From contig NZ_JAUYFU010000048.1 of NCBI RefSeq assembly GCF_030689645.1, positions 248,001 to 312,000 on the forward strand: a stretch of DNA of 64,000 bases. Direction: 5' to 3'. The stretch is from Humidesulfovibrio sp. Its GTDB lineage: Bacteria; Desulfobacterota; Desulfovibrionia; Desulfovibrionales; Desulfovibrionaceae. Made by a program: the position numbers and the translations under genes. Within the stretch, counting starts at the first letter, position 1. Every line of letters starts with the position of its first letter. Shown piece by piece: positions 1-64,000 of this stretch. The notes under the pieces are model-generated. The model worked only from the letters and a program-made list of their open reading frames with translations, did no database searches and was not told where the DNA came from.

Positions 1-52
1 GGTCGCCCTCGCATCCGGCGAAGTCGAAGAAGGCTATTCTTGGTTTTGCCAT
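1..52 (-). CDS. [NiFe] hydrogenase small (delta) subunit, N-terminal fragment
   Basis: Only the first 17 codons lie in the window; the gene continues past base 1. The visible peptide begins MAKPRIAFFDFAGCEGD. The Cys in the AGCEG context is the first [4Fe-4S] ligand typical of [NiFe] hydrogenase small subunits and of the related NADH dehydrogenase 20 kDa family. The gene follows the gamma subunit gene by 21 bases, with a GGAGGGG ribosome site just before the ATG. The order beta-gamma-delta matches the hydBGDA operons of group 3b (sulfhydrogenase-type) enzymes, so the catalytic alpha subunit is expected just outside the window. The assignment rests on a short peptide plus the neighbours. Confidence 0.75.
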   Translation of the reverse strand, partial: MAKPRIAFFDFAGCEGD

Positions 53-73
53 GACTGTCCCCTCCGGCCGCGG

Positions 74-907
74 CTAGATGGCTTCCTGGTAGGCCTCGAT
101 GTCCGTGTAGCAGAACACGGGGCCGTCGATGCAGGTGTTGAGCTCGTTGATCTGGCAGTGGCCGCACTTGCCCAGGCCGCACTTCATCTTTCGCTCAAGG
201 GAGACGAAGATCTGGTCCGAGGCGATGCCCTTTTTGCGGCATTCGGCTATGACGAAGCGGTACATGATCGGGGGACCGACCATGGCCACAAATGTGTTGC
301 CAGGATCAAGCTCGGCCTTAGGCAGAAGCGTCGTTATGACACCCACATTGCCCTTCCAGGTGTCGTCCGGCATGTCTACCGTCTCCAGCACCTCAATGTC
401 GCCGCTTTTGGCGAGGTCGGCGATCTCGTCGACGAAAATGCGCTCCTTGGGCTCGCGCGTACCCACCATGAGCACCATGCGGCCAAACTCGTCGCGGTGG
501 CGCAACTGATAAAAAAGGAGCGAGCGCAAAGGGATGTACCCCAGGCCGCCAGCCACGATGAGCACGTCCTTGCCCACGAACTTCATAACCGGAAACGAGC
601 TGCCGTAAGGGCCGCGCAGACCCACCTTAGCGCCAGGCTCAAGGGCGTGCAGGGCGCCTGTCACAGCGCCGATGCGCCGCACGGCGATCTCGAAGGTGTT
701 GTGCGTGCGCCGCGGAGGCGAGCTGATGGAGAACGGTGCCTCGCCGATGCCGTAAACGGACAGGTTCACGAACTGGCCTGGCTTGTGCGCCAGCGGCTTG
801 CCGTTGTCCTGCTCGAAGGTGAAGCGGGTGACGAAGTCGGATAGCTGGGTTTTCTCCACCAGCGTAACCGGACGCGGCACATACGGCGAGAAGAGTTTAG
901 TGTTCAT
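74..907 (-). CDS. Sulfhydrogenase-type hydrogenase gamma subunit (FAD/NAD(P)-binding oxidoreductase)
   Basis: A 277-residue cytoplasmic flavoprotein of the ferredoxin-NADP reductase fold, expected to pass electrons between NAD(P)H and the iron-sulfur subunits of a group 3b hydrogenase. An FAD-binding beta-barrel occupies the first ~100 residues (KPGQFVNLSVYG, FSISSPPRR). An NAD-binding half follows (VLIVAGGLGYIPLRSLL), and the end has a four-Cys [2Fe-2S] motif near residues 240-270 (KCGLGKCGHCQ, then CIDGPVFC). The reading frame stays open far upstream, but MNTKLFSPYVPRP is the right start: the upstream sequence only makes sense as the beta subunit in another frame. The start overlaps the last 11 bases of the beta gene, which implies translational coupling. 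Confidence 0.9.
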   Translation of the reverse strand: MNTKLFSPYVPRPVTLVEKTQLSDFVTRFTFEQDNGKPLAHKPGQFVNLSVYGIGEAPFSISSPPRRTHNTFEIAVRRIGAVTGALHALEPGAKVGLRGPYGSSFPVMKFVGKDVLIVAGGLGYIPLRSLLFYQLRHRDEFGRMVLMVGTREPKERIFVDEIADLAKSGDIEVLETVDMPDDTWKGNVGVITTLLPKAELDPGNTFVAMVGPPIMYRFVIAECRKKGIASDQIFVSLERKMKCGLGKCGHCQINELNTCIDGPVFCYTDIEAYQEAI

Positions 908-1943
908 GCACGGTCTCCTCCCAAAGCTCGTTAAAGACCTTGAGGGGGTTGGCGATGCCAGCGGTGCAGGCGCGCACGCAGCGCCCGCAGCCCACGCAGC
1001 CAAGCTCCCCGATCTTGTCGTAAATGTATTTGCCCTTGCGGAAGTACCGGTGGCGGTAACGATCCTGAGCCTTGGGCCGGAAGTTGTGGTTGCCCGCAAC
1101 CTTGGCGAAGCTCTCCAGCATGCAGCCGTCCCACTCGCGATAGCGGATGCCCTCTTCAAGCAGGTCGTCAGCCTCCTCGCGGATGTCGAAGCAATAGCAG
1201 GTGGGGCACACCAGATTGCACGAGCCGCAGGCCAGGCACATCTGTGAGTAGCGACGCCAAAGCGGAGAATCCCAGCACTTGGCCAGCAGGCGCGGGGTTT
1301 CCTCCCAGTTGTAACGCAGACCGCTTCTGCGGGCCTTGAACAGAATGCGCGCCTTGGCGCGGCGCGCGCCTTCCTTGTCGCCAGCAGTGGAAAGCAGGAG
1401 AGGACCGCCCATGGCAAGGAGTTCCTCGCCACGCACCGACCCGACCTCCACAGTGAAAGCAGCGGGACCGATCTTGGTCCAGTAAAGATCGTAGCCGTGG
1501 GCCGCCGTAGCTGCCCCCACAGTGGCCCAAAAGGCCGCAGGCGAAACCGTGAGCGGTTCAAAGGCCATGATCACCGTGGCAGCGCGACGGCGAACGTAAT
1601 TCTGATCTGGCGCGCCGGACTCAAGCAACTGGTCCAATTGATTGATAGCTTTGACGTCGTACGGGTGCACGCCGAAAAGGATCTGCGGAGGGGCCTCGAA
1701 CACTGGCGCTGCCTCGCAGGTCTTGAGATTGAAGGTGATGAGCGTTTCGCGCGGAGGCAAAAGAAAGCGCTTGGGCGAATTGTAAGCAACGTCGAAGTCC
1801 CAGGCGATCTCCAGGCCCTTTTTCCAGGGCACCAGATCGTAAAAACCTTCGCGCAGCTTTGCCGGAACATGGAGCGCATGCTGCTGGCTCCATTTCTCAA
1901 ACAGCCCAGGCAGCTGTTCCTTGTACACTGTGTACGTCGTCAT
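897..1943 (-). CDS. Sulfhydrogenase-type hydrogenase beta subunit (4Fe-4S dicluster)
   Basis: A 348-residue electron-transfer subunit. Two ferredoxin-like Cys motifs lie near residue 233 (CLACGSCNLVCPTCYC) and residue 313 (GCVGCGRCVRACTAG), as in HydB/AsrA-type subunits that link the hydrogenase to the flavin subunit. The start MTTYTVYKEQLPG is chosen because GGAGGG sits 5 bases before the ATG; an in-frame ATG 42 bases upstream has no such site. It is the first gene of the operon and overlaps the gamma gene by 11 bases. The related anaerobic sulfite reductase subunit AsrA shares this layout, but the following AGCEG-type small subunit favours a hydrogenase. Confidence 0.88.
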   Translation of the reverse strand: MTTYTVYKEQLPGLFEKWSQQHALHVPAKLREGFYDLVPWKKGLEIAWDFDVAYNSPKRFLLPPRETLITFNLKTCEAAPVFEAPPQILFGVHPYDVKAINQLDQLLESGAPDQNYVRRRAATVIMAFEPLTVSPAAFWATVGAATAAHGYDLYWTKIGPAAFTVEVGSVRGEELLAMGGPLLLSTAGDKEGARRAKARILFKARRSGLRYNWEETPRLLAKCWDSPLWRRYSQMCLACGSCNLVCPTCYCFDIREEADDLLEEGIRYREWDGCMLESFAKVAGNHNFRPKAQDRYRHRYFRKGKYIYDKIGELGCVGCGRCVRACTAGIANPLKVFNELWEETVHEH

Positions 1944-2048
1944 TGTTTCCCTCCGGGAGCGGATGGCTGTGACTCTACGGTGCAACTCATTAGGTCATTA
2001 TCCCAGGAAAACGCAACCCATGTTCCAAAATGCACATGGATTTCCTAG

Positions 2049-2082
2049 AAAAAAGGGGAGGACGCCATACAGCGCCCCCCCC
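2049..2082 (-). terminator. Intrinsic terminator downstream of argH
   Basis: Reading the minus strand, an 11-bp stem (GGGGGGGGCGC paired with GCGTCCTCCCC, two G-U pairs) with a 6-base loop is followed by six T. It lies about 30 bases past the argH stop, so it should end the arg transcript before the hydrogenase operon. Confidence 0.75.
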
Positions 2083-2110
2083 TGGATCCCATCGGCAAAA
2101 CGAATAATGT

Positions 2111-3496
2111 TCAGCGCAGGCCAGCCAGCCAGGAACGAAGATTCGTCAATTGGGCAGCCACAGGGCCAGGACCGGTACCCCCGGAAAGTGCGCGTCTGCG
2201 CACTGCGGCTTCATGCTCAAGAACGGCGAAAACGTCCTGCTCGACAAGTTCAGAAAAGCCGCGCAGCTCCTCTAGGCTCAGGTCTTCCAGGCGAACGCCC
2301 TTCCTCTCAGCCAGGGCTACCGCCGCGCCGGTGGCATGGTGCGCATCGCGGAAAGGCAATCCCTTGGCGGCCAGATAATCAGCCAGCTCCGTGGCGTTCA
2401 AAAAGCCTTTGTCCAGGGCGCGGCGCATGTTCTCCGGCTGAAATTCCAGCACGGCAAGCATGTCGGCCATGATGGACACCGAGGCGGACACAGTGCGGTC
2501 CGCGTCGAAGAACGGCTCCTTGTCCTCCTGCATGTCGCGGTTGTAGGTCAGGGGCAGGCCCTTCATGATGGTCAAAAGCGTAGTCAGCGCGCCGTACACG
2601 CGGCCAGTCTTGCCGCGCATAAGTTCGCACACGTCCGGATTCTTCTTCTGCGGCATGATGCTCGAACCGGTGGAATAGGCGTCCGGCAGCTTCACATACC
2701 CGAAATTCGGGTTGGCCCAGAGAATGATCTCCTCACAGAAGCGGCTCAAATGCATCATGATGACGCTGCCGCAGAAAAGCGCCTCGAGGGCGAAGTCACG
2801 ATCGCTCACCGCGTCCATGCTGTTGGCGAAGGTGGCGGGGAAGCCCACGGCCTCGGCCACCAGCGCAGGATTGATGGGATGCGTCGTTCCCGCCAGCGCA
2901 GCTGCGCCGAGGGGCGACACGCGCACACGCTTCAGGCAGTCGGTCAAACGTTCATGATCCCTTCTGAACATCTGCGCATAGGCCAGCAGATGCTGGGCCA
3001 GGCTCACGGGTTGTGCCGGCTGCAGGTGCGTGCAACCAGGCAGCAGCGTGTTCGCATGCTCCTCTCCGCGATTCGCCAGCACATCCACCAGCCGTGCCAA
3101 TTCCTGGCTCCAAACATCCAGCCGGACGCTGACGTGCAGACGGAAGTCCAGGCCCACCTGGTCGTTGCGGCTGCGAGCAGTGTGCAGCTTGCCGCCCACC
3201 GGACCAACGATCTCCGTCAGCCGACGCTCGATGTTCATATGAACGTCTTCCAGCTCACGCTTCCAGACGAACACGCCCGACTCTATCTCTCCCAAAACCT
3301 GCTCCAGGCCGCGCACAAGCACCTCGGCCTCTTCCGGGCTGATGATGCCCGTCGCCCCCAGCATGCGCGCATGGGCCTTGGAACCCGTTATGTCCTCGCG
3401 GTACAGGGCGCGGTCAAAGCTCTCCGACTGGGTGTACTGCTCAACCGAGGCCGTCGCAGCCTCGGCAAAGCGTCCGCCCCACATTTTCTTGGTCAT
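2111..3496 (-). CDS. argH: Argininosuccinate lyase
   Basis: The last enzyme of arginine synthesis, splitting argininosuccinate into arginine and fumarate in the cytoplasm. At 461 residues it has the normal family length. The fumarase/aspartase superfamily signature [12 protein letters not shown] lies near residue 280, and the N-terminus [10 protein letters not shown] is characteristic of ArgH. Start: the frame is open upstream, but [10 protein letters not shown] is the conserved family start and has AAGGAC about 8 bases before it. It is the last gene of argF-argG-argH, separated from argG by about 200 bases filled by the hairpin repeat, so its level may be set separately from argG. A terminator follows. 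Confidence 0.97.
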
Positions 3497-3557
3497 GGTG
3501 TCGTCCTTGCGCTGATGTTGCACCGGGTGAGGCTCCGCCTCCCCCAGGCCCCCTCCG

Positions 3558-3687
3558 CCAAGGGGAATGATTCCCCTTGGAACCCCCATGCCGCCTGATT
3601 CACGCGGCAAAGGCCGCGCGAATCAGGCGGTACACGGGGTCAAGGGGGGCGTGTCCCCCCTTGCAGGGGTGCAAGGGACAGCGTCCC
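3558..3687. repeat. Hairpin-array intergenic repeat between argG and argH
   Basis: Four stem-loops lie in tandem. 3558-3580: perfect 10-bp stem CCAAGGGGAA/TTCCCCTTGG, 3-base loop. 3591-3630: 18-bp stem with one mismatch, 4-base loop. 3641-3663: perfect 9-bp stem CAAGGGGGG/CCCCCCTTG. 3675-3687: GGGAC/GTCCC. None has a good T-run for either strand, so this is not an ordinary terminator. It looks like a dispersed palindromic element of the REP/BIME kind; that classification is inferred, since only one copy is in the window. Confidence 0.7.
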
Positions 3688-3697
3688 CTGATTCTCT

Positions 3698-4894
3698 TTA
3701 CTTGCCAGCCATGCGGCCTTTCAAGCGCAGGCCCACAAGCTTGATGAAGCCCGCGGCGTCGGCCTGATTATAGACAACATCTTCCTCAAAGGTGGCGAGG
3801 TCCATGCGGTAGAGAGAAAACGGCGACTTACGGCCCACCGGAATGGCGTTGCCCTTGTAGAGTTTTACGCGCACAGTGCCGGTGACCTTCTCCTGGGTCT
3901 TGTCCACCAGGGCTTGCAGGGCCTCGCGCTCTGGCGCGAACCAATAGCCGTAGTAAACCATTTCGGCATAGCGAGGAATAAGCGAGTCGCGCAGGTGCAT
4001 GACCTCGCGGTCCAGGCACAGGCCTTCCAGGTCGCGCTTGGCGATGTGCAGGACAGTGCCGCCCGGTGTCTCGTACACGCCGCGGGACTTCATGCCCACG
4101 AAACGATTCTCGACCATATCCACCCGGCCAATGCCGTGGCGTCCGGCGATCTCGTTCAGTGTCAGCACCATCTGCGCGGGAGAAAGGGGCTTGCCATTGA
4201 GGGCCACGGCATTGCCGGCCTCGAAGTCCAAGGTGATCTCCTCAGCCTTGTCCGGCGCTTCCTCAACAGGCACGCAGTAGCGATGACATCCGTTGGCCGG
4301 GGCGTTCCAGGGATCTTCAAGCTCGCCGCCCTCGAAGCTCACGTGCAGCAGGTTGGCGTCCTGGCTCCAGGGCTTGGCCTGGCTGACGGGGACCGGGATG
4401 CCGTGCTTCTCGGCGTAGGCGATGAGATCCGTGCGTGACTTCATGTCCCAGTCGCGCCAGGGGGCGATGGTCTTGAGCTTGGGGGAAAGAGCCATGGCGG
4501 TGAGCTCGAAACGCACCTGATCGTTGCCTTTGCCGGTGGCGCCGTGAGCCACAGCCTGAGCGCCTTCGGCCTCGGCGATCTCGCACATGCGCTTGGCGAT
4601 GAGCGGCCGGGCGATGGCCGTGCCCAGCAGATAGCGGCCTTCATACAAAGCGGCGGCACGCAGCATGGGGAACACGAAGTCACGGGCGTACTCCTCGCGG
4701 ATGTCCTCGACGTAGGCCTTGGTTGCGCCGGTGGCCAGCGCCTTGGCCTCAACGCCGTCCAACTCCTCGCCCTGGCCCAGGTCGGCGGTGAAGGTGACGA
4801 CCTCGCAATCATAGGTGTTCTTGATCCACTTGAGGATGATGGAGGTGTCCAGACCACCGGAATAGGCCAGAACAACTTTCTTGATGGAACTCAT
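3698..4894 (-). CDS. argG: Argininosuccinate synthase
   Basis: Joins citrulline and aspartate using ATP to give argininosuccinate, the penultimate step of arginine synthesis. At 398 residues it is of normal length. The N-type ATP pyrophosphatase loop AYSGGLDTS is at residues 10-18, with other family landmarks downstream ([23 protein letters not shown]). The start [14 protein letters not shown] is preferred over the longer open frame because GGGAG lies 10 bases upstream and the homologous N-terminus begins here. It follows argF by 31 bases, so the two are almost certainly co-transcribed. Confidence 0.97.
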
Positions 4895-4925
4895 GCGTCG
4901 TGCTCCCTTGCTTGCGAAAATATGG

Positions 4926-5831
4926 TTACAGGGCCTCGAAGACCCATTCAAGAATGGCCTTCTGCATGTGCAGGCGGTTCTCAGCCTCGTCGAAAATCAT
5001 GTCGGCATTGGCTTCGAAGACCTCGTCGGAGATCTCCTCGCCCCGGTGGGCGGGCAGGCAATGCATGACCTTGCAGCCGGGCTTGGCCAGGGACATGAGG
5101 CTGTCGTTCAGCTGATAGCCTTCAAAGGCAGCCTCGCGGCGCAGCTGTTCGGCCTCCTGGCCCATAGAGGCCCAGACATCAGTGTTCAGGTAGTCCGCGC
5201 CCTTGGCGGCCAGCATCGGATCCTCGGTAAGAACGATGCGCGCGCCAAGCCCTCTGGCCTTGGCCAGAATGCCCAGATCCGGGGTATAACCGGAGGGACA
5301 GGCCAGGGTCAGCTCGAAGCCGAATTGCGCTGCGGCCTCGATCCAGGAATGGGCCATGTTGTTGCCATCGCCTATCCAGCCCACCTTGAGGGCGCACAGC
5401 TCCGGCGTGCGCTCATACATGGTCAGCACATCGCTCATGACCTGGCAGGGGTGGTGCTCGTCGGTAAGCGCGTTGACCACCGGAATGCTGCCCCACTCCA
5501 CCAGGGTCTCCAGCTTCTCCTGCCCGAAGGTTCGCACCACAAGGGCGTCGGCATAGCGCGAGAGCACGCGGGCCGTGTCCTTCAGGGGTTCATTGCGGCC
5601 CAGCTGTGATTCGTGGGGAGTCAAAAACACAGTCTGGCCGCCGAGGTGGCGCACGGCGACCTCAAAGGACACGCGGGTGCGCGTGGAAGCTTTCTCAAAA
5701 ATGAGGATGACGGTCTTGCCGTCAAGCATCGTGGTGCGGACCTTGCCGTCTTTGAGGGCCTTGGACCGATGAAGCACTGCGTGCGCCTCGTCCTTGGTCA
5801 GGTCCAGAATATTCAGAAAATGTCTGGGCAT
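4926..5831 (-). CDS. argF: Ornithine carbamoyltransferase
   Basis: Transfers the carbamoyl group from carbamoyl phosphate to ornithine, giving citrulline. At 301 residues it is typical. Carbamoyl phosphate-binding STRTR is near residue 47, HPCQ near 127 and the ornithine-site [10 protein letters not shown] near 256; all are present. A strong GAGGAG lies 7 bases before the ATG. It is the first gene of argF-argG-argH and carries the operon promoter with two direct repeats just upstream. Confidence 0.97.
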
Positions 5832-5865
5832 GGCTGTTTCTCCTCACGGGAACCGCCTGGGGGCG

Positions 5866-5922
5866 ATTGGTGCGATATTGGTGCGAACTTTGTATTTTGC
5901 CCAACGGGGCGGAGGATGTAAA
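5866..5922 (-). promoter_or_regulatory. argF promoter with a phased direct-repeat operator
   Basis: On the minus strand, TTTACA (5922-5917), 17 bases, then CAAAAT (5899-5894) form a sigma-70-like promoter whose predicted start is near 5887. Immediately downstream are two perfect 10-base direct repeats (ATTGGTGCGA on the plus strand, 5866-5875 and 5877-5886) with an 11-base period, one turn of the helix. They span about +1 to +21, where a bound repressor would block initiation. The regulator is unknown. The repeat does not look like the E. coli ARG box. Confidence 0.5.
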
Positions 5923-5954
5923 GAGGCAGAGCGGAAACCGGCCCAATCGCCCGG

Positions 5955-6413
5955 TCACAGATCCACGTAAAGCTCCGGCGAGCAGGCGCAGGACACTGCG
6001 AGATTCGTCAGGGTGTCCATCTCCACGCCGTGGTCATGCCCGGCCAGGTGCAGGATGCCGTGGGCGAGCAGGCGCGCAAGATGCTCCTGCGGATCCTGGC
6101 CGTACAGGAACGCCTCGCGCGCCAGAGTCTCCACGGACAGAAACAGCGCGCCCAGCTCCTCCGGCCGATCCGGGTCGCCTTCGGGGAAGCTCAGGATGTT
6201 TGTCGGCCCCTTGCACCCCAGAAACTTGGCGTTGAGGGCGGCCACGCCCGCATCATCCACAAGAGTGAGGGACAGGCGGCAGCCGCGAAGGCCCAACACC
6301 AGAAGCAGCGTGTCCACCAGGGCGAGCACCTCGCGCCGGGCCAGGGGGAAGCGCGGATCCAGGGTGGCGGGCGGGGTGATGAAGTCCAGGGTGATCCCGG
6401 AGGCGCGGATCAT
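5955..6413 (-). CDS. ybeY: Endoribonuclease YbeY (16S rRNA maturation)
   Basis: A 152-residue single-strand-specific RNase that acts in 16S rRNA 3'-end processing and ribosome quality control. The zinc site is intact: HGILHLAGHDH near residues 116-126 supplies the three His ligands. The length matches the family (about 155). The ATG overlaps the TGA of the phoH-like gene as ATGA (6410-6413), so translation is coupled. The ybeZ-ybeY pairing is one of the most conserved bacterial gene pairs and supports both calls. Confidence 0.93.
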   Translation of the reverse strand: MIRASGITLDFITPPATLDPRFPLARREVLALVDTLLLVLGLRGCRLSLTLVDDAGVAALNAKFLGCKGPTNILSFPEGDPDRPEELGALFLSVETLAREAFLYGQDPQEHLARLLAHGILHLAGHDHGVEMDTLTNLAVSCACSPELYVDL

Positions 6414-7471
6414 TTCTTGGCCCCGGATTTCGCTGCCGCCTTAGGCGCGGGCTTGTCTTCTGGCTGCGCTTCGGACACGGCGCCGGGCTTGGTCTCGCCC
6501 TTGGCCTCGCGCTGGCTGCGTTCGTAGGCATGCACGATGCGCCCAACCAGCGGATGGCGGATGACGTCCTCCTCGTGGAAAGCCACGAATCGGATACCCT
6601 GCACGCCTTGCAAAATCCTGTGCGCCTCCACCAGGCCAGAACGGGTGTGGCTGGGCAGGTCTATCTGGGTCACATCGCCGGTGACCACGCAGCGCGAGCC
6701 GAAGCCCAGCCGCGTGAGGAACATCTTCATCTGCTCGGGGGTGGTGTTCTGGGCCTCGTCAAGGATGACAAAGGCGTCGTTCAGGGTGCGGCCGCGCATG
6801 AAGGCCAAAGGGGCCACCTCGATGACGCCGGTTTCCAGCATGTCCTGCACGCGGGCGAAGTCCAGCATGTCGTGCAAGGCGTCGTACAGGGGGCGCAAGT
6901 AGGGGTTGACCTTCTCGGCCAGGTCGCCGGGCAGGAAGCCCAGCTTCTCGCCAGCCTCCACTGCGGGCCGGGCCAGCACGATGCGTTTCACCTCGCGCCG
7001 CATGAGGGAGGAGACGGCCAGGGCCACGGCGAGATACGTCTTGCCCGTGCCTGCGGGGCCGATGCCGAACACGAGATCGTTCTGGCGGATGGCCTCAAGG
7101 TAGTCGCGCTGGCTGATGGTCTTGGGCGCGATGGTTTTCTTGGGCGAGGCCACGTAGACCGTGTCCTGAAAGATGCGGCGAATGTCCGAGCCGGGTTCGC
7201 GGAGCAGAATGCGCCAGGCGCAGTCCACGTCCTGCGGATGCACCTGCCTGCCCTCGCGAAACAACCCGTAGAGCTGCGTCAGCACACTGGCGCACACTTC
7301 AACGAGGTCAGGCTCCCCCGTGAGGGTGCAAGCCGCCCCCCTGGTTTCGATGACCACTCCGCTCTTTTCCGTAAGCAGCGCCAAGTTGGCTCCCTGGGGG
7401 CCAAAGAGCTTGTTGGCCAGCCCCGAATCCTGGAACTCCAGTTTGCGGGTGGACCCGCCCTTCATGCTCAT
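6410..7471 (-). CDS. ybeZ: PhoH-like ATPase YbeZ
   Basis: A 353-residue PhoH-family P-loop ATPase that works with YbeY in RNA processing. Walker A GPAGTGKT is near residue 134 and Walker [10 protein letters not shown] near 231. The region before Walker A carries the KH-like N-terminal segment of this family, and the last ~30 residues are a low-complexity Lys/Ala tail ([13 protein letters not shown]). Two ATGs, two codons apart, begin the gene; GGAGG is 12 bases before the first, so either may be used. Confidence 0.93.
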
Positions 7472-7519
7472 GCCGTGCGCCTGCCTCCGTTGATTGCTCG
7501 TTGTCTTTGGCTACAGCAA

Positions 7520-8629
7520 TCAGCCCTGAGCCGCAAGACCGGTCGCGTGACCATGCCCCCTGCGACGTTGCTCAAAAAATGCTCGAAAGATGAGCGCCAG
7601 CAACAGAAGAGCGGAGACAACACCAACCCAGTGCGGCAACGTCTCGGTAACAGCGCCAAGCACCGCGTGGAGATCGAACCCAAGGGCTGTGTAGATGCGG
7701 TTTGCCAGGAATCCGAAAAACAGTGAGCACACGGCGATGGACGCCACGTATACCGCCGTTATGGCAGGGCCGAAACTGCGGGTCATAACCGTGATGGTTG
7801 TCGCATTGGTGGCCGGGCCGGAGAGCAGGAACACAAGAGCCGCGCCGGGCGATAGCCCCTTCAATATCAGTGAGGCAGCGATGGGTGTTGAACTGGACGC
7901 GCACACGTACATGGGGATGCCCACAAGAAGCATGGCCAGCATGGACGTGAACTCGCCGCCGAGAACGCCCAGGAAGAAATCCGGAGGCACAAGCAGCGAG
8001 ATGGCCCCGGCGACGAGAATGCCAATGAGCAGCCAGCCGCCGACATCGGCCAGCATTTCGCCAAAGGCGTCGCCAAGACCGCCGCGCAGACGCTGAAACA
8101 AGCCGGGTCGCACATGGCTGAAGTCGGCGACACCGCAAGCAGCAGTCCCGCACGAACCGCCACAGCATCCTCCGGCTGCCGCAGAACCAGCAGAAATGGC
8201 CGGAACCATGCGCACCGGCAATAGATTTGCCGCAAGCCCGGCCACCGTGGCAGTAAGAAACGCGGACACAGGCCGCAGCACTGTCATCATCGGGTCGATC
8301 ATGGCCCAAGTTATGGCCAGAGAATCAACCCCCGTCTCAGGTGTGGAGATCATGAAAGCCGTTGTGGCTCCCGGCCCTGCCCCCTGGCGGCGCAAACCCA
8401 AAGCCGTTGGAACAACTCCGCATGAGCACAAGGGCAGCGGCACTCCAATGAGCGCCGCCTTGAGTACCGAAAGCGGACCGCGCCCCCCCAAATGCCGCGA
8501 CAACCAAGTGTCTGGCAACAGGGCCTTGAGCAGACCTGCGACGAAAAAACCAAAAAGGACGAAAGGGGCGGCCTCGCACAGTACGGACCAACACTCCAAC
8601 ATAAAATCTTGTAGAATCTGAGGTATCAT
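7520..8629 (-). CDS. SO_0444/DUF318-family permease, probable heavy-metal efflux
   Basis: A 369-residue inner-membrane protein with about eight to ten hydrophobic segments, resembling the permease family found beside ArsR-type regulators. A Cys-rich cytoplasmic stretch near residues 151-163 (CCGGSCGTAACG) is a plausible metal-binding site. The start MIPQILQDFM is preferred over an ATG 15 bases upstream because GGAG lies exactly 5 bases before it. It follows the arsR-type gene by 69 bases on the same strand, so it is likely co-transcribed and induced by the metal that the regulator senses. The substrate (zinc, cadmium, lead or copper) cannot be told from sequence alone. Confidence 0.8.
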   Translation of the reverse strand: MIPQILQDFMLECWSVLCEAAPFVLFGFFVAGLLKALLPDTWLSRHLGGRGPLSVLKAALIGVPLPLCSCGVVPTALGLRRQGAGPGATTAFMISTPETGVDSLAITWAMIDPMMTVLRPVSAFLTATVAGLAANLLPVRMVPAISAGSAAAGGCCGGSCGTAACGVADFSHVRPGLFQRLRGGLGDAFGEMLADVGGWLLIGILVAGAISLLVPPDFFLGVLGGEFTSMLAMLLVGIPMYVCASSSTPIAASLILKGLSPGAALVFLLSGPATNATTITVMTRSFGPAITAVYVASIAVCSLFFGFLANRIYTALGFDLHAVLGAVTETLPHWVGVVSALLLLALIFRAFFEQRRRGHGHATGLAAQG

Positions 8630-8666
8630 TCCAGCTCCTTCCATTCATTCAAACGTGTGAGCAACT

Positions 8667-8677
8667 ATTCACTGAAT
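8667..8677. promoter_or_regulatory. Short palindrome between regulator and permease
   Basis: ATTCA-C-TGAAT is a perfect palindrome with a single central base. SmtB/ArsR-family operators often contain TTCA/TGAA arms, so this could be a second binding site in front of the permease. It is short, and no convincing promoter overlaps it, so the call is weak. Confidence 0.25.
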
Positions 8678-8698
8678 GCGACAAAAAAAAGGGGGGGG

Positions 8699-9073
8699 CT
8701 ATTCCAAAATATGTTGCAGCCCTTGGGCAATCAGGCTGTGCACATGGCTGTCATCCAGCGAATAAAACACGTTCTTGCCCTCTTTGCGCGCCTTTACCAG
8801 TTTTGCCGTGCGCAACAGCCGGAGCTGATGCGAAATGGCCGAAGAAGTGATATTCAGTGCCGCCGCAATGTCGCAAACGCACAACTCCCCAAGGGTCAGG
8901 GCATGCAGTATTCTCACGCGGGTCCGATCACCCAGGAGGCTGAAGATTTCGGCCAGATCTGCCGCCGCGTCGTCATCCAGCAACGCCCCTTGGACCTGCG
9001 CTACACGCTCGTGATGGATGCACGTCTTTTCGCAGACGTCAAACTGTCCGAGATCATCTGAACGAGTGCTCAT
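8699..9073 (-). CDS. ArsR/SmtB-family metal-responsive repressor
   Basis: A 124-residue winged-helix dimer that should repress its own operon until metal binds. It keeps both known metal sites of the family. The alpha3N-type site has N-terminal Cys14 and Cys18 followed by His20/His21, plus C65-V-C67 in ELCVCD. The alpha5 site is Asp108, His110, His121 and Glu124, in the exact D-x-H-x10-H-x2-E spacing of SmtB. This dual layout is typical of CadC/ZiaR-type sensors of Zn, Cd or Pb. The DNA-reading helix is around TSSAISHQLRLL. It precedes the permease gene. No ribosome site precedes the ATG, which lies 7 bases after the promoter -10 box. Confidence 0.92.
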   Translation of the reverse strand: MSTRSDDLGQFDVCEKTCIHHERVAQVQGALLDDDAAADLAEIFSLLGDRTRVRILHALTLGELCVCDIAAALNITSSAISHQLRLLRTAKLVKARKEGKNVFYSLDDSHVHSLIAQGLQHILE

Positions 9074-9079
9074 ACATGC

Positions 9080-9121
9080 AGCCTATCCCCAGCCAAGCAA
9101 TCTGTCAAGGCTATTGCTTGG
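9080..9121 (-). promoter_or_regulatory. arsR promoter and inverted-repeat operator
   Basis: On the minus strand a perfect -35 TTGACA (9108-9103) and -10 TAGGCT (9085-9080) are 17 bases apart. A perfect 9-bp inverted repeat, CCAAGCAAT (9093-9101) and ATTGCTTGG (9113-9121), brackets the -35 box with an 11-base spacer, a good candidate repressor site. The -10 box ends 6 bases before the arsR ATG, so the transcript should start at or next to the start codon. The repeat also covers the stop codon of the upstream dioxygenase-like gene. Confidence 0.65.
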
Positions 9122-10193
9122 CCGTGGCCTCGGTGAGCAGCGTCACGTTGCTCTTGGTGAAGAATCCGTCAAAACCCTCATACCGCTGAATGTATTCATT
9201 GACGATGAGCGTCTGTGCCGAGGGTCGGCTGAAGGTCTGCTTGAGCCCATCCTCCCGCGACCCGACGAGCTCCAGAAGAAACTCCATGCCTTGAGCCTTG
9301 AGGCTGGCAAAGGTGTTCTCAATGCTCTCGGTGCGGAACGCCAGATGGTGGATGCGCCGCCCGTAGTTCTGGATGAACTTCTCGGTGGGGCCTTCCTCTC
9401 CTGCTGCAGCATCGCCTAGACCGGAGGTGATGACCATGGCGTATGGCTCATTCGCCAGACGCGCCACATTGGTGATGGAATTCAAATTGTCGACGTACAC
9501 CGCCATGGCGAATTCATAATCAGTCAACTCCAGGAACTCGACAATGGCGTCGTCACGGTCCTTCGCCCGCACGCGCACCGAGGCGTGGTCGAATACCCCG
9601 ATATCCTTCAGGTGAAAGTACTCTGGCTTGCGCAGGCACCACCCGCCTGCGCGCACCAAGCTGGACACGTGGCGGCGCTCACCATGCAACCACTGCACAA
9701 ATCCGAACGACAGGGCGCTGTAGGCCGATGGAACAGTCTGAATGAACAGCGAGGCGTCGGAGCGGACGATATCCTCAGTGAGAAAGCGCACGCCGCGTTT
9801 TTTCTGAATAGCTACGAAGCGTTCCAGGTCTCGACAGGCAAAGACCATGGCCTCAACCCTTGTTCCAGGCAGGTGTGCGGACTTGGGTCCAAGGGGTTCC
9901 CCGGCAAAGGGCTGGGTGCCGCTGGTGCGTGTGCGAAAGAGAAAGTCCGCAGAGCCTGGCATGGACAACACACACCCCTGCCCGTCATCGAACTGCAGGG
10001 AGGTTGCAAAGTCATAGCCCGTGGTGTTCAAAAATTCAGATGCCGCACCCTTGAGGCGATCAGGCTCTACAGAGACCATGACGATTTCTAGTCCGCCCAC
10101 AAGGCCAGACAACCCAAGGGCCACCCGTTCTTGCCGAACGCGCTCCACACGGGCGCGCAACGCCGAATCGTCGTTACGAAACATCTCAACCAT
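9111..10193 (-). CDS. 4-hydroxyphenylpyruvate dioxygenase-like protein (VOC superfamily)
   Basis: A 360-residue, two-domain vicinal-oxygen-chelate protein. The C-terminal half carries the 4-hydroxyphenylpyruvate dioxygenase signature: FDHASV near residue 200 (first His), IHHLAF near 277 (second His), NEYIQRYEGFDGFFTKSN near 332 (the Glu ligand and conserved tail) and QTFSRPS. The 2-His-1-Glu iron site is therefore complete. The family converts 4-hydroxyphenylpyruvate plus O2 to homogentisate; hydroxymandelate synthase is a close alternative. GGAGG lies 7 bases before the chosen ATG, so the longer open frame is rejected. No other tyrosine-degradation gene is nearby, and an O2-using enzyme is unexpected in this lineage. 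Confidence 0.8.
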   Translation of the reverse strand: MVEMFRNDDSALRARVERVRQERVALGLSGLVGGLEIVMVSVEPDRLKGAASEFLNTTGYDFATSLQFDDGQGCVLSMPGSADFLFRTRTSGTQPFAGEPLGPKSAHLPGTRVEAMVFACRDLERFVAIQKKRGVRFLTEDIVRSDASLFIQTVPSAYSALSFGFVQWLHGERRHVSSLVRAGGWCLRKPEYFHLKDIGVFDHASVRVRAKDRDDAIVEFLELTDYEFAMAVYVDNLNSITNVARLANEPYAMVITSGLGDAAAGEEGPTEKFIQNYGRRIHHLAFRTESIENTFASLKAQGMEFLLELVGSREDGLKQTFSRPSAQTLIVNEYIQRYEGFDGFFTKSNVTLLTEATAKQ

Positions 10194-10281
10194 GGCGTAT
10201 CCTCCAGTTCTGCCGCAAGCCAGCCAATAGTCATTAACACCCTGCACCTGGGCAACGTTTAGGTCAAGATCACGTATCGCG

Positions 10282-10310
10282 TTGACACAGCCCTGAACCG
10301 AGACTACTGA
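10282..10310 (+). promoter_or_regulatory. Candidate promoter of the GGDEF-PilZ gene
   Basis: TTGACA (10282-10287), 17 bases, then TACTGA (10305-10310), about 50 bases before the start codon. The -35 box is perfect but the -10 is poor. Confidence 0.4.
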
Positions 10311-10358
10311 CTACGTAGAACGTTACCTCCGCAACTGTGCTAAAAAAGGGTGGCGACG

Positions 10359-11573
10359 ATGAATGTCCCATACCGACCTTTAGGAAATTGCTGTGTAGGC
10401 CTCAAGAAAATCCTGCAACGCTCCTCCCAGACGCCGATAGCGCCGGAGCAGTGGGAAGCCTTGAGCTATGAATGTGGCCAGGAGGTATACTCCGAGGCTC
10501 TGTATTGCCTCACCCGGTTGGAATTGCCGCCAAAGAAGGCGCGCGAAAGCCTATTTGCCATACTTGAGCACCAGAGTAATATGAGCGTGCAACTGAAGCG
10601 CAACGTCAGCCTCATCACCGCCACCAGCGATTACTTTGCCAACATCCAGCCATTGGTGCGAGACCCTGTCCTGGTGGAAGTGCGACTGCTTCAGCAAAAG
10701 GAAGAATGCGCTTTCCGTGACGATCTCACAGGACTTCTCAACAGACGGTCCTTCAACCAAGAACTCCCCCGCGAGATGGAGCGGTTCCGGCGCTTTGGGC
10801 AGGTATTCTCCCTGCTCATGCTCGACCTCGATCATTTCAAGACATTTAACGACACCCATGGACATCTGGCAGGAGACCAGGCCCTGTGCGACGTGGCGCG
10901 CATCCTTATCGACACTGCCCGGCTGTATGACCGGGTGGTGCGCTACGGCGGCGAGGAGTTCGCCATTATCCTACCACAAACGAACTGTGACGAGGCAATG
11001 ATTGTTGCCGAGCGCATCCGCGAATCCATGGAGCGCCACCGCATGCACTACGCGGGACAAGATGTGGGCGTCATCACAGTAAGCATAGGACTGGCAGTTT
11101 TTCCAAAAGACGCCATGGACATGGCTGGGCTCGTGCAATGCGCAGACCTCGCGCTGTATCAGGCCAAGGAACTGCGCAACTGCGTGCGGCGGTTCCACGA
11201 CCACAAGCGCAACCATAGGCGTTATTCGTTGAACACCCCCCTGCCCTTGCGCATGGTGACAGAACAACAAGACAAGTTAGAAGCCAACGCCCTAGACATC
11301 AGCTTTGGCGGGCTTTCCTGCAGTTCCGATGCCCCCCTGCCCACCTCAACCCTGCTGAGCCTCGTGCTCTCCGATGCTGCGGGATCAATTCACCTGCCAC
11401 TTCAAGCCGAGGTTCGGCGTGTGCGCAGGGCGCAAGACACAAGCTACCACCTTGGCCTATCGTTCCGGCTCAATGGCGTGGAAGATCAGATTAAGCTCAT
11501 GACTCTGCTGGAAGGACGCCTGAACATCTCCCCGCAGTCCGGACCCTCTGGGCCCAATCCGCCCAGCGCTTAA
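10359..11573 (+). CDS. Diguanylate cyclase with C-terminal PilZ-like domain
   Basis: A 404-residue cytoplasmic protein. Residues ~1-115 are helical and unrecognised. A GGDEF domain follows (FRDDLTGLLNRRSF to GLAVFPKDA), with an intact GGEEF active site at 197-201. It also has RLYD five residues before that, the RxxD inhibitory c-di-GMP site. After ~290 comes a PilZ-like domain (HRRYSL, then DISFGGL, the D-x-S-x-x-G motif). It should make c-di-GMP and bind it through two sites, allowing product control. Start: ATG at 10359 has GGG 8 bases upstream; a GTG three codons earlier is possible. Its stop codon overlaps that of the convergent glycosyltransferase gene by 3 bases. Confidence 0.88.
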   Translation: MNVPYRPLGNCCVGLKKILQRSSQTPIAPEQWEALSYECGQEVYSEALYCLTRLELPPKKARESLFAILEHQSNMSVQLKRNVSLITATSDYFANIQPLVRDPVLVEVRLLQQKEECAFRDDLTGLLNRRSFNQELPREMERFRRFGQVFSLLMLDLDHFKTFNDTHGHLAGDQALCDVARILIDTARLYDRVVRYGGEEFAIILPQTNCDEAMIVAERIRESMERHRMHYAGQDVGVITVSIGLAVFPKDAMDMAGLVQCADLALYQAKELRNCVRRFHDHKRNHRRYSLNTPLPLRMVTEQQDKLEANALDISFGGLSCSSDAPLPTSTLLSLVLSDAAGSIHLPLQAEVRRVRRAQDTSYHLGLSFRLNGVEDQIKLMTLLEGRLNISPQSGPSGPNPPSA

Positions 11574-13216
11574 GCCTTGAAGACAAGCCCGCCCAAACGC
11601 TCCATCTTCAGCAACAGGTCTCGTTCCAGAATAGCCTCGCCCTGCTCACGCACACGCAGCAAATCGTCTGCCGAGTGTTTGGTGATGAGCTTGTGCGTGT
11701 TGGCGGTCGCGTTGCCAAGATCAGCGGCCGTGCGTTCCGCAGCAGCACCGCTGCGACGTTTATGCCGCACGGACAAGTGCCCCTGATAGGCGGCGAAGCC
11801 GCCCGCCAGCCCCAGGCGCAGGTCGCGCTCAAGGTCGTCATACTGCGAGGGAGAAAAACGAATGTCGAAGCCGCCGGTCTTGTCGAGGTCCGCCTCGCGC
11901 AACAGGTGGCAACAGCCCGTAACGCTGACGCAAGGCCGCAAGTAGCAGAACTGGCCCAGGTCCGGCTGGCCTTGATGCAAGGAGGACAGCGCCAGAGGCT
12001 GGTCAGTGGATGGGGCCGGGGTCAGGTCTACGCTCTGGGCCACCAGCGGATTGGCCTCGTCCACCACCCGGCAGCCCCAAACCGAGGCCTCCGGGCATGC
12101 GGCCAGCCCGGCGCCCAAGCGCAGCAGCCAGTCTGGGGGCAAGGTCACGTCATCATCCAAAAAAACCAGATACGGGCAGCGGCGCACTTCGGGAAGCGAC
12201 AGCAGCCAGTTGCGTGCGGCCGGCGCGCCCACGTTTACAGGCAGGCGCAGCACAGTGAGTCGCTCACCAAGACGATCACGCCACTGCGCCAACACGCTCG
12301 GAGTATCGTCCGTGCTGCCGTTGTCCAGCACCCATACGCGGGCTTCGCCATTACCCAGTGTCAGATCGGAGGCGGCCAGGGAGGCCAGGGTCTCCTCCAG
12401 CTCACGGGCCTTGTTCCATGTGTAGAGCAGAATGGCGACGGGGCCAGGCAAAGGTGCAAGGGCCTGATGCAGTCCGCGTTCCAGGTCGTGCAGGCGCAGC
12501 CACTGGCTCACGCGCCAGGGAGAACGCGTCAGGCTCTGCCGCAACACCTGCCGGGCGTCGTCAGCGCGGCCCATAACAAGCAGGCACTCTGCGCGCGGGC
12601 CCGTGTCGTCCACAAAGGACGCCAGAGCGGAGGCGTTGAGGCTGGCCAAAGCGCCGTAGACGTCCCCCCTTGCCAGGAGGGCATGGGCCGCGAAACGCTG
12701 ACGCACAGGGGCCAGAGTGCGCGGCCAAGCGCCCTCGGCCAGCAATGCGTCTACAAGGGCCCAATCCGCCTGCGGCCAAGCCAAATTCCAGGCGGAGAAT
12801 TTCCAGAACAGATTCTTCGGCTCCGCTTCAAGGCCCTGAAGCGTTAGGTTGCGGCGCTCGTCGAAGTTAGCGGAGTTCCACCACGCATCATCCTGCGCGG
12901 GGGGGGCCCAGAAGTGCGCCAAGGCCTTCAGGACATCGGCAAGGGGCTGCGGGAGGGTCGGCCCGCCCGGAGCCTGCGTAGCGAGCAGCAACATGGCCAG
13001 GGAGCCATCAAGAGGTGCTTCGGCAAAAGCCGCCAAGCGCACCTCCTGAAACAGAGACAGCAAAGACGCACGGGAAGCGGCATCGACGGCGGCAAGGCTG
13101 GTCAGCTGGCGCGCCACGGACAACAGATGCTCGCGCCCGACAGAACCATGAAGCAGCAACCGACGTACCGGCGCCGGGAGTTCTTTCCAGGGCAACGGGA
13201 CGCTGGCAACGGTCAT
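11570..13216 (-). CDS. Family 2 glycosyltransferase with N-terminal helical-repeat region
   Basis: A 548-residue protein. The first ~250 residues are rich in Ala/Leu helical segments that look TPR-like (ALLARGDVYGALASLN; GRADDARQVLRQSL). A GT-A catalytic domain follows: AILLYTWNKARELEETL, WVLDNGSTDDTPSVL, the acceptor-side GAPAARN, and the metal-binding VFLDDDVTLPPDW. The sugar and acceptor are unknown; glycosylation of a protein or surface polymer is likely. GGAGG is 4-5 bases before the ATG. It follows the metallo-hydrolase gene in the opposite convergent cluster and has no sugar-nucleotide genes nearby. Confidence 0.85.
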   Translation of the reverse strand: MTVASVPLPWKELPAPVRRLLLHGSVGREHLLSVARQLTSLAAVDAASRASLLSLFQEVRLAAFAEAPLDGSLAMLLLATQAPGGPTLPQPLADVLKALAHFWAPPAQDDAWWNSANFDERRNLTLQGLEAEPKNLFWKFSAWNLAWPQADWALVDALLAEGAWPRTLAPVRQRFAAHALLARGDVYGALASLNASALASFVDDTGPRAECLLVMGRADDARQVLRQSLTRSPWRVSQWLRLHDLERGLHQALAPLPGPVAILLYTWNKARELEETLASLAASDLTLGNGEARVWVLDNGSTDDTPSVLAQWRDRLGERLTVLRLPVNVGAPAARNWLLSLPEVRRCPYLVFLDDDVTLPPDWLLRLGAGLAACPEASVWGCRVVDEANPLVAQSVDLTPAPSTDQPLALSSLHQGQPDLGQFCYLRPCVSVTGCCHLLREADLDKTGGFDIRFSPSQYDDLERDLRLGLAGGFAAYQGHLSVRHKRRSGAAAERTAADLGNATANTHKLITKHSADDLLRVREQGEAILERDLLLKMERLGGLVFKA

Positions 13217-13233
13217 GGGGCCTCCGGTGGTGA

Positions 13234-13255
13234 GGCCGGGCAGGACAGCCCGGCC
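13234..13255. other. Intergenic GC hairpin
   Basis: A perfect 8-bp stem GGCCGGGC/GCCCGGCC with a 6-base loop lies between the glycosyltransferase start and the metallo-hydrolase stop codon. There is no T-run. It may slow 3'-end decay or hide the glycosyltransferase leader; no function is established. Confidence 0.45.
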
Positions 13256-13264
13256 AGGTCGGGT

Positions 13265-14011
13265 CTACTTCATGGGGCGGATGCGCGTTTCGACGCCGGG
13301 GATATCCTTGAGCCGGGCCTGCACCTGAATCATGTCAGTCTCACCGGTGTGGTAGGGATACAAAATCTTGGGTTGGATCAGCTTCGCAGCCTCCACCAGC
13401 ATGTCTATGGTCATGGTGTAGGGCAGGTTCACAGGCAGGAAGGCCACATCAACGCCCTTGAGTTCCGCCATCTCAGGAACAACCTCGGTGTCGCCCGCGA
13501 CGTAGATGCGCGTGGAGCCAAAGTGAAGAACATAGCCGTTGCCAGCGCCGCGCGGGTGAAAAGGCTCTCCAGGGGAGCGCATGTGCTCGCGGTTGTAAGC
13601 GGGCACAGCGTCAACGCGGATGCCGAGGAAGGTCTTGGAGTCGCCGTTTTTGAGCACTACGGCACCGCTGAGCGGTCCGGAGGCCTTGAGAGAAGCGACG
13701 AAGAGCGTGCCCTCCTTGCGGACGGCCTCGATGGCGCCCGTGTCCAGATGGTCGCGGTGTTCGTGGGTGACGAGGACCAGATCGGCCTTGGGCAGGCTCG
13801 AATAGTCCGCCTGTGCGGACCAGGGGTCGAGGTGGATGATCTTGCCCTGCCACTCAAGCATCAGGGTGCCGTGGCCCAGAAAGGTGATGGCGACGTCTCC
13901 CGCGTCGGTGCGGATGACATCCGAAGGTTTTTTGTATTGGGCCAAGCCCAAGGCCGGAAGCAGCAGAACCAGGGCGAGAACACAGACGGTCAGAAGCTTC
14001 TTGCGCATCAT
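13265..14011 (-). CDS. Exported metallo-beta-lactamase-fold hydrolase
   Basis: A 248-residue protein with a clear signal peptide ([25 protein letters not shown], cleavage after ALG or AQ). The metal site THEHRDHLD is near residue 80, followed by other fold landmarks ([12 protein letters not shown] near 170 and YPYHTGETD near 219). The family is the UPF0173/UlaG-like L-ascorbate-lactonase group; the substrate is unknown. Being exported is unusual for that group. Two adjacent ATGs begin the gene; the second (14008) is better placed relative to GGAGG. Confidence 0.85.
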
Positions 14012-14029
14012 CGCCTCCCTGTGCGTAAA

Positions 14030-14055
14030 CCGGGACGGGGAAATCCCCGCCCCGG
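14030..14055 (-). terminator. Probable terminator after the ABC-F gene
   Basis: On the minus strand CCGGGGCGGGGA pairs with TCCCCGTCCCGG (one G-U pair), followed by only three T. It lies 15-41 bases past the ABC-F stop. The stem is strong but the T-run is short. Confidence 0.5.
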
Positions 14056-14070
14056 AATTATCAAACTCTC

Positions 14071-15747
14071 TTAACGCGTCAGGTGCCGGTACTTGATGCG
14101 GTGCGGCTGTTCGGCGGCAGCGCCAAGACGGGCCTTGCGGTCGGCCTCGTACTCGCTCCAGTTGCCCTCGTACAGGCTCACCTGGGAATCGCCCTCGAAG
14201 GCCAGGATGTGCGTGGCGATGCGGTCCAGGAACCAGCGGTCGTGGCTGATGACCAGCACGCAGCCCGCGAAGTTCACCAATGCGTCTTCCAGGGCGCGCA
14301 TGGTGTTCACGTCCAGGTCGTTGGTGGGCTCGTCAAGGAGCAGCACGTTGGCGCCCTCGCGCAGGAGCGAGGCCAGGTGCACGCGGTTTCTCTCGCCGCC
14401 GGAGAGGAGGCCGACCTTCTTCTGCTGGTCCGAACCGGTGATGTTGAACTTGCCGATGTACGCCCGCGCATTGACCTCGCGGTTGCCCAGCTTCATTATG
14501 TCGTTTCCGCCGGAGATGACCTCATACACGGTCTTGTCGGCGTCCATGGAGCGGTCCTGGTCCACGTAGGCCAGCTGCACGGTCTCGCCCAGGCGCAGGG
14601 TGCCCTCGTCCGGGGTCTCCTTGCCGGTGATCATGCGGAACAGCGTTGTCTTGCCCGCGCCGTTGGGGCCGATGATGCCCACGATGGCTCCCGGCGGCAG
14701 GTTGAAGTCGATGCCGTCCACCAACAAATTGTCGCCAAAGGCCTTTTTGACGCCCTTGGCCTCGATGACCACATTGCCCAGGCGCGGACCGGCGGGGATG
14801 AAAATCTCCAGCTCCGGGGCCAGCTTTTCGTTCTCCTGGGAAAGCAGGTTCTCGTAGGCGCTGATGCGCGCCTTGCCCTTGGCGTGGCGGCCGCGCGGAC
14901 TCATGCGGATCCATTCAAGCTCGCGGGCAAGGGTCTTCTGGCGCTCGGTTTCGGACTTCTCCTCCTGGTTCAGACGCTGCTGCTTCTGTTCCAGCCAGGA
15001 GGAATAGTTGCCCTGCCAGGGGATGCCCCGGCCACGGTCCAGCTCAAGAATCCAGCCAGCTACGTTGTCCAGGAAGTAGCGGTCGTGGGTAACGGCGATG
15101 ACAGTGCCAGCATACTGCTGCAGGTGGTGCTCCAGCCAAGCCACGGATTCCGCGTCCAGGTGGTTGGTGGGCTCGTCGAGCAGCAGGATGTCCGGCTTCT
15201 GCAAAAGCAGGCGGCACAGGGCCACGCGGCGTTTTTCGCCACCAGAGATGACGCTCACGGGCGTGTCGCCAGGGGGACAGCGCAAGGCGTCCATGGCCAT
15301 CTCGAGCCTGCTGTCCAGGTCCCAGGCGTCCAGGGCGTCCAGCTTCTCCTGCACGGCCGCCTGGCGGTCGATGAGCTTCTGCATCTCGTCGTCGCTCATG
15401 GGATCGGCAAATTTCTCGTTGATGCGCTCGAACTCGGCGAGCAGGTCAACGGTCTCCTGGGCGGCCTCGGCCACCACCTCGCGAACGGTTTTGGTCTCGT
15501 CGAGGCGGGGCTCCTGCTCCAGCAGCCCGATGCTGTATCCAGGGGAAGGGGCGATTTCGCCCTGGAAGTCAGTGTCCACACCGGCCAAAATGCGCAAGAG
15601 CGAGCTCTTGCCCGAACCGTTAAGGCCCAGGACGCCTATCTTGGCGCCATAGAAGTACGACAGCGAGATATCTTTCAACACCTGACGCTTGTCGTAAAAC
15701 TTGCTCACGCGCATCATGCTGTAAATAATCTTGTAAGGTTCGGCCAT
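14071..15747 (-). CDS. ettA: Energy-dependent translational throttle protein EttA (ABC-F)
   Basis: A 558-residue soluble protein with two ABC ATPase domains and no membrane part, matching EttA (about 555 residues). Domain 1 has Walker [10 protein letters not shown] near residue 38 and signature [10 protein letters not shown]; domain 2 has Walker [10 protein letters not shown] near 359 and [10 protein letters not shown] with [11 protein letters not shown]. In known members it binds the ribosomal E site and gates the first peptide bond according to ATP/ADP. The start [16 protein letters not shown] matches the family N-terminus. It sits between an S1-repeat RNA-binding protein and a metallo-hydrolase on the same strand. 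Confidence 0.93.
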
Positions 15748-15780
15748 GCCGGTCTTTTCTCCTGCTCTTTTAATGAAAGC

Positions 15781-15800
15781 GGGCCGGTATTACCCGGCCC
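15781..15800 (-). terminator. Hairpin downstream of the S1-repeat gene
   Basis: A perfect 7-bp stem GGGCCGG/CCGGCCC with a 6-base loop lies 16 bases past the stop. On the minus strand it is followed by GCTTTCATTAAA, a weak T-run. It may end or attenuate transcription before the ABC-F gene. Confidence 0.45.
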
Positions 15801-15816
15801 TCTTTGTTTGCGTTCG

Positions 15817-17310
15817 CTATTTCTTGGTTTTCAGCGCCAGGGCCAGCTTTTCGCCCAAGAGCCCCATGGGCTTCTCAGCGGGCTTGCTTGGTTTGGCATA
15901 ACTCTTCCAGTCGGAATTCTCTCGTCCGCCTCCGCCGCCGCCTTCGTTCTGCGAACCGGCGCGAACCTCAAGGGGAGACAAGGCGATGCGGCGTTCGGCC
16001 GCGCGCAAGTCCTCCACCACCAGGGTGACGCTGTCGCCCGGCTGGAGCTTGTCGAACTGCTTGGGGTCAACGGCCACGGCCATGCGAGACTTGGGCAGGA
16101 GCGCGGTGATGCCGGGCTCCAGGCTCACGAAGATGCCGAAGGTCTCGCGCTTCTCCACGGTGCCGGTGACCTGGGTGCCGGGAGCGTACTTGGCCGCAAC
16201 CTCAACCCAGGGATCGCCCTCGGCGTCCTTCAGGGACAGGGAGATGCGGCGCTTGACCAGATCGATCTCCTTGATGACCACGGAAACGACGTCGCCGGGG
16301 CTCAGGAGGTCGGAGGGCTTGTTGATGCGCTTCTTGTAGCTCATCTCGCTCACGTGGATGAGGCCATCCACGCCGGGCAGAAGCTCCACAAAGGCGCCGA
16401 AGTCGGCCAGGCGAACCACCTTGCCGGTGGCCTTCTCGCCGTCCTTCAACTGGCCAGCGATGTCGGCCCAGGGGTCGCTCATGGTCTGCTTGCGCGAAAG
16501 GGAGATCTTCATCTGGCCGGGCTTCTTGCCAGGCTCGACGCCAAGAACCTTCACGCGGATCTTTTCGCCCACGCTCACGGCCTCGTCCGGCTTGCTCACG
16601 CGGGTGAAGCCAAGCTCGCTCACGTGGACCATGCCTTCAAGGCCCGGGGCCAGCTCAACAAAAGCGCCGAAGTCGGTCAGGCGAACCACGGTGCCTTCCA
16701 CTTCATCGCCGGGATTGATGGCGGCGAGGAATTCCTCGGTTGCCGCCTGGCGCTCGCGTTCGATGAGAGCGCGGCGGGAAACAACTATGTTGCGGCCCCG
16801 TTCCTCCAGCTTGGCGATAAGGAAGGGATACGTGTTGCCGACGTAGGCTTCGGTGTTCTCCACAAAGCGGGCGTCGATCTGGCTCACGGGGCAGAATGCC
16901 CGGCGTCCCATGATCTCGACGGAGAAGCCGCCCTTGCAGGTCTCCTTCACCTTGCCGTCCACGGGCAGGCCCGCGTCCTTGGCGCTTTGGAGCATCTCGT
17001 ACCCGCCAGCGCCAGCCAGGGCGCGGGAGAGGACGATCTCGCTACGGGTCTTGGAGACCACGTAGAGGTCGATGCTTTCGCCTTCCTTGTGGGGGAAGTT
17101 GCCCTCAGCGTCCAGGAGCTCCTTCTTGTCGGCCACACCGTCGATCTTGGTGCCGGTGTCGAAGTAGACGCTCTCCGCGCCGATGCTAATGATGCGGGCG
17201 GAAATCTTGTCGCCCAAGTTCAAGGGCTCGCCCTGTCCCGCATAGCTGGCCTCGAAGAGTTCGGCGAAGCTCTGCTCCTGATCCCCGGTGTTCTGTGCCT
17301 GATCCGTCAT
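15817..17310 (-). CDS. S1 RNA-binding repeat protein (ribosomal protein S1-like)
   Basis: A 497-residue protein with five consecutive S1 (OB-fold) repeats of ~70-85 residues. The third, fourth and fifth are clearest (GTVVRLTDFGAFVELAPG; GKVVRLADFGAFVELLPG; GTVEKRETFGIFVSLEPG). The tail is Gly-rich then basic (EGGGGGGRE to ALALKTKK). E. coli S1 has six repeats in 557 residues, so this is either the ribosomal S1 of this lineage or a paralogue. AGGAG lies 6 bases before MTDQAQNTG; the 64-codon upstream extension is rejected because its composition is not coding-like. Confidence 0.9.
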   Translation of the reverse strand: MTDQAQNTGDQEQSFAELFEASYAGQGEPLNLGDKISARIISIGAESVYFDTGTKIDGVADKKELLDAEGNFPHKEGESIDLYVVSKTRSEIVLSRALAGAGGYEMLQSAKDAGLPVDGKVKETCKGGFSVEIMGRRAFCPVSQIDARFVENTEAYVGNTYPFLIAKLEERGRNIVVSRRALIERERQAATEEFLAAINPGDEVEGTVVRLTDFGAFVELAPGLEGMVHVSELGFTRVSKPDEAVSVGEKIRVKVLGVEPGKKPGQMKISLSRKQTMSDPWADIAGQLKDGEKATGKVVRLADFGAFVELLPGVDGLIHVSEMSYKKRINKPSDLLSPGDVVSVVIKEIDLVKRRISLSLKDAEGDPWVEVAAKYAPGTQVTGTVEKRETFGIFVSLEPGITALLPKSRMAVAVDPKQFDKLQPGDSVTLVVEDLRAAERRIALSPLEVRAGSQNEGGGGGGRENSDWKSYAKPSKPAEKPMGLLGEKLALALKTKK

Positions 17311-17426
17311 CTGCTGCTCCTGTGCGATGTTCCGCGAAGATATTGGCGGCAATGAGCCGCCTGGGGCGTGTATTAACGAAGGCAGCGCGCTTGTCAAACA
17401 AAGAGGGCGCTTTTTCGTACCCGCCC

Positions 17427-17453
17427 TAAAGTTTTTTAAGGATTTGCCGATAG
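17427..17453 (+). promoter_or_regulatory. Sigma-28 (FliA) promoter, near-perfect consensus
   Basis: TAAAGTTT (17427-17434), exactly 11 bases, then GCCGATAG (17446-17453). The enterobacterial FliA consensus is TAAAGTTT-N11-GCCGATAA, so 15 of 16 positions match with ideal spacing. It lies 52 bases before the start codon of the small protein that follows. Confidence 0.85.
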
Positions 17454-17505
17454 GACACGATGAAAGCGTTGTCTTACCCTGCGGCGTAAAGGAGGTGGTC
17501 ACGGC

Positions 17506-17793
17506 ATGTCAATCGATTCCATCGGCGGGCTGTCCACCGCCTACGACAAGAGCACTATCGGTGCTCAGGTGGTCAGCTCCACCCTGGACACAATGAACGG
17601 CCAGAGATCCGGCAACAATTTCGCCATCACCGACAAAGAAAGCTTTGGGGCCGCCGTCGTCTCCAAGACTTTCGACTACATGAACAGCGGCGACAGCCCT
17701 GGTTCAGACATGGCCCAGACTTACGACTTCAACAAGGCCATCCTTGGCGGCCACGCGGCCAGCCTGGGAGCCATCACCGACATCAACATCTAA
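17506..17793 (+). CDS. Small protein of unknown function in the motility regulon
   Basis: A 95-residue protein with no recognised domain, signal peptide or membrane segment. It contains an imperfect internal duplication: QVVSSTLDTMN near residues 21-31 and AVVSKTFDYMN near 50-60, suggesting two copies of a short helix-turn unit. A strong AAAGGAGG precedes the ATG, and a terminator follows, so it is a one-gene transcript. The sigma-28 promoter places it among late flagellar or chemotaxis genes. I cannot name a function; a flagellar accessory or filament-associated role is a guess. Confidence 0.85.
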   Translation: MSIDSIGGLSTAYDKSTIGAQVVSSTLDTMNGQRSGNNFAITDKESFGAAVVSKTFDYMNSGDSPGSDMAQTYDFNKAILGGHAASLGAITDINI

Positions 17794-17830
17794 ACGACGC
17801 CGATCGATCAAGACAACGCCCCGAGGGAAG

Positions 17831-17865
17831 CCCCGCCGCAAGCACACGCGGTGGGGTCTTTCCTT
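17831..17865 (+). terminator. Intrinsic terminator after the small motility gene
   Basis: CCCCGCCGC pairs with GCGGTGGGG (one G-U pair) around an 8-base loop, followed by TCTTTCCTT. It starts 38 bases past the stop codon. Confidence 0.6.
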
Positions 17866-17994
17866 GCCTCTTTGCGGCCTGCTTCAAGGCCCCGCCAATA
17901 CAGGACCAGCCCGGTCCACTTGCCAGAAGGCTTAAGAACGGCTAAAGGGCGCTGTCCAACTCCCACCACGAACATCATACAGGAACACCACAAC

Positions 17995-19413
17995 GTGAGC
18001 AGGGACCAGCACAAAGTACTCATCGCCAACCGGGGCGAAATCGCCGTGCGCATCATGCAGTCGTGCCGCGATCTCAACCTGGCTTTCGTCGCCGTCTACA
18101 CCAAGGAAGACGCCGCCTCTGGTCACGTGGCACTCGCACGTGAACTGGGCGGCGAAGAAGCCCTGGTGCGCATCCACAACTATCTTGACGCGGGCGACAT
18201 CCTGTCCGCAGCCGATGCCAAGGGCGCAACGGCCATCCACCCCGGCTACGGGTTCTTCTCGGAGAACTACCGTTTTGCCCGGCGCGTGGTTGAACGCTCC
18301 CGCCCCATGCACTTCATCGGACCGTCCTGGCGCGTCATCCGCGACCTGGGCGACAAGATCAACACCAAGCGCCTTGCGCGCTCCCTCGGCGTGCCCACGG
18401 TGCCGGGCAGCGACCGCGCCATCTATGACGAGATGGAGGCCGAAACCATCGCCCAGCAGCTCTTCGACTACCAGGAGAAGCAAGGCGTGGCCCGGCCCAT
18501 GGTGCTCGTCAAGGCCAGCGCCGGCGGCGGCGGCATGGGCATCGACGAAGTCCACAACATGAACCGCTTCCGCCAGACGTACCGGCGCATCCGCAACTAC
18601 TCCCAGCGCCAGTTCAACGACCCAGGCGTGCTCATCGAGCAGCGGATCTTCAACTACAACCACCTTGAAGTGCAGATCGTTTCCGCCCGCGGCGGCGATG
18701 ATCCCGTGCACTTCGGCACGCGAAACTGCTCCGTGCAGAGCCCAGGCCGCCAGAAGCGCATCGAGACCGCACCGGGATTCTTCCCTGAAGGCCTCTCCTA
18801 CAGCTTCGACGCCCGCAAGGTCATGGACGACATCGTGCGCCATTCGCTGTCCATCGCCCGCGAGATCAAGTACGACAACGTGGGCACCTGGGAATGGATC
18901 GTGACGCCCAAGGGCGATCCCTTCCTGATGGAAGTGAATACACGCATCCAGGTTGAGAACGGCGTTTCCGCCGCCATCGCCCGCATCAAGGGGCAGGACG
19001 GCGTGAACCTCATTCGCGAACAGATCCGCCTGGGCCTGGGCGAACCCATGGGGTACAGCCAGGACGACGTCTCCTTCGGCGGCGTTGGCATTGAGTACCG
19101 CATCATCGCCGAGGACACGCAGAACCGCTTCGCACCCTGGACCGGACGAATCGAAAAGATCGCCTGGCAGCAGCAGGACTGGCTCAAGATGCACACACAT
19201 GTGCCCAAGGATCGCCCCTACCAGATCCCCACGGAATACGACCCGAACCTGGCGCTGGCCATCATTTGGGGCAAGGATCTGGAGGAAGCCAAGGCGCGCG
19301 GCGCAGCCTTTCTGGACGACTTTGTCCTCGAAGGTGTTGACGCCCAGGGTGTGGCCCTTAAATCTAACATCGCCTTCCTGCGCGAGAAAACCAAGGATCT
19401 GCTGGAATTCTAG
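17995..19413 (+). CDS. Biotin carboxylase-type ATP-grasp protein
   Basis: A 472-residue protein of the acetyl-CoA/pyruvate carboxylase biotin carboxylase family. It has the N-terminal KVLIANRGEIAVRIM, the ATP-grasp Gly loop KASAGGGGMGI near residue 175, and the metal/ATP site EVNTRIQVEN near 315. Several motifs depart from the usual ones: EVNTRIQVENGVS replaces EMNTRIQVEHPVT, and NCSVQSPGRQKRIE replaces DCSxQRRxQKxxE. Start: GTG at 17995 gives VSRDQHKVLIANRGE, with AGGA 10 bases upstream; the longer frame runs through the preceding terminator. The carboxyltransferase gene follows 18 bases later. There is no biotin carrier domain in either protein. Confidence 0.88.
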   Translation: MSRDQHKVLIANRGEIAVRIMQSCRDLNLAFVAVYTKEDAASGHVALARELGGEEALVRIHNYLDAGDILSAADAKGATAIHPGYGFFSENYRFARRVVERSRPMHFIGPSWRVIRDLGDKINTKRLARSLGVPTVPGSDRAIYDEMEAETIAQQLFDYQEKQGVARPMVLVKASAGGGGMGIDEVHNMNRFRQTYRRIRNYSQRQFNDPGVLIEQRIFNYNHLEVQIVSARGGDDPVHFGTRNCSVQSPGRQKRIETAPGFFPEGLSYSFDARKVMDDIVRHSLSIAREIKYDNVGTWEWIVTPKGDPFLMEVNTRIQVENGVSAAIARIKGQDGVNLIREQIRLGLGEPMGYSQDDVSFGGVGIEYRIIAEDTQNRFAPWTGRIEKIAWQQQDWLKMHTHVPKDRPYQIPTEYDPNLALAIIWGKDLEEAKARGAAFLDDFVLEGVDAQGVALKSNIAFLREKTKDLLEF

Positions 19414-19431
19414 CCAGCCAGGGACGGCCGC

Positions 19432-21684
19432 ATGGATATTGAAAAAAGTCTCGAATCACTCACGCAGCGCGTGGCCTACGCCCGCGACATCATGGGCGCG
19501 CGCGTCAGCGAACGCCTGGAAGCCGTCAGCCAGGACATCATAAGTCTGGGCCAGAGGGCCGACAGCCTGAGCATTGAAGAGTCCATCGACAAGACGCAGG
19601 AACTCTCGCGACGGCTGACCGCGCTTGAGGATGACCTGGACGGCCTGCTCACGCCCATGGACAAGGTGCGCATCGTGCGGCACCCGCAACGCGTCTGTCT
19701 CAAGGACATCCTGGAGAACGTCTACGACAACTACACCGAGATCGGCGGGCGAGACGAAGTGTCCATCGACCCCGGCATGCTCATCGCCAGGGCGTACATA
19801 ACCCGCCGCGTGGGCAAGCGCGTCATCCACCATCCGGTCATGGTGGTTGGCCAGGAAAAGGGTCATGGCCAGGAGTTCCGCAACGGCGGGTCCATTAAGC
19901 CCTGGGGCAACGCCAAGGCCCTAAAATACATGAAGGTCGCGGCTCGGGAGAACATCCCCATCCACGCCTACGTGTCCACGCCGGGCGCATACCCTGTTGA
20001 GGACTACCCTGGCGCGGCTCAGCAGATCGCCGAGAACATTTATGAAATGGCCGGGCTCGACGTGCCCATTGTGGCCATCTTCTCCGAAGGCGGCAGCGGC
20101 GGCGCCGAGGCCATCGCCCTTGCGGACAAACGTCTGATGTTTTCGCACGGCTACTATTCCGTCATCTCCCCCGAAGGCGCAGCCGCCATCGAATGCAACT
20201 TCCACGGCCTGACCCGCGCAACCCCGGAACTCATCGGCCAATGCGCCAAGCACCAGCAGATCACCGCCCAGGACAACCTGCGCAACGGCTATATCGACGG
20301 CATTTTGCAGGAACCGCCCCTCGGCGCGAGAAACGAGCACTTCGACTTCTTCAAGCAACTGCGGGCCTCGGTCATCCGCGCCACGGACGAAGTGGTTGTC
20401 GGCGTGCAGAGCGTAAGCCTGCTGCGCCGTCTGGCTATGCGCGGCTCCAAACGTAAGCAGGTGGGCGAGGACGTCATCGTTCGCTGGGAAATGGATCCGG
20501 CTGACCGCGAATTGCTGGTCTGGCGGCGCTACCAGAAGTACCGCAAGATGTCCCGCCAGGCTTACATCGACAAGCGCGGCATCTTTGAGCGCCTGGGCGC
20601 TAAGCACATGGAGTTTTTGTTCTCCATCTACTCCACGGTGCGCTACGAGATACTCAAGCATTACCAGAAGAAAATCGCGCGCATGGCTACGGATGTCACC
20701 GACGAGATCCATGTGGTCACCAGCAAAATGGACCGCATGACTTGCCAGGCCATGGAGATGCTGGGCATTCCACAGTGGGGCGGCAGCGGCGACGAATCCG
20801 CCCTCACCTGCCTTTCCGAGCCGACCCGAGACACAGGCAAGTCTGGCGGCCCGGCCTATGTGAGCCCTAAATCCCTGGACGACCGCGAAGTATCCTGCCC
20901 GCACGCCGCCACACGCGGCTGCCTGGACATCTGGACTCGCGATCTGTTCGGCGAATTCGCAGGCGTGTGCCCCAACTGCGGCTATCACTTTCCCATGGAA
21001 TACCAGTGGTACATGGCCAACGTGTTCGACCGCAGCAGCGTGCGCGAATTCAACCAGTCCATCGCCGCCGGCAACCCCACAGGCTTCCCCAAGTTCGACG
21101 AGCGCATCCAGAAGGCCAAGGAGACGACGCATCTGCAGTCTTCCTGCGTCACCTTCAACGCCAGCATCCGCGGCATCCGGCTCACCTGCGGCATGCTTGT
21201 GGCCAACTTCCGCGGCGGCACCGTAGGTTCGGCAGAGGGCGAAAAGCTCATCCGGGCCCTGGACTTGGCGAGAAAACGCCACCAGCCCTTCCTGGCTTAT
21301 GTGCACGGCACCGCAGGCATCCGCATCCAGGAGGGCGTCAACGGCCTCATCCAGATGCCCCGCGTGACCCTGGCCGTGCGCCGCTACATTGAAGAGGGCG
21401 GCCTGTACATCGTGCTTTACGACACCAACTCCTACGCTGGTCCGGTGGCCAGCTTCCTCGGCTGCTCGCCCTACCAGTACGCGGTCCGCAGCTCGCGCAT
21501 CGGCTTTGCTGGTCCCGGCGTCATCCGAGAGACCACGGGCATGGACATTCCCCCTGACTACCACAGCGCGTACAAGGCGCTGTCGCGCGGGCACATCCAG
21601 GATATCTGGGACCGCCGCGATGTTCGCGCCAACATGCACCAGGCCTTCCTGACCATGGGCGGACGCAACTTATACTACCGCTAG
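19432..21684 (+). CDS. Fused acetyl-CoA carboxylase carboxyltransferase (AccA-AccD order)
   Basis: A 750-residue fusion. The N-terminal ~400 residues match the alpha subunit (RHPQR, GQEKGHGQEF, STPGAYPVEDY, EGGSGGAEAIAL, YSVISPEGAAAIE). The C-terminal ~260 match the beta subunit (GGTVGSAEGEKLIRALDLA, GIRIQEGVNGLIQMPR, IGFAGPGVIRETTG). Between them is a zinc-ribbon-like element with C489, C497, C513 and C516; the first pair is C-x7-C rather than the usual C-x2-C. Together with the upstream biotin carboxylase it should make malonyl-CoA, or carboxylate another acyl-CoA, but it needs a carrier protein encoded elsewhere. A strong terminator follows. Confidence 0.9.
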   Translation: MDIEKSLESLTQRVAYARDIMGARVSERLEAVSQDIISLGQRADSLSIEESIDKTQELSRRLTALEDDLDGLLTPMDKVRIVRHPQRVCLKDILENVYDNYTEIGGRDEVSIDPGMLIARAYITRRVGKRVIHHPVMVVGQEKGHGQEFRNGGSIKPWGNAKALKYMKVAARENIPIHAYVSTPGAYPVEDYPGAAQQIAENIYEMAGLDVPIVAIFSEGGSGGAEAIALADKRLMFSHGYYSVISPEGAAAIECNFHGLTRATPELIGQCAKHQQITAQDNLRNGYIDGILQEPPLGARNEHFDFFKQLRASVIRATDEVVVGVQSVSLLRRLAMRGSKRKQVGEDVIVRWEMDPADRELLVWRRYQKYRKMSRQAYIDKRGIFERLGAKHMEFLFSIYSTVRYEILKHYQKKIARMATDVTDEIHVVTSKMDRMTCQAMEMLGIPQWGGSGDESALTCLSEPTRDTGKSGGPAYVSPKSLDDREVSCPHAATRGCLDIWTRDLFGEFAGVCPNCGYHFPMEYQWYMANVFDRSSVREFNQSIAAGNPTGFPKFDERIQKAKETTHLQSSCVTFNASIRGIRLTCGMLVANFRGGTVGSAEGEKLIRALDLARKRHQPFLAYVHGTAGIRIQEGVNGLIQMPRVTLAVRRYIEEGGLYIVLYDTNSYAGPVASFLGCSPYQYAVRSSRIGFAGPGVIRETTGMDIPPDYHSAYKALSRGHIQDIWDRRDVRANMHQAFLTMGGRNLYYR

Positions 21685-21709
21685 CCACGCATCCAAGAAG
21701 AACAGCAAA

Positions 21710-21744
21710 AGCCCGGCAGGAGTTGAATCCTGCCGGGCTTTTTT
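21710..21744 (+). terminator. Intrinsic terminator after the carboxyltransferase gene
   Basis: A perfect 12-bp stem AGCCCGGCAGGA/TCCTGCCGGGCT with a 6-base loop, followed by T5, starting 25 bases past the stop. Confidence 0.92.
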
Positions 21745-21861
21745 GCGTCCTGCGGACAATCATGACCCACCCGTAACCTCTTCGTCACACGGATCACTTC
21801 TCTTTCACATAACGTTCGCTCAAGGCACCCCACAAGGCTGCATCCAAAATGAGGTCAAACA

Positions 21862-24216
21862 ATGCTCAAGACCGCGCTGAAGAATTTTTGCTCCAACGCC
21901 CTGCACACCCGCTTCAACACGCGCCGGAAAAGCGTTCCACCGCCACCAAGCCGTTTGCGCGAGCTGTTGCATGGCGGGCAAAACTTCGACATCATGCTCA
22001 TTAACGTTCGGGACTTTGCACTATTAAAAGAGCTTTACGGTTCTGAGCTGTCACAGGAAATTGAGGTACAGCTCACCACGATATTGCGCAGGGCCGTTAC
22101 CGAACGCCTGCACATCGTGCCAACCTGCATGCCGCTTGAACCCGGCGAGTACCTGCTCTGCTGGCCCACGCGCGGCGGCGATACTCGCTCCCAACATGAT
22201 ACGGCCTATGAAATCAAGCTGGTGGCCCAACATGAAGCCAACGCCTACCTGTTGCGATGGGCTGGGCGAGAGCTGGACCTTGGATTCGGCTGCGCCAGGC
22301 ACCTGAACTCCCCAGCGGATTCCGCCACCAACCCAGAATCCAGGCTGTTCCGGGCCGTTGGTGACGCTCGGCTGCGCGCAAGGATGCGCGTGGATTTGAG
22401 TCAGCTGTCCCTTTCCTCTGAATTCAACGCCATCCTGAACGAAGGGACCCTTAACGCCCTGTTCCAGCCAATCGCAGACTTCTCCAACGGCACCATATTG
22501 GCATGGGAGGCCCTTACGCGTGGCCCCAAAGGAAGCGCTTTCCAGTCCCCCGCGATGCTCTTCGACTTCGCCGAGCAAAGCGGCAAGCTTTTTGCGCTTG
22601 AGCGCCTGTGCCGGGAGAAAGCCATCCGCAGCCTGGGCAACATCAACCAGGGGCAAAAATTGTTTCTGAACATCCACCCGAAAACAATGGCCGACCCGGA
22701 ATTCACACACGGCAAGACCCTGGAATTACTGAACGAGGTCGGCCTCGCGCCGGAAAATATCGTTTTCGAGATCACCGAGCGACACAGCATTCAGGAATTC
22801 GCTTTGTTTCACCGCACCCTCGACCACTATCGCAGCCAAGGTTATCTGGTCGCCGTGGATGACGCCGGTGCCGGCTATTCCGGCCTCACCAGCGTGGCGC
22901 AGATTCGACCGGAGTACATCAAAGTCGATATGTCGCTCATCCAAGGCATCGACAAAGACCCGGTGAAGCGCGCGCTCATTGAGACCTTCGTCACTTTCGC
23001 GGACAAGATCGGGTCCAAGATCATCGCCGAAGGCATCGAATCACAGGCCCAAGCCGCTTGCCTCATCGACATCGGTGTGCACTACGGACAGGGATACTAC
23101 CTGGCGCGGCCAACAACGCCAAAGCCACCACTTTCTATGGACACGACCTACCTGCGCAAGTCTCAGGAGCAGACACGCATCAACACCTCCTGCCTCATGC
23201 CCATCGGGAACCTTATCGAGGCTGCCCAAACCCGCCTTCAGGGCACTCTGGTGCCCGACGCCCAGCACAGTTTCGAGATCAATCGCCAGCAGGCCAGCAT
23301 CGTGGTTGTCGACCAGGACCGGGAGACTCCCGTGGGGCTCATCATGGAGTATCAGCTCAACCGCCAACTTTCCGCACAGTATGGCGCGGCCCTCTACTCC
23401 AAGCGTCCCATAGACGCCATCATGGACAGGCACCCGCTCATTGTGGACGAGACCACGGCGGTGGAGCAAACGGCCAAATCAGCCATGCTGCGCGAGAATA
23501 TCAAAGCCTACGACGACATCATCGTGACGCGTCAGGGCAAGGTGCTGGGGATCGTCACCGTGCAGCGACTTCTGAACACTCTGGCCCATGTGCAGGTGGA
23601 AATGGCCAAGGGCACCAACCCGCTTACCGGGCTGCCTGGCAACGTGAACCTGGAGCGCGAGGTGGAGGCAGGCATCTGTTCAGGCAAACGGTTCTCCATC
23701 GCCTACGCCGATCTGGACAACTTCAAGGTCTACAACGACACCTATGGTTTCAAGAATGGCGACCGCGTCATAAAGCTCGCAGCAGAAATTCTTGACCACG
23801 CGGTACGCCGCTATGGCGATGCCTCGGACAAGCTCTTCCACATCGGCGGCGACGACTTCGTGCTGCTCACCAAGCCGGAGAACGTGGAGCGCATCTGCCA
23901 GTCCGCCACGCGCTGCTTCAAGCGAATCATCCGCACCTGCTACAGCCCTGAGGACCGCCAACGTGGCGAGGTCGTGGCAACCGGACGCGACGGCGTAGAG
24001 CGCTCCTACCCCCTGGTATCGCTTTCAATCGGTATTCTGGAGATTGACGGGCAATGCACCCTGCTGGAAATTGGTGAACGAGCCGCCCACGTCAAGAAAT
24101 ACGCCAAGTCCATGCCCGGCAACGTCTACGCCTGGGACCGTCGCCCCCCCCTGGGCACTCAACCAGTGGGGCAAGACAGCTCACCTGCGTACGACAATCC
24201 TGAAGCTGCGGCATAG
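21862..24216 (+). CDS. c-di-GMP protein with EAL, CBS-pair and GGDEF domains
   Basis: A 784-residue cytoplasmic protein. After a ~180-residue N-terminal region, an EAL phosphodiesterase domain runs from about 188 to 430. It retains EAL (WEALTRG), the Asn in LFLNIH, Glu in FEITERHS, DDAGAGYSG, Lys in IKVDMS, Glu in IAEGIES and GQGYYLARP, so it is probably active. A CBS pair covers ~440-585. The C-terminal GGDEF domain has GGDDF at 662-666, slightly off consensus. This suggests a ligand-sensing phosphodiesterase whose cyclase domain may be regulatory. GAGGT is 8 bases before the ATG. Terminators flank it on both sides. Confidence 0.9.
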   Translation: MLKTALKNFCSNALHTRFNTRRKSVPPPPSRLRELLHGGQNFDIMLINVRDFALLKELYGSELSQEIEVQLTTILRRAVTERLHIVPTCMPLEPGEYLLCWPTRGGDTRSQHDTAYEIKLVAQHEANAYLLRWAGRELDLGFGCARHLNSPADSATNPESRLFRAVGDARLRARMRVDLSQLSLSSEFNAILNEGTLNALFQPIADFSNGTILAWEALTRGPKGSAFQSPAMLFDFAEQSGKLFALERLCREKAIRSLGNINQGQKLFLNIHPKTMADPEFTHGKTLELLNEVGLAPENIVFEITERHSIQEFALFHRTLDHYRSQGYLVAVDDAGAGYSGLTSVAQIRPEYIKVDMSLIQGIDKDPVKRALIETFVTFADKIGSKIIAEGIESQAQAACLIDIGVHYGQGYYLARPTTPKPPLSMDTTYLRKSQEQTRINTSCLMPIGNLIEAAQTRLQGTLVPDAQHSFEINRQQASIVVVDQDRETPVGLIMEYQLNRQLSAQYGAALYSKRPIDAIMDRHPLIVDETTAVEQTAKSAMLRENIKAYDDIIVTRQGKVLGIVTVQRLLNTLAHVQVEMAKGTNPLTGLPGNVNLEREVEAGICSGKRFSIAYADLDNFKVYNDTYGFKNGDRVIKLAAEILDHAVRRYGDASDKLFHIGGDDFVLLTKPENVERICQSATRCFKRIIRTCYSPEDRQRGEVVATGRDGVERSYPLVSLSIGILEIDGQCTLLEIGERAAHVKKYAKSMPGNVYAWDRRPPLGTQPVGQDSSPAYDNPEAAA

Positions 24217-24227
24217 GCCCAAAAAAA

Positions 24228-24250
24228 GGGGCGCCAGAAGCGCCCCTTTT
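24228..24250. terminator. Bidirectional terminator between the EAL protein and ferritin genes
   Basis: A 7-bp stem GGGGCGC/GCGCCCC with a 5-base loop has a run of seven A on the left and four T on the right. It can therefore serve both convergent genes. Confidence 0.8.
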
Positions 24251-24273
24251 GCATTCGAACAACTGCTGCGCCC

Positions 24274-24780
24274 CTAGGCTGCGGCAGGCGGGACAAAGAC
24301 GCGGGCAGCCAGTTCGCGGTCGAGCATGAACAGCCCGCCGCCATCGCCCACCAGCTTCAGCTGGTTCACCGTGTCCCCGAAGTTGGACTCCTCCTCCACC
24401 TGTTCGGTGACGAACCATTGCAGGAAGATGGCCGAGGCGTGGTCGTTCTCTTTCTGGGCCAGGGTCACAAGGTCGTTGATGCGCTTGGTGACAACAAACT
24501 CGTGGTTCAGGGCGAACTCAAAGGCTGCCAGCGGCGATTTCCAGGTGTTCCCCGGAGCCTCGATGGCCTGGAGCATGACACGCCCCCCCTTCTCGTTCAC
24601 GTAGTCGAACATCTTGCGCGCGTGAAACTGCTCCTCTTGAAACTGCACGTCCATCCAATTGGCAAAGCCTTTCAGGCCAAGGTTCTGGAAGTAGGCGGAG
24701 AGGGACAGGTACAAATACGCAGAGTAATACTCCCACTTGATCTGGTCGTTGAAGGCCTTTTCCATCTTCTTGCTCAACAT
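24274..24780 (-). CDS. ftnA: Bacterial non-heme ferritin
   Basis: A 168-residue four-helix iron-storage protein that forms 24-mer cages and oxidises Fe(II). Ferroxidase ligands fall at the same numbers as in E. coli FtnA: Glu17 (KWEYYSAY) and Glu50/His53 (QEEQFHARK), followed by further acidic residues in TEQVEEESNFG. The ATG follows AAAAGGAG by 8 bases. A sigma-70-like promoter lies about 55 bases upstream; no iron-responsive box is obvious. In an anaerobe it would store iron and limit damage during air exposure. Confidence 0.95.
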   Translation of the reverse strand: MLSKKMEKAFNDQIKWEYYSAYLYLSLSAYFQNLGLKGFANWMDVQFQEEQFHARKMFDYVNEKGGRVMLQAIEAPGNTWKSPLAAFEFALNHEFVVTKRINDLVTLAQKENDHASAIFLQWFVTEQVEEESNFGDTVNQLKLVGDGGGLFMLDRELAARVFVPPAAA

Positions 24781-24835
24781 GGCGCGTCTCCTTTTCGAGT
24801 GAGGATAGGTAGCGTTCTTACTGGGCCATTTTCAG

Positions 24836-24864
24836 TACATACGCACTTGGCATGCGGTTGTGAA
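24836..24864 (-). promoter_or_regulatory. Candidate ferritin promoter
   Basis: On the minus strand TTCACA (24864-24859), 17 bases, then TATGTA (24841-24836), about 55 bases before the ATG. Confidence 0.45.
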
Positions 24865-24890
24865 GGGCGGATAGAGAGAAAAACCGCGTG

Positions 24891-27080
24891 CTAGCCCAGG
24901 AGGTTGCCTTTGAAGATATGACGTATGCGGTGCTGCAGATGCGTCATGCGCTGGCCGGATGTGATGTTGGAGAGTCCCATGGTGAGCGCCTTTTCCGAAC
25001 CGATGAACACGGCCAGACTGCGAGCGCGGGTAAGGGCGGTATAGAGCAGGTTGCGCATGAGCAGCACATAGTGCTGCGTAACGACGGGCACCACGATTGC
25101 TGGGTATTCGCAGCCCTGGGATTTGTGCACGCTGACGGCATAGGCCAGGGTCAGGTCCTCAAGCTCGGTGGCGTCAAAGGCCACCAGGTTGCCGTCGAAG
25201 TCCACGGAAAGCGAACCCTCTTCCGGGTCAACCTCATGCACCCAGCCCAGGTCGCCGTTGAACACGTCCTTGTCGTAATTATTGCGCAGCTGCAAAACGC
25301 GGTCGCCGGGGCGGAAGGTGGCGTAGCCACGCTTGAGCTCCAGCCCCCGCTTGGGGTTCAGGCGCTCCTGCAAGAGATTATTAAGGGCGCTGGTGCCCAC
25401 CTCGCCTTTATGCATGGGGGTCAGCACCTGCACATCGCGCAGGGGGTTCAGGCCATAGCGCTCCGGAATGCGCTGGCAGACCATCTCCAGGATCATCTCC
25501 TGCACCTTGATTGGGTTGTCCTGCGGAATCCAGAAGAAGTCGGCTTCGGGCGGCTCCTTGTCGCTCGCAACGGGGAACTTCCCCGCGTTGAAGCGGTGGG
25601 CGTTGACGACAATGGAACTTTCCTGGGCCTGGCGGAAGATGTGCGTCAGCACGGCCTTGGGCACGTCGCCGCTGTTGATGAGATCGGCCAGGACGTTGCC
25701 CGCGCCGACGGACGGCAACTGGTTCACGTCACCCACCAGGATGAGGCGGCAGGTGACGGGCAACGCACGCAAGAGCGCCAGAAACAGTCCGGCGTCCAGC
25801 ATGGACACCTCGTCCACCAGCAGCACCTCGGCTTGAAGCTTCTGGTCCTCGCAGTGGTAAAAGCCGTGCTCTGGAGAATACAGCAGCAGGCGGTGCAAGG
25901 TTTGAGCGGGCTCGCCCGTGGCCTCGGAAAGACGCTTGGCGGCCCTGCCCGTGGGCGCGGCCAACCGCACCTTGAGCTTCAACTGGGTAAGGGCGGCCAC
26001 AATGGCCCGAGTGATTGTGGTCTTGCCGGTGCCGGGGCCGCCGGTGATGATGAACACCTTATTCACGCATGCCTCGAACACCGCCTCGCGCTGCTCGCGG
26101 GAGAGGTCGAAGCCCAGCGCCGCCTCGATCTTGGGCAGGGCCTGCTGCACCTTGGAGCGCGATACGGGCGAGGGGTGGCTCACCAGCCCGAAGAGCCGCT
26201 GGGATATCTCGCGCTCGGCCCGGTAGCTGCTCATGAGGAACACGGCGCGTGTGACGCCCTGCTCCGGCAGGTCCTCAATGTGCACACGTTTCTTGCGCTC
26301 AAGGGACTCAAGCCCTTCCTCAAGCAGCGTCACGTTGTCGAGGCCGAGCATGCGCGAGCATTCCTTGAATAGCTGCTCCTCCGGGCAAAACATGTGCCCC
26401 CCGCGGTCGCCTTGGGAGATGAGCACATAGCCCAGCGCCGCCTCGACACGCTCCGGCGCGTCCTCGGCAAAGCCGAGTTTTAGGGCCATGGTGTCCGCCG
26501 TGCGGAAGCCGATGCCCCGGATGAGGTAGGCCAGTTCGTAGGGATTGGCCCGCAGCTTTTCCTCGCTCTGGGCGCCGTAAAGCTTGAATATGCGCGAGGC
26601 GTATGTGGGCGGCACCTCGTGGCTGTGCAGGAAAACGATGAGGCTCTTGATCTCGCGCTGGGTGCGCCAGGACTCGACCATGCCTTCAAGCTTCTTCTTG
26701 GTGATGACCTTGAGCTTCAGCAGGCGGTCCGGGTCTGTGTCCAGAATGTCGAGCACTGCCACGCCGAACTGTTTGACCAGCGCTTCGGCGGTTTTTTCGC
26801 CCACGCCCTTCAAGGAACTCTTGAGGAAGCGCACCACCCCGTGTTCGGTGGCCGGATAGGTCTGCTTGAAGCTGCTGACCTCCAACTGACGACCGAACTT
26901 GGGGTGGTTCTTCCACTCCCCTTCCATCTCCAGAAACTCGCCGGGCTGCAACTGCCCAAGACAGCCCACCACGGTGATGATGCCTGGCTCGTTCTTGGCG
27001 CGCACGCGTGCCACCGCATACCCATTCTCCGGGTTGTGGTAGACCACGGACTGCACCTCGGCCTTTATGGAGGCAGGCAT
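24891..27080 (-). CDS. recD2: ATP-dependent DNA helicase RecD2
   Basis: A 729-residue superfamily 1 5'-3' helicase of the RecD2/TraA type. An OB-like N-terminus and helix-hairpin-helix region (LKSSLKGVGEKTAEALVKQFG) precede the motor domains. Walker A GGPGTGKTT is near residue 350, Walker B VLLVDEVSMLD near 418, and the last motif VHKSQGCEYPAIVVP near 650. The family acts in DNA repair and replication-fork handling without RecBC. It starts 7 bases after recR stops and ends the ilvE-dnaX-ebfC-recR-recD2 set. The ribosome site is weak, so translation may depend on recR. Confidence 0.95.
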   Translation of the reverse strand: MPASIKAEVQSVVYHNPENGYAVARVRAKNEPGIITVVGCLGQLQPGEFLEMEGEWKNHPKFGRQLEVSSFKQTYPATEHGVVRFLKSSLKGVGEKTAEALVKQFGVAVLDILDTDPDRLLKLKVITKKKLEGMVESWRTQREIKSLIVFLHSHEVPPTYASRIFKLYGAQSEEKLRANPYELAYLIRGIGFRTADTMALKLGFAEDAPERVEAALGYVLISQGDRGGHMFCPEEQLFKECSRMLGLDNVTLLEEGLESLERKKRVHIEDLPEQGVTRAVFLMSSYRAEREISQRLFGLVSHPSPVSRSKVQQALPKIEAALGFDLSREQREAVFEACVNKVFIITGGPGTGKTTITRAIVAALTQLKLKVRLAAPTGRAAKRLSEATGEPAQTLHRLLLYSPEHGFYHCEDQKLQAEVLLVDEVSMLDAGLFLALLRALPVTCRLILVGDVNQLPSVGAGNVLADLINSGDVPKAVLTHIFRQAQESSIVVNAHRFNAGKFPVASDKEPPEADFFWIPQDNPIKVQEMILEMVCQRIPERYGLNPLRDVQVLTPMHKGEVGTSALNNLLQERLNPKRGLELKRGYATFRPGDRVLQLRNNYDKDVFNGDLGWVHEVDPEEGSLSVDFDGNLVAFDATELEDLTLAYAVSVHKSQGCEYPAIVVPVVTQHYVLLMRNLLYTALTRARSLAVFIGSEKALTMGLSNITSGQRMTHLQHRIRHIFKGNLLG

Positions 27081-27087
27081 GGCCGGG

Positions 27088-27699
27088 TCACACCGCCTGG
27101 CGGTGCATGAGGGATTGGCGCAAGGTTTCGCGGTCCATATACTTCACCTCCGCCCCCATGGGGATGCCCTGGGCCAGGCGCGAAACGCCGATGCCCGGGT
27201 AGCCCTGGGCCACCATATTCTTGATGTGGGAGGCAGTGCTCTCGGCGTCCAAAGTGGAGCCAAGGGCCAGGATCAACTCGTGCACCTGGCCGGAATCCAA
27301 CCTGCGACGCAGGAGATCGAACTCCAGCACCTGCGGCCCCACTCCGTCCAAGGGCGACAAAAGTCCGCCCAGCACAAGATACAGGCCCCGGTACAGGCCC
27401 ATTTCCTCAAGGGCCAGCAGCGAATCCCACTCCGAAACCACACAGAGCTGCTCGCGGTTGCGGGTCTCGTCGGCGCAGATGGGGCAGGGATCGCTCTCGG
27501 CCAGGCTGGCGCAGGTGCCGCACAGGCACAGGCGCTCGCGCAGGGTAAGGATGGCGCGCCCAACCCCCTCGGCCTGCTCGCGAGGGAACTTGAGCAGAGC
27601 CAAAGCCGCGCGCAAGGCGGACTTTGGCCCCAGCCCAGGCAATTTTGCAAGATGCTCGGCAACCTCGCGCAGGGGTCCGGGCAGCCGATCTATGGACAT
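27088..27699 (-). CDS. recR: Recombination mediator RecR
   Basis: A 203-residue ring-forming protein that helps load RecA at gaps together with RecF/RecO. It has the N-terminal helix-hairpin-helix (LPGLGPKSALRAALALL), a zinc finger (CLCGTCASLAESDPCPIC) near residues 53-70, and a Toprim domain (LCVVSEWDSLLALEE, then LILALGSTLDAESTA). The ATG is preceded by almost no ribosome site and lies 4 bases after the ebfC stop. The ebfC-recR pairing next to dnaX is widely conserved. Confidence 0.96.
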   Translation of the reverse strand: MSIDRLPGPLREVAEHLAKLPGLGPKSALRAALALLKFPREQAEGVGRAILTLRERLCLCGTCASLAESDPCPICADETRNREQLCVVSEWDSLLALEEMGLYRGLYLVLGGLLSPLDGVGPQVLEFDLLRRRLDSGQVHELILALGSTLDAESTASHIKNMVAQGYPGIGVSRLAQGIPMGAEVKYMDRETLRQSLMHRQAV

Positions 27700-27703
27700 G
27701 GCT

Positions 27704-28015
27704 TTAGAACATGCCGGGGATCTTGAAGCCCCCGGTGATCTTGCCCATCTCCTCTTCCATCATCGTCTTGGCCTTCTTCAGCGCATCGGTGATTGCGGCC
27801 AGCACCAGATCCTGGAGCATCTCCACATCGCCAGCCTCAACAACGCTCTTGTCGATGACCACGGACACGATCTGCTGCCCTCCTGTGGCGCGAACAGTGA
27901 CCATGCCGCCGCCAGCGGTGCCTTCAACCTCGCGGGTCTTGAGCTCTTCCTGAACCGTGGTCATTTTTTTCTGCATCTGCTGGGCCTGACGCAGCATATC
28001 CTGCATTCCGCGCAT
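27704..28015 (-). CDS. ebfC: YbaB/EbfC family nucleoid-associated protein
   Basis: A 103-residue dimeric DNA-binding protein: Met/Gln-rich first helix (MQDMLRQAQQMQKKM), then VTVRATGGQQIVSVVIDKSVV and a long C-terminal helix. The start MRGMQDMLRQ is fixed by GGAGG 5 bases upstream; the 57-codon upstream extension in the same frame is not coding-like. It lies between dnaX and recR, its usual position. Confidence 0.95.
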   Translation of the reverse strand: MRGMQDMLRQAQQMQKKMTTVQEELKTREVEGTAGGGMVTVRATGGQQIVSVVIDKSVVEAGDVEMLQDLVLAAITDALKKAKTMMEEEMGKITGGFKIPGMF

Positions 28016-28079
28016 AAGTTCCTCCGAATTGTTGCATAGGGGTTGATACGGCGCGAAGTGCGCGCCGGGAAAGATCTGC

Positions 28080-29858
28080 TTAGCGTCCGCGCGGATACAC
28101 CAGGGCAGGGTCGCGGCACTCAAAGGTTTCGCGCACGCGCTGAACAACCGGATGCTCCTGCATTTCGCGCTGGATGATGCCCTCACTCTTTACGGGCTCG
28201 CGGTCAAGGCAGTTGAACGCCACCGAGGATTCCGGCCCGAAATACTCCATCACCAGCCGCTGTAGCCGCAGGTAGTTGTCGCCCTTGTCCATCATGCCGC
28301 TGTGGGTCTCGTTGTGGCAGGACAAGGTCAGCACGCCGCCGCAGAACTCGCCGCGGGCCTGGCTCAAGCCGGTGACAAAACCGTTGCCATTCTTGCCCGC
28401 CACGAACTCCAGGAAGCCCTCCCAGTTGCGCCCACCGCCACCGGCATATGAAGCCGAGGACTCGGAGGCGTGCGGTGCGGGTTGCGGTGCAGCCGCTACA
28501 GGGCGACTGACTGGTTCAGGCTCGGCCACCCTGCCCTGCCCGGCAACGGGAGCTTCCGGGGCGGCCTGGGCAGCCAGGTCGGGCGCAGGCGCTGGCCTGG
28601 CCTCGACCGGCGGCTTCGGGGCAGGCTCGCTGGCCTGCACTGGGGAAGCCTTAGGCGGGGCCGCAGGCGGCGGCTGCGTGGAAGGCGTGCGCGGGGCGCT
28701 GCCTCCGCCGGTGACTGGCCGTGGGGCCGCGCCCTGTGAGCTGGAGCCGCCAAGCGCGGACAGGGGCAGCAGGTCCGGCAGGCAGGCCAAGTTCAGCAAA
28801 AGAAGCTCCAGGGCCTGTGCGGGCTCCAGGCTCTTGATGACGCGCTGCTGGCCGTCCAGGGTCATCTGCCAGCAGGCGTGGATGTGCGCAGGCGAAAAGC
28901 GCCCGGCCCACTCCGTCCACTGGGCCGCCTCCTCTGCGGGCAGGCCCAGCTCAGGCACTATGGCCTCGCCAGCCTGGCGCAGCAAGAACATGTTCCGCCA
29001 GCAGCCCGAAAGTTCGCGCAGGAAGAACCCAAGGTCCAGGCCCTGGTCCAGCACGCCGCGCAGGGTGCGCGACAGAAGCGGCAGGTCACGCCCGGCAATG
29101 GCCTCCATGAGGGCGAAAAACACCTCCTGGCCCGCCAAGCCGAGGCAGGCCCGGACTTCGCTCTCCACCAATGTTCCGGCGCTGTAGGCCAGCGCCTGAC
29201 CCAAAAGCGAGATGCTGTCGCGCACGCTGCCCGCGCCGCGCCGGGCGATGATGCGCACAGCCCCGGCCTCGTATTGCAGACCCTCGGCCTGGAGAATCTT
29301 CTCCAAGTGCGCGGCAAGCTCGGCCTGGGGCAGCATCTTGAACACATAGTGCTGGCAGCGCGACAAAATGGTGGCGGGGAATTTGTGGGCTTCCGTGGAG
29401 GCCAGGATGAAGGTGACGCGGGCGGGCGGCTCCTCCAAGGTCTTCAGAAGCGCGTTGAAGGCCGCTGTTGAGAGCATGTGCGCTTCGTCGATGATGAAGA
29501 CCTTGAAGCGGCCCTCAAGGGGCGCGTAGCCCACGTCCTCTTTCAGGGCGCGCACGTCGCCCACGCCGCCGTGGCTGGCCGCGTCGATCTCGATGATGTC
29601 AACGGCGCTGCCAGCGTTGGCCTGCCTGCACAGGCGGCACTCGTTGCAGGGCTCGGCAGCCGGGGCCTTTTCGCAATTGAGCGCCTTGGCGAAGATGCGG
29701 GCGATGGTGGTCTTGCCCACGCCGCGGGTGCCGCTGAACATGTAGGCCGGTGCGATCTTGCCCGTGGCCGAGGCGCGGCTGAGGATGGCCTTCACCGCAT
29801 CCTGGCCGGCGACTTCGGCGAAGCGGCGTGGCCTGTACTTGGCGGTGAGGCTGGACAT
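28080..29858 (-). CDS. dnaX: DNA polymerase III subunit gamma/tau
   Basis: A 592-residue clamp-loader ATPase. The N-terminus YRPRRFAEVAGQDAV, Walker A GTRGVGKTT near residue 44, a four-Cys zinc module (from LNCEKA through CNECRLC) and Walker B FIIDEAHMLS are standard. Residues ~390-490 are a Pro/Ala-rich linker, followed by a C-terminal tau domain of ~110 residues. I see no A-rich slippery site of the E. coli kind that would make a short gamma form. AGGAG is 8 bases before the ATG. It follows ilvE by 77 bases and precedes ebfC by 64. Confidence 0.96.
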   Translation of the reverse strand: MSSLTAKYRPRRFAEVAGQDAVKAILSRASATGKIAPAYMFSGTRGVGKTTIARIFAKALNCEKAPAAEPCNECRLCRQANAGSAVDIIEIDAASHGGVGDVRALKEDVGYAPLEGRFKVFIIDEAHMLSTAAFNALLKTLEEPPARVTFILASTEAHKFPATILSRCQHYVFKMLPQAELAAHLEKILQAEGLQYEAGAVRIIARRGAGSVRDSISLLGQALAYSAGTLVESEVRACLGLAGQEVFFALMEAIAGRDLPLLSRTLRGVLDQGLDLGFFLRELSGCWRNMFLLRQAGEAIVPELGLPAEEAAQWTEWAGRFSPAHIHACWQMTLDGQQRVIKSLEPAQALELLLLNLACLPDLLPLSALGGSSSQGAAPRPVTGGGSAPRTPSTQPPPAAPPKASPVQASEPAPKPPVEARPAPAPDLAAQAAPEAPVAGQGRVAEPEPVSRPVAAAPQPAPHASESSASYAGGGGRNWEGFLEFVAGKNGNGFVTGLSQARGEFCGGVLTLSCHNETHSGMMDKGDNYLRLQRLVMEYFGPESSVAFNCLDREPVKSEGIIQREMQEHPVVQRVRETFECRDPALVYPRGR

Positions 29859-29935
29859 GGCTGGGCTCCTGGGGCTTATGAAACATATGGACAGGGCCTG
29901 CGGGCACTGTCCCGAGACCCCGTCCGGGGGTTTGT

Positions 29936-30859
29936 CTAGAAGCTGTATTCGTGCAGCCAGGACGCGAACGCCGGGTTCTCGCCCTTGACGATGCGGAAGT
30001 ACTCCTTCTGCACCTGCTGCGTAATGGGACCGGCCTGGCCCGCGCCGATGACTCGGCGGTCCACTTCGCGGATGGGCGTGATTTCGGCTGCAGTGCCGCT
30101 GAAAAAAGCCTCGTCGGCGACGTAAAGCTCGTCGCGGGTGAAGAGCTGTTCCTGGACCTCATAACCCAGCTTGCGCGCAAGCACCATGATGCTGTCGCGG
30201 GTGATGCCGGGCAGCACGCTGGTGAGGGGCGTGGTCTTGATGACCTTATTCTTGATGATGAAGATGTTCTCGCCCGAGGCCTCAGACACGTAGCCCTGAG
30301 TGTCGAGCATGAGGGCCTCATGGTAGCCGTCGGCCACTGCTTCAGTCTTGGCCAGCACGGAGTTCACGTAGTTGCCGCAGGCCTTGGCCTTGGTCATCAT
30401 GGCGTTGACGTGATGGCGGCAGAAGCTGGAGGTCTTGACGGAGATGCCCTTGATAAGGGCGTCGTCGCCCAGGTACGCGCCCCAGGGCCAAGTGGCGATG
30501 GCCAGCCGGATGGGGTTGGCGCCGGGATGCACGCCCATGACGCCGTCGCCGATGAAGACCAAGGGCCGGATGTAGCCAGACTTCATCTTGTTCGCCACAA
30601 GGGTGTCGATGACGGCCTGAACCATGACATCACGGCTGAAGGGGATCTTCATGTTCAGAATGTGCGCGGAATCAATAAGACGCTGCATGTGCTCCGTCAG
30701 GCGGTATACGGCGCTACGGCCATCAGTGCATTCATACGAGCGGATCCCCTCAAACACGCCGCATCCGTAGTGCAGGGTGTGGGTAAGGATGTGCACGTTG
30801 GCTTCGTCCCAGGGCACGAGTTTGCCGTCGAACCAAATCTTTTCCGCTTTCTGAACCAT
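29936..30859 (-). CDS. ilvE: Branched-chain amino acid aminotransferase
   Basis: A 307-residue fold-type IV PLP enzyme that interconverts valine, leucine and isoleucine with their 2-keto acids. The N-terminus WFDGKLVPWDEANVHILTHT, the HYGCGVFEGIR motif and the PLP-lysine region TKAKACGNYVNS near residue 155 are characteristic. EASGENIFI and GITRDSIM follow at the cofactor phosphate site. The length is typical. It has its own promoter ~85 bases upstream and may be co-transcribed with dnaX. Confidence 0.95.
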   Translation of the reverse strand: MVQKAEKIWFDGKLVPWDEANVHILTHTLHYGCGVFEGIRSYECTDGRSAVYRLTEHMQRLIDSAHILNMKIPFSRDVMVQAVIDTLVANKMKSGYIRPLVFIGDGVMGVHPGANPIRLAIATWPWGAYLGDDALIKGISVKTSSFCRHHVNAMMTKAKACGNYVNSVLAKTEAVADGYHEALMLDTQGYVSEASGENIFIIKNKVIKTTPLTSVLPGITRDSIMVLARKLGYEVQEQLFTRDELYVADEAFFSGTAAEITPIREVDRRVIGAGQAGPITQQVQKEYFRIVKGENPAFASWLHEYSF

Positions 30860-30942
30860 TTCCTAGACTCCCTACTGCACGATTGTGGGGGAGCCCCCCG
30901 CGCCGCGCCAGATGGCCGGGCCGAAGACTCACGAAGTCATGC

Positions 30943-30971
30943 ACGCTAAAAAAATCAGGCCAAGAGGTCAA
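30943..30971 (-). promoter_or_regulatory. ilvE promoter, in the 303-base gap upstream of ilvE
   Basis: On the minus strand TTGACC (30971-30966), 17 bases containing T7, then TAGCGT (30948-30943). The predicted leader is ~75 bases and contains a GGGGG/CCCCC palindrome at about 30887-30899 but no leader peptide rich in branched-chain codons. The rest of the gap holds the carbonic anhydrase terminator and about 125 bases in which I see nothing. Confidence 0.5.
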
Positions 30972-31098
30972 GGGCGGCGCGTGTTGGCTGGGCTTGCACC
31001 TTTCGTCCGGGCTCGACCCACAGAATGCCGCGTCCGAGGTTGATACGATCAAGATGATGCTGGGACTTTCCAGGCGAAGACACCGAAGATTCAGCACG

Positions 31099-31144
31099 AA
31101 AAAAGCACCGGAGGAAACGGCCTAGGTCGCCGTCCCCCCGGTGC
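31099..31144 (-). terminator. Intrinsic terminator after the carbonic anhydrase gene
   Basis: On the minus strand a long stem (GCACCGG, inner GGGACGGC/GCCGTTTCC with G-U pairs, then CCGGTGC) with a 7-base loop is followed by TTTTTT. It lies about 18 bases past the stop codon. Confidence 0.88.
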
Positions 31145-31162
31145 GTTTCGGTCTGCGGACGC

Positions 31163-32089
31163 CTACTGGTGCGCGCCCTTGACGGCCTTTGCCGGAGCCT
31201 TCTCCGGTGTGGGAGCAAGCAGTTCGCCTGCACCGTCTGACTTGGAATCAGGCTTGGCGGCAGGCTTGGCGGCTCCAGCCTTTTCAGCCTCAGGCTTGGT
31301 ATCGCCCTGGTCGTCGGCCTTGGCTTCAGGTTCAACCTTGGGCTTTGCCTTGGCCTTGGGTTTGGGCTTGGACTTGGCTTGCATGGGGACCGTAAGCAAC
31401 TTGCCCTGCTCCGGGTGCTGCCCAATCCAAGCCACCTGGCCCGAGTTGAGGTCGTAGATTCCGCCCACAAGCAGCACCTTGCCGCTTGCCACGAACTCGC
31501 GCACTTCCTGGCTTTTGCGCAGGATGTTCTCCATGGTCAGCCAGACGTTGGCCTTGATGCTCTTGTTCAGCAGGTCATCGCCGCTGGCAGTGGGGCTCCA
31601 GGTTTTGGCCCTGGCAACGGCGGGCTTGATCTGATCGATGAGCGCCGGGATATTGCCATGGACCTTGGCGTTCTGCACAGCGGCGGTCACAGCTCCGCAA
31701 GCCGTGTGGCCCAGCACCAGAACGACAGGGGTGCCAAGATGGCCAACGCCATACTCGACGCTGCCAAGTTCGTCGGCACCGGCAAGGTTGCCCGCCACGC
31801 GGATGACAAAGATGTCGCCGACGCCCTGATCGAACAGCACTTCAAGGGGCGCGCGGGAGTCGGAACAGCCAACGATGGTGGCTATAGGATGCTGACCGCC
31901 CTTCGCCGTTTCGGCGCGGCGATCAAGCCCCTGATGACTGTGGGTCGAGTTCCCGGCCACATAGCGCGCATTGCCGTCTTTCAGGAGCTGCATGGCCTCA
32001 TCGGCAGGCAGCATGGACCCGCCCGAGGACGCCAGAGCCGAGGCGGACAGTCCCAGTATAAGAGCGCAAAACGCAAACCATTTCTTCAT
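31163..32089 (-). CDS. Exported beta-class carbonic anhydrase with charged C-terminal tail
   Basis: A 308-residue protein. MKKWFAFCALILGLSASALA is a signal peptide, so it acts in the periplasm. The catalytic core has the zinc ligands in GCSDSRAP and LGHTACGAV plus the Asp-Arg pair of CSDSR, so CO2 hydration should be intact. The last ~80 residues are a Lys/Pro/Ala/Glu-rich low-complexity tail (from QAKSKPKPKAKAKPK onward), absent from normal enzymes. Start: the ATG at 32089 directly precedes the signal peptide and has GGGGG upstream; an ATG 33 bases earlier would bury the signal. Confidence 0.92.
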   Translation of the reverse strand: MKKWFAFCALILGLSASALASSGGSMLPADEAMQLLKDGNARYVAGNSTHSHQGLDRRAETAKGGQHPIATIVGCSDSRAPLEVLFDQGVGDIFVIRVAGNLAGADELGSVEYGVGHLGTPVVLVLGHTACGAVTAAVQNAKVHGNIPALIDQIKPAVARAKTWSPTASGDDLLNKSIKANVWLTMENILRKSQEVREFVASGKVLLVGGIYDLNSGQVAWIGQHPEQGKLLTVPMQAKSKPKPKAKAKPKVEPEAKADDQGDTKPEAEKAGAAKPAAKPDSKSDGAGELLAPTPEKAPAKAVKGAHQ

Positions 32090-32244
32090 ACTTCCCCCAG
32101 AAAGTTGTGTTCGCAATCTCAAGGTCAGGGTGCAGTTCTTGAGCGCCTAGCAAATACACATCACGTGGGCAAGATGCCGGAACCGACCAGGCCATCAGTT
32201 TTCAAGCAAAACATACGCAATAACTACTTTGTTTCAAACGAGCC

Positions 32245-32272
32245 TAAAGAATCGTCTCAATTGCGTCGATAG
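32245..32272 (+). promoter_or_regulatory. Candidate sigma-28 promoter of flaG
   Basis: TAAAGAAT (32245-32252), 12 bases, then GTCGATAG (32265-32272). This matches 6 of 8 positions of each FliA box, with spacing one base over ideal. It lies about 60 bases before the flaG ATG. Confidence 0.55.
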
Positions 32273-32331
32273 AGTCATCGTAAGGATAAAATCATCCTTC
32301 ACTCAGGACCAAACAGAAAGAGGTGACAGTC

Positions 32332-32757
32332 ATGAACATCAACCCCTCGGACATGGATGTCAGGCTGGGGTTCTCCCTTGCCGAAAACGCCGTCACCGCC
32401 CCTGCTGGCACGCCAGCAGCTACTACAGCGGAAACGCAACGGAGTTCCGCACAGGCCAGTGCGCAGCAGGTCGCCAATCAGGAGTCGAACGGCATGGATG
32501 CCCGCTCCCAGGCCGCCGCTGCCGCTGCCGACAGGCTTGCGGCCAAGGATGCTGCCGAGAAGCTCGACAAGCAGCTCCAGGCAAGCAACACCGGGCTTAA
32601 GATCCGGGTGCTTGACGATTCGCAGAACCGCGTCCAGGTGGAAATCGTGGACCAAAAGAGCAACAAGGTGCTGCGCAAGATCCCGCAGGATGACCTCTTG
32701 AAGCTCACGGCCTCCATTAAGGAAATGACCGGGGTTCTGCTGAACAATCCGGCCTAG
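32332..32757 (+). CDS. flaG: Flagellar protein FlaG
   Basis: A 141-residue cytoplasmic or flagellar-exported protein. The N-terminal ~75 residues are Ala/Gln/Thr-rich and disordered-looking; the C-terminal ~55 form the FlaG domain (LKIRVLDDSQNRVQVEIVD, then VLRKIPQDDLLKLTASIKEM). FlaG family members influence filament length. The first open codon is a GTG three codons earlier, but ATG at 32332 has GAGG 8 bases upstream. It is expressed alone, from a sigma-28-like promoter. Confidence 0.88.
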   Translation: MNINPSDMDVRLGFSLAENAVTAPAGTPAATTAETQRSSAQASAQQVANQESNGMDARSQAAAAAADRLAAKDAAEKLDKQLQASNTGLKIRVLDDSQNRVQVEIVDQKSNKVLRKIPQDDLLKLTASIKEMTGVLLNNPA

Positions 32758-32800
32758 CCGAAGACTCTCGCCTCACCGCTGGAAACGGCAGCGACAAACA

Positions 32801-32820
32801 GCCTCCGAAGGGAGGCCTTT
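32801..32820 (+). terminator. Probable terminator after flaG
   Basis: A 6-bp stem GCCTCC/GGAGGC with a GAAG tetraloop, followed by CTTTGCCCTTT. Short but well placed, 44 bases past the stop. Confidence 0.5.
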
Positions 32821-32889
32821 GCCCTTTAAGCAGTAGGAACAAATCCATTGCATACAGCAAGCGAATGAACCATGCGCTTATTGCCCATA

Positions 32890-34218
32890 CTAGCGCTCGT
32901 GCATGGAGCCGCTCAAGGCGTCAACGAAGGGATCCAAAAAATAGCCCATCACTGAACGCTTGCCAATGTGAATACCCACCACAACACGCATTCCAGGGAA
33001 CAAATCATAGCGATTGGACTTGCGGGAGAAGTGGTCGGTGTCTGTCTCCAGCAATACCTTGTAGAAGGTGTTCACCCCGCCCGGCATGTTCTGGGTCACT
33101 GCGTCCGGGCTCACGTGCAGCACCTTGCCCTCGATGTTTCCGAAACGCCGGGCGTCACGTGAGGCCAGCTTGATCACCGCCAGTTGGCCAGGCCGCACGT
33201 AGCCGATGTCCTGAATGGGCAAGTGGGCCTCGACTACGAGCTTGTCTCCAACAGGCACTATCTCCGCCACGGTCATGCCGGGCATCACCACCTCACCCTC
33301 GCTGAAGACAGAAATGCTCTTCACGACGCCGGCCTCCGTGGCCCGAAGCACGGTGCGGTTCTGGCTGTCGCGGAACTTTTTCATGCGCTGTGTGAGTTCG
33401 CCGAGTTCGCGTTGAACCTTCTTGAGATCGTTCTCAACTTCCTCGTTGAAGGTGTTGCGCGCGTGGCCCAACTCCTCCTTGGCTGCGGCAAGGGCGGCGC
33501 TGGCGCGGGAAAGGGCGGCGGAATTCTCCTGAATGGCGCTCTCGGTGTTGTTGCGCTCCTTGATGCGCCCGATGAGTTCGTCTTCCTTGACGAGACGCTC
33601 GCGGATGAGCTCCTCGCTTCGTTGCACCTGGCGGACCACATGGGGCAGATTTCGACGCAGATTCTCCAGGCGCGCGCTTGTCTCGCGGATGTCCTGCTCG
33701 CGCTGGCGCACGCGTTCAGACAAGGTGGCCATGTCGGTTTGCAGTCGCTTGCGGCGAGCCTCAAATAGATTCCTGGCTTGGTCGACGAGCTCCTTGTGCT
33801 TTTCCTCAAGCTCCGGGGTAAAAATGGGTTGAGGCAGCCCCTTGGACTCTGCGTCAAGACGCATGGCCTCAATCTGCAAACTGATGAGACGCACGTCCAG
33901 CTCCTCAGTGGTGGCGTCAGCCGCTGCTGCGTCAAGCACAATCAGCGGCTGGTCCTGCTTCACTGTGTCACCTTCGCGCACCAAGATCTCGCGCACAATT
34001 CCGCCTTCAAGATGCTGAATCTTTTTGACCTTTGTCTGGGGGATCACTTCACCGACAGCCTCGCTGACGATGTCCAGATCCGTGAGCGCGGACCAGGCGA
34101 AGGCAAGCACAAAAAGACAGCAGCACAGGTACAGAAAACGGCGATGCGCAACCAGGGCAACATCCACAGTGCAGGCCCGAGCCTGCGGCCCGAGAACGGA
34201 GGCGATAGGCTCGTCCAT
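32890..34218 (-). CDS. Type I secretion membrane-fusion protein (HlyD family)
   Basis: A 442-residue periplasmic adaptor. It has one N-terminal membrane segment (FLYLCCCLFVLAFAWSAL), the lipoyl-like half IQHLEGGIVREILVREGDTV, and a ~190-residue alpha-helical coiled coil from ~110 to 300. The second half-motif (VLRATEAGVVKSISVFSEGEVV) and the HlyD C-terminal barrel follow. It bridges the inner-membrane ABC protein to the TolC-like pore. The start MDEPIASVLGPQ shares TGATG with the ABC gene stop (one-base overlap), with GGAGG upstream. Confidence 0.92.
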   Translation of the reverse strand: MDEPIASVLGPQARACTVDVALVAHRRFLYLCCCLFVLAFAWSALTDLDIVSEAVGEVIPQTKVKKIQHLEGGIVREILVREGDTVKQDQPLIVLDAAAADATTEELDVRLISLQIEAMRLDAESKGLPQPIFTPELEEKHKELVDQARNLFEARRKRLQTDMATLSERVRQREQDIRETSARLENLRRNLPHVVRQVQRSEELIRERLVKEDELIGRIKERNNTESAIQENSAALSRASAALAAAKEELGHARNTFNEEVENDLKKVQRELGELTQRMKKFRDSQNRTVLRATEAGVVKSISVFSEGEVVMPGMTVAEIVPVGDKLVVEAHLPIQDIGYVRPGQLAVIKLASRDARRFGNIEGKVLHVSPDAVTQNMPGGVNTFYKVLLETDTDHFSRKSNRYDLFPGMRVVVGIHIGKRSVMGYFLDPFVDALSGSMHER

Positions 34219-35906
34219 CAGGCCTCCTCGGCCTTGGGCGCGCGCGCAGGCGCTGGCCCAAAGGCTGGTGTGGGTTTCTCGTTCATATCGAGCACCACGG
34301 ACGCGCCCTTCATGATGTTGGCGTCCGCCGTGGAGACGATGATGGTGAGCCCCGCCTTGGCCAAGGCGTTCAGGATGGCGTAAACGGCCAGGCATCCCTC
34401 GGAATCAAGGCCCTCGGTAGGATCGTCAAAGACCACCAGTTTCCCAGGATTCATGAGCGCACGCGCCAGAGCTATGCGTCTGCGAATGCCAAGAGGCAGC
34501 GCCTTGCCGCCTTCCACCACCGGCATATCCAAACCCTGACGGCTGGTGTCGAGAAAACGGCGCAAGGAGGCGGCGCGCACGGCCTGATTCAGTCGCTCCT
34601 GGCTGGCAGCCCCCTGAGGCTCCGGGTCGGCCAGCACTATGTTCTCGCGGATGGTGGTGTTCAGAAAGGTCGGCTCCTGAGGCAGGTAGAGCACCTGCCT
34701 GCGCCACCAATCCGGGGCCAGTTGGCGCAGGTCCACGCCATCGGCCAGCACCTGCCCCCTACCCGGATCAAGCAGTCCAGCCGCCACCTTGCAGAATGTC
34801 GACTTGCCCGCGCCGTTGAAGCCGGTGACGACAAGCACGGAGCCAGGCGCAAGGACGAAATTCAAAGACTCGAAGAGCGGGCTGGCGCTGCCGGAATAGG
34901 CGAAACCGACGTCGCGGAACTCCAGGCGGCCGGAATACTCCCGCAGAGCCGCTCCAGAAAGGGGTTCAAGGGGCATGGCGTGAAACTCACCCAGGCGCGC
35001 CAAGGCATGCTCACCCCTGCGCGTTGCCTGGTAGGCCTGCAAAAAGCTGCTGCTCATCTGAAGCACTTTGCCAGACAGGATGCTCGCGCCGATGAGCCCG
35101 CCTACGCTCATGTCGCCAGCCACGGCAAGCATGGCTCCAATGGCGTAAATGAACACGCGAAGCAAAACGGTGACTGATTCCAAGCGCATGCGGCTCTTGA
35201 GCTGCCGCCTGTCCATAAGCTCCTTAAGTTGCGAAAGCGCCTCCACCTGCTTGCGCCAACTGCGTCGAAGAAACTCACCTCCCAGAAAGGCCCGGACGGT
35301 TTCTGCACCGGTGACGGCGGAACTGAGAAGGTTGCGATGCGCCTGATTCTCCTGCTGATACTTGAGGCCGTCCGCCTCCCCCTTGCGAAGCCCAACCAGG
35401 GTGAAGACTGCGGTGAAGCAAATGGCCACAAAAGTCAGCACCATGAGCCAGGGATGAATGAGGGCTATGGCAAGAAGAAAGATAATCATGAAGGGCGCGT
35501 CAAGAACAGCGGAGACGTTGGTGGCGTCGAAAGAGCCTTGTACCTGTTGCAAGGCTCCGAGCATCTCCTGGTGCCGCCCGGCTGGCAGGCGGTACAGGTC
35601 GCTGAGGCGTGTGCGCGCGAGGGCCCCCAGGGTCCGTTCGCCCAGTTCCTCGTCTGGCCCCTGGCTTACCACGCCGGCAAGGCGGCTTCGCACCTCGCCA
35701 AAGGCGAAGCCCAAGGCGGCCGCGATGAGAACGCCCGTGGTGAGTGTGTACAAGGTGCCGTCGAACCCGTAGCCCACGTAGCGGTTGAGCACCAGGATGA
35801 CATAAATCGAAGAGGCCAGAGACATGAGGTTGGACAAGAAAGAGGCGGCCAGGATCTCCCAGGCGATGCGGGGGCACAGAGACAGGCGGCGGAGGAGTTC
35901 CTTCAT
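34218..35906 (-). CDS. Type I secretion ABC exporter with degenerate ATPase motifs
   Basis: A 562-residue half-transporter: six-helix membrane domain to ~290, then a nucleotide-binding domain, with no N-terminal peptidase domain. Walker A is normal (GFNGAGKST) and the Q-loop is present (LYLPQEPTF). The signature reads LPLGIRRRIAL instead of LSGGQ, Walker B reads LVVFDDPTEGLD (Asp in place of the catalytic Glu), and the switch position reads IIVSTADAN with no His. These are normally essential for hydrolysis. It lies 66 bases after the TolC-like gene and overlaps the HlyD gene. No secreted RTX-type substrate is in the window. Confidence 0.9.
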   Translation of the reverse strand: MKELLRRLSLCPRIAWEILAASFLSNLMSLASSIYVILVLNRYVGYGFDGTLYTLTTGVLIAAALGFAFGEVRSRLAGVVSQGPDEELGERTLGALARTRLSDLYRLPAGRHQEMLGALQQVQGSFDATNVSAVLDAPFMIIFLLAIALIHPWLMVLTFVAICFTAVFTLVGLRKGEADGLKYQQENQAHRNLLSSAVTGAETVRAFLGGEFLRRSWRKQVEALSQLKELMDRRQLKSRMRLESVTVLLRVFIYAIGAMLAVAGDMSVGGLIGASILSGKVLQMSSSFLQAYQATRRGEHALARLGEFHAMPLEPLSGAALREYSGRLEFRDVGFAYSGSASPLFESLNFVLAPGSVLVVTGFNGAGKSTFCKVAAGLLDPGRGQVLADGVDLRQLAPDWWRRQVLYLPQEPTFLNTTIRENIVLADPEPQGAASQERLNQAVRAASLRRFLDTSRQGLDMPVVEGGKALPLGIRRRIALARALMNPGKLVVFDDPTEGLDSEGCLAVYAILNALAKAGLTIIVSTADANIMKGASVVLDMNEKPTPAFGPAPARAPKAEEA

Positions 35907-35972
35907 GGGCGACCCAAGCCAACCGGCGCGAAAGAGGCGGACCTATGCGGCTGGCGCGGCGGCTGGCCGAGC

Positions 35973-37337
35973 CTAGTTCTCGACAACTTCCGGGCGCAGC
36001 TGGCCCATCTGATAGAACAGGGTGTACGAGGCGCTGATGAGGTCGATATCAGCCGTGACCTTAGAGCTGGTGGCCGAGATGTAGTCTCGCTCGCCCACAA
36101 GGATGTCCAGCAGGTTCACCTCTCCGCCAAGGGCTTTCTTCTTCTTGATGAGCTCAAGAAACGACCAGGTGATGTTGGCCTGATTGTCGTACAAGGCGAC
36201 AGTGCGGGTGAGGGTCGTCATGTCGTTCCAAGCGTTGCGGACGCGCTCTTCGACTGTGCGGCGGCGGTCAAGCATGGTCTTTCGCACGGCGACGATGTCG
36301 CTCTTGGCGGCGCGCGTGGCTTCTACGTCTCGGAACCCCTGGAAAAGATTATAGGTAACCTGCAGCCCGGCGCGGCCTTCGGTGCGCACGCTGGTTTCGC
36401 CGGAATCATTCTCCTTGCGCATGGCCTCGGCCACGGCCTCGAACTTCGGGAACATGGCAGACTCGCGCACGGCAAGTTCGCCCTGGCGGGAGGCGATGGA
36501 ATACTGGAGCTCAATGAGAGTGGGGTTGGCGTCGAGGGCAAGCTCGACTGCGCCATCAAGGGTTTGCGGCATTTGAGTCTTGGGCATTCCCGGAAGCAGC
36601 AGGGAGTCGATCTGAGCATCGCTTATGTCGAACTGGAACACGGCGCGATAATTGTTGCGAGCGCTGACCATGCCGCGCTCAACGTTCACGCGGTGCGCTT
36701 GCGCACCAGCGAGCTGGGCCTTGATCTGAAGCTCTTCATAAGACAACCCGACGCCGCGCTCAACCAATGCTTCCTGCATGCCGGAGAGGCGCTTGATGTT
36801 GTCCTCGGAGCGGATGGCGTAGCGCAGCATTTCACGGGCGCGTATGAGGCCAAGATAGGCGCTGACGCCCTGCATGGAGACTTCCTGGCGCATCTGTTCG
36901 AGCTTGGCCTTGGTCTCCTCTCGCGCTCCCTTGGCCTGTGCGATGGTGCCGCTGGCTCCGCCAAAATCGTAGATAAGCTGATTGGCCGACAACGTTTCAA
37001 CGTTGCGGTTCATGCCGGTGCCTTTGGTGCCGTCGGAGTGGTTGATATCCTCACGCCCGCCGTCAATCTGGGCATTCAAGCGAGGATACCAGACGCCCTT
37101 GGCCCGCTGCTCCATGTGCTCGGCGGACTTGAGAGAGGCCTCCGCAGCCTTGATGCGATCATGGATCTGCATGAGGTGGCCGATGGATTCCTTCAGTGTG
37201 ACAGGGATCTCGGCTGTGGATTTGGCGGTAAGTGCTTGGTTCTCCTCTGCGCAGAGGGCACCCGAAGAGCCGACCAGCACAAGCAGTGCTGCCAGCACCA
37301 GAAAAACTGGATTTTTGCGGCTGCGTAATCTATGCAA
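35973..37337 (-). CDS. TolC-family outer membrane channel protein
   Basis: A 454-residue protein with a signal peptide (hydrophobic VFLVLAALLVLVGSSG, cleavage near ALCA) and the duplicated helical layout of TolC (KVAESAL-like AAEASLKSAE, QLIYDFGGASG, then the second-half NLFQGFRDVEATRAAK). The C-terminal NLLDILVGERDYISA matches the conserved motif of type I secretion TolC proteins. It is the first gene of TolC-ABC-HlyD, which together would span both membranes. AGGAAAGG lies ~11 bases before the ATG. Confidence 0.93.
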   Translation of the reverse strand: MHRLRSRKNPVFLVLAALLVLVGSSGALCAEENQALTAKSTAEIPVTLKESIGHLMQIHDRIKAAEASLKSAEHMEQRAKGVWYPRLNAQIDGGREDINHSDGTKGTGMNRNVETLSANQLIYDFGGASGTIAQAKGAREETKAKLEQMRQEVSMQGVSAYLGLIRAREMLRYAIRSEDNIKRLSGMQEALVERGVGLSYEELQIKAQLAGAQAHRVNVERGMVSARNNYRAVFQFDISDAQIDSLLLPGMPKTQMPQTLDGAVELALDANPTLIELQYSIASRQGELAVRESAMFPKFEAVAEAMRKENDSGETSVRTEGRAGLQVTYNLFQGFRDVEATRAAKSDIVAVRKTMLDRRRTVEERVRNAWNDMTTLTRTVALYDNQANITWSFLELIKKKKALGGEVNLLDILVGERDYISATSSKVTADIDLISASYTLFYQMGQLRPEVVEN

Positions 37338-37479
37338 ATTCGTACCTTTCCTGTATCGATTGCCTGTGACCCCAAAGCCCGACTGGACAAGACCTCGGGA
37401 CTATCATGCTCAGTTAGCGAGATCGCTACACTACGCACAGCCGATTTGCAAGAGGATGCCCCAGTAATTCTGATAGTTC

Positions 37480-37508
37480 CTGACACAAAAATCACTGTAG
37501 TCTACCAT
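37480..37508 (+). promoter_or_regulatory. Candidate promoter of the adenylate cyclase gene
   Basis: CTGACA (37480-37485), 17 bases, then TACCAT (37503-37508). The predicted leader is only ~15 bases and contains the GGGAGG ribosome site. Confidence 0.5.
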
Positions 37509-37528
37509 TTTTTTGCGAGGGAGGCCCC

Positions 37529-39751
37529 ATGCTGGGCAAGCTCAAAAAGTTCTTTAAAGGCGACAAATTTCTGCTTCTGGCCACAGGGCTATGCACATCT
37601 TTTCTGATGGTCGTGCTCTACGTACTACAACCGCAGATCTTGCGTTTCCTCGACTACAAGATTTACGATCAGCACCTCCGCCGCAACCACTCTGAAAAAA
37701 CCTCCGGCATCCCCGTCATTGTTGACATCGACGAGAAAAGTCTGGCCGCACTGGGCCAGTGGCCCTGGCCTCGCTATCGCGTTGCGCTGCTGCTTGAGAA
37801 GATCCGGCTGGCAGGAGCGCTGGCCGTGGGCATGGACGTAGTGCTGGCGGAGCCGGACCGCACCTCCCCGGCGCTGCTCAAAAAGCAAATCAAAAATGAG
37901 CTTATGGTCGACGTTACCTTCCAAGGACTGCCCCCGGCTCTTGAGGACAACGACGCGCTCCTGGCCAACGTGCTTCAGGGCAAACCATACGTGTTGGGGT
38001 TCTACTTCTCATTCTCCAAGGCCGAGGCCGACCAGCAAAAACAGGTCGGCGATTGCTTCATCAAGCCCGGGCAGGTGTCCGTGCTCTCCGCACCTGGCGC
38101 CCTGCCGCCAGAGCAAGCTCTGCACTCGGCTTACGGAGCAGTATGCCCCCTGCCGGTGCTGGCCGAGGCGGCCACCGCCACCGGCTTCTTCAACGCCACG
38201 CCAGACGCGGACGGAATCCTGCGCCGAGTAGCCCTGCTCATCAACTATAACGGGCAAATCTATCCCAGCTTGGCCTTGTCCACACTGATGCAGGCAACAG
38301 GCGACCCAAGTGTCCTGCTCAAGATCGACACCCAGGGCACGGAATCCTTGCGCTACAGCGAGGCGGTCATCCCGGTGGACCGCGCCGGTCAGATGCTGGT
38401 GAACTATCGCGGCGGCGGCGGCATGTTCCCGTACGTCAGCGCCGTGGACATCATGGAAGGAAAGGTTGATCCGGCGCTCCTGAGCGGCAAAATTGCCTTT
38501 ATCGGAACCTCGGCTGCCGGCCTCAAGGATCTGCGCGCCACCCCCTTCACCGCTGTGTACCCGGGCGTGGAGACCCACGCCACCATCGTTGACAACATCC
38601 TGACCCAGGACTTCATCTCCATCCCGGACTACGCCCCTGCCGTCGAACTGACGGCGACGCTATTGGCGGGCATCCTCATCACCCTGCTCGTAACATGGGC
38701 CAAAGCGGTTTGGATCATCGTGCCCCTGGTTGGCATGGCCCTTGGCATGTGGGAAGGCACCTCCTACATGATGTCCAATCTGCGCGTGTACATTTCGCCG
38801 CTTTACTCCTACCTCATCCTGGCCGCCAACTTCGCCCTGCTCACGCTGATAAAGTTCTGGCGGGAGGAGAAACAAAGGAAGTTCATCCACGGCGCCTTCT
38901 CGCACTATCTGGCGCCTGCGGTCATCAAGCAGATCTATGACTCCCCGGAGTCCTTGAGCCTGCAAGGCCAGGAGAAGGAAGTCACTGTCATGTTCTCCGA
39001 CGTGCGCAGCTTCACCACCATGTCTGAAAAACTCACCCCGACCCAGGTGACCGACCTGTTGCACGACTACCTGACGCCCATGACCCGCGTGATAACTGAG
39101 AACATGGGCACACTCGACAAGTTCATCGGCGACGCCATCATGGCTTTCTGGAATGCGCCCCTTGACGTGCCTGAACATCAGAAAAAGGCCGTCTCCTCGG
39201 CCTTGCAGATGTTCGAGCACCTGAAAACCCTGAACGTGGGCTTCCAGGAGAAGTTCGGGCTGACCATCAAAATCGGCGTGGGCCTGCACTGCGGGCGCGT
39301 GCGCGTGGGCAACATGGGTTCGGCCGACCTGTTCGACTACACGCTCATCGGCGACAACGTGAACCTGACATCGCGCCTGGAGAGCCTGACCAAATATTAC
39401 GGCCAGATCCTGCTGGTCAGCGAGGCCATGGTCGAGGCCTGCGGCGATGCTTACAGCTACCTGGAGATGGACTGCGTGCGCGTGAAGGGCAAAAACAAGC
39501 CCATCACAATCTACACAGCCATGACGCACGAACAGGCGACGGAGCGCGCCCAGGAGATATTCAGTCACAATGAAGCCCTGACGCTTTACAAGGCCATGCG
39601 TTTCGCCGAGGCCGAAACAGCGTTCAAAGACCTGCAAAGCCTCACCGGGAACGAGGCGCTCTATTCCATGTACGCCGAGCGCTGCCAAACCCTCTTGGAT
39701 CACCCGCCTGCGGCGGACTGGGACGGAGTGTACACACACACCAGCAAATAG
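37529..39751 (+). CDS. CHASE2-domain class III adenylate cyclase
   Basis: A 740-residue membrane signalling protein. An N-terminal membrane helix is followed by a large periplasmic CHASE2 sensor (~45-370, VIVDIDEKSLAALGQWPWPR). Three more membrane helices lie at ~375-445, then a cyclase domain (~485-665). Catalytic elements are complete: FSDVRSFT (metal Asp), DKFIGDAIMAF (Lys and second Asp), DYTLIGDNVNLTSRLES (Asp, Asn, Arg). The Lys/Asp pair predicts ATP rather than GTP as substrate. The C-terminal ~75 residues are an extra helical region. GGGAGG precedes the ATG by 4 bases. Confidence 0.93.
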   Translation: MLGKLKKFFKGDKFLLLATGLCTSFLMVVLYVLQPQILRFLDYKIYDQHLRRNHSEKTSGIPVIVDIDEKSLAALGQWPWPRYRVALLLEKIRLAGALAVGMDVVLAEPDRTSPALLKKQIKNELMVDVTFQGLPPALEDNDALLANVLQGKPYVLGFYFSFSKAEADQQKQVGDCFIKPGQVSVLSAPGALPPEQALHSAYGAVCPLPVLAEAATATGFFNATPDADGILRRVALLINYNGQIYPSLALSTLMQATGDPSVLLKIDTQGTESLRYSEAVIPVDRAGQMLVNYRGGGGMFPYVSAVDIMEGKVDPALLSGKIAFIGTSAAGLKDLRATPFTAVYPGVETHATIVDNILTQDFISIPDYAPAVELTATLLAGILITLLVTWAKAVWIIVPLVGMALGMWEGTSYMMSNLRVYISPLYSYLILAANFALLTLIKFWREEKQRKFIHGAFSHYLAPAVIKQIYDSPESLSLQGQEKEVTVMFSDVRSFTTMSEKLTPTQVTDLLHDYLTPMTRVITENMGTLDKFIGDAIMAFWNAPLDVPEHQKKAVSSALQMFEHLKTLNVGFQEKFGLTIKIGVGLHCGRVRVGNMGSADLFDYTLIGDNVNLTSRLESLTKYYGQILLVSEAMVEACGDAYSYLEMDCVRVKGKNKPITIYTAMTHEQATERAQEIFSHNEALTLYKAMRFAEAETAFKDLQSLTGNEALYSMYAERCQTLLDHPPAADWDGVYTHTSK

Positions 39752-39762
39752 CCGGAATGGCT

Positions 39763-39814
39763 GCCGCAGCCCCTCCAGACCTGGCCCGGCTAATCCGGGA
39801 GGATGGGCTGCGGC
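39763..39814. other. Stem-loop in the cyclase-ileS intergenic region
   Basis: A perfect 10-bp stem GCCGCAGCCC/GGGCTGCGGC encloses ~32 bases that contain a second hairpin (CCGG/CCGG). No T-run follows, so it is not a clear terminator. It lies ~100 bases before ileS and could be part of its leader. No T-box features are seen. Confidence 0.4.
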
Positions 39815-39912
39815 TTGACTTCCAGGCCATGTTGTTCCAAGTTACTCCGTTCCATGAACCGGCGTGCAGGCGCCTCTAATGCCGCGCGCTAAGAGTAAGG
39901 ACAAAACAAGAA

Positions 39913-42744
39913 ATGAGCGACTACAAGCAGACCCTCAAGCTGCCCCAGACCGGCTTCCCCATGAAGGCCAACCTGAAGCAGAAAGAGCCGGAAATCCTCA
40001 AGTTCTGGGCGCAGATCGACGCCTACGGCGCGATGGTGGCGGCCAACGAGGGCAATAAGACATACGTCCTGCACGACGGCCCGCCCTACGCCAACGGCAA
40101 CATTCACATGGGCACGGCCATGAACAAGACCCTAAAGGACATCGTAGTCAAGTCGCGCAACATGAGCGGCCGCCAGGCCCAGTATGTGCCCGGCTGGGAC
40201 TGCCACGGCCTGCCCATTGAGCACAAGGTCGAGACCGAGCTCAAAAAAAAGAAGAAGGAGCTGCCCGCCGTCACTGTGCGCAAGCTCTGCCGCGATTACG
40301 CCCTGAAATTTCTCGACATCCAGCGCAACGAATTCAAGCGCCTGGGTGTCCTGGCCACATGGGACAAGCCTTACATGACCCTCGACCCCAAGTACGAGGC
40401 CGCCACGGCGCGCGAACTTGGCAACTTCATGGACAAGGGCTCGGTGATCCGCGGCAAGAAGCCTATCTACTGGTGCTGCTCGTGCCACACCGCCCTGGCC
40501 GAGGCCGAAGTCGAATACGCCGACCATTCCTCGCCGTCCATCTTCGTGCGCTTCCCGCTCACGGACAAGCGCGTGCAGGCCTTGTTGCCAGCCGGGGCCA
40601 AATACGACCCGGCCAAGACCTTTGTGGCCATCTGGACCACCACTCCCTGGACTTTGCCCGACAACATGGGCGTGTGCGTGCATCCGGAGTTCGATTACGT
40701 CTTTGCCGAGGCGAATGGCTGTCTGTACCTGGTGGCAGAGCGGCTGCTCGCCCCCTGCGCCGAGATCTTCGGCTGGGATTCGCCCAAAGTCGTTGCGCGC
40801 GTGCCCGGTGCGAAGCTTGAGGGCCTTGAGGCTTGCCACCCCTTCTACAAGCGCAAGTCGCCCATCATCCTGGGCGACCACGTGACCCTGGACGCGGGCA
40901 CGGGCTGCGTCCACACCGCCCCCGGCCATGGCCGCGAGGACTACGAAGTGGGCATGAAGTACGGCCTGGAGGTTTACTCCCCCCTCGACGACGCGGGCCG
41001 CTTCCTGACCGACGTGGAGTTCTTCGCAGGGCTCACCGTGTTTGAGGCCAATCCCAAGGTCATCGAAAAGCTCAAGCAGGTGGGCAACCTGCTGGCCCAG
41101 GAGAAGATCAGCCACTCCTACCCGCACTGCTGGCGCTGCAAAGAGCCGGTGATCTTCCGCGCCACCACCCAGTGGTTCATCTCCATGGAGGCCAACGACC
41201 TGCGCAAAAATGCGCTCAAGGCAATCCACGAGACCGTGCGCTGGATTCCCGCCTGGGGCGAGGAGCGCATCGGCAACATGATTGAGAACCGCCCGGACTG
41301 GTGCATCTCGCGCCAGCGCAACTGGGGCGTGCCCATCGTGGCCCTCATCTGCGAGGACTGCGACGAAGCCTATTTCGAAACAGCCTGGGTCATGGGCGTT
41401 GTAGACAAGTTCGCCCAGCATGCCACGGGCTGCGACTACTGGTTTGAAGCGCCCATAGAGGACATCGTGCCCGCAGGGCTCAAGTGCCCCAAGTGCGGCC
41501 GCGATCACTGGCGGCGTGAAACCGACATCCTGGACGTCTGGTTCGATTCCGGCACCAGCTTCGCCGCCGTGCTTGAGCAGCGCCCGGAGCTTTCCTGCCC
41601 GGCCGACCTGTACCTTGAAGGTTCGGACCAGCATCGCGGTTGGTTCCACAGCTCACTGCTGGCCAGCATGGGCACGCGCGGCGTGCCGCCCTACAAGACC
41701 GTGCTCACGCACGGCTACGTGGTGGACGGCGAAGGCCGCAAGATGTCCAAGTCCATCGGCAACGTCATCGCGCCTCAGGAGATCATCGACAAGTACGGCG
41801 CCGAAATCCTGCGCATGTGGGTTGCCGCCGTGAACTACCAGGAAGATGTACGCATCTCCGACGAGATCCTGAACCGCTTGGTGGACGCCTATCGCCGTAT
41901 CCGCAACACAGTGCGCTTCATCATGGGCAATCTGGCCGACTTCGACCCGGCCAAGGACGCCGTGGCCCCGGAGGCCATGTTGCCCCTTGACCGCTTCGCA
42001 CTCGATCTGGTTGAGCGCCGCCACAAGACCATTCAGCAGGCCTACGAGGACTTCGAGTTCCACAAGGTCTACCATACGCTGCACAACCTGTGCACCACGG
42101 ACCTCTCGGCCTTCTACCTCGACATCATCAAGGACCGCCTGTACGTGTGCTCCGGCCTTGAGCGCCGCTCCGCCCAGACCGTGCTCTGGCGGGCCCTGCT
42201 CATCCTCCTGAACGACATGGCCCCGGTCATGAGCTTCACGGCTGAGGAGGCCTTCCAGACCCTGCCCGAAACGCAGCGCCCCGGCGGATCCAGCGTGTTC
42301 ACCATGCGCCTGCCCGAGGCCGCACCGGCCCTTTCCGACGCGCGCCGACAGGGCTTTGAGCTTCTGCTGGCCGTTCGCGGCGAAGTGACCAAGGCCATCG
42401 AGCCCATGCGCAAGGCCGGAGAAATCGGCCACTCCCTGGAGACGGAGATCACCCTCTTCGCCGAACCAGAGTTCAGCAAGCTTGTGCTGGATGAGCTTGG
42501 CGAAGAAGGCGGCAAGGAGTTCTTCATCATCTCCAAGCTTGCGCTGATGCCTTTTGACGCGGCCCCGGACAACGCAATCTCCGCAGACGCGGCCACGCCG
42601 GTCAAGATTGCGGTGACCAAGGCCAACGGCGCCAAGTGCCAGCGCTGCTGGCGCTACGACGAGAAGCTCGGCTCCAATGCCGAGCACCCGGAAATCTGCC
42701 CGCGCTGCACCACCGTGGTGCAGGCGCTTGTACTGGGGAGCTAA
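39913..42744 (+). CDS. ileS: Isoleucyl-tRNA synthetase
   Basis: A 943-residue class I synthetase charging tRNA-Ile. The HIGH motif is IHMG ([12 protein letters not shown]) near residue 62, KMSKS is exact ([10 protein letters not shown]) near 611, and the WDCHGLPIE motif and CP1 editing region ([10 protein letters not shown]) are present. A C-terminal zinc site (CQRCWRY and CPRC) ends the protein. The length is typical of the bacterial type with C-terminal zinc. It is directly followed by lspA with no spacer, a conserved pair. Confidence 0.97.
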
Positions 42745-43251
42745 ATGGACTCGCGCCTGAAGACGGCGGCAATCCTGGCCGCCAGCATCATCATTCCAGA
42801 CCAGATCACCAAGGCGGTGATCCAGCAGAAGTACGTCCTGTGGGACACAGACCCCGTGATTCCCGGATTCTTCAATCTGGTGCACGTGCTGAACAAAGGC
42901 GCGGCCTTCGGCTTTTTGAACCAGCCCGACACCAACTGGCAGATCTGGTTCTTCGTGGCCGTGACCATCTTCGCGGTGGGCTTCATCTACTACCTGCTCA
43001 CCACGGCTGACCACGGGGACAGATTCTTCATCTGGGGTCTTGGGCTTGTGCTTGGCGGAGCGCTGGGCAACCTCATCGATCGCGTCCGCTTCGGCTTCGT
43101 CGTGGACTTCCTTGATTTCCATATCGGCGAATATCACTGGCCAGCGTTCAACGTTGCGGACATCGCCATTACCTGCGGAGCCTTCAGCGTTATCATCTCC
43201 ATGTACATGAAGAATCAAAGCGATAAAAAATCGCCGACGCAAAGCGCCTAA
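42745..43251 (+). CDS. lspA: Lipoprotein signal peptidase
   Basis: A 168-residue inner-membrane aspartic peptidase that cleaves prolipoprotein signal peptides after lipidation. It has four membrane segments and the two catalytic Asp motifs GALGNLIDRVR and PAFNVADIAI. The NKGAAFGFL motif is near residue 50. The ATG directly abuts the ileS stop, with GGGGAG as its ribosome site. It would process the CpoB-like, SodC and YnbE/YdbL-like lipoproteins encoded nearby. Confidence 0.96.
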   Translation: MDSRLKTAAILAASIIIPDQITKAVIQQKYVLWDTDPVIPGFFNLVHVLNKGAAFGFLNQPDTNWQIWFFVAVTIFAVGFIYYLLTTADHGDRFFIWGLGLVLGGALGNLIDRVRFGFVVDFLDFHIGEYHWPAFNVADIAITCGAFSVIISMYMKNQSDKKSPTQSA

Positions 43252-43272
43252 AGGCCGAAGGAGCACACGAAC

Positions 43273-43494
43273 ATGTTCGAACTGCCGCCCCTGGCCCCGT
43301 CCCAATGGATCGTCATCCTCGGCGCCGTTGGTGTTTTTGCCGCCATCAGCCTGTACGCCATTTGGGACGCCTCACGCCGCGACTTCGGGTCTCCCACGGC
43401 CCGGTTCGGCTGGATTCAGCTGTCCGTGATGGTTCCTTTTCTCGGTGGACTGGCGTATCTGATTTTTGGTAGAAAAAGAGGGAGGAAACTCTGA
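43273..43494 (+). CDS. Small membrane protein with PLDc_N-like domain
   Basis: A 73-residue protein with two membrane helices and a short basic end (RKRGRKL). The second half (FGWIQLSVMVPFLGGLAYLIFGRKR) resembles the phospholipase D N-terminal membrane domain family often found as stand-alone proteins. AGGAG precedes the ATG, and its TGA overlaps the next start as TGATG. Function unknown. Confidence 0.75.
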   Translation: MFELPPLAPSQWIVILGAVGVFAAISLYAIWDASRRDFGSPTARFGWIQLSVMVPFLGGLAYLIFGRKRGRKL

Positions 43495-44393
43495 TGTCCG
43501 CATCGACCAGCCGCAATGTGGTCCTGGCCCTCGGTCTTGCAGCCATGCTTTCGGGCTGCGCAACCAAATCAGACCTGGACACCCTTCAGAACCAGGCCTA
43601 TCGCGACCGGCAAGAAAGCCGCCGCACAATCCAAAAGCTTGAAGAGCAGCTCACCCAAACCCAAGAAGAGCTGCGTGAAGAGATTCAAAAGAGCACCTCT
43701 CCGGTGCAGGCGAAGCAGGCCAACACCTGGGCTGAGCTGGAATCAATGCGCATGCAGGTGGCGAAGCTTCAAGAAAAACTCGACACACTCTCCGTCAAAT
43801 TCAACGCCATGACCAACTCCGCTGCTGGCGGCCCGAGCCTCGTTGACGTGGCCAGCGACGTGCAGAACATCAAGACGGCGCTGCAAAGCCAGTTCGGCAT
43901 GGACCTGGGCAACGCCGCAGCAGCAGCTCCCCCAGCAGAAACGCCGGCGCTGGCTGCTCAGGCCAAGGCCGCCCCCAAGGCAGAGGCCCCCAAGCCCGCC
44001 GCAGAAGTCATCAAGGTGGATACGGCCGACGCCCTCTTCGCCAAGGCCGATGCCTCCTTCAAGGCCAGAAAATACGAAGAAGCCCGGCAGTATTATTCTG
44101 AATTCGCCACCAACTTCAAGAAGCACCCCAAAACCTCTGAAGCCGTGTACTGGGTGGGCGAATGCGCCTTGAACCTGCAGGACTACGGCAAGGCCGTACT
44201 GGCCTATCAGGAGGTCATCGAACGCTTCCCGAAGAGCACAAAGTACAAGTCCGCAGTGCTCAAGCAAGGCATGGCCTTCTTCAAGATCGGCAAGGACAAG
44301 GCGGGCAAGGCCGTGCTTGAGGACCTCATCGCCAGGTTCCCCAGTTCGCCCGAAGCCATCAGCGCCAAGAAGTTCCTCAAAGACCACAAGTAA
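43494..44393 (+). CDS. CpoB/YbgF-like lipoprotein with coiled coil and TPR domain
   Basis: A 299-residue envelope protein. The signal ends in the lipobox LSGC (Cys21), so it is a lipoprotein, unlike E. coli CpoB, which is soluble. A coiled coil covers ~25-100, an Ala/Pro linker ~140-175, and the C-terminal ~120 residues are TPR repeats (ADALFAKADASFKARKYEEA, VYWVGECALNLQDYGKAVLA). CpoB coordinates outer-membrane constriction with peptidoglycan synthesis beside Tol-Pal; no tol genes are in the window. The start overlaps the upstream stop, with GGAGG 8 bases before it. Confidence 0.85.
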   Translation: MSASTSRNVVLALGLAAMLSGCATKSDLDTLQNQAYRDRQESRRTIQKLEEQLTQTQEELREEIQKSTSPVQAKQANTWAELESMRMQVAKLQEKLDTLSVKFNAMTNSAAGGPSLVDVASDVQNIKTALQSQFGMDLGNAAAAAPPAETPALAAQAKAAPKAEAPKPAAEVIKVDTADALFAKADASFKARKYEEARQYYSEFATNFKKHPKTSEAVYWVGECALNLQDYGKAVLAYQEVIERFPKSTKYKSAVLKQGMAFFKIGKDKAGKAVLEDLIARFPSSPEAISAKKFLKDHK

Positions 44394-44443
44394 CGCCCGG
44401 CCCGTACGGACAACCACCGCACGGACCTGATCCAGAGGCTCAC

Positions 44444-44887
44444 ATGACCGAAGAAGGCAACGGATTCCGCAAGATCATCTACCTCTCCTTTCCACCGGAG
44501 GCCAGCGGTCGCCCCGTGGTCTGCAATTTGGCCCTGCTGTTCAACTTGAGTTTCAACATACTCAAGGCTGACATCAGCCCGCGCCATGAGGGCAGCCTGA
44601 CGCTCGAGATCACGGGCCGAGAAGAAAACTATCACAAAGGCCTGTCGTACCTGAAAGAGAATGGGGTAAAGATAACTCCAGCCTCGCAGAAGGTCTCGCG
44701 CGATGAAGACGCCTGCATGCACTGTGGTCTGTGCACCTCGCTCTGCCGCGCCAAGGCCCTTTTCGTTGACATCCCCTCGCGCCGGATCACCTTCGACGTC
44801 GAGAAATGCTCTGCCTGCGGCATGTGCACGCGCGTTTGCCCCGTCCGCGCCATGATTGTGGACATGAACGACAACGACTTAAGCTGA
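44444..44887 (+). CDS. NIL-domain ferredoxin
   Basis: A 147-residue cytoplasmic protein. The N-terminal ~75 residues form a NIL-type domain (also found on methionine ABC transporter ATPases, where it binds substrate). The C-terminal half holds two [4Fe-4S] sites, CMHCGLCTSLC and CSACGMCTRVCP. The first lacks the usual Pro after the fourth Cys. Such proteins are common in methanogens and sulfate reducers and have been linked to sulfur transfer into homocysteine. Here it sits between cpoB- and cheZ-like genes. Confidence 0.88.
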   Translation: MTEEGNGFRKIIYLSFPPEASGRPVVCNLALLFNLSFNILKADISPRHEGSLTLEITGREENYHKGLSYLKENGVKITPASQKVSRDEDACMHCGLCTSLCRAKALFVDIPSRRITFDVEKCSACGMCTRVCPVRAMIVDMNDNDLS

Positions 44888-44911
44888 CCCTTCCCCTTAA
44901 GGAGGCGGAAC

Positions 44912-45643
44912 GTGACCGAAGACAACCCGCTCATGCGAGAGCTGATGCAAAAGGTTGCCGACCAACTGGCGGCGGACCTTCGCGAAACGTTGACCGCTGC
45001 GGTGGAGCGTGAGATTTCTAAGACGCTGAGCGGGGCGCTGCTGGAGGGCGAATTCTACCGCCGGGTTAACGAGGACCTGCAAAAGGGCTTCAAGGAAATA
45101 TACCAGGAGATCAAGGTCGCCAAGACGTCCAGCTCTCCCGCGCCCTTGAGCGAAGACCCCAACGAGCTGTTCAGCCAAGCATCCAACCAGCTTGACGCCA
45201 TTCTGCAGACCACGGAAAGCGCCACTGTCAAGATCATCGACACAATCGAGAATCTTCAGACCCTTTCAGACACTCTGGCAGGCATCGTCAAATCCTTCGA
45301 AACTGGCGGCGTGTCCAAGGCTGAGCGCGAAACCCTGGCCAGCATCAACAACACCTTGAGCATGGACCTCATGAGCATCATGACCACGCTGAGTTTCCAG
45401 GACCTCACTGGCCAGCGCATCAAGATCATCATCGAAACAATCAAGAAAATTGAGAAAATCGTCCTCGACGTTTATATGACCACAGGCCTCATGATCAAGG
45501 CGCACACCGAAGCTCCCAACGAAAAGGCCGACTTCCAACATCTGCAGGCCAAAGCCAAGGACCAGCTTTCGACCCTACAAGGCCCCCAGTTGGACAGCAC
45601 CCAAGGATCAGTGGATGACCTTCTGTCCAGCCTTGGCCTCTAG
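44912..45643 (+). CDS. cheZ: Chemotaxis phosphatase CheZ
   Basis: A 243-residue, mostly helical protein that dephosphorylates CheY-P. The catalytic segment SFQDLTGQRIKIII carries the conserved Asp and Gln. The C-terminal peptide SVDDLLSSLGL resembles the CheY-docking tail of E. coli CheZ. It starts with GTG, preceded by AAGGAGG. It is the last gene of the ileS-lspA run; no other che gene is adjacent. Confidence 0.9.
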   Translation: MTEDNPLMRELMQKVADQLAADLRETLTAAVEREISKTLSGALLEGEFYRRVNEDLQKGFKEIYQEIKVAKTSSSPAPLSEDPNELFSQASNQLDAILQTTESATVKIIDTIENLQTLSDTLAGIVKSFETGGVSKAERETLASINNTLSMDLMSIMTTLSFQDLTGQRIKIIIETIKKIEKIVLDVYMTTGLMIKAHTEAPNEKADFQHLQAKAKDQLSTLQGPQLDSTQGSVDDLLSSLGL

Positions 45644-45662
45644 CTCTAGCGCGAGCGGCTCC

Positions 45663-45691
45663 TTGACAGAGCCTGGCCGAAAGGTTAGCTA
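45663..45691 (+). promoter_or_regulatory. Candidate tRNA-Arg promoter
   Basis: TTGACA (45663-45668), 17 bases, then TAGCTA (45686-45691), ending 11 bases before the tRNA. The -35 is perfect and the -10 has the TAG start also seen at the arsR and ilvE promoters here. Confidence 0.5.
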
Positions 45692-45702
45692 GGCGACCCT
45701 AC

Positions 45703-45779
45703 GGGCAATTAGCTCAGCTGGATAGAGCGTCGGCCTCCGGAGCCGAAGGTCGGGCGTTCGAACCGCCCATTGCCCACCA
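45703..45779 (+). tRNA. tRNA-Arg (anticodon CCG)
   Basis: A complete 77-base cloverleaf: acceptor GGGCAAT/ATTGCCC, D arm GCTC-AGCTGGATA-GAGC, anticodon stem TCGGC/GCCGA with loop CTCCGGA (anticodon CCG, reading CGG), and T arm GGGCG-TTCGAAC-CGCCC. The discriminator is A and the CCA end is encoded. A terminator follows at once. No integrated element is seen at its 3' end. Confidence 0.97.
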
Positions 45780-45790
45780 GCTTTCATAAA

Positions 45791-45818
45791 GGGTCATGCC
45801 ACGGCATGGCCCTTTTTT
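45791..45818 (+). terminator. Intrinsic terminator after tRNA-Arg
   Basis: A 10-bp stem GGGTCATGCC/GGCATGGCCC (one G-U pair) with a tight loop, followed by six T. Confidence 0.88.
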
Positions 45819-45861
45819 GTTTCTGCCGCACAGCCAGTATTCTTCAACTCCGGGAGCCCCC

Positions 45862-46398
45862 ATGCTGAAACGCACTCTCCCCCTCTTGCTGCCACTTGGC
45901 CTGGCCTTGTTCCTGAGCGGCTGCGGCCTTGCCACGCACTTCGGCAGCCCCGCAGGCCTCCAGGCAGCTCTCAAACCCACCAAGGGCAATCAGGCCAGCG
46001 GGCTCATGACCTTTCGCCAACAGGGAAATGAGGTGCTGATCCAAGGCACCTTCTCCGGTCTTACGCCAGGCGCCCACGGCCTGCATATCCACGAGGGAGG
46101 CGACTGCGGTGGCTCCGCCGCAAGAAATGCGGGCGGCCACTTCAATCCAACCGGCGCACGCCACGGCAGCCCGGCCAGCCCCTCGCACCATCTGGGCGAC
46201 CTGCCCATGCTCACCGCAGGCCAAAACGGCTCTGCACGCTTCCAGGCACGCATGCCCGGCTTGACGCTGGACAACGCGCCCACAGGCATTCGGGGGCGCA
46301 CTGTCATCGTCACGGAACGGCCAGACGACTTCACAACCCAACCCACCGGAAACTCCGGCCCGGCAGTGTCCTGCGGCGTTATCAGGCCTGAGCCTTAA
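45862..46398 (+). CDS. sodC: Cu/Zn superoxide dismutase, lipoprotein
   Basis: A 178-residue envelope enzyme converting superoxide to O2 and H2O2. The signal ends in the lipobox LSGC (Cys near 20). Metal ligands are visible: HIHEGGDC (two copper His), GGHFNPTGARHG and HHLGDLP (zinc and bridging His/Asp). The disulfide partners lie in GDCGG and VSCGV. Start: ATG at 45862, with GGGAG 8 bases upstream; the earlier in-frame ATG lies in the tRNA terminator. It is convergent with the chemoreceptor gene; a weak AAAAGCC/GGCTCTTTT dyad at 46410-46443 may separate them. Confidence 0.93.
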   Translation: MLKRTLPLLLPLGLALFLSGCGLATHFGSPAGLQAALKPTKGNQASGLMTFRQQGNEVLIQGTFSGLTPGAHGLHIHEGGDCGGSAARNAGGHFNPTGARHGSPASPSHHLGDLPMLTAGQNGSARFQARMPGLTLDNAPTGIRGRTVIVTERPDDFTTQPTGNSGPAVSCGVIRPEP

Positions 46399-46463
46399 GC
46401 GCATACCGTAAAAGCCCCCCGCCCAGGCGAAGTCGGCTCTTTTCAGCACCTGGAGGAGGCTCA

Positions 46464-48221
46464 TCAGGCCAGGAGCTTCACCCCTATGGCCCGTCCAAGG
46501 TTAACATCGACCCCAAGCACTCCCGCCAACTCACCCGTTTGCGTCATGATGGGAGCTGATACGGTGATGCAGTTCTCGTTTGTGGCGCTCGACACATAGA
46601 CCTCGCTCACAGCCATGCTTCGCGTTTCAGCGGGCTGCCGGAACCAATCCCTGTTCGACCAGTCGCGCCCATAGGCGCTTGCATCGGCGCTGATGCCTCC
46701 TGGCCCGCGCCCGATGTTCGACACCACTTGCAACCCCCTGGCATCGGTCAGATACACCAGCTCAAGTGCCTCATTCTGACTCAGGGACTGGCGCATGGCC
46801 GTCTCCTGTTCAGCGCGCTGCGAAGAGCGCACACGCGGATCCGATGCCAGGCCTTCAACAATCCCCTGGACAGTGCCGCTGCCGATGAGCTGAAACACCG
46901 CATTCATCGATTCGAGTTCAACGACCCGGCCAAGCAGCCCAGCCACGGATTCAATCGCCCCCTGCGCCCCAGCGTAGCTCTGTTCGGAAATGGTGCGTAC
47001 CTGCCGCACGATGTCGCTGATGCGACCACTTGTGTCGGCCTGCTTGTCGGCCGCATCGGCCATGTCGCGGATATGCTGCGCAGTATCTCCGGCAAGCAGC
47101 ACGATCTCGCGCAGGGAAGCGCCGGAACCCTGGGCCAAGTCCACTGCACAATTCACCCGACTGGCCGTCTCCTCCATGTCGCGCTCCGTGCGCTCTACTC
47201 CCTGCTGAATGCCGAGGGTCCGTTGCGCCACCTCTCGCGTAGCGTTCATGGTCTTCTCGGCCAGCTTGCGCACCTCATCCGCCACGACAGCGAAGCCCCT
47301 ACCTGCATCGCCAGCACGGGCTGCCTCAATGGCGGCGTTCAACGCCAGAAGGTTGGTCTGGTCGGCGATGTCTGAAATGACGTCCATGATCTTTTCGACT
47401 GCCAGGGCCTGTCTTCCAAGATCGCGCACAACTGATGCAAGATCCTGAGCCTTCTGCTCCACAGACCGTATGGCGGAAACAGTCTCGTCAACCGCCACTG
47501 AGCCGCTGCGCGCCTTGTCCTGCGCAGTCTGCGCCTGATCCACGGCGCCAGAGGACCGCAACAACATCTGTCGCACTGCGTCATCAAGCTGGTCCATGGA
47601 ACTTGCCGCGTCCTGCATGAGGCGTTGCTGACGCTGTGCACCGGATCCGCTGGACTCAGAAAGAGTGCGAAGCTCTTCACATGAGGAATGGATCCCGCCA
47701 ATAGCCACCCCAAGAGTTTTGGATGCCGAAATGAGGCCCTCGCGACGTGACGTCTCCGCACGTTCACGAGCAATCACAGCCTCAGAGCACGCGGCCCTCG
47801 CAGCCTTTGTCTCCAGATCAAGCTGAACTTGAAGATCCGCCTCGCGTTGACGTAAATCCAAACATTCACTTACAATATTGTTTATTTGCTGTGATAACTC
47901 AACAAATATGTCGCCATCAACAAGAATCGGTGATTCCTTTTTCGTAGAACCTAAAATTGCAACAGAAGTTGCACAACCGATGCTATCAGCCATATAATTA
48001 CGGACAGTTACGCGCATACGCACAGTAATACACAGACTGACAAGAACCATGAGTATGGCAAGAATTCTTCCATACTCCAGGCTATACTTTTGCAAATTCG
48101 TCAGATTATTCATCTCAGAAGTGAACGCTGGCATACCCGGAATGGCTGCGAGCACCCCGACAACCAAAAGGCTAAGCGCCGAGATAATTAATGTATAAAC
48201 CAAGCATGCTCGTGACGTCAT
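46464..48221 (-). CDS. Methyl-accepting chemotaxis protein with C-terminal Cache-like domain
   Basis: A 585-residue receptor. Two N-terminal membrane helices (~7-28 and ~50-68) enclose a periplasmic loop of only ~20 residues. A coiled coil leads to the signalling hairpin ([20 protein letters not shown]). The last ~140 residues, after the hairpin returns, resemble a Cache/PDC sensor ([59 protein letters not shown]). That domain is normally periplasmic and N-terminal; here topology puts it in the cytoplasm. A sigma-54-like promoter precedes the gene. Confidence 0.88.
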
Positions 48222-48265
48222 AATATTTCGCGCTCCTTGCGTTGAGTGACAACAAGGCCATCATG

Positions 48266-48281
48266 AGCAAGAACCCGGCCA
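48266..48281 (-). promoter_or_regulatory. Candidate sigma-54 promoter of the chemoreceptor gene
   Basis: On the minus strand TGGCCGG, four bases, then TTGCT matches the -24/-12 consensus TGGCACG-N4-TTGCW with exact GG-to-GC spacing. It predicts a start near 48255, about 34 bases before the ATG. No enhancer-binding site was identified. Confidence 0.45.
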
Positions 48282-48415
48282 AATCGCATACCCGCAGTAT
48301 TCAGAAAATTCATTGCAACCATGACGGGATTCTTGCAAAATTGAATGGAGAGTAGGGACGACTGACACCACCCTGCGACCCGCAGCGGAGGCGCCCCAAC
48401 CGCACCGGAGCGGCA

Positions 48416-51400
48416 ATGCCTGACACCAAGCCCAGCAAGATACTAAAGCCACGCTCATTCAGGGTGTTGCGCCGCTCCGCGTTGGCCTTGGCATGTTTAC
48501 TCAGCTTGTCCATACTGTTCATCCTTGTCCTGCCGGTCGTTGTTTCATCAGACTGGGCGCGCGGGCACATTGAACAGTATATGACCAAAACCACTGGAAA
48601 AAGAGCAAGCCTCGGCAGCCTCTCATTCAGCTGGCGCCAGGGGCTGCACATCAAGGCCCTGGGCATAGGACATGGCCAGCTTTCAGACGAGAGTTTCCTT
48701 GTGGCGCTCGACGACCTGCACGCCGATTTCAGCCTCCTCGCAGCCCTGCGCAAGGACGTACGGCTTATACTTTCGCTGAAAGGCCTGCGTCTGCGCCTGC
48801 CCTACTCCGATTCCGCGACAGTGCCCGAACCACCGGCAAAACCCCTCTCCGATGCACTGCGAGGGCTCTTCGCCGTCCTGCGTTCAATCAGCGCGCCCAT
48901 ACCCCAAAACCTCGATGCGCATGCAACAATCGACATGACGGACATGGCTGTGCTCCTGGCGCCTCCCCCAGGCGGCAAACCTCTGGAATTGCGCGACGCA
49001 TCATTCAAGGCTGAGGTTCAAGGGATCAAAACCAACCCCCTGACCATCGATGCGGGCGCGAACCTCGTCATAGAGGACAGAATGCTGACGCCGCTCGTTT
49101 TTTCCGCCAAGCTGGAAGGTTTGACTGACCCGGCGGGGCGAATGAGCCCGGCCCAGGCCCACCTTACGGCAAAGTTCACGGCCCCAGGCCTGGACTTGAA
49201 CGCTGGCGGCAGCCTGGCAAAAAGCATCAAAGTCGATCTCCGCGCACGCCCAGGCGAGGTTCTGGACGCCGTGCGCCCCCTGGCCGCTCGCCCTTTGCTA
49301 ACTGTGGGCGGAGCCTTGGCCCTGGCGCTGACCCTGGCCCAGACCGCGCCGGACAGGCTGGACCTCGGCCTGGTATTCTTCGCCGACAGCTTGCACGCCG
49401 CAAATGGTCAACTTGGCGACAAGTCAGTTGGCCCCATCAGCCTGAGCCTGCTGCAAGAAGCCGCGCTGGACCTTAAGGCCGAGACTGTGCGTTTTCCTGG
49501 GCAGTTGGACCTCAAGGCCACCAGTCGGAACTCAAACCCGGTCCGCTGGGTGGGCGAGCTTTCCGGGATAGCGGAAGGAAATCCGCGCGCGACCCTTGCC
49601 ATAGCCCAGGTGCATATTGTCCTGAGCGAGCTTCTGCCTGCCGTGCGCGCGTTTCTGCCGCCAGGGCTGACCCTTGGCCAAACCAGCCTCAACCTCGAAG
49701 GCCTTGCTTTAGCCGCAACGCTTCCCAATGAAGGACGCAAACCAGACATGGAGGCTCGGTTCAAGGGTCTGGAACTCTCTGCCGCAAGGCTCCGCCGCAG
49801 CGACGCGTCAGGAAAGCAGGACATCGGCCACGCCATCCTGCGCGTGGGCTCCGCAAACCTGAGCCTGCCCGGCGCAGGGCCGGGACTGGCCGAGGTCAGC
49901 CTTTCCGCCGAAATCGACGACATCCGCATCGGCGGCCCCATGCCGCTCAGCGTGCGCCAGTTCAGCCTGCCCCGCGTGAGCCTTCGCATGGACAACCTAG
50001 CCCAGGACGCTCAGGCGCTTTTCGGCATAACCGGCAAGGCGCTTCTGGAGCTTGACGCCCAGGCCATGGACATCGAGGCCAGAGGCAAGGCCTCCATCCC
50101 GCTCCTCATCGAGACCACACGCCTGCATGCGGACTTTCCAGCGTCAAAGTCCGCCAGCCTGAACCTTGAAAAGATGCATCTTGACGTTCCCCTGATGCGC
50201 GTGCTCCAGCCGGGCAAAAAAACTCTGGAAACACCGTTGAACCTGCACGCAAGCGCGCCGGGCATAGTCCTCTCCGGTCCGGGCACGGCTCCCGCCCTGC
50301 GCGGCATGAAGCTTGACCTCAGCTTGGGAAAAGCCCTGCGCCTCCAGGCCACCACGAGCCTGGACGGCCCTGCCGGGCGCGACTTGCGGACTGAAGGCGC
50401 ATTGACTCTGAATGCGCAGCACCTGATGGCCCTGGCCTCGACCTACGCACCGCGCCAAGCCAAGGCTTCCGGCGAACTTTCAGTAGACTGGAAACTGGCC
50501 GCGACCCTGCCGGCGCCCCCACCAGGAGCCAAGGGCAAACCCGGAGCGCCCAAAAAACTCTCGCAGACTCTCAATGATTTGAGCTTCCTGCACGAGGTCG
50601 AGGCAGTCCTCAGGCTCGACAGCCTGAGCCTGGACTGGCCCTTGGCGGCAGCGGCGGGACAGTCCTCCGAGACCTTGCGCCTGCGCGGGTTCACCACACC
50701 CAGGGCGCTGCGTCTGTCGTCCCGCGACGGCGTCGCCCAAGCCAGCCTCACGGGAACTCTGGCCTTCGGCCCCATGGACACCCTGCCGGGCGCAGGCAGG
50801 CTGACCAAACCCTTGCGCGGCCTTCTGACCGTCAACGCCACGCAGCAAGGCGCGCGCTCTGTGCAATTCTCCCAGGCGCTGCGCCTGGAAGGGCTGGATC
50901 TGGACCAGAGTCTTTCGCTGATGCTGGACAAGCTGGACACGGTTCTGGACCGCGACACCGACAGGATGGCCGCGGTGCTCGAAGGCGTCGACGCCAGCTT
51001 CTCCTTCAATGTGGTTGCCGGCCTGAATGCACTGGGCTCAAGCGCTGCTGCCCAAGGGCTGTCTGGAAAAGGCCGCATGGAAGCAGGGGCCGAAGCGCGA
51101 CTGACTGGAGGGCGAAGCCTGGCCCTGTCCGCCCGTCTTTTGAGTCCCGGTCTTGACATGCGCCTGAGTCCGGACTTGGCCGTGAACGGCCTCGTCAGCT
51201 CCCTCCGCTTCAACCACCGCTACAGCATCACTCCCGGTCTGCGCTGCGGCGGCGAATCCGAGGCGGTCCTTGCCCCCCTGTCCGAGCAGGTCTTCGATCT
51301 GTATCCGGCGCAAGGCATTGCTCGACCCGCTCCGGGAAACGCTGCCCTGGGCCAACTTCTGCGCACCGACGACGCGCGTGGGGCAGGAGGCTCCCTCAGC

Positions 51401-52120
51401 CTGGCGCAACTCAAACTAAAGTCCGCCGGGCTGCCGCTGGACATCCGCGACGTGCACGCTGTTCTGGACGACTCCGGCCCGGTGCCGAGTCTTCGCTCCT
51501 TCAGGGCCGGGCTGCTCGGCGGCAACATCCTGGGCAGCGCCATGCTGCGCAAGAGCGCCGGGCGGTATTCCATGGACGCCGATCTGGCCTTCACCGGCAT
51601 CGACACCGGACGACTGCTGCCTGAAAAATCTGCCCGCGACATGGGTACCCAGGCCGAAGCTTCGGGCCGGGTGAGCCTGTCCGTTCCGCTGACCCCGGCC
51701 CCGGAAGATCTGCTTCAGCGCCTCACATTCCGGGCGGACATCACAAAGATCGGGCCACGCACCCTTGAGCGCATGCTCTACGCCCTGGACCCGAACGAGC
51801 AGAACGAGACCATCGTACAGCAGCGCCGGCTCATGGGCATGGGCTTCCCGCGTCACCTGCGCATGGCCGCAGCCTACGGCAACCTGTCCCTTTCAGGTGC
51901 GGTGGAGGTGAAGGGCTTCCAGCTCGACCTGCCGCCGGTGGACCGCCTATCCATCGCCAACCTGCCTCTGAAGAAGCAGCTCGCCAAGCCGCTGGCCGCT
52001 GTGCCAGGGCTCATCAAGGTTTTGGACGCAGCCTCTGGAACTCGCATATGTCTCGATCCCGCAGCCGCCCCTGGCACGCTTCGCGTCGTGCAACCAACCA
52101 GCCAAGGAGCATCGCAATGA
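48416..52120 (+). CDS. AsmA-like envelope protein related to YdbH
   Basis: A 1234-residue protein with one N-terminal membrane helix (ALALACLLSLSILFILVLPVVV), the rest periplasmic and rich in short beta strands, as in the AsmA/TamB/YhdP/YdbH clan. The start resembles AsmA proteins (DWARGHIEQYMTKTTGKRASLGSLSFSW), and the C-terminal ~200 residues carry a dicarboxylate-transport-like conserved end (ALYALDPNEQNETIVQQRRLM). E. coli YdbH forms an inner-to-outer-membrane lipid conduit with YnbE, controlled by YdbL; the next gene matches those partners, which supports a YdbH identity. E. coli YdbH is ~880 residues, so this one is long. GGAG is 6 bases before the ATG. Confidence 0.82.
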   Translation: MPDTKPSKILKPRSFRVLRRSALALACLLSLSILFILVLPVVVSSDWARGHIEQYMTKTTGKRASLGSLSFSWRQGLHIKALGIGHGQLSDESFLVALDDLHADFSLLAALRKDVRLILSLKGLRLRLPYSDSATVPEPPAKPLSDALRGLFAVLRSISAPIPQNLDAHATIDMTDMAVLLAPPPGGKPLELRDASFKAEVQGIKTNPLTIDAGANLVIEDRMLTPLVFSAKLEGLTDPAGRMSPAQAHLTAKFTAPGLDLNAGGSLAKSIKVDLRARPGEVLDAVRPLAARPLLTVGGALALALTLAQTAPDRLDLGLVFFADSLHAANGQLGDKSVGPISLSLLQEAALDLKAETVRFPGQLDLKATSRNSNPVRWVGELSGIAEGNPRATLAIAQVHIVLSELLPAVRAFLPPGLTLGQTSLNLEGLALAATLPNEGRKPDMEARFKGLELSAARLRRSDASGKQDIGHAILRVGSANLSLPGAGPGLAEVSLSAEIDDIRIGGPMPLSVRQFSLPRVSLRMDNLAQDAQALFGITGKALLELDAQAMDIEARGKASIPLLIETTRLHADFPASKSASLNLEKMHLDVPLMRVLQPGKKTLETPLNLHASAPGIVLSGPGTAPALRGMKLDLSLGKALRLQATTSLDGPAGRDLRTEGALTLNAQHLMALASTYAPRQAKASGELSVDWKLAATLPAPPPGAKGKPGAPKKLSQTLNDLSFLHEVEAVLRLDSLSLDWPLAAAAGQSSETLRLRGFTTPRALRLSSRDGVAQASLTGTLAFGPMDTLPGAGRLTKPLRGLLTVNATQQGARSVQFSQALRLEGLDLDQSLSLMLDKLDTVLDRDTDRMAAVLEGVDASFSFNVVAGLNALGSSAAAQGLSGKGRMEAGAEARLTGGRSLALSARLLSPGLDMRLSPDLAVNGLVSSLRFNHRYSITPGLRCGGESEAVLAPLSEQVFDLYPAQGIARPAPGNAALGQLLRTDDARGAGGSLSLAQLKLKSAGLPLDIRDVHAVLDDSGPVPSLRSFRAGLLGGNILGSAMLRKSAGRYSMDADLAFTGIDTGRLLPEKSARDMGTQAEASGRVSLSVPLTPAPEDLLQRLTFRADITKIGPRTLERMLYALDPNEQNETIVQQRRLMGMGFPRHLRMAAAYGNLSLSGAVEVKGFQLDLPPVDRLSIANLPLKKQLAKPLAAVPGLIKVLDAASGTRICLDPAAAPGTLRVVQPTSQGASQ

Positions 52121-52707
52121 AACGCCTTCCCGCAGCAGCAGTCTGCCTGGCCCTGACCCTTTCCGGGTGTACCCTGGCCGAAGTGAAGGTCAACGTGGCC
52201 AGCGAGCGCACCTCACTTGAAAACCAGATTCTCGGCTCTTACAATTCGCTGTCTGAAGAGACGCTGCTGGTGGCCTCGGTGCGCGGCGTGGACCCCCTCG
52301 GACGCATCCAGACCCCGCCGAAGAAGAGCCAGGAGCAACAGGACGCGATTGCCGCCATGCAGGTGCTCTCCTTCCACGCTGATGACGTGGAGTCGTTCAA
52401 ACGCCTTGGCTGGGTGGGTGAGGACAACAAGGGCCTGCTGACGCCCTTTGGCTTGGCCCGCGACAAGACCCCAGACGACCTGAAGGACTTCGCCGCGCGC
52501 TTCCGCCAGCAGGAGTTCGACAGCGTGCTCAGGGAGGTCAACGCCGCGCGCGAGGTCATCATGCGCCGGGCCATTGAGACCAACGCGAGCCTGACTCCAG
52601 CCGATCTGCCCAAGGTTCAAGCCGTATTCGCCAAGCTCGCCGCCGACACCTCGCGCCCAGGCGACAAGCTTCAAGCCTCCGACGGCAACTGGACGGTGAA
52701 GAGATGA
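52117..52707 (+). CDS. YnbE/YdbL-like lipoprotein (DUF1318)
   Basis: A 196-residue outer-membrane-type lipoprotein: signal ending in LSGC (Cys near 18), then CTLAEVKVNVASE, which resembles the short lipoprotein YnbE. The C-terminal ~75 residues (VNAAREVIMRRAIETNASL to ASDGNWTVKR) match YdbL/DUF1318. It therefore looks like the two E. coli partners joined in one chain. The start ATG overlaps the upstream TGA (ATGA), with AAGGAG 7 bases before; the longer frame inside the upstream gene is rejected. Its own TGA overlaps the next start in the same way. Confidence 0.82.
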   Translation: MKRLPAAAVCLALTLSGCTLAEVKVNVASERTSLENQILGSYNSLSEETLLVASVRGVDPLGRIQTPPKKSQEQQDAIAAMQVLSFHADDVESFKRLGWVGEDNKGLLTPFGLARDKTPDDLKDFAARFRQQEFDSVLREVNAAREVIMRRAIETNASLTPADLPKVQAVFAKLAADTSRPGDKLQASDGNWTVKR

Positions 52708-55700
52708 ACGCGCATCGCCTGCGGCAATTCCTCGCCTGGGCGCTGCTTTCGGCCAGCCTGCTGCCTGGCCCCGTTTTCGCTGCTCCCACAGCCAAGTCCG
52801 CACCCCCGGCAGATGATATTTCAGCCCAAAGTGTTTCCGCCCAGAAGCTGGCTGCCGAGGCTCTGCGGCCAAGCGCCAAACGCGCCGCGCCCCGCCGTCT
52901 CGACGTGAATTTTCCCGTGCAGGCCAGCTTCGAGACCGGCGCTGTGCAGCAGGCAGACATCACCCCGGACGGCAAGTGGCTGGCCCTGGCCCGTCTTTCC
53001 GGCGGGTACAGCGAGCTTTGGCTGCGCTCGTTGGACCCAGGGCTTTCCATGCTGCCTCGGCGACTGGCCCCGGCGCTGGCCGACCGGCTTTCCCCGGCCC
53101 TCTCGCCCGATGGTAAACGCCTGGCCTTCGTGGGCATGGAGGACGACGTCAAGGGCGACATTTACGTGCTGGATCTGAACCGCGCTGACGCTACACCGCA
53201 GAAGCTCACGGGGCGCGACACCGAGGACGGAGCGCCCGTGTTCTCGCCCGATGCCCGCACCCTCTACTTCCACCAGCGGCTGCCCGGCGAAACCGTCCGG
53301 CGCATCGCTGCCCTTGATTTGAGCGCGCCCGCATCCCTGCGGGTCATCCAAACCGGCGGCGACGCCTACGCCCCCGCCCTTTCGCCCGACGGCAAACGCA
53401 TGGCCTTCGTCTCCAACCGCGAGGGCCGTCAAGACGCAAGCGCCGTATACCTCATGGACCTGCCCGCAGGGCTCCCGGCGCGCCTCACCACTGGCCGCAC
53501 CAGCGAATCCATGCCGCGCTTCACCCCAGACGGCGCCAGCGTTCTTTTCGTCAGTTCGCCCTTCACTTCAGAACAAAGCACTTTTGCAGAAGCCACAAAG
53601 CTCCTCGCGCCGGTTATTGCCAGCGCACCAGCCCAGCCAGGTTCCGCCCCTCAGCCCCTTACCTCTGCCAAGAATGCCGACCTCGCCCCCCTTATGGCCG
53701 GAGGCAGGCTGTATTACCTGTCCGCCCAGACCGGTCCGATAAACCTGTGGTCATTGCCTGCGGAGGGCGAGATCCCCAACCGCCCGTCTGAGGAACTGCT
53801 TGGCTTGGCCGATACCCTGGCCAACCAATTGCCTGTGAACCGCCACCTGACCATCCTGGCCTATGGCCGCTCCGCCCAGACAGCAGGGGCAGCCGCGCAT
53901 CTGGCTGCGGTGGCGCTGTATTCCCAGGGCCGCCAGTACGAGGCCCTGTCCCTCGAAGCCAAAGCCCTGGAAGCCCATGAGTCCGCAGTGAAGCTGGCAA
54001 TGCAGCCGCATTCCGGTTTTGCACAGGTGCGGGCCATATTGCTCAAGGCCAAGGCCGAACGCCGTCTGGCCGCCAATGACAAGGGCAGGCGGGCGTCGCT
54101 GCAAAACGCCCTCAAGGCTCTGGCGGGGCTCATGGCGTCAGACCCGCGCGTGCTCTGCCAAGCTGGCATCGAGCAGGCGCGGCTTCTCCTTGAACTGGGA
54201 GGCGACTCGCGCTCCCTCACCGAGGCCCTGCGCCTGCTGGACATACAGATGGCCCCACAGGGCCAGAGCCCAGAGCAATTCGCCGAGGCCCTATTCCTTA
54301 AGGCTGAGACCTTCGCCCGCATCGGCCAGATCCAGACCGTGCTGCCGCTGTACGCCCAGGTCATCCGCCAATACCCGGAGGATGGCCCCTGGGCCGACCT
54401 GGCGGTGTCGCGCGTGCTGGATCAGAGCCTTTCCGGCGCAGGCAGGAAGCATGAGGACCAGGCACAAGCCCTGGTGCTATTGGCCGAGCAGCACCGCAAG
54501 GACCTGCTCAAGCTCTCGCTAGGCGCACAAAACCGCCTGGGCGACGTGTATTACGCTGCCGACGAATGGGCAAAGGCAAAGGACGCCTACCGTCAATCCA
54601 TCGACTCTGCCCGCGAGGCCCCGCAAGTGGCCACACAACTGGCCGCTGCGCGCCTGGCCCTGGCTGAGATCCTGTACCGGGAGGAACGCTTCCACCAAGC
54701 GCTGGACCTCTATGAAACGGAAATGGCAGCTCGGCCCTTTGAGGACCGCCTGTACCGGCTGGCCAAAACCGCGCATTTACGAAAGTCCATAGCCGCAGGT
54801 GACTACCTGCTGCGCATCGGCGAGGTGCCGTCGGCCCGGGCCATCTTCGCCGGACTGCTGCGCGACGACCCGGACTGCGTGCCCGCCCACAGGGGCATGA
54901 TACGCGCCAGCTCCGCCCTCAAGACCATCCCCGCTACCTTGGCCGAGTATCGGCAGCAGCTCGCCGCCAAACCCGGCGACGCCACCCTGCTCTACGCCAC
55001 GGGCCTGACCATGACCTATCTGGACGGCAAGGGGCAGCTTCTTGAGGCGCGCAAGCTCATCAGCCAGGCGATCCTGAAGAACGGCCAGGTGGAGTACTTC
55101 CATCAGACTCTGGGGTATGTCGACGAGGTGCTGGAGACCGTGCACAAGGAGCGCGGACGGCTTGAGTCGGCCCTTGAGTCCTATCAGCGCGCACGGTTCT
55201 TGAACTCCCGGGAGCAGAACCCGGAGAACGCCGCAAACCTGGACCTGAACATCGGCAACATCCACTTCCTGCTGGGCCAGTACGCCAACGCCTTCGAGGA
55301 ATACACCAAGCGCTTCGACTCCAAGGTTCCCTTTGACAACGAGGAGACGGAGATCCTTTTCTACCAGCGCTTCGGCGCCTCGGCCTTCCAGGCGCGGGAA
55401 CCGGATAAGCCTATCCTGGCCTATTCCAAATCCCTGGAGCTGGTTGAGCGGCGCATCCAGCCCAAGTACGCCTCCGAGGTCTTCGGGCGCATCAACAAGT
55501 TCGTTTTCGACCGCGTGCTCACTCCGGCTCTGGGCCGCGCCGAGGTTGCCGACAAGGCGAAGGCTTTAGCCACGCGTCAAAGCGAGCTGAACAACAGGCT
55601 TTTCGAGGCCAGCATCAAACCCGCCGGGCCACCGCCCGATCCCACATGGAACACTTACGTCTCCGCCGTGCAGTCCCTTCTGTCCGAACAGGAGCGCATC

Positions 55701-58700
55701 ATCGCGGAACTGCCCCCGCTTCTGCGTGATGACCGCGAAGCCAGCATGCAGACTCTGGCCGTCATGGCGACCAAGGTGCGCGAGGCCCTGGCCTTCCCCC
55801 CGCGCTTCGTGGAGCTGCGCTCGGAGTTGCACGACCGCCTGGGCCTGGCCTATCAGGAGGCCGGGCGCTGGCGCGAGGCGCGCGAAGCCTTCGAAAAAGC
55901 TCTGGCGATGAACACGGCCCTTGGGCTGACCCGCAACCTTGCGGCCAACCAGCGCTCGGTTTCCTACAACGCCTTCATGGAGGCCGGGCTCACCACCGGA
56001 CAGGACCGCGACCGGCTGCTGGAACAGGCCGAAGCAGGCTTCCGGCGCATCCCGGAGCTGCTGGACAAGTACGGCGTTGCCGACAAGAAGAGCGGCGGCC
56101 GCATGAAGGGCCTCATCAATCTGGACATCGACGTAGCGCTGGACAAGGGCGCGGCTTCCCAGGCTTCGTACGGCTTCAGCATCGAGCAGGAAAAGCGCCT
56201 GGCCGAGACATTCCTGGCGCGCATCGCCACAGAGCGCGGCCGGCCGCGCGAGGCCCTCAGCCTCGTGGAGCGACAGTCGCGAAGCTTTGAAAAGGGCGCA
56301 GTGGCCATGCAGGATGCCTTCGGAGCCGCGCTCCTGCTGCACCGCGCCGGACTGCTGGAGACCTCCCTTGGACGCGAGGCCGCGGCCTTCGAGCGCTTCC
56401 GCCGCTCGGCTGAACTGGCCCTTGAACTGGGCAATCCGATGAGCGCCTCCCTCAACGTGGTCGATATGGCGGGTGCGCTTCTGACCCTGCCGCAAACAAG
56501 CGGCGACTTCGCCGCGCGCTTGGCCGAACTGCGCCGCCTGGAAGACCGAACGGCAAACTCCCTGCGCAACGCCCCCCCTGGAGCGGATTCCCTTGCCGCC
56601 GCGGCCTTCCACAACATCATGGCCGCCACGAACATGGCCCTGGCTGACCGCCTTGCCGCCGCAAGCGCCGATGCCGCAGCCCTGCGCATGGACTGCCTTT
56701 CCCGTGCGGGTCAGCGTGTGGCCGATGGCCTGTCCTGGTTCGCCGCGCATGAGCCCGTCACCCGCCGCGCCCTGGCTCTCAATGCCGCGCTGAGGCTCAA
56801 CGAAGCCCAGCTGGCACTGCGCCTAGGCGAGGACGCCCACCGCATCCAGAGCCTCAACGCGGCCCTGGCTCTGGCGGAACGCGGCCTGCTTCCAGCGCAA
56901 CGCTGGCGCGCGCTCGCCGGGCTGGGCCGCCTCAAGGAGGCCCTGGCCGTGGTCGAAGCCCTGCCCGTGGATGAGCTGGCCTGCGGTGCTGGCGAAATCA
57001 TGAACACCTTCACGCCGCTGGTTGCTTCCCTCGTCGACGCCAAGAGGGCCGAGGATGCCTACAACCTGCTGGAGCGCCTGTCGGAACTTGAGCGCGTGGG
57101 CCGCATGGGGCGGCTTGGCGTACCCAGTCCAACTACCGCAGAACTGGGGCTCCTGCGCCGCAGCGGCGCACGCCTGCTGGTCATCCGCGATCTCAAGGCT
57201 CGCATTGCCCTCGCCAAGGATCAGGAGCGCCTGGATCTGTCGCGCCGCCTGGACCAGGAAGAGGATATATTGAAGCGCGACCTGGGCTCGGAACGCGAGT
57301 ATCTGCCCGGAGTGGCGCGTCTGGGCGCAAGCCCGGCGGAACAGGACTGGCTGACGACACTCTTCGGCCTAGCGGCAGAACTCTCCGCCACGGCAGACAT
57401 GGCCGTTGTCGCGGGCGATGACCCTGTCGGCATGGCAACGCGCAAGCGTCATGCCGAGCTTGCCGCCCGCTTGGCGGCGCTCAAGGCCGAAGCAGCAAAG
57501 ACCCTGGGCAGGCAGGACGCCCCGGGCGCGCTGGGGCTCGTTCTCGCCGCGCCCACAGAGGCCATGGACCTCATGGATGTGCTGCCCAAGGGCGCGAACG
57601 CCCTGCGCGTGGCCTTGCTGCCGGGCGCAAGATGGATCGGCTTCCGGCTGGACTCCGACTCCGTGCAGATCATGGCCCTGGGCAACGGCCCGCAACCAGC
57701 GCTGCCGCCCTTGGCCCCAGGCGAGAAGCGCCTGCTGCTCTACGAGGAGCCGTCCGCACTCGCCCGTCAGGATGCAGCGAGCTCACTCGCCGTTGGCCTC
57801 TCCGGCACGCACATGAAGCGCAGTCTGGCCGCCCGCAAGCCCTTCCGCAAGAATGTGCTGTTCGTTTCCGGGGCCTTCGCCGCGCCCAAGGCTTTTGAAT
57901 CTGCGCAGGCAGGCATAGCTCTTCCGTCCCTGCCGGAGATGACTGCGGCAACGCACACATTCGTGGCCTCGGACCCCGTCCGCGCCGTCCAGACCGCACC
58001 CAGCCGCCAGGACCAGTTGCCCGTGCGCTTCCTGGCCCTGGCACCAACCAAAAACGAGCCAGTGGCTCTGCCTAGCCTGGCTGCGCGCATGCAGGACGCG
58101 TCCCTGGCGGTGCTGGCCCAAGCCGAGCCCCAGGACCTGCCACTCATCGCTCACCTGCTGTCACTTTATGGCGTTCCCACTGTACTGGCTTCACAAGCCC
58201 CCGCCGCAAAGGCCTTTATCGAGCCCTTCCTGACAGCCTATGCAGACGCAGCGGCTTCTGGGGCCAAGGCCGCTGCCCAAGGCGGGGCGCAGGCTTCCTG
58301 GCTGCTGTTAGGCGATCCGGGCCTTACAGCGCAGGAGGCAGGTGTTTTTGCCGCAACCCAGTTCGCCCGCTATGTGCGCACGGGCATGGACGCCTTCAAG
58401 GCGGGCAAGAGCGCCCAGGCGCTTGCGCTGTTCGAGAACGCCCTGCGCGTTGCCAGACCATCCGACCAGTTCAAGAAGCACCTGCCAGACCTCTTGGCCT
58501 ATGGGCGGGAAAGCGCCTACGGGGCCGAGCAGTTCGACAAGTCTCTGGCCTTTGCCCAGGAGCTGACCCTGATGCTGGCCAAAACCCAGCCCGACACCCC
58601 GGCCCAGGCCGAAGCGCTCATGCGCCTGGGGCTGGTGCACGCCCGCCTGGAGCAATACGCCAAGGCCATCCCGGCGCTGGAGCAGGCTGCGGAGATCCTG

Positions 58701-61202
58701 GCCAACCTGGAGCTTGCGCCCAGGGAAATCGAGGCCCTGTCCAGCCTGGGCGCTGTGCTGGAAAACGCCATCCAGTACGACAAGGCCCTGGCCCACTTCG
58801 AAGGCGCGGCCAAGCTGTCCAGAAAGGCGGGTTCGCAGGAACTGGTGGCCAAGCAATACATGAGCATTGGCCGCATCCACGACCTGCGCCTCTCGCAATA
58901 CGCCCAGGCCAAGGCAGCCTACGGCCAAGGCCTCGCCATCTACACGGCCCTCAATCGCAGGGCCGACATGGCTCAGGCCCTGCTCGACATTGGCCGCTGC
59001 GCCCGGCTCATCGGCAACTTCCCTGAGGCCGAGGCCAAGTACTCCGAAGCGCTCAAGCTGGCCGGAACCGCAAAGGACCAGGAGCGTCTGCGCCTGCGCA
59101 TCATCATTGAGCAGGCCAACAACGCCTGGTTCCAGGCCCGGTTCCAGCAAGCCTTCGACTTGCAGCGCCAAGTGCTTAAAAGCGCGGAGCTGAACGGCTG
59201 GGTGCTGGAGCAGGTCATCGCCCGCAACACCGCCGGGCTTTTGTGGTGGAGCCTGGGCGACCACGACCGCGCCGTGCGCGAGCTTGACGCAGCCCTGCCT
59301 CTGGCCAAGTCCTTGCGCATCCGCAAAGACGAGGTGGCCACCACCCTGAACAACCGAGGTCTGGTGGAGCGCGATATGGGCCAGCCGGAAAAGGCTCTTA
59401 AGACCCTGAACGAAGCGCTTGTCATCGACCGCGAGATCCGATCACGCTGGGCCATTGCCTACGATCTGCGCAACATCGCGCAAACCTACACGCGCATGGG
59501 CGATTCCAAGAAGGCCCTGCCCCTGCTCGATGAAGCCCTCGCCATCGTGGCAAGCACGGGCAACCGCATCAACCAGACCAAGATATTGCTGGCCCAGGGC
59601 GAGGGGCACCTGTCCCTGGGCGAAGCCGACAAGGCCCGCGCCGCCTTTGCCCAAGCCGACGAGCTCTCCCGCTCCATGGGCCTGAGAGACAGCCAGTGGC
59701 GCGCCCTGCATGGCCTCGCACGTCTCGATATCGCCGCACGGAAACAGCCCGAGGCCCGCGCCCTGCTGGAAAAGGCCGTGGGGGTCATCGAGGGCATGCG
59801 CGCCGAACTCAAGGTGGACCAGCTGAAGGATGGCTTCATCGCCGACAAGGCCGTGGTCTACGAGGATCTGGTGACGCTCCTGGCCGACATGGGCGAGGTG
59901 GCCGAGAGCTTCCGCACGGCTGAGCGCTCCCGCGCCCGCAACCTCATCGACCTCCTGGGCAACAAGCGCCGGGCTCCGCAGCGCGCCCAGGACAAGGCGC
60001 TGTATGACCGCATCGCCTCTCTGCGCACCCAGCTCTCCGAGCAGGAGTCGCTGCTGGCCCACGCCCAGGCGCAAAGCGAGCGCGAGATCTACGCCCGGGG
60101 CGTCAAGCGGATGCAGGACGAGCACCGCGACGTGCTGCTGGAACTCCAGGCCAGCCGCCCGGACATCGCCAGCCTGGTTTCCGTAAACCCGCTGAACCTG
60201 GCCGAGGTGCAGAAGCTGCTGGAGCCCGGCGTTGGGCTCCTGACCTACTACGTCACCGCCAACGAAGTGCTCTGCTGGTCCGTGGACAAGGAGCGCGTGG
60301 AGCTGACGCGCACACGCATCGGGCGGGAGAGCCTGGGCAAGATGGTGCTGACCTACCGGCGCATGCTCCAGAACCTTGAGCCTGCGGAAACCCACTCCAA
60401 GGAGTTGTATGCCCTGCTGGTGGCCCCGGCCCTGCCCAAGCTCGCGGGTGTGAAGGAACTGGGCATCATCCCCCACGACTCCCTGCACACGCTCTCCTTC
60501 GCCAGCCTGACCAACGGAGCCGACTACCTGCTGGACAGCTACCCGCTGTTCCAGCTGCCCAGCGCCAGCGTCTTCCGGTTCACGCTCGAACGCCGCAAGA
60601 CCGAGCGCAACACGCGCGTGCTTGCCGTGGGCAACCCGGACCTGCAGGACCAGTCCCTTGAGCTCCCCTTTGCCGAACGAGAGGTGGGATCGCTGTCCTG
60701 GAATTATCCCAACATGACCGCGCTGACCCGCGACAAGGCCACCAAGAGCTGGATCACCGAACATATAGCTGAGTTCGGCATTATTCACCTGGCCGCCCAC
60801 GGCGAGTTCGACCCAGTGAATCCGCTCTTCTCAACCTTGAAGCTTACGGGGAGCAAGAAACAAGGCAGCGGCGATCTGGAGGCGGCGGAGATATTCGACC
60901 TCAAGATCACAGCGGATCTCATCGTGCTCTCGGCCTGCCAAACGGGTCTTGGCAAGGTCACCAGCGGCGACGAGGTGCAGGGCATGAACCAGGCGTTTCT
61001 GTACGCCGGAACGCACGCGCTCATCTCAAGCCTCTGGCGCGTGAGCGACATCTCCACAGCCATGCTCATGAAGCAGTTCTACCGGGAGTATCAGACCCGG
61101 CCCAAGGCCGAGAGCCTGCGCCGGGCCATGCTGCATGTGAAGACGCGCTTCCCGCATCCCGGATACTGGAGCGCCTTCACCCTGACGGGGGACTACAAGT
61201 AA
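52704..61202 (+). CDS. Giant exported TolB-TPR-CHAT protein
   Basis: A 2832-residue protein. A signal peptide (LAWALLSASLLPGPVFA) exports it. Residues ~70-370 form a TolB/WD40-like propeller with PD40 repeats (LSPDGKRLAFVG; FSPDARTLYFH; LSPDGKRMAFVS). Residues ~400-1600 are helical TPR-like repeats. Residues ~1615-1870 resemble a CHAT domain without catalytic residues. A second TPR array spans ~1885-2400, and an intact CHAT (caspase-like) domain covers ~2500-2832, with His2699 in HLAAHGEFD and Cys2745 in LSACQTGLG. ATGA coupling to the YdbL-like gene suggests a joint envelope role. A weak ribosome site supports dependence on upstream translation. The substrate is unknown. Confidence 0.9.
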   Translation: MNAHRLRQFLAWALLSASLLPGPVFAAPTAKSAPPADDISAQSVSAQKLAAEALRPSAKRAAPRRLDVNFPVQASFETGAVQQADITPDGKWLALARLSGGYSELWLRSLDPGLSMLPRRLAPALADRLSPALSPDGKRLAFVGMEDDVKGDIYVLDLNRADATPQKLTGRDTEDGAPVFSPDARTLYFHQRLPGETVRRIAALDLSAPASLRVIQTGGDAYAPALSPDGKRMAFVSNREGRQDASAVYLMDLPAGLPARLTTGRTSESMPRFTPDGASVLFVSSPFTSEQSTFAEATKLLAPVIASAPAQPGSAPQPLTSAKNADLAPLMAGGRLYYLSAQTGPINLWSLPAEGEIPNRPSEELLGLADTLANQLPVNRHLTILAYGRSAQTAGAAAHLAAVALYSQGRQYEALSLEAKALEAHESAVKLAMQPHSGFAQVRAILLKAKAERRLAANDKGRRASLQNALKALAGLMASDPRVLCQAGIEQARLLLELGGDSRSLTEALRLLDIQMAPQGQSPEQFAEALFLKAETFARIGQIQTVLPLYAQVIRQYPEDGPWADLAVSRVLDQSLSGAGRKHEDQAQALVLLAEQHRKDLLKLSLGAQNRLGDVYYAADEWAKAKDAYRQSIDSAREAPQVATQLAAARLALAEILYREERFHQALDLYETEMAARPFEDRLYRLAKTAHLRKSIAAGDYLLRIGEVPSARAIFAGLLRDDPDCVPAHRGMIRASSALKTIPATLAEYRQQLAAKPGDATLLYATGLTMTYLDGKGQLLEARKLISQAILKNGQVEYFHQTLGYVDEVLETVHKERGRLESALESYQRARFLNSREQNPENAANLDLNIGNIHFLLGQYANAFEEYTKRFDSKVPFDNEETEILFYQRFGASAFQAREPDKPILAYSKSLELVERRIQPKYASEVFGRINKFVFDRVLTPALGRAEVADKAKALATRQSELNNRLFEASIKPAGPPPDPTWNTYVSAVQSLLSEQERIIAELPPLLRDDREASMQTLAVMATKVREALAFPPRFVELRSELHDRLGLAYQEAGRWREAREAFEKALAMNTALGLTRNLAANQRSVSYNAFMEAGLTTGQDRDRLLEQAEAGFRRIPELLDKYGVADKKSGGRMKGLINLDIDVALDKGAASQASYGFSIEQEKRLAETFLARIATERGRPREALSLVERQSRSFEKGAVAMQDAFGAALLLHRAGLLETSLGREAAAFERFRRSAELALELGNPMSASLNVVDMAGALLTLPQTSGDFAARLAELRRLEDRTANSLRNAPPGADSLAAAAFHNIMAATNMALADRLAAASADAAALRMDCLSRAGQRVADGLSWFAAHEPVTRRALALNAALRLNEAQLALRLGEDAHRIQSLNAALALAERGLLPAQRWRALAGLGRLKEALAVVEALPVDELACGAGEIMNTFTPLVASLVDAKRAEDAYNLLERLSELERVGRMGRLGVPSPTTAELGLLRRSGARLLVIRDLKARIALAKDQERLDLSRRLDQEEDILKRDLGSEREYLPGVARLGASPAEQDWLTTLFGLAAELSATADMAVVAGDDPVGMATRKRHAELAARLAALKAEAAKTLGRQDAPGALGLVLAAPTEAMDLMDVLPKGANALRVALLPGARWIGFRLDSDSVQIMALGNGPQPALPPLAPGEKRLLLYEEPSALARQDAASSLAVGLSGTHMKRSLAARKPFRKNVLFVSGAFAAPKAFESAQAGIALPSLPEMTAATHTFVASDPVRAVQTAPSRQDQLPVRFLALAPTKNEPVALPSLAARMQDASLAVLAQAEPQDLPLIAHLLSLYGVPTVLASQAPAAKAFIEPFLTAYADAAASGAKAAAQGGAQASWLLLGDPGLTAQEAGVFAATQFARYVRTGMDAFKAGKSAQALALFENALRVARPSDQFKKHLPDLLAYGRESAYGAEQFDKSLAFAQELTLMLAKTQPDTPAQAEALMRLGLVHARLEQYAKAIPALEQAAEILANLELAPREIEALSSLGAVLENAIQYDKALAHFEGAAKLSRKAGSQELVAKQYMSIGRIHDLRLSQYAQAKAAYGQGLAIYTALNRRADMAQALLDIGRCARLIGNFPEAEAKYSEALKLAGTAKDQERLRLRIIIEQANNAWFQARFQQAFDLQRQVLKSAELNGWVLEQVIARNTAGLLWWSLGDHDRAVRELDAALPLAKSLRIRKDEVATTLNNRGLVERDMGQPEKALKTLNEALVIDREIRSRWAIAYDLRNIAQTYTRMGDSKKALPLLDEALAIVASTGNRINQTKILLAQGEGHLSLGEADKARAAFAQADELSRSMGLRDSQWRALHGLARLDIAARKQPEARALLEKAVGVIEGMRAELKVDQLKDGFIADKAVVYEDLVTLLADMGEVAESFRTAERSRARNLIDLLGNKRRAPQRAQDKALYDRIASLRTQLSEQESLLAHAQAQSEREIYARGVKRMQDEHRDVLLELQASRPDIASLVSVNPLNLAEVQKLLEPGVGLLTYYVTANEVLCWSVDKERVELTRTRIGRESLGKMVLTYRRMLQNLEPAETHSKELYALLVAPALPKLAGVKELGIIPHDSLHTLSFASLTNGADYLLDSYPLFQLPSASVFRFTLERRKTERNTRVLAVGNPDLQDQSLELPFAEREVGSLSWNYPNMTALTRDKATKSWITEHIAEFGIIHLAAHGEFDPVNPLFSTLKLTGSKKQGSGDLEAAEIFDLKITADLIVLSACQTGLGKVTSGDEVQGMNQAFLYAGTHALISSLWRVSDISTAMLMKQFYREYQTRPKAESLRRAMLHVKTRFPHPGYWSAFTLTGDYK

Positions 61203-61247
61203 AAAAAAACGCTGGCCCCGGACGATGGATGTCGTCCAGGGCCAGCG
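61201..61247 (-). terminator. Terminator of the rel gene, shared with the CHAT gene end
   Basis: On the minus strand a long stem (CGCTGGCCC, mismatch, TGGACGA-type inner arm, 6-base loop) is followed by nine T. It starts right at the stop codon of the convergent CHAT gene. Confidence 0.88.
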
Positions 61248-61279
61248 GGCATTTGGCAGGGTTTTTGGCGGGTCTGAAA

Positions 61280-63457
61280 CTATGAGACGCGCACGGCCTC
61301 GGTGACGGAATCAATATTCCGAATTTTGTCCAGCACGCCGTAAAGCTGCGTGAGGTTGGTCACCTCCACAGTGAATTCCATCACCGCATTGCCGTCCACA
61401 CTGGACTGGAACGTGCCGGAGTCGATGTTCACGTTGTCGATGGTCAAGAGGGCCGTGACCTGCGAAAGAGCGCCCTTGAAGTTGCGGCACACGATGCGGA
61501 TCTTGGCAGGATAGGGCTTGTCCTCCACCCCATCCCAGGCCACCGAGACCAGGCGCTCGCTCTCAAGGTCCTTCAGATTGGGGCAATCCGCAGCGTGGAT
61601 GGTGACGCCGCGCCCGCGCGACACGTAACCGACTATGGGCTCGCCCGGGAGCGGGTTGCAGCAACTGGCGAAGCGAACCAGCACGTCGTCAACGCCGCTA
61701 ATCTTGATCCCCTCGCTCTTCTTGATCTTGAAGGCGTCCGCTGCCGCCGCGGCGGCGGCCGGAGCATCCTGGGCCTTGCGCTCACGCGGGTCGTCCACCA
61801 GCTTCTCGCCCACATGGAGCAAGCCGTAAAGCTTCTGGAGCACCTTGCGCGGAGTCAGGCGCGCATAGCCCACCTGGGAAAGCAGCTCATCCACGCTGGG
61901 CAAGGCGAATTCCTCGGCCAGCTTCAGGAAGTGCCCGTCCTTCATGGCCTTGGCCACGTTGATGCCGATCTTGCGTCCTTCCTTTTCGAGCATTTCCTTG
62001 GCCAGGGTGATGCTGCGGGCGCGTTCCTCGGTGCGGATGTATTGCTTGATGCGCGTTCTGGCGCGCGCGGTCTTGACGAACTTCAACCAGTCGCGGCTGG
62101 GATTGCGGTGCGAGTCGGAGATGATCTCCACGCGATCGCCGTTCTTGAGCGGCGTGCCCAGCGGCACCAGTCGGCCATTGACCTTGGCCCCGGCGCAGTG
62201 GTCGCCCACCTTGGAGTGCACGGCGTAGGCGAAGTCCACGGGTGTGGCGCCTTCGGGCAGTTCCTTGATGTCGCCGCGCGGGGTGAACACATAGACCTCG
62301 TCCTGGAACAGATCGATGCGCAAACTCGCCATGAACTCGCGCGGGTCCTGAAGGTCTCGCTGCCAGTCCAGGATCTGGCGCAGCCAGGTAAAGCGCTCGG
62401 CGTCGCGATTGCTGCCCTTCTTGCCCTTCTCCTTGTACTGCCAGTGCGCGGCCACGCCGTATTCAGCCACGCGGTTCATCTCTTCAGTGCGGATCTGGAT
62501 CTCTATGCGCTCACCGTCCGGCCCGATGACCGTGGTGTGCACGCTCTGATACATGTTGGCCTTGGGAATGGAGATGTAATCCTTGAAGCGCCCAGTCACC
62601 GGCTTCCAGATGGAGTGGATGAGGCCAAGGGCGGCATAGCAGTCCTTGAGAGAGGGCACGATGACGCGAAAGGCGATGAGGTCGAAGATCTGATCCAGGC
62701 CCAGCTCCTGCTGCTGCATCTTGTTGTAGATGCTGTAGCGGTGCTTTGTGCGCCCGGCCACCCGGCCCTTGATGTTGTTCTCAGCCAGCATGCCGTTGAT
62801 GAGGCCGATGACCTTGTCGATGTAGTCGTTGCCAGAGGTGTGGTGCGCGGCAACGCCCTGATCGATCTGCTCGTACACATCGGGCTTGAGGTACTTGAGG
62901 CACAGGTCCTCAAGCTCCACCTTGGTGCGGTGCAGGCCCAGGCGGTTGGCCAGCGGCGCATAGATCTCAAGGGTCTCCTGGCTGATGAGACGCTGCTTCA
63001 CCGAGTTCTGAAAGTCCAGAGTGCGCATGTTGTGCAGCCGGTCGGCCAGCTTGACCATGAGTACGCGGATGTCCTCGGCCATTGCCAGAATCATCTTGCG
63101 GATGTTCTCGGCCTGGGCCACGGCCTTTGACTCGAACTGCATCTTGCTGATCTTGGTGACGCCGTCGACAATGTCGGCGACCTCTTCGCCGAAAAGCTCC
63201 TCGATCTCATCAATGCTGGTTTTTGTGTCCTCCACCGTATCGTGCAGAAGACCGGCCACCACCGTGGCCTCGTCAAGGGTCATGTCCGCCAGGATCTTGG
63301 CCACGCTCATGGGGTGCGAAAGATAGGGCTCGCCCGAAAGGCGCGTCTGTCCCGTGTGGGCCTCGGCCGCGAAGATGTAAGCCTTCTGGATCAGCTCCAA
63401 ATCGGGCTTTTCTATGTAGCTCGCGACCTTGTCGGTAATCTCGTCGATGCGGATCAT
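61280..63457 (-). CDS. rel: Bifunctional (p)ppGpp synthetase/hydrolase
   Basis: A 725-residue RelA/SpoT-type enzyme. The HD hydrolase domain keeps its metal site (SHPMSVAKI, LLHDTVEDT). The synthetase domain has HRYSIYNKM and GRFKDYISIPK, the RxKD form seen in bifunctional enzymes rather than ExDD. A TGS domain (VYVFTPRGDIKELPEGATPVDF), a CC/zinc-like region (RFASCCNPLPGEPIVGY) and an ACT domain follow. The start MIRIDEITDKV shares TAATG with the upstream binding-protein gene's stop; the longer frame is rejected. As the only such gene here it may be the sole long Rel of the cell. Confidence 0.95.
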   Translation of the reverse strand: MIRIDEITDKVASYIEKPDLELIQKAYIFAAEAHTGQTRLSGEPYLSHPMSVAKILADMTLDEATVVAGLLHDTVEDTKTSIDEIEELFGEEVADIVDGVTKISKMQFESKAVAQAENIRKMILAMAEDIRVLMVKLADRLHNMRTLDFQNSVKQRLISQETLEIYAPLANRLGLHRTKVELEDLCLKYLKPDVYEQIDQGVAAHHTSGNDYIDKVIGLINGMLAENNIKGRVAGRTKHRYSIYNKMQQQELGLDQIFDLIAFRVIVPSLKDCYAALGLIHSIWKPVTGRFKDYISIPKANMYQSVHTTVIGPDGERIEIQIRTEEMNRVAEYGVAAHWQYKEKGKKGSNRDAERFTWLRQILDWQRDLQDPREFMASLRIDLFQDEVYVFTPRGDIKELPEGATPVDFAYAVHSKVGDHCAGAKVNGRLVPLGTPLKNGDRVEIISDSHRNPSRDWLKFVKTARARTRIKQYIRTEERARSITLAKEMLEKEGRKIGINVAKAMKDGHFLKLAEEFALPSVDELLSQVGYARLTPRKVLQKLYGLLHVGEKLVDDPRERKAQDAPAAAAAAADAFKIKKSEGIKISGVDDVLVRFASCCNPLPGEPIVGYVSRGRGVTIHAADCPNLKDLESERLVSVAWDGVEDKPYPAKIRIVCRNFKGALSQVTALLTIDNVNIDSGTFQSSVDGNAVMEFTVEVTNLTQLYGVLDKIRNIDSVTEAVRVS

Positions 63458-64000
63458 TATTGTGTCAACTCCGGGCCTTGGCTCGCCTTGGGGATCCACC
63501 AGCGGATGAAATTATATGAAATGCCTGCGGGGGCGGGCTCGATGCCCTGCACGCGCGCGTGAACCATGGGCAAGGCCATGGGCACGTAAAGAAAGCAATA
63601 AGGCTGGTCCTCATGCAGAATCTCCTGAAGGCGGTCGTACAGCGGCTTGCGCTTCTTCTGGTCCAGCATGCGCCGAGCGCGCTCCAAAAGCTCGTCCAGT
63701 TCGCGATTCTTGTAGCCAACAAAGTTTAGCCCGCCGGGATGGGCCTTGGACGAATGCCATACGTCGTACAGGTCCGGGTCCTGCACGATGTTCCAACCAA
63801 GAATGATGGCATCGTAACGGCCCTTGTCCACGAACTCCTTGACGAACGCTGCCCACTCCACTGTGCGGATCTCGACCTTGATGCCCAGGCCCGCCAAGCG
63901 GCTTTGGATGATGATGGCCGACTTGATGCGCGGGGTGTTGCCCTGGTTGGTCAGGATGGTGAAGGCGAAGGGGCGTCCCCTGGCGTCCACAAGGGGGCCG
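63457..64000 (-). CDS. Peptide/oligopeptide ABC transporter binding protein, C-terminal part
   Basis: The C-terminal ~180 residues of a family 5 extracellular solute-binding protein; the start lies beyond base 64000 and the frame is open to the edge. Landmarks are PFAFTILTNQGNTPR, IQSRLAGLGIKVEIRTVEW, YDAIILGWNIVQDPD and the C-terminal PLYDRLQEILHEDQPYCFLY. The family is periplasmic and delivers peptides, nickel or other ligands to an ABC importer. It overlaps the rel start by one base, an unusual partner. Confidence 0.9.
   Translation of the reverse strand, partial: GPLVDARGRPFAFTILTNQGNTPRIKSAIIIQSRLAGLGIKVEIRTVEWAAFVKEFVDKGRYDAIILGWNIVQDPDLYDVWHSSKAHPGGLNFVGYKNRELDELLERARRMLDQKKRKPLYDRLQEILHEDQPYCFLYVPMALPMVHARVQGIEPAPAGISYNFIRWWIPKASQGPELTQ

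Follow-up and report, generated by a model that had tools for sequence, protein, structure and literature searches.

The window analysed here comprises 64,000 nt of a 3.19 Mb genome of Humidesulfovibrio (contig G000:C22), a genus placed by the NCBI taxonomy in the Desulfovibrionaceae, Thermodesulfobacteriota, and it carries on its forward strand three genes that we call A, B and C. Gene A (48416–52120), confirmed by an ORF check, encodes a 1234 aa protein assigned to the AsmA superfamily through matches in its relatives, gene B (52117–52707) a 196 aa lipoprotein with a DUF1318 domain and gene C (52704–61202) an exported-looking protein of 2832 aa, in which a propeller, a TPR array, a degenerate CHAT module, a second TPR array and a CHAT domain follow each other. 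The stop codon of A overlaps the start codon of B in an ATGA at 52117–52120, and that of B the start codon of C in another ATGA at 52704–52707; both overlaps were read directly from the sequence, and the frames are as the initial annotation had described them. The frame of B is open from 52048, and the start that bears the lipobox is the one at 52117. With starts set by alignment to those of the window, the 4-base overlap was kept in 11/11 genus relatives read for A/B and in 10/10 for B/C, although A is just 45–56% identical among these relatives, and we therefore do not regard the joints as a product of chance. In a wider set, the best 80 of 146 relatives found by scanning named genomes with the B family (12 of the 80 from the window's genus), an ATGA overlap joins A to B in 22 of 76 loci and B to C in 56 of 71. 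A sigma-70-like promoter was looked for upstream of A and none was found. The next gene after C in the window is a convergent relA/spoT-like gene, and between the two lies a 16-bp hairpin (61210–61247) with a T-tract on the minus strand.

By eye, protein A has one membrane segment near its N-terminus (~residues 17–45), and the remainder is presumably periplasmic; residues ~1101–1200 are the part most conserved within the genus. The window's own A stayed below the Pfam cut-offs (YhdP E 0.081, Glam1 E 0.047), had no match in NCBIfam and had none, by sequence, among the solved structures of the PDB. Across a set of 38 proteins (37 relatives and the window's own A), DUF748 was matched at E 0.01 in 19, AsmA in 14 and YhdP in 13, with a best value of 1.3e-15, and the member examined in detail, L125, passed the Pfam AsmA cut-off (33.7 against 29.8). 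An N-terminal similarity to AsmA, DUF748 or YhdP is found in part of the family, and on the strength of these profile matches A can be placed in the AsmA superfamily, an assignment that is carried by its relatives and not by the window protein alone; the AsmA-like label given to A beforehand holds to that extent. A missing AsmA-type Pfam match is weak evidence, because E. coli YdbH itself has none below 0.01. The narrower label, YdbH-like, had to be given up as a statement of family membership: the Pfam YdbH-like profile PF11739 matched neither the window's A nor its 12-row alignment nor the 38-row set and had 0 matches in the window genome, while finding E. coli YdbH as a positive control at E 3e-291, and hhalign against E. 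coli YdbH returned probabilities of 0.3 (12-row alignment) and 3.4 (59-row alignment).

Protein B begins with a signal peptide (residues 1–17) and a lipid-attachment cysteine, Cys18, in the motif GCTLA (lipobox assigned by eye), followed by a strongly conserved segment at residues 19–62. Its YdbL-like DUF1318 domain (residues 88–195; 52378–52701, forward strand) matched Pfam PF07027 at E 2.9e-7 with 31.4 bits against a cut-off of 27, and the profile was found at E 0.01 in 50/50 members of the B family, so that the proposed DUF1318 assignment proved sound. An hhalign comparison with E. coli YdbL gave a probability of 93 (E 3.1e-7), and the solved YdbL chain 28oj was matched weakly (E 0.029). 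The YnbE profile PF13617, which recovered E. coli YnbE at 3e-16, matched neither the window's B nor the B-family members, and hhalign of B to YnbE aligned only the signal peptide and lipobox, with no YnbE-like mature sequence, which rules out B as a YnbE. In its sequence B thus appears to be a relative of YdbL and not of YnbE, and the description of B as a YnbE/YdbL-like lipoprotein is correct in its second half only. Plasmid carriage was also considered and set aside, B having no match in a plasmid collection at E 1e-5.

Protein C looks exported; hydrophobic, signal-like N-termini were recognized by eye in many of 54 full-length rows of its alignment. A TolB-like/PD40 beta-propeller (52911–53783; ~residues 70–360) is supported by PD40 repeats (E 2.3e-21) and by the TolB profile TIGR02800, which reached E 3.9e-22 but, at 78.8 bits, stayed far under its cut-off of 343. 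Then come a first helical/TPR array with Pfam TPR matches (54261–56453; ~residues 520–1250) that includes a conserved block at residues 600–900, the degenerate CHAT module (56901–58325; ~residues 1400–1874), a second TPR array, likewise with Pfam TPR matches (58371–59693; ~residues 1890–2330), and the C-terminal CHAT domain (60396–61193; residues 2565–2830), which matched Pfam CHAT at E 7.4e-59 with 200 bits against a cut-off of 24; the borders of the propeller and of both arrays were set by judgement. The catalytic-type residues of this domain, His2699 (the H in HGE, codon 60798–60800) and Cys2745 (the C in SACQTG, codon 60936–60938), are invariant within the genus and occur in 55 of 59 alignment rows. 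The four other rows all end short of the site: two come from the 5′ part of L115 and one from that of L167, both of which have split frames, and the fourth is L158, whose 2310-aa frame ends before the CHAT domain and in which no CHAT sequence is present in the rest of the locus, which stops at a contig end. The TolB–TPR–CHAT protein of 2832 residues with an intact His/Cys pair that the initial annotation had recognized is therefore confirmed, the dyad being present in every row that reaches it.

A module duplication within C had gone unnoticed. When residues 1380–1885 were aligned with residues 2330–2832 by hhalign, the probability was 98.1 (E 1e-13), and in this alignment the catalytic positions of the middle module in the window's protein are occupied by neither His nor Cys; the corresponding stretch of the protein of genome G118 still matches Pfam CHAT at 1.5e-17. 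By this comparison C holds a second, degenerate CHAT module. Over 54 rows conservation in C is highest in the C-terminal CHAT domain, and the middle module ranks among the regions where it is lowest. A sequence search of the PDB with the CHAT region gave a single match, Csx29 (E 0.0031), and the NCBIfam Csx29 model scored C at 49.7 bits against a cut-off of 300.

We surveyed 59 genomes, made up of 15 from the genus (the window's included), 20 from the family and 24 from the order, at thresholds of E 1e-5 for A, 1e-3 for B and 1e-30 for C. Both A and C were present in 15/15 genus genomes and B in 14/15, the exception being G007, which is 86% complete; none of the three reached its threshold in the 20 family and 24 order genomes. 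An even sample of 297 genomes from the phylum contained strong matches to the B profile (E below 1e-30) in 8 genomes and to the A profile (E below 1e-40) in 7, and CHAT was found in 73, with CHAT frames of at least 2600 aa in 9 only. These nine are the 8 B-bearing genomes and G301, which has A; there, A runs off one contig end and C begins at another. B and C are contiguous in seven of the nine, and the operon is broken in G118, as B and C lie on separate contigs and an unrelated gene precedes C. A tenth genome, G153, carries a fragment of C at a contig end. Going the other way, with long CHAT frames as the starting point and B as the gene sought, the comparison is based on nine genomes. A computed value of 3.3e-14 is descriptive and no probability, because the genomes share ancestry.

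Among the best 80 of the 146 B relatives, the gene immediately after B is C in 71 of 78 assessable loci, and A precedes B in 73 of 75, with L134 and L181 as the exceptions. Loci were assessable for C if 500 bases followed B, which dropped L130 and L152, and for A if 1500 bases preceded it, A being accepted up to ~3 kb upstream; L133, with a 225-aa piece of C after B, and L115, with its split frame, were scored as positive for C. Because B was the query with which the loci were fetched, the adjacency figure for C applies given the presence of B. All seven genomes whose loci lack an adjacent C (L134, L139, L140, L142, L146, L150 and L161) have C elsewhere, and a search of nine genomes, these seven and those of L133 and L181, found C in 9/9, in pieces in G360 and G361. 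The neighbourhood is accordingly conserved well beyond close relatives, and the concern that homologues of the CHAT protein might mostly lie away from ydbH/ydbL-type genes did not materialize, given the 71 adjacent copies and the presence of C in the remaining seven genomes. Hosts include Geomonas, Geobacter sp. OR-1, Desulfonema magnum, in which C is apart from A–B, strain NaphS2 and one metagenome-assembled genome labelled Nitrospirota. In a tree of the last 1000 residues of C, the window groups with its genus (100/100), and the tree leaves the attachment point of this group unsettled. The co-inheritance of the gene set is well supported.

Two further partners, both outside the window, belong to this set, and with the second CHAT module they extend the three-gene composition proposed for the locus, which is correct as far as A, B and C are concerned and incomplete without them. 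D is an exported-looking SH3 protein of ~165 aa and E an M48 metalloprotease (PF01435), both encoded downstream of C. Among the best 80 of 146 B relatives, D follows C in 33 and E in 36 of 48 loci, these being loci in which a C frame of >2000 aa ends within the locus and is followed by 700 bases (L158 and L167, with frames cut short, are included); a fusion of D and E known from the genus was entered under E. This fusion was seen in 8 genus relatives, in which the next gene after C matches both profiles (Pfam was run on three). The best 80 of 146 loci yielded 38 E proteins, of which 32 have the HExxH motif; the other six are three cut by the end of the locus and three of the eight fusions (L115, L116 and L118), in which the motif is lost and M48 activity of the fusion copy would therefore be dispensable. 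No D–E gene follows C in the window species, L113 and L114. The relA/spoT-like gene after C had raised the suspicion that the window species has lost E, which was ruled out by a separate D–E pair on another contig of its genome (G000:C27).

With a line at 150 bits, drawn after seeing the list, the D profile picks out 8 of the 297 phylum genomes (G288, G120, G084, G342, G330, G301, G000 and G001), and all eight belong to the nine long-CHAT genomes, that is, all have C. The ninth, G118, has a D match of 46 bits, within the 42 to 62 bits of 26 other weakly matching genomes; at E 1e-10 D is found in 35 of 297 genomes, and the best genome outside the nine reaches 62 bits. D lies on another contig in G000, G301 and G330, and E follows it there, as it also follows a second copy of D outside the operon in G001. 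M48 proteins as such are common (10/14 control genomes), and the co-occurrence figures for the phylum are those of D. When 296 flanking frames were compared all against all in search of further conserved neighbours, what emerged was context specific to particular groups, or families of response regulators and transporters whose position varied; the flanks reach only a short way past E.

DUF1318 itself is more widespread. It occurs in 75/297 phylum genomes, with exactly one copy, B, in the window genome, and PF11739 exceeds its cut-off in 21/297, among them none of the nine long-CHAT genomes (the match in G342 is below the cut-off). Of 13 hand-chosen DUF1318 loci, that of G174 reads as a true ydbH–ynbE–ydbL (YnbE recognized by eye) and that of G285 has a PF11739 protein beside its DUF1318. 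The 11 others consist of a large protein followed by a lipoprotein with DUF1318, the mature lipoprotein starting with CVT(V/I)N(I/V)YFP in nine and with CAIITVNVYFP in two. Ten of the large upstream proteins were scanned, and an AsmA-type Pfam match was obtained in three (L233, L240 and L241) and in none of the other seven. These ‘CVTVNIYFP’ loci are like the window in having a large, partly AsmA/DUF748-type protein before a lipoprotein–DUF1318; they differ in the N-terminus of the lipoprotein, and C, D and E had no match at E 1e-5 in any of the 13 loci. Three genomes, G120, G330 and G342, carry a lipoprotein of the ‘CVTVNIYFP’ kind in addition to B. With a DUF1318 lipoprotein standing behind a large protein in loci read across the phylum, it seems that bridge-type proteins are repeatedly paired with DUF1318 proteins, and the A–B pair of the window looks like the subtype of this arrangement that is linked to C, D and E.

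In E. coli, YdbH, YnbE and YdbL constitute an intermembrane bridge, and a role for YdbL in E. coli was reportedly described by Kumar, Davis and Ruiz in 2024. The window resembles this system in that a large bridge protein is followed in an operon by a lipoprotein and a DUF1318 protein, in the 4-base overlap that also joins ydbH to ynbE, and in the alignment of the DUF1318 of B to YdbL, which includes the C-terminal motif PG...Q..G.W..K. It is unlike it in that A has no match to YdbH by Pfam or hhalign, that there is no separate YnbE, whose place is taken by a lipoprotein itself bearing DUF1318, and that the E. coli stretch read, with its 8 features, includes no CHAT, SH3 or M48 gene. Among the M48 envelope metalloproteases, those of the BepA/LoiP type are like E in the Peptidase_M48 domain and the HExxH motif, but E is set apart by its linkage, or fusion, to an SH3 protein that has a conserved C-terminus of its own. 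C shares with Csx29 (Craspase) and with eukaryotic separase the succession of a TPR/helical part and a caspase-like CHAT domain with a His/Cys dyad; in contrast to Csx29, it looks exported, is nearly four times longer and has a TolB-like propeller and a second, degenerate CHAT module.

Published work offers precedents. AsmA-superfamily proteins are proposed to be phospholipid carriers (PMC12977461, PMC11784454); YdbH is described as interacting with the lipoprotein YnbE (PMC12977461), which functions with YdbH in phospholipid transport (PMC11784454), and a passage on a double mutant records that its defect is suppressed by a plasmid with the ydbH–ynbE–ydbL locus. According to PMC12977461, the other factors of AsmA-type complexes are not clear. 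GspN of type II secretion is an AsmA-like protein that carries lipoproteins to the cell surface and requires a sorting motif after the lipobox (PMC12802150); going by this description, it is like A in being an AsmA-type protein that works with lipoproteins. The open-licence full-text literature yielded no account of a CHAT protein with an AsmA-type/DUF1318 bridge, the broader searches being judged by titles and the first lines of abstracts, in agreement with the view taken at the outset that no system of this composition has been described. The proposed bridge is of a known kind, and its five-part composition appears undescribed within the open-licence literature searched.

Reasoning from the protein families, we tentatively favour, at somewhat less than an even chance, a reading in which A and B form a trans-envelope lipid bridge of the AsmA type that is controlled by two proteases, C and, together with D, E. 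A would be anchored in the inner membrane and lead a greasy groove through the periplasm, and B, presumably an outer-membrane lipoprotein, would dock at the end of the groove via the conserved segment behind its lipobox and regulate the bridge through its YdbL-like domain. C would be a periplasmic scaffold and separase-like protease, possibly lipid-anchored in some relatives, whose propeller and TPRs monitor the condition of the bridge or the outer membrane, whose degenerate CHAT module is regulatory and whose active CHAT domain cuts an envelope target. D would likely bind the cell wall and, with E, may form a linked second arm, in quality control or in processing of the same target. The cargo would most likely be phospholipid, although the AsmA-like GspN moves lipoproteins and not phospholipids (PMC12802150). 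Counted against this bridge reading were the failure of A to match, by sequence, either YdbH or a solved structure, the mere E 0.081 of the window's own A with an AsmA-type Pfam model, the 7 of 78 loci (best 80 of 146) in which C is not beside B together with the broken operon of G118 and the L158 frame that ends before CHAT, and the loss of HExxH in 3/8 genus D–E fusions.

GspN also suggests a different cargo for the same groove. A and B might transport lipoproteins, or some other molecule destined for the surface, in the manner of GspN in type II secretion, with C and D–E trimming the cargo on arrival; the post-lipobox sorting motif required with GspN (PMC12802150), the strong conservation of B right after its lipobox and the two protease-type domains that travel with the bridge all fit this idea, but the flanking frames compared, which end soon after E, contain no conserved cargo gene, and we consider it unlikely. 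Alternatively, C could be a scaffold or sensor whose CHAT domain is no working protease in vivo, the module serving as a structural tether between outer membrane and peptidoglycan and the M48 protein acting as the sole protease. That one of the two CHAT modules is already degenerate, that the L158 copy has no CHAT end in its locus up to the contig end and that the propeller, TPR and SH3 parts are binding modules would suit such a tether, which nevertheless seems quite unlikely to us when all 55 rows that extend to the site, drawn from several orders, retain both His and Cys and no other part of C is as well conserved as the CHAT region.

The operon might also be shared for the timing of expression only, C, D and E serving an envelope process separate from the A–B bridge, and C is indeed apart from A–B in seven genomes and D–E apart in G000, G330 and G301. 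However, the same broken-up operons have kept their parts, C in the seven genomes and D in the three, and since one would expect the genes of separate processes to have become dissociated in some genomes, this explanation is weakened and we hold it to be improbable. A defence or programmed-death system, in which infection would prompt the CHAT protease to kill or arrest the cell by way of the envelope, is very improbable: CHAT proteases do occur in CRISPR type III-E and gasdermin systems (PMC9729208), and C has PADLOC matches (a TPR model at 2.9e-11 and a weak, partial BovA match at 2.2e-4), but A, B, D and E have none, C is present in 15/15 genus genomes and B is unmatched in the plasmid collection.

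The bridge under proteolytic control may be taken one step further, to a five-protein envelope machine in which a periplasmic protease of the separase family with a degenerate twin module works with a metalloprotease to gate or repair a lipid bridge across the envelope, so that proteolysis would govern the bulk flow of lipid to the outer membrane; in this full form we regard the proposal as doubtful. TPR-CHAT Csx29 is presented in PMC9729208 as a regulated, separase-like protease, and C, if the proposal were true, would be a CHAT protease located in the envelope, a setting apart from the CRISPR and cell-death contexts treated in that paper. How AsmA-type bridges are assembled, opened and maintained is an open question, and a module with two protease-type partners makes it testable by genetics. 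This module is kept together across many families, and in named Geomonas strains all five genes, A to E, lie in one locus.

Broken or shortened copies of C, the propeller-TPR-CHAT protein, were found at two loci. On a Desulfobacterales chromosome, the sole part of C that follows the DUF1318 lipoprotein gene B is an N-terminal piece of 225 aa (L133:10666-11343), and longer pieces of C are located at other sites of the same genome. The second copy, 2310 aa in length (L158:10561-17493), stops before the CHAT domain, and no CHAT sequence was detected in the last 1.2 kb of this locus past the stop of C, where L158 ends together with its contig.

CHAT-type proteins additional to C were observed in 4 of the 14 genus relatives (G002, G008, G012 and G013), encoded by frames of ~780-980 aa with 26-39% identity to the end of C. 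Two further long CHAT proteins, of 1959 aa (L110:2307-8186, genome G209) and 1645 aa (L111:3920-8857, genome G258), showed weak similarity to C, and neither had a match to B or to the AsmA-superfamily gene A beside it in the stretches read. Among the eight genus relatives with a fusion of the SH3 protein and the M48 metalloprotease adjoining C, three (L115, L116 and L118, all downstream of C) have lost the HExxH motif. A separate pair of the two genes is present at another site in the window genome and in G001.

A second kind of DUF1318 lipoprotein occurs across the phylum (L229-L237, L240 and L241), encoded immediately 3' of a large protein that is AsmA-like in some cases; its mature form starts with CVT(V/I)N(I/V)YFP in most. 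Both kinds are present in G120, G330 and G342.

Upstream of A, the window harbors a putative copper/zinc superoxide-dismutase-type exported protein (45796-46398, plus strand) and a putative chemotaxis receptor (46464-48221, minus strand), both named by eye. Of 80 loci (the best 80 of 146 relatives of B), 5 have a frame that looks like the former on the 5' side of A and 8 have one that looks like the latter; all but one of the loci with such a frame belong to the window's genus. On its 3' side, C is followed by a 16-bp hairpin (61210-61247) that carries a T-tract in minus-strand orientation; beyond it lies the convergent neighbor, a putative relA/spoT-like gene, likewise named by eye.
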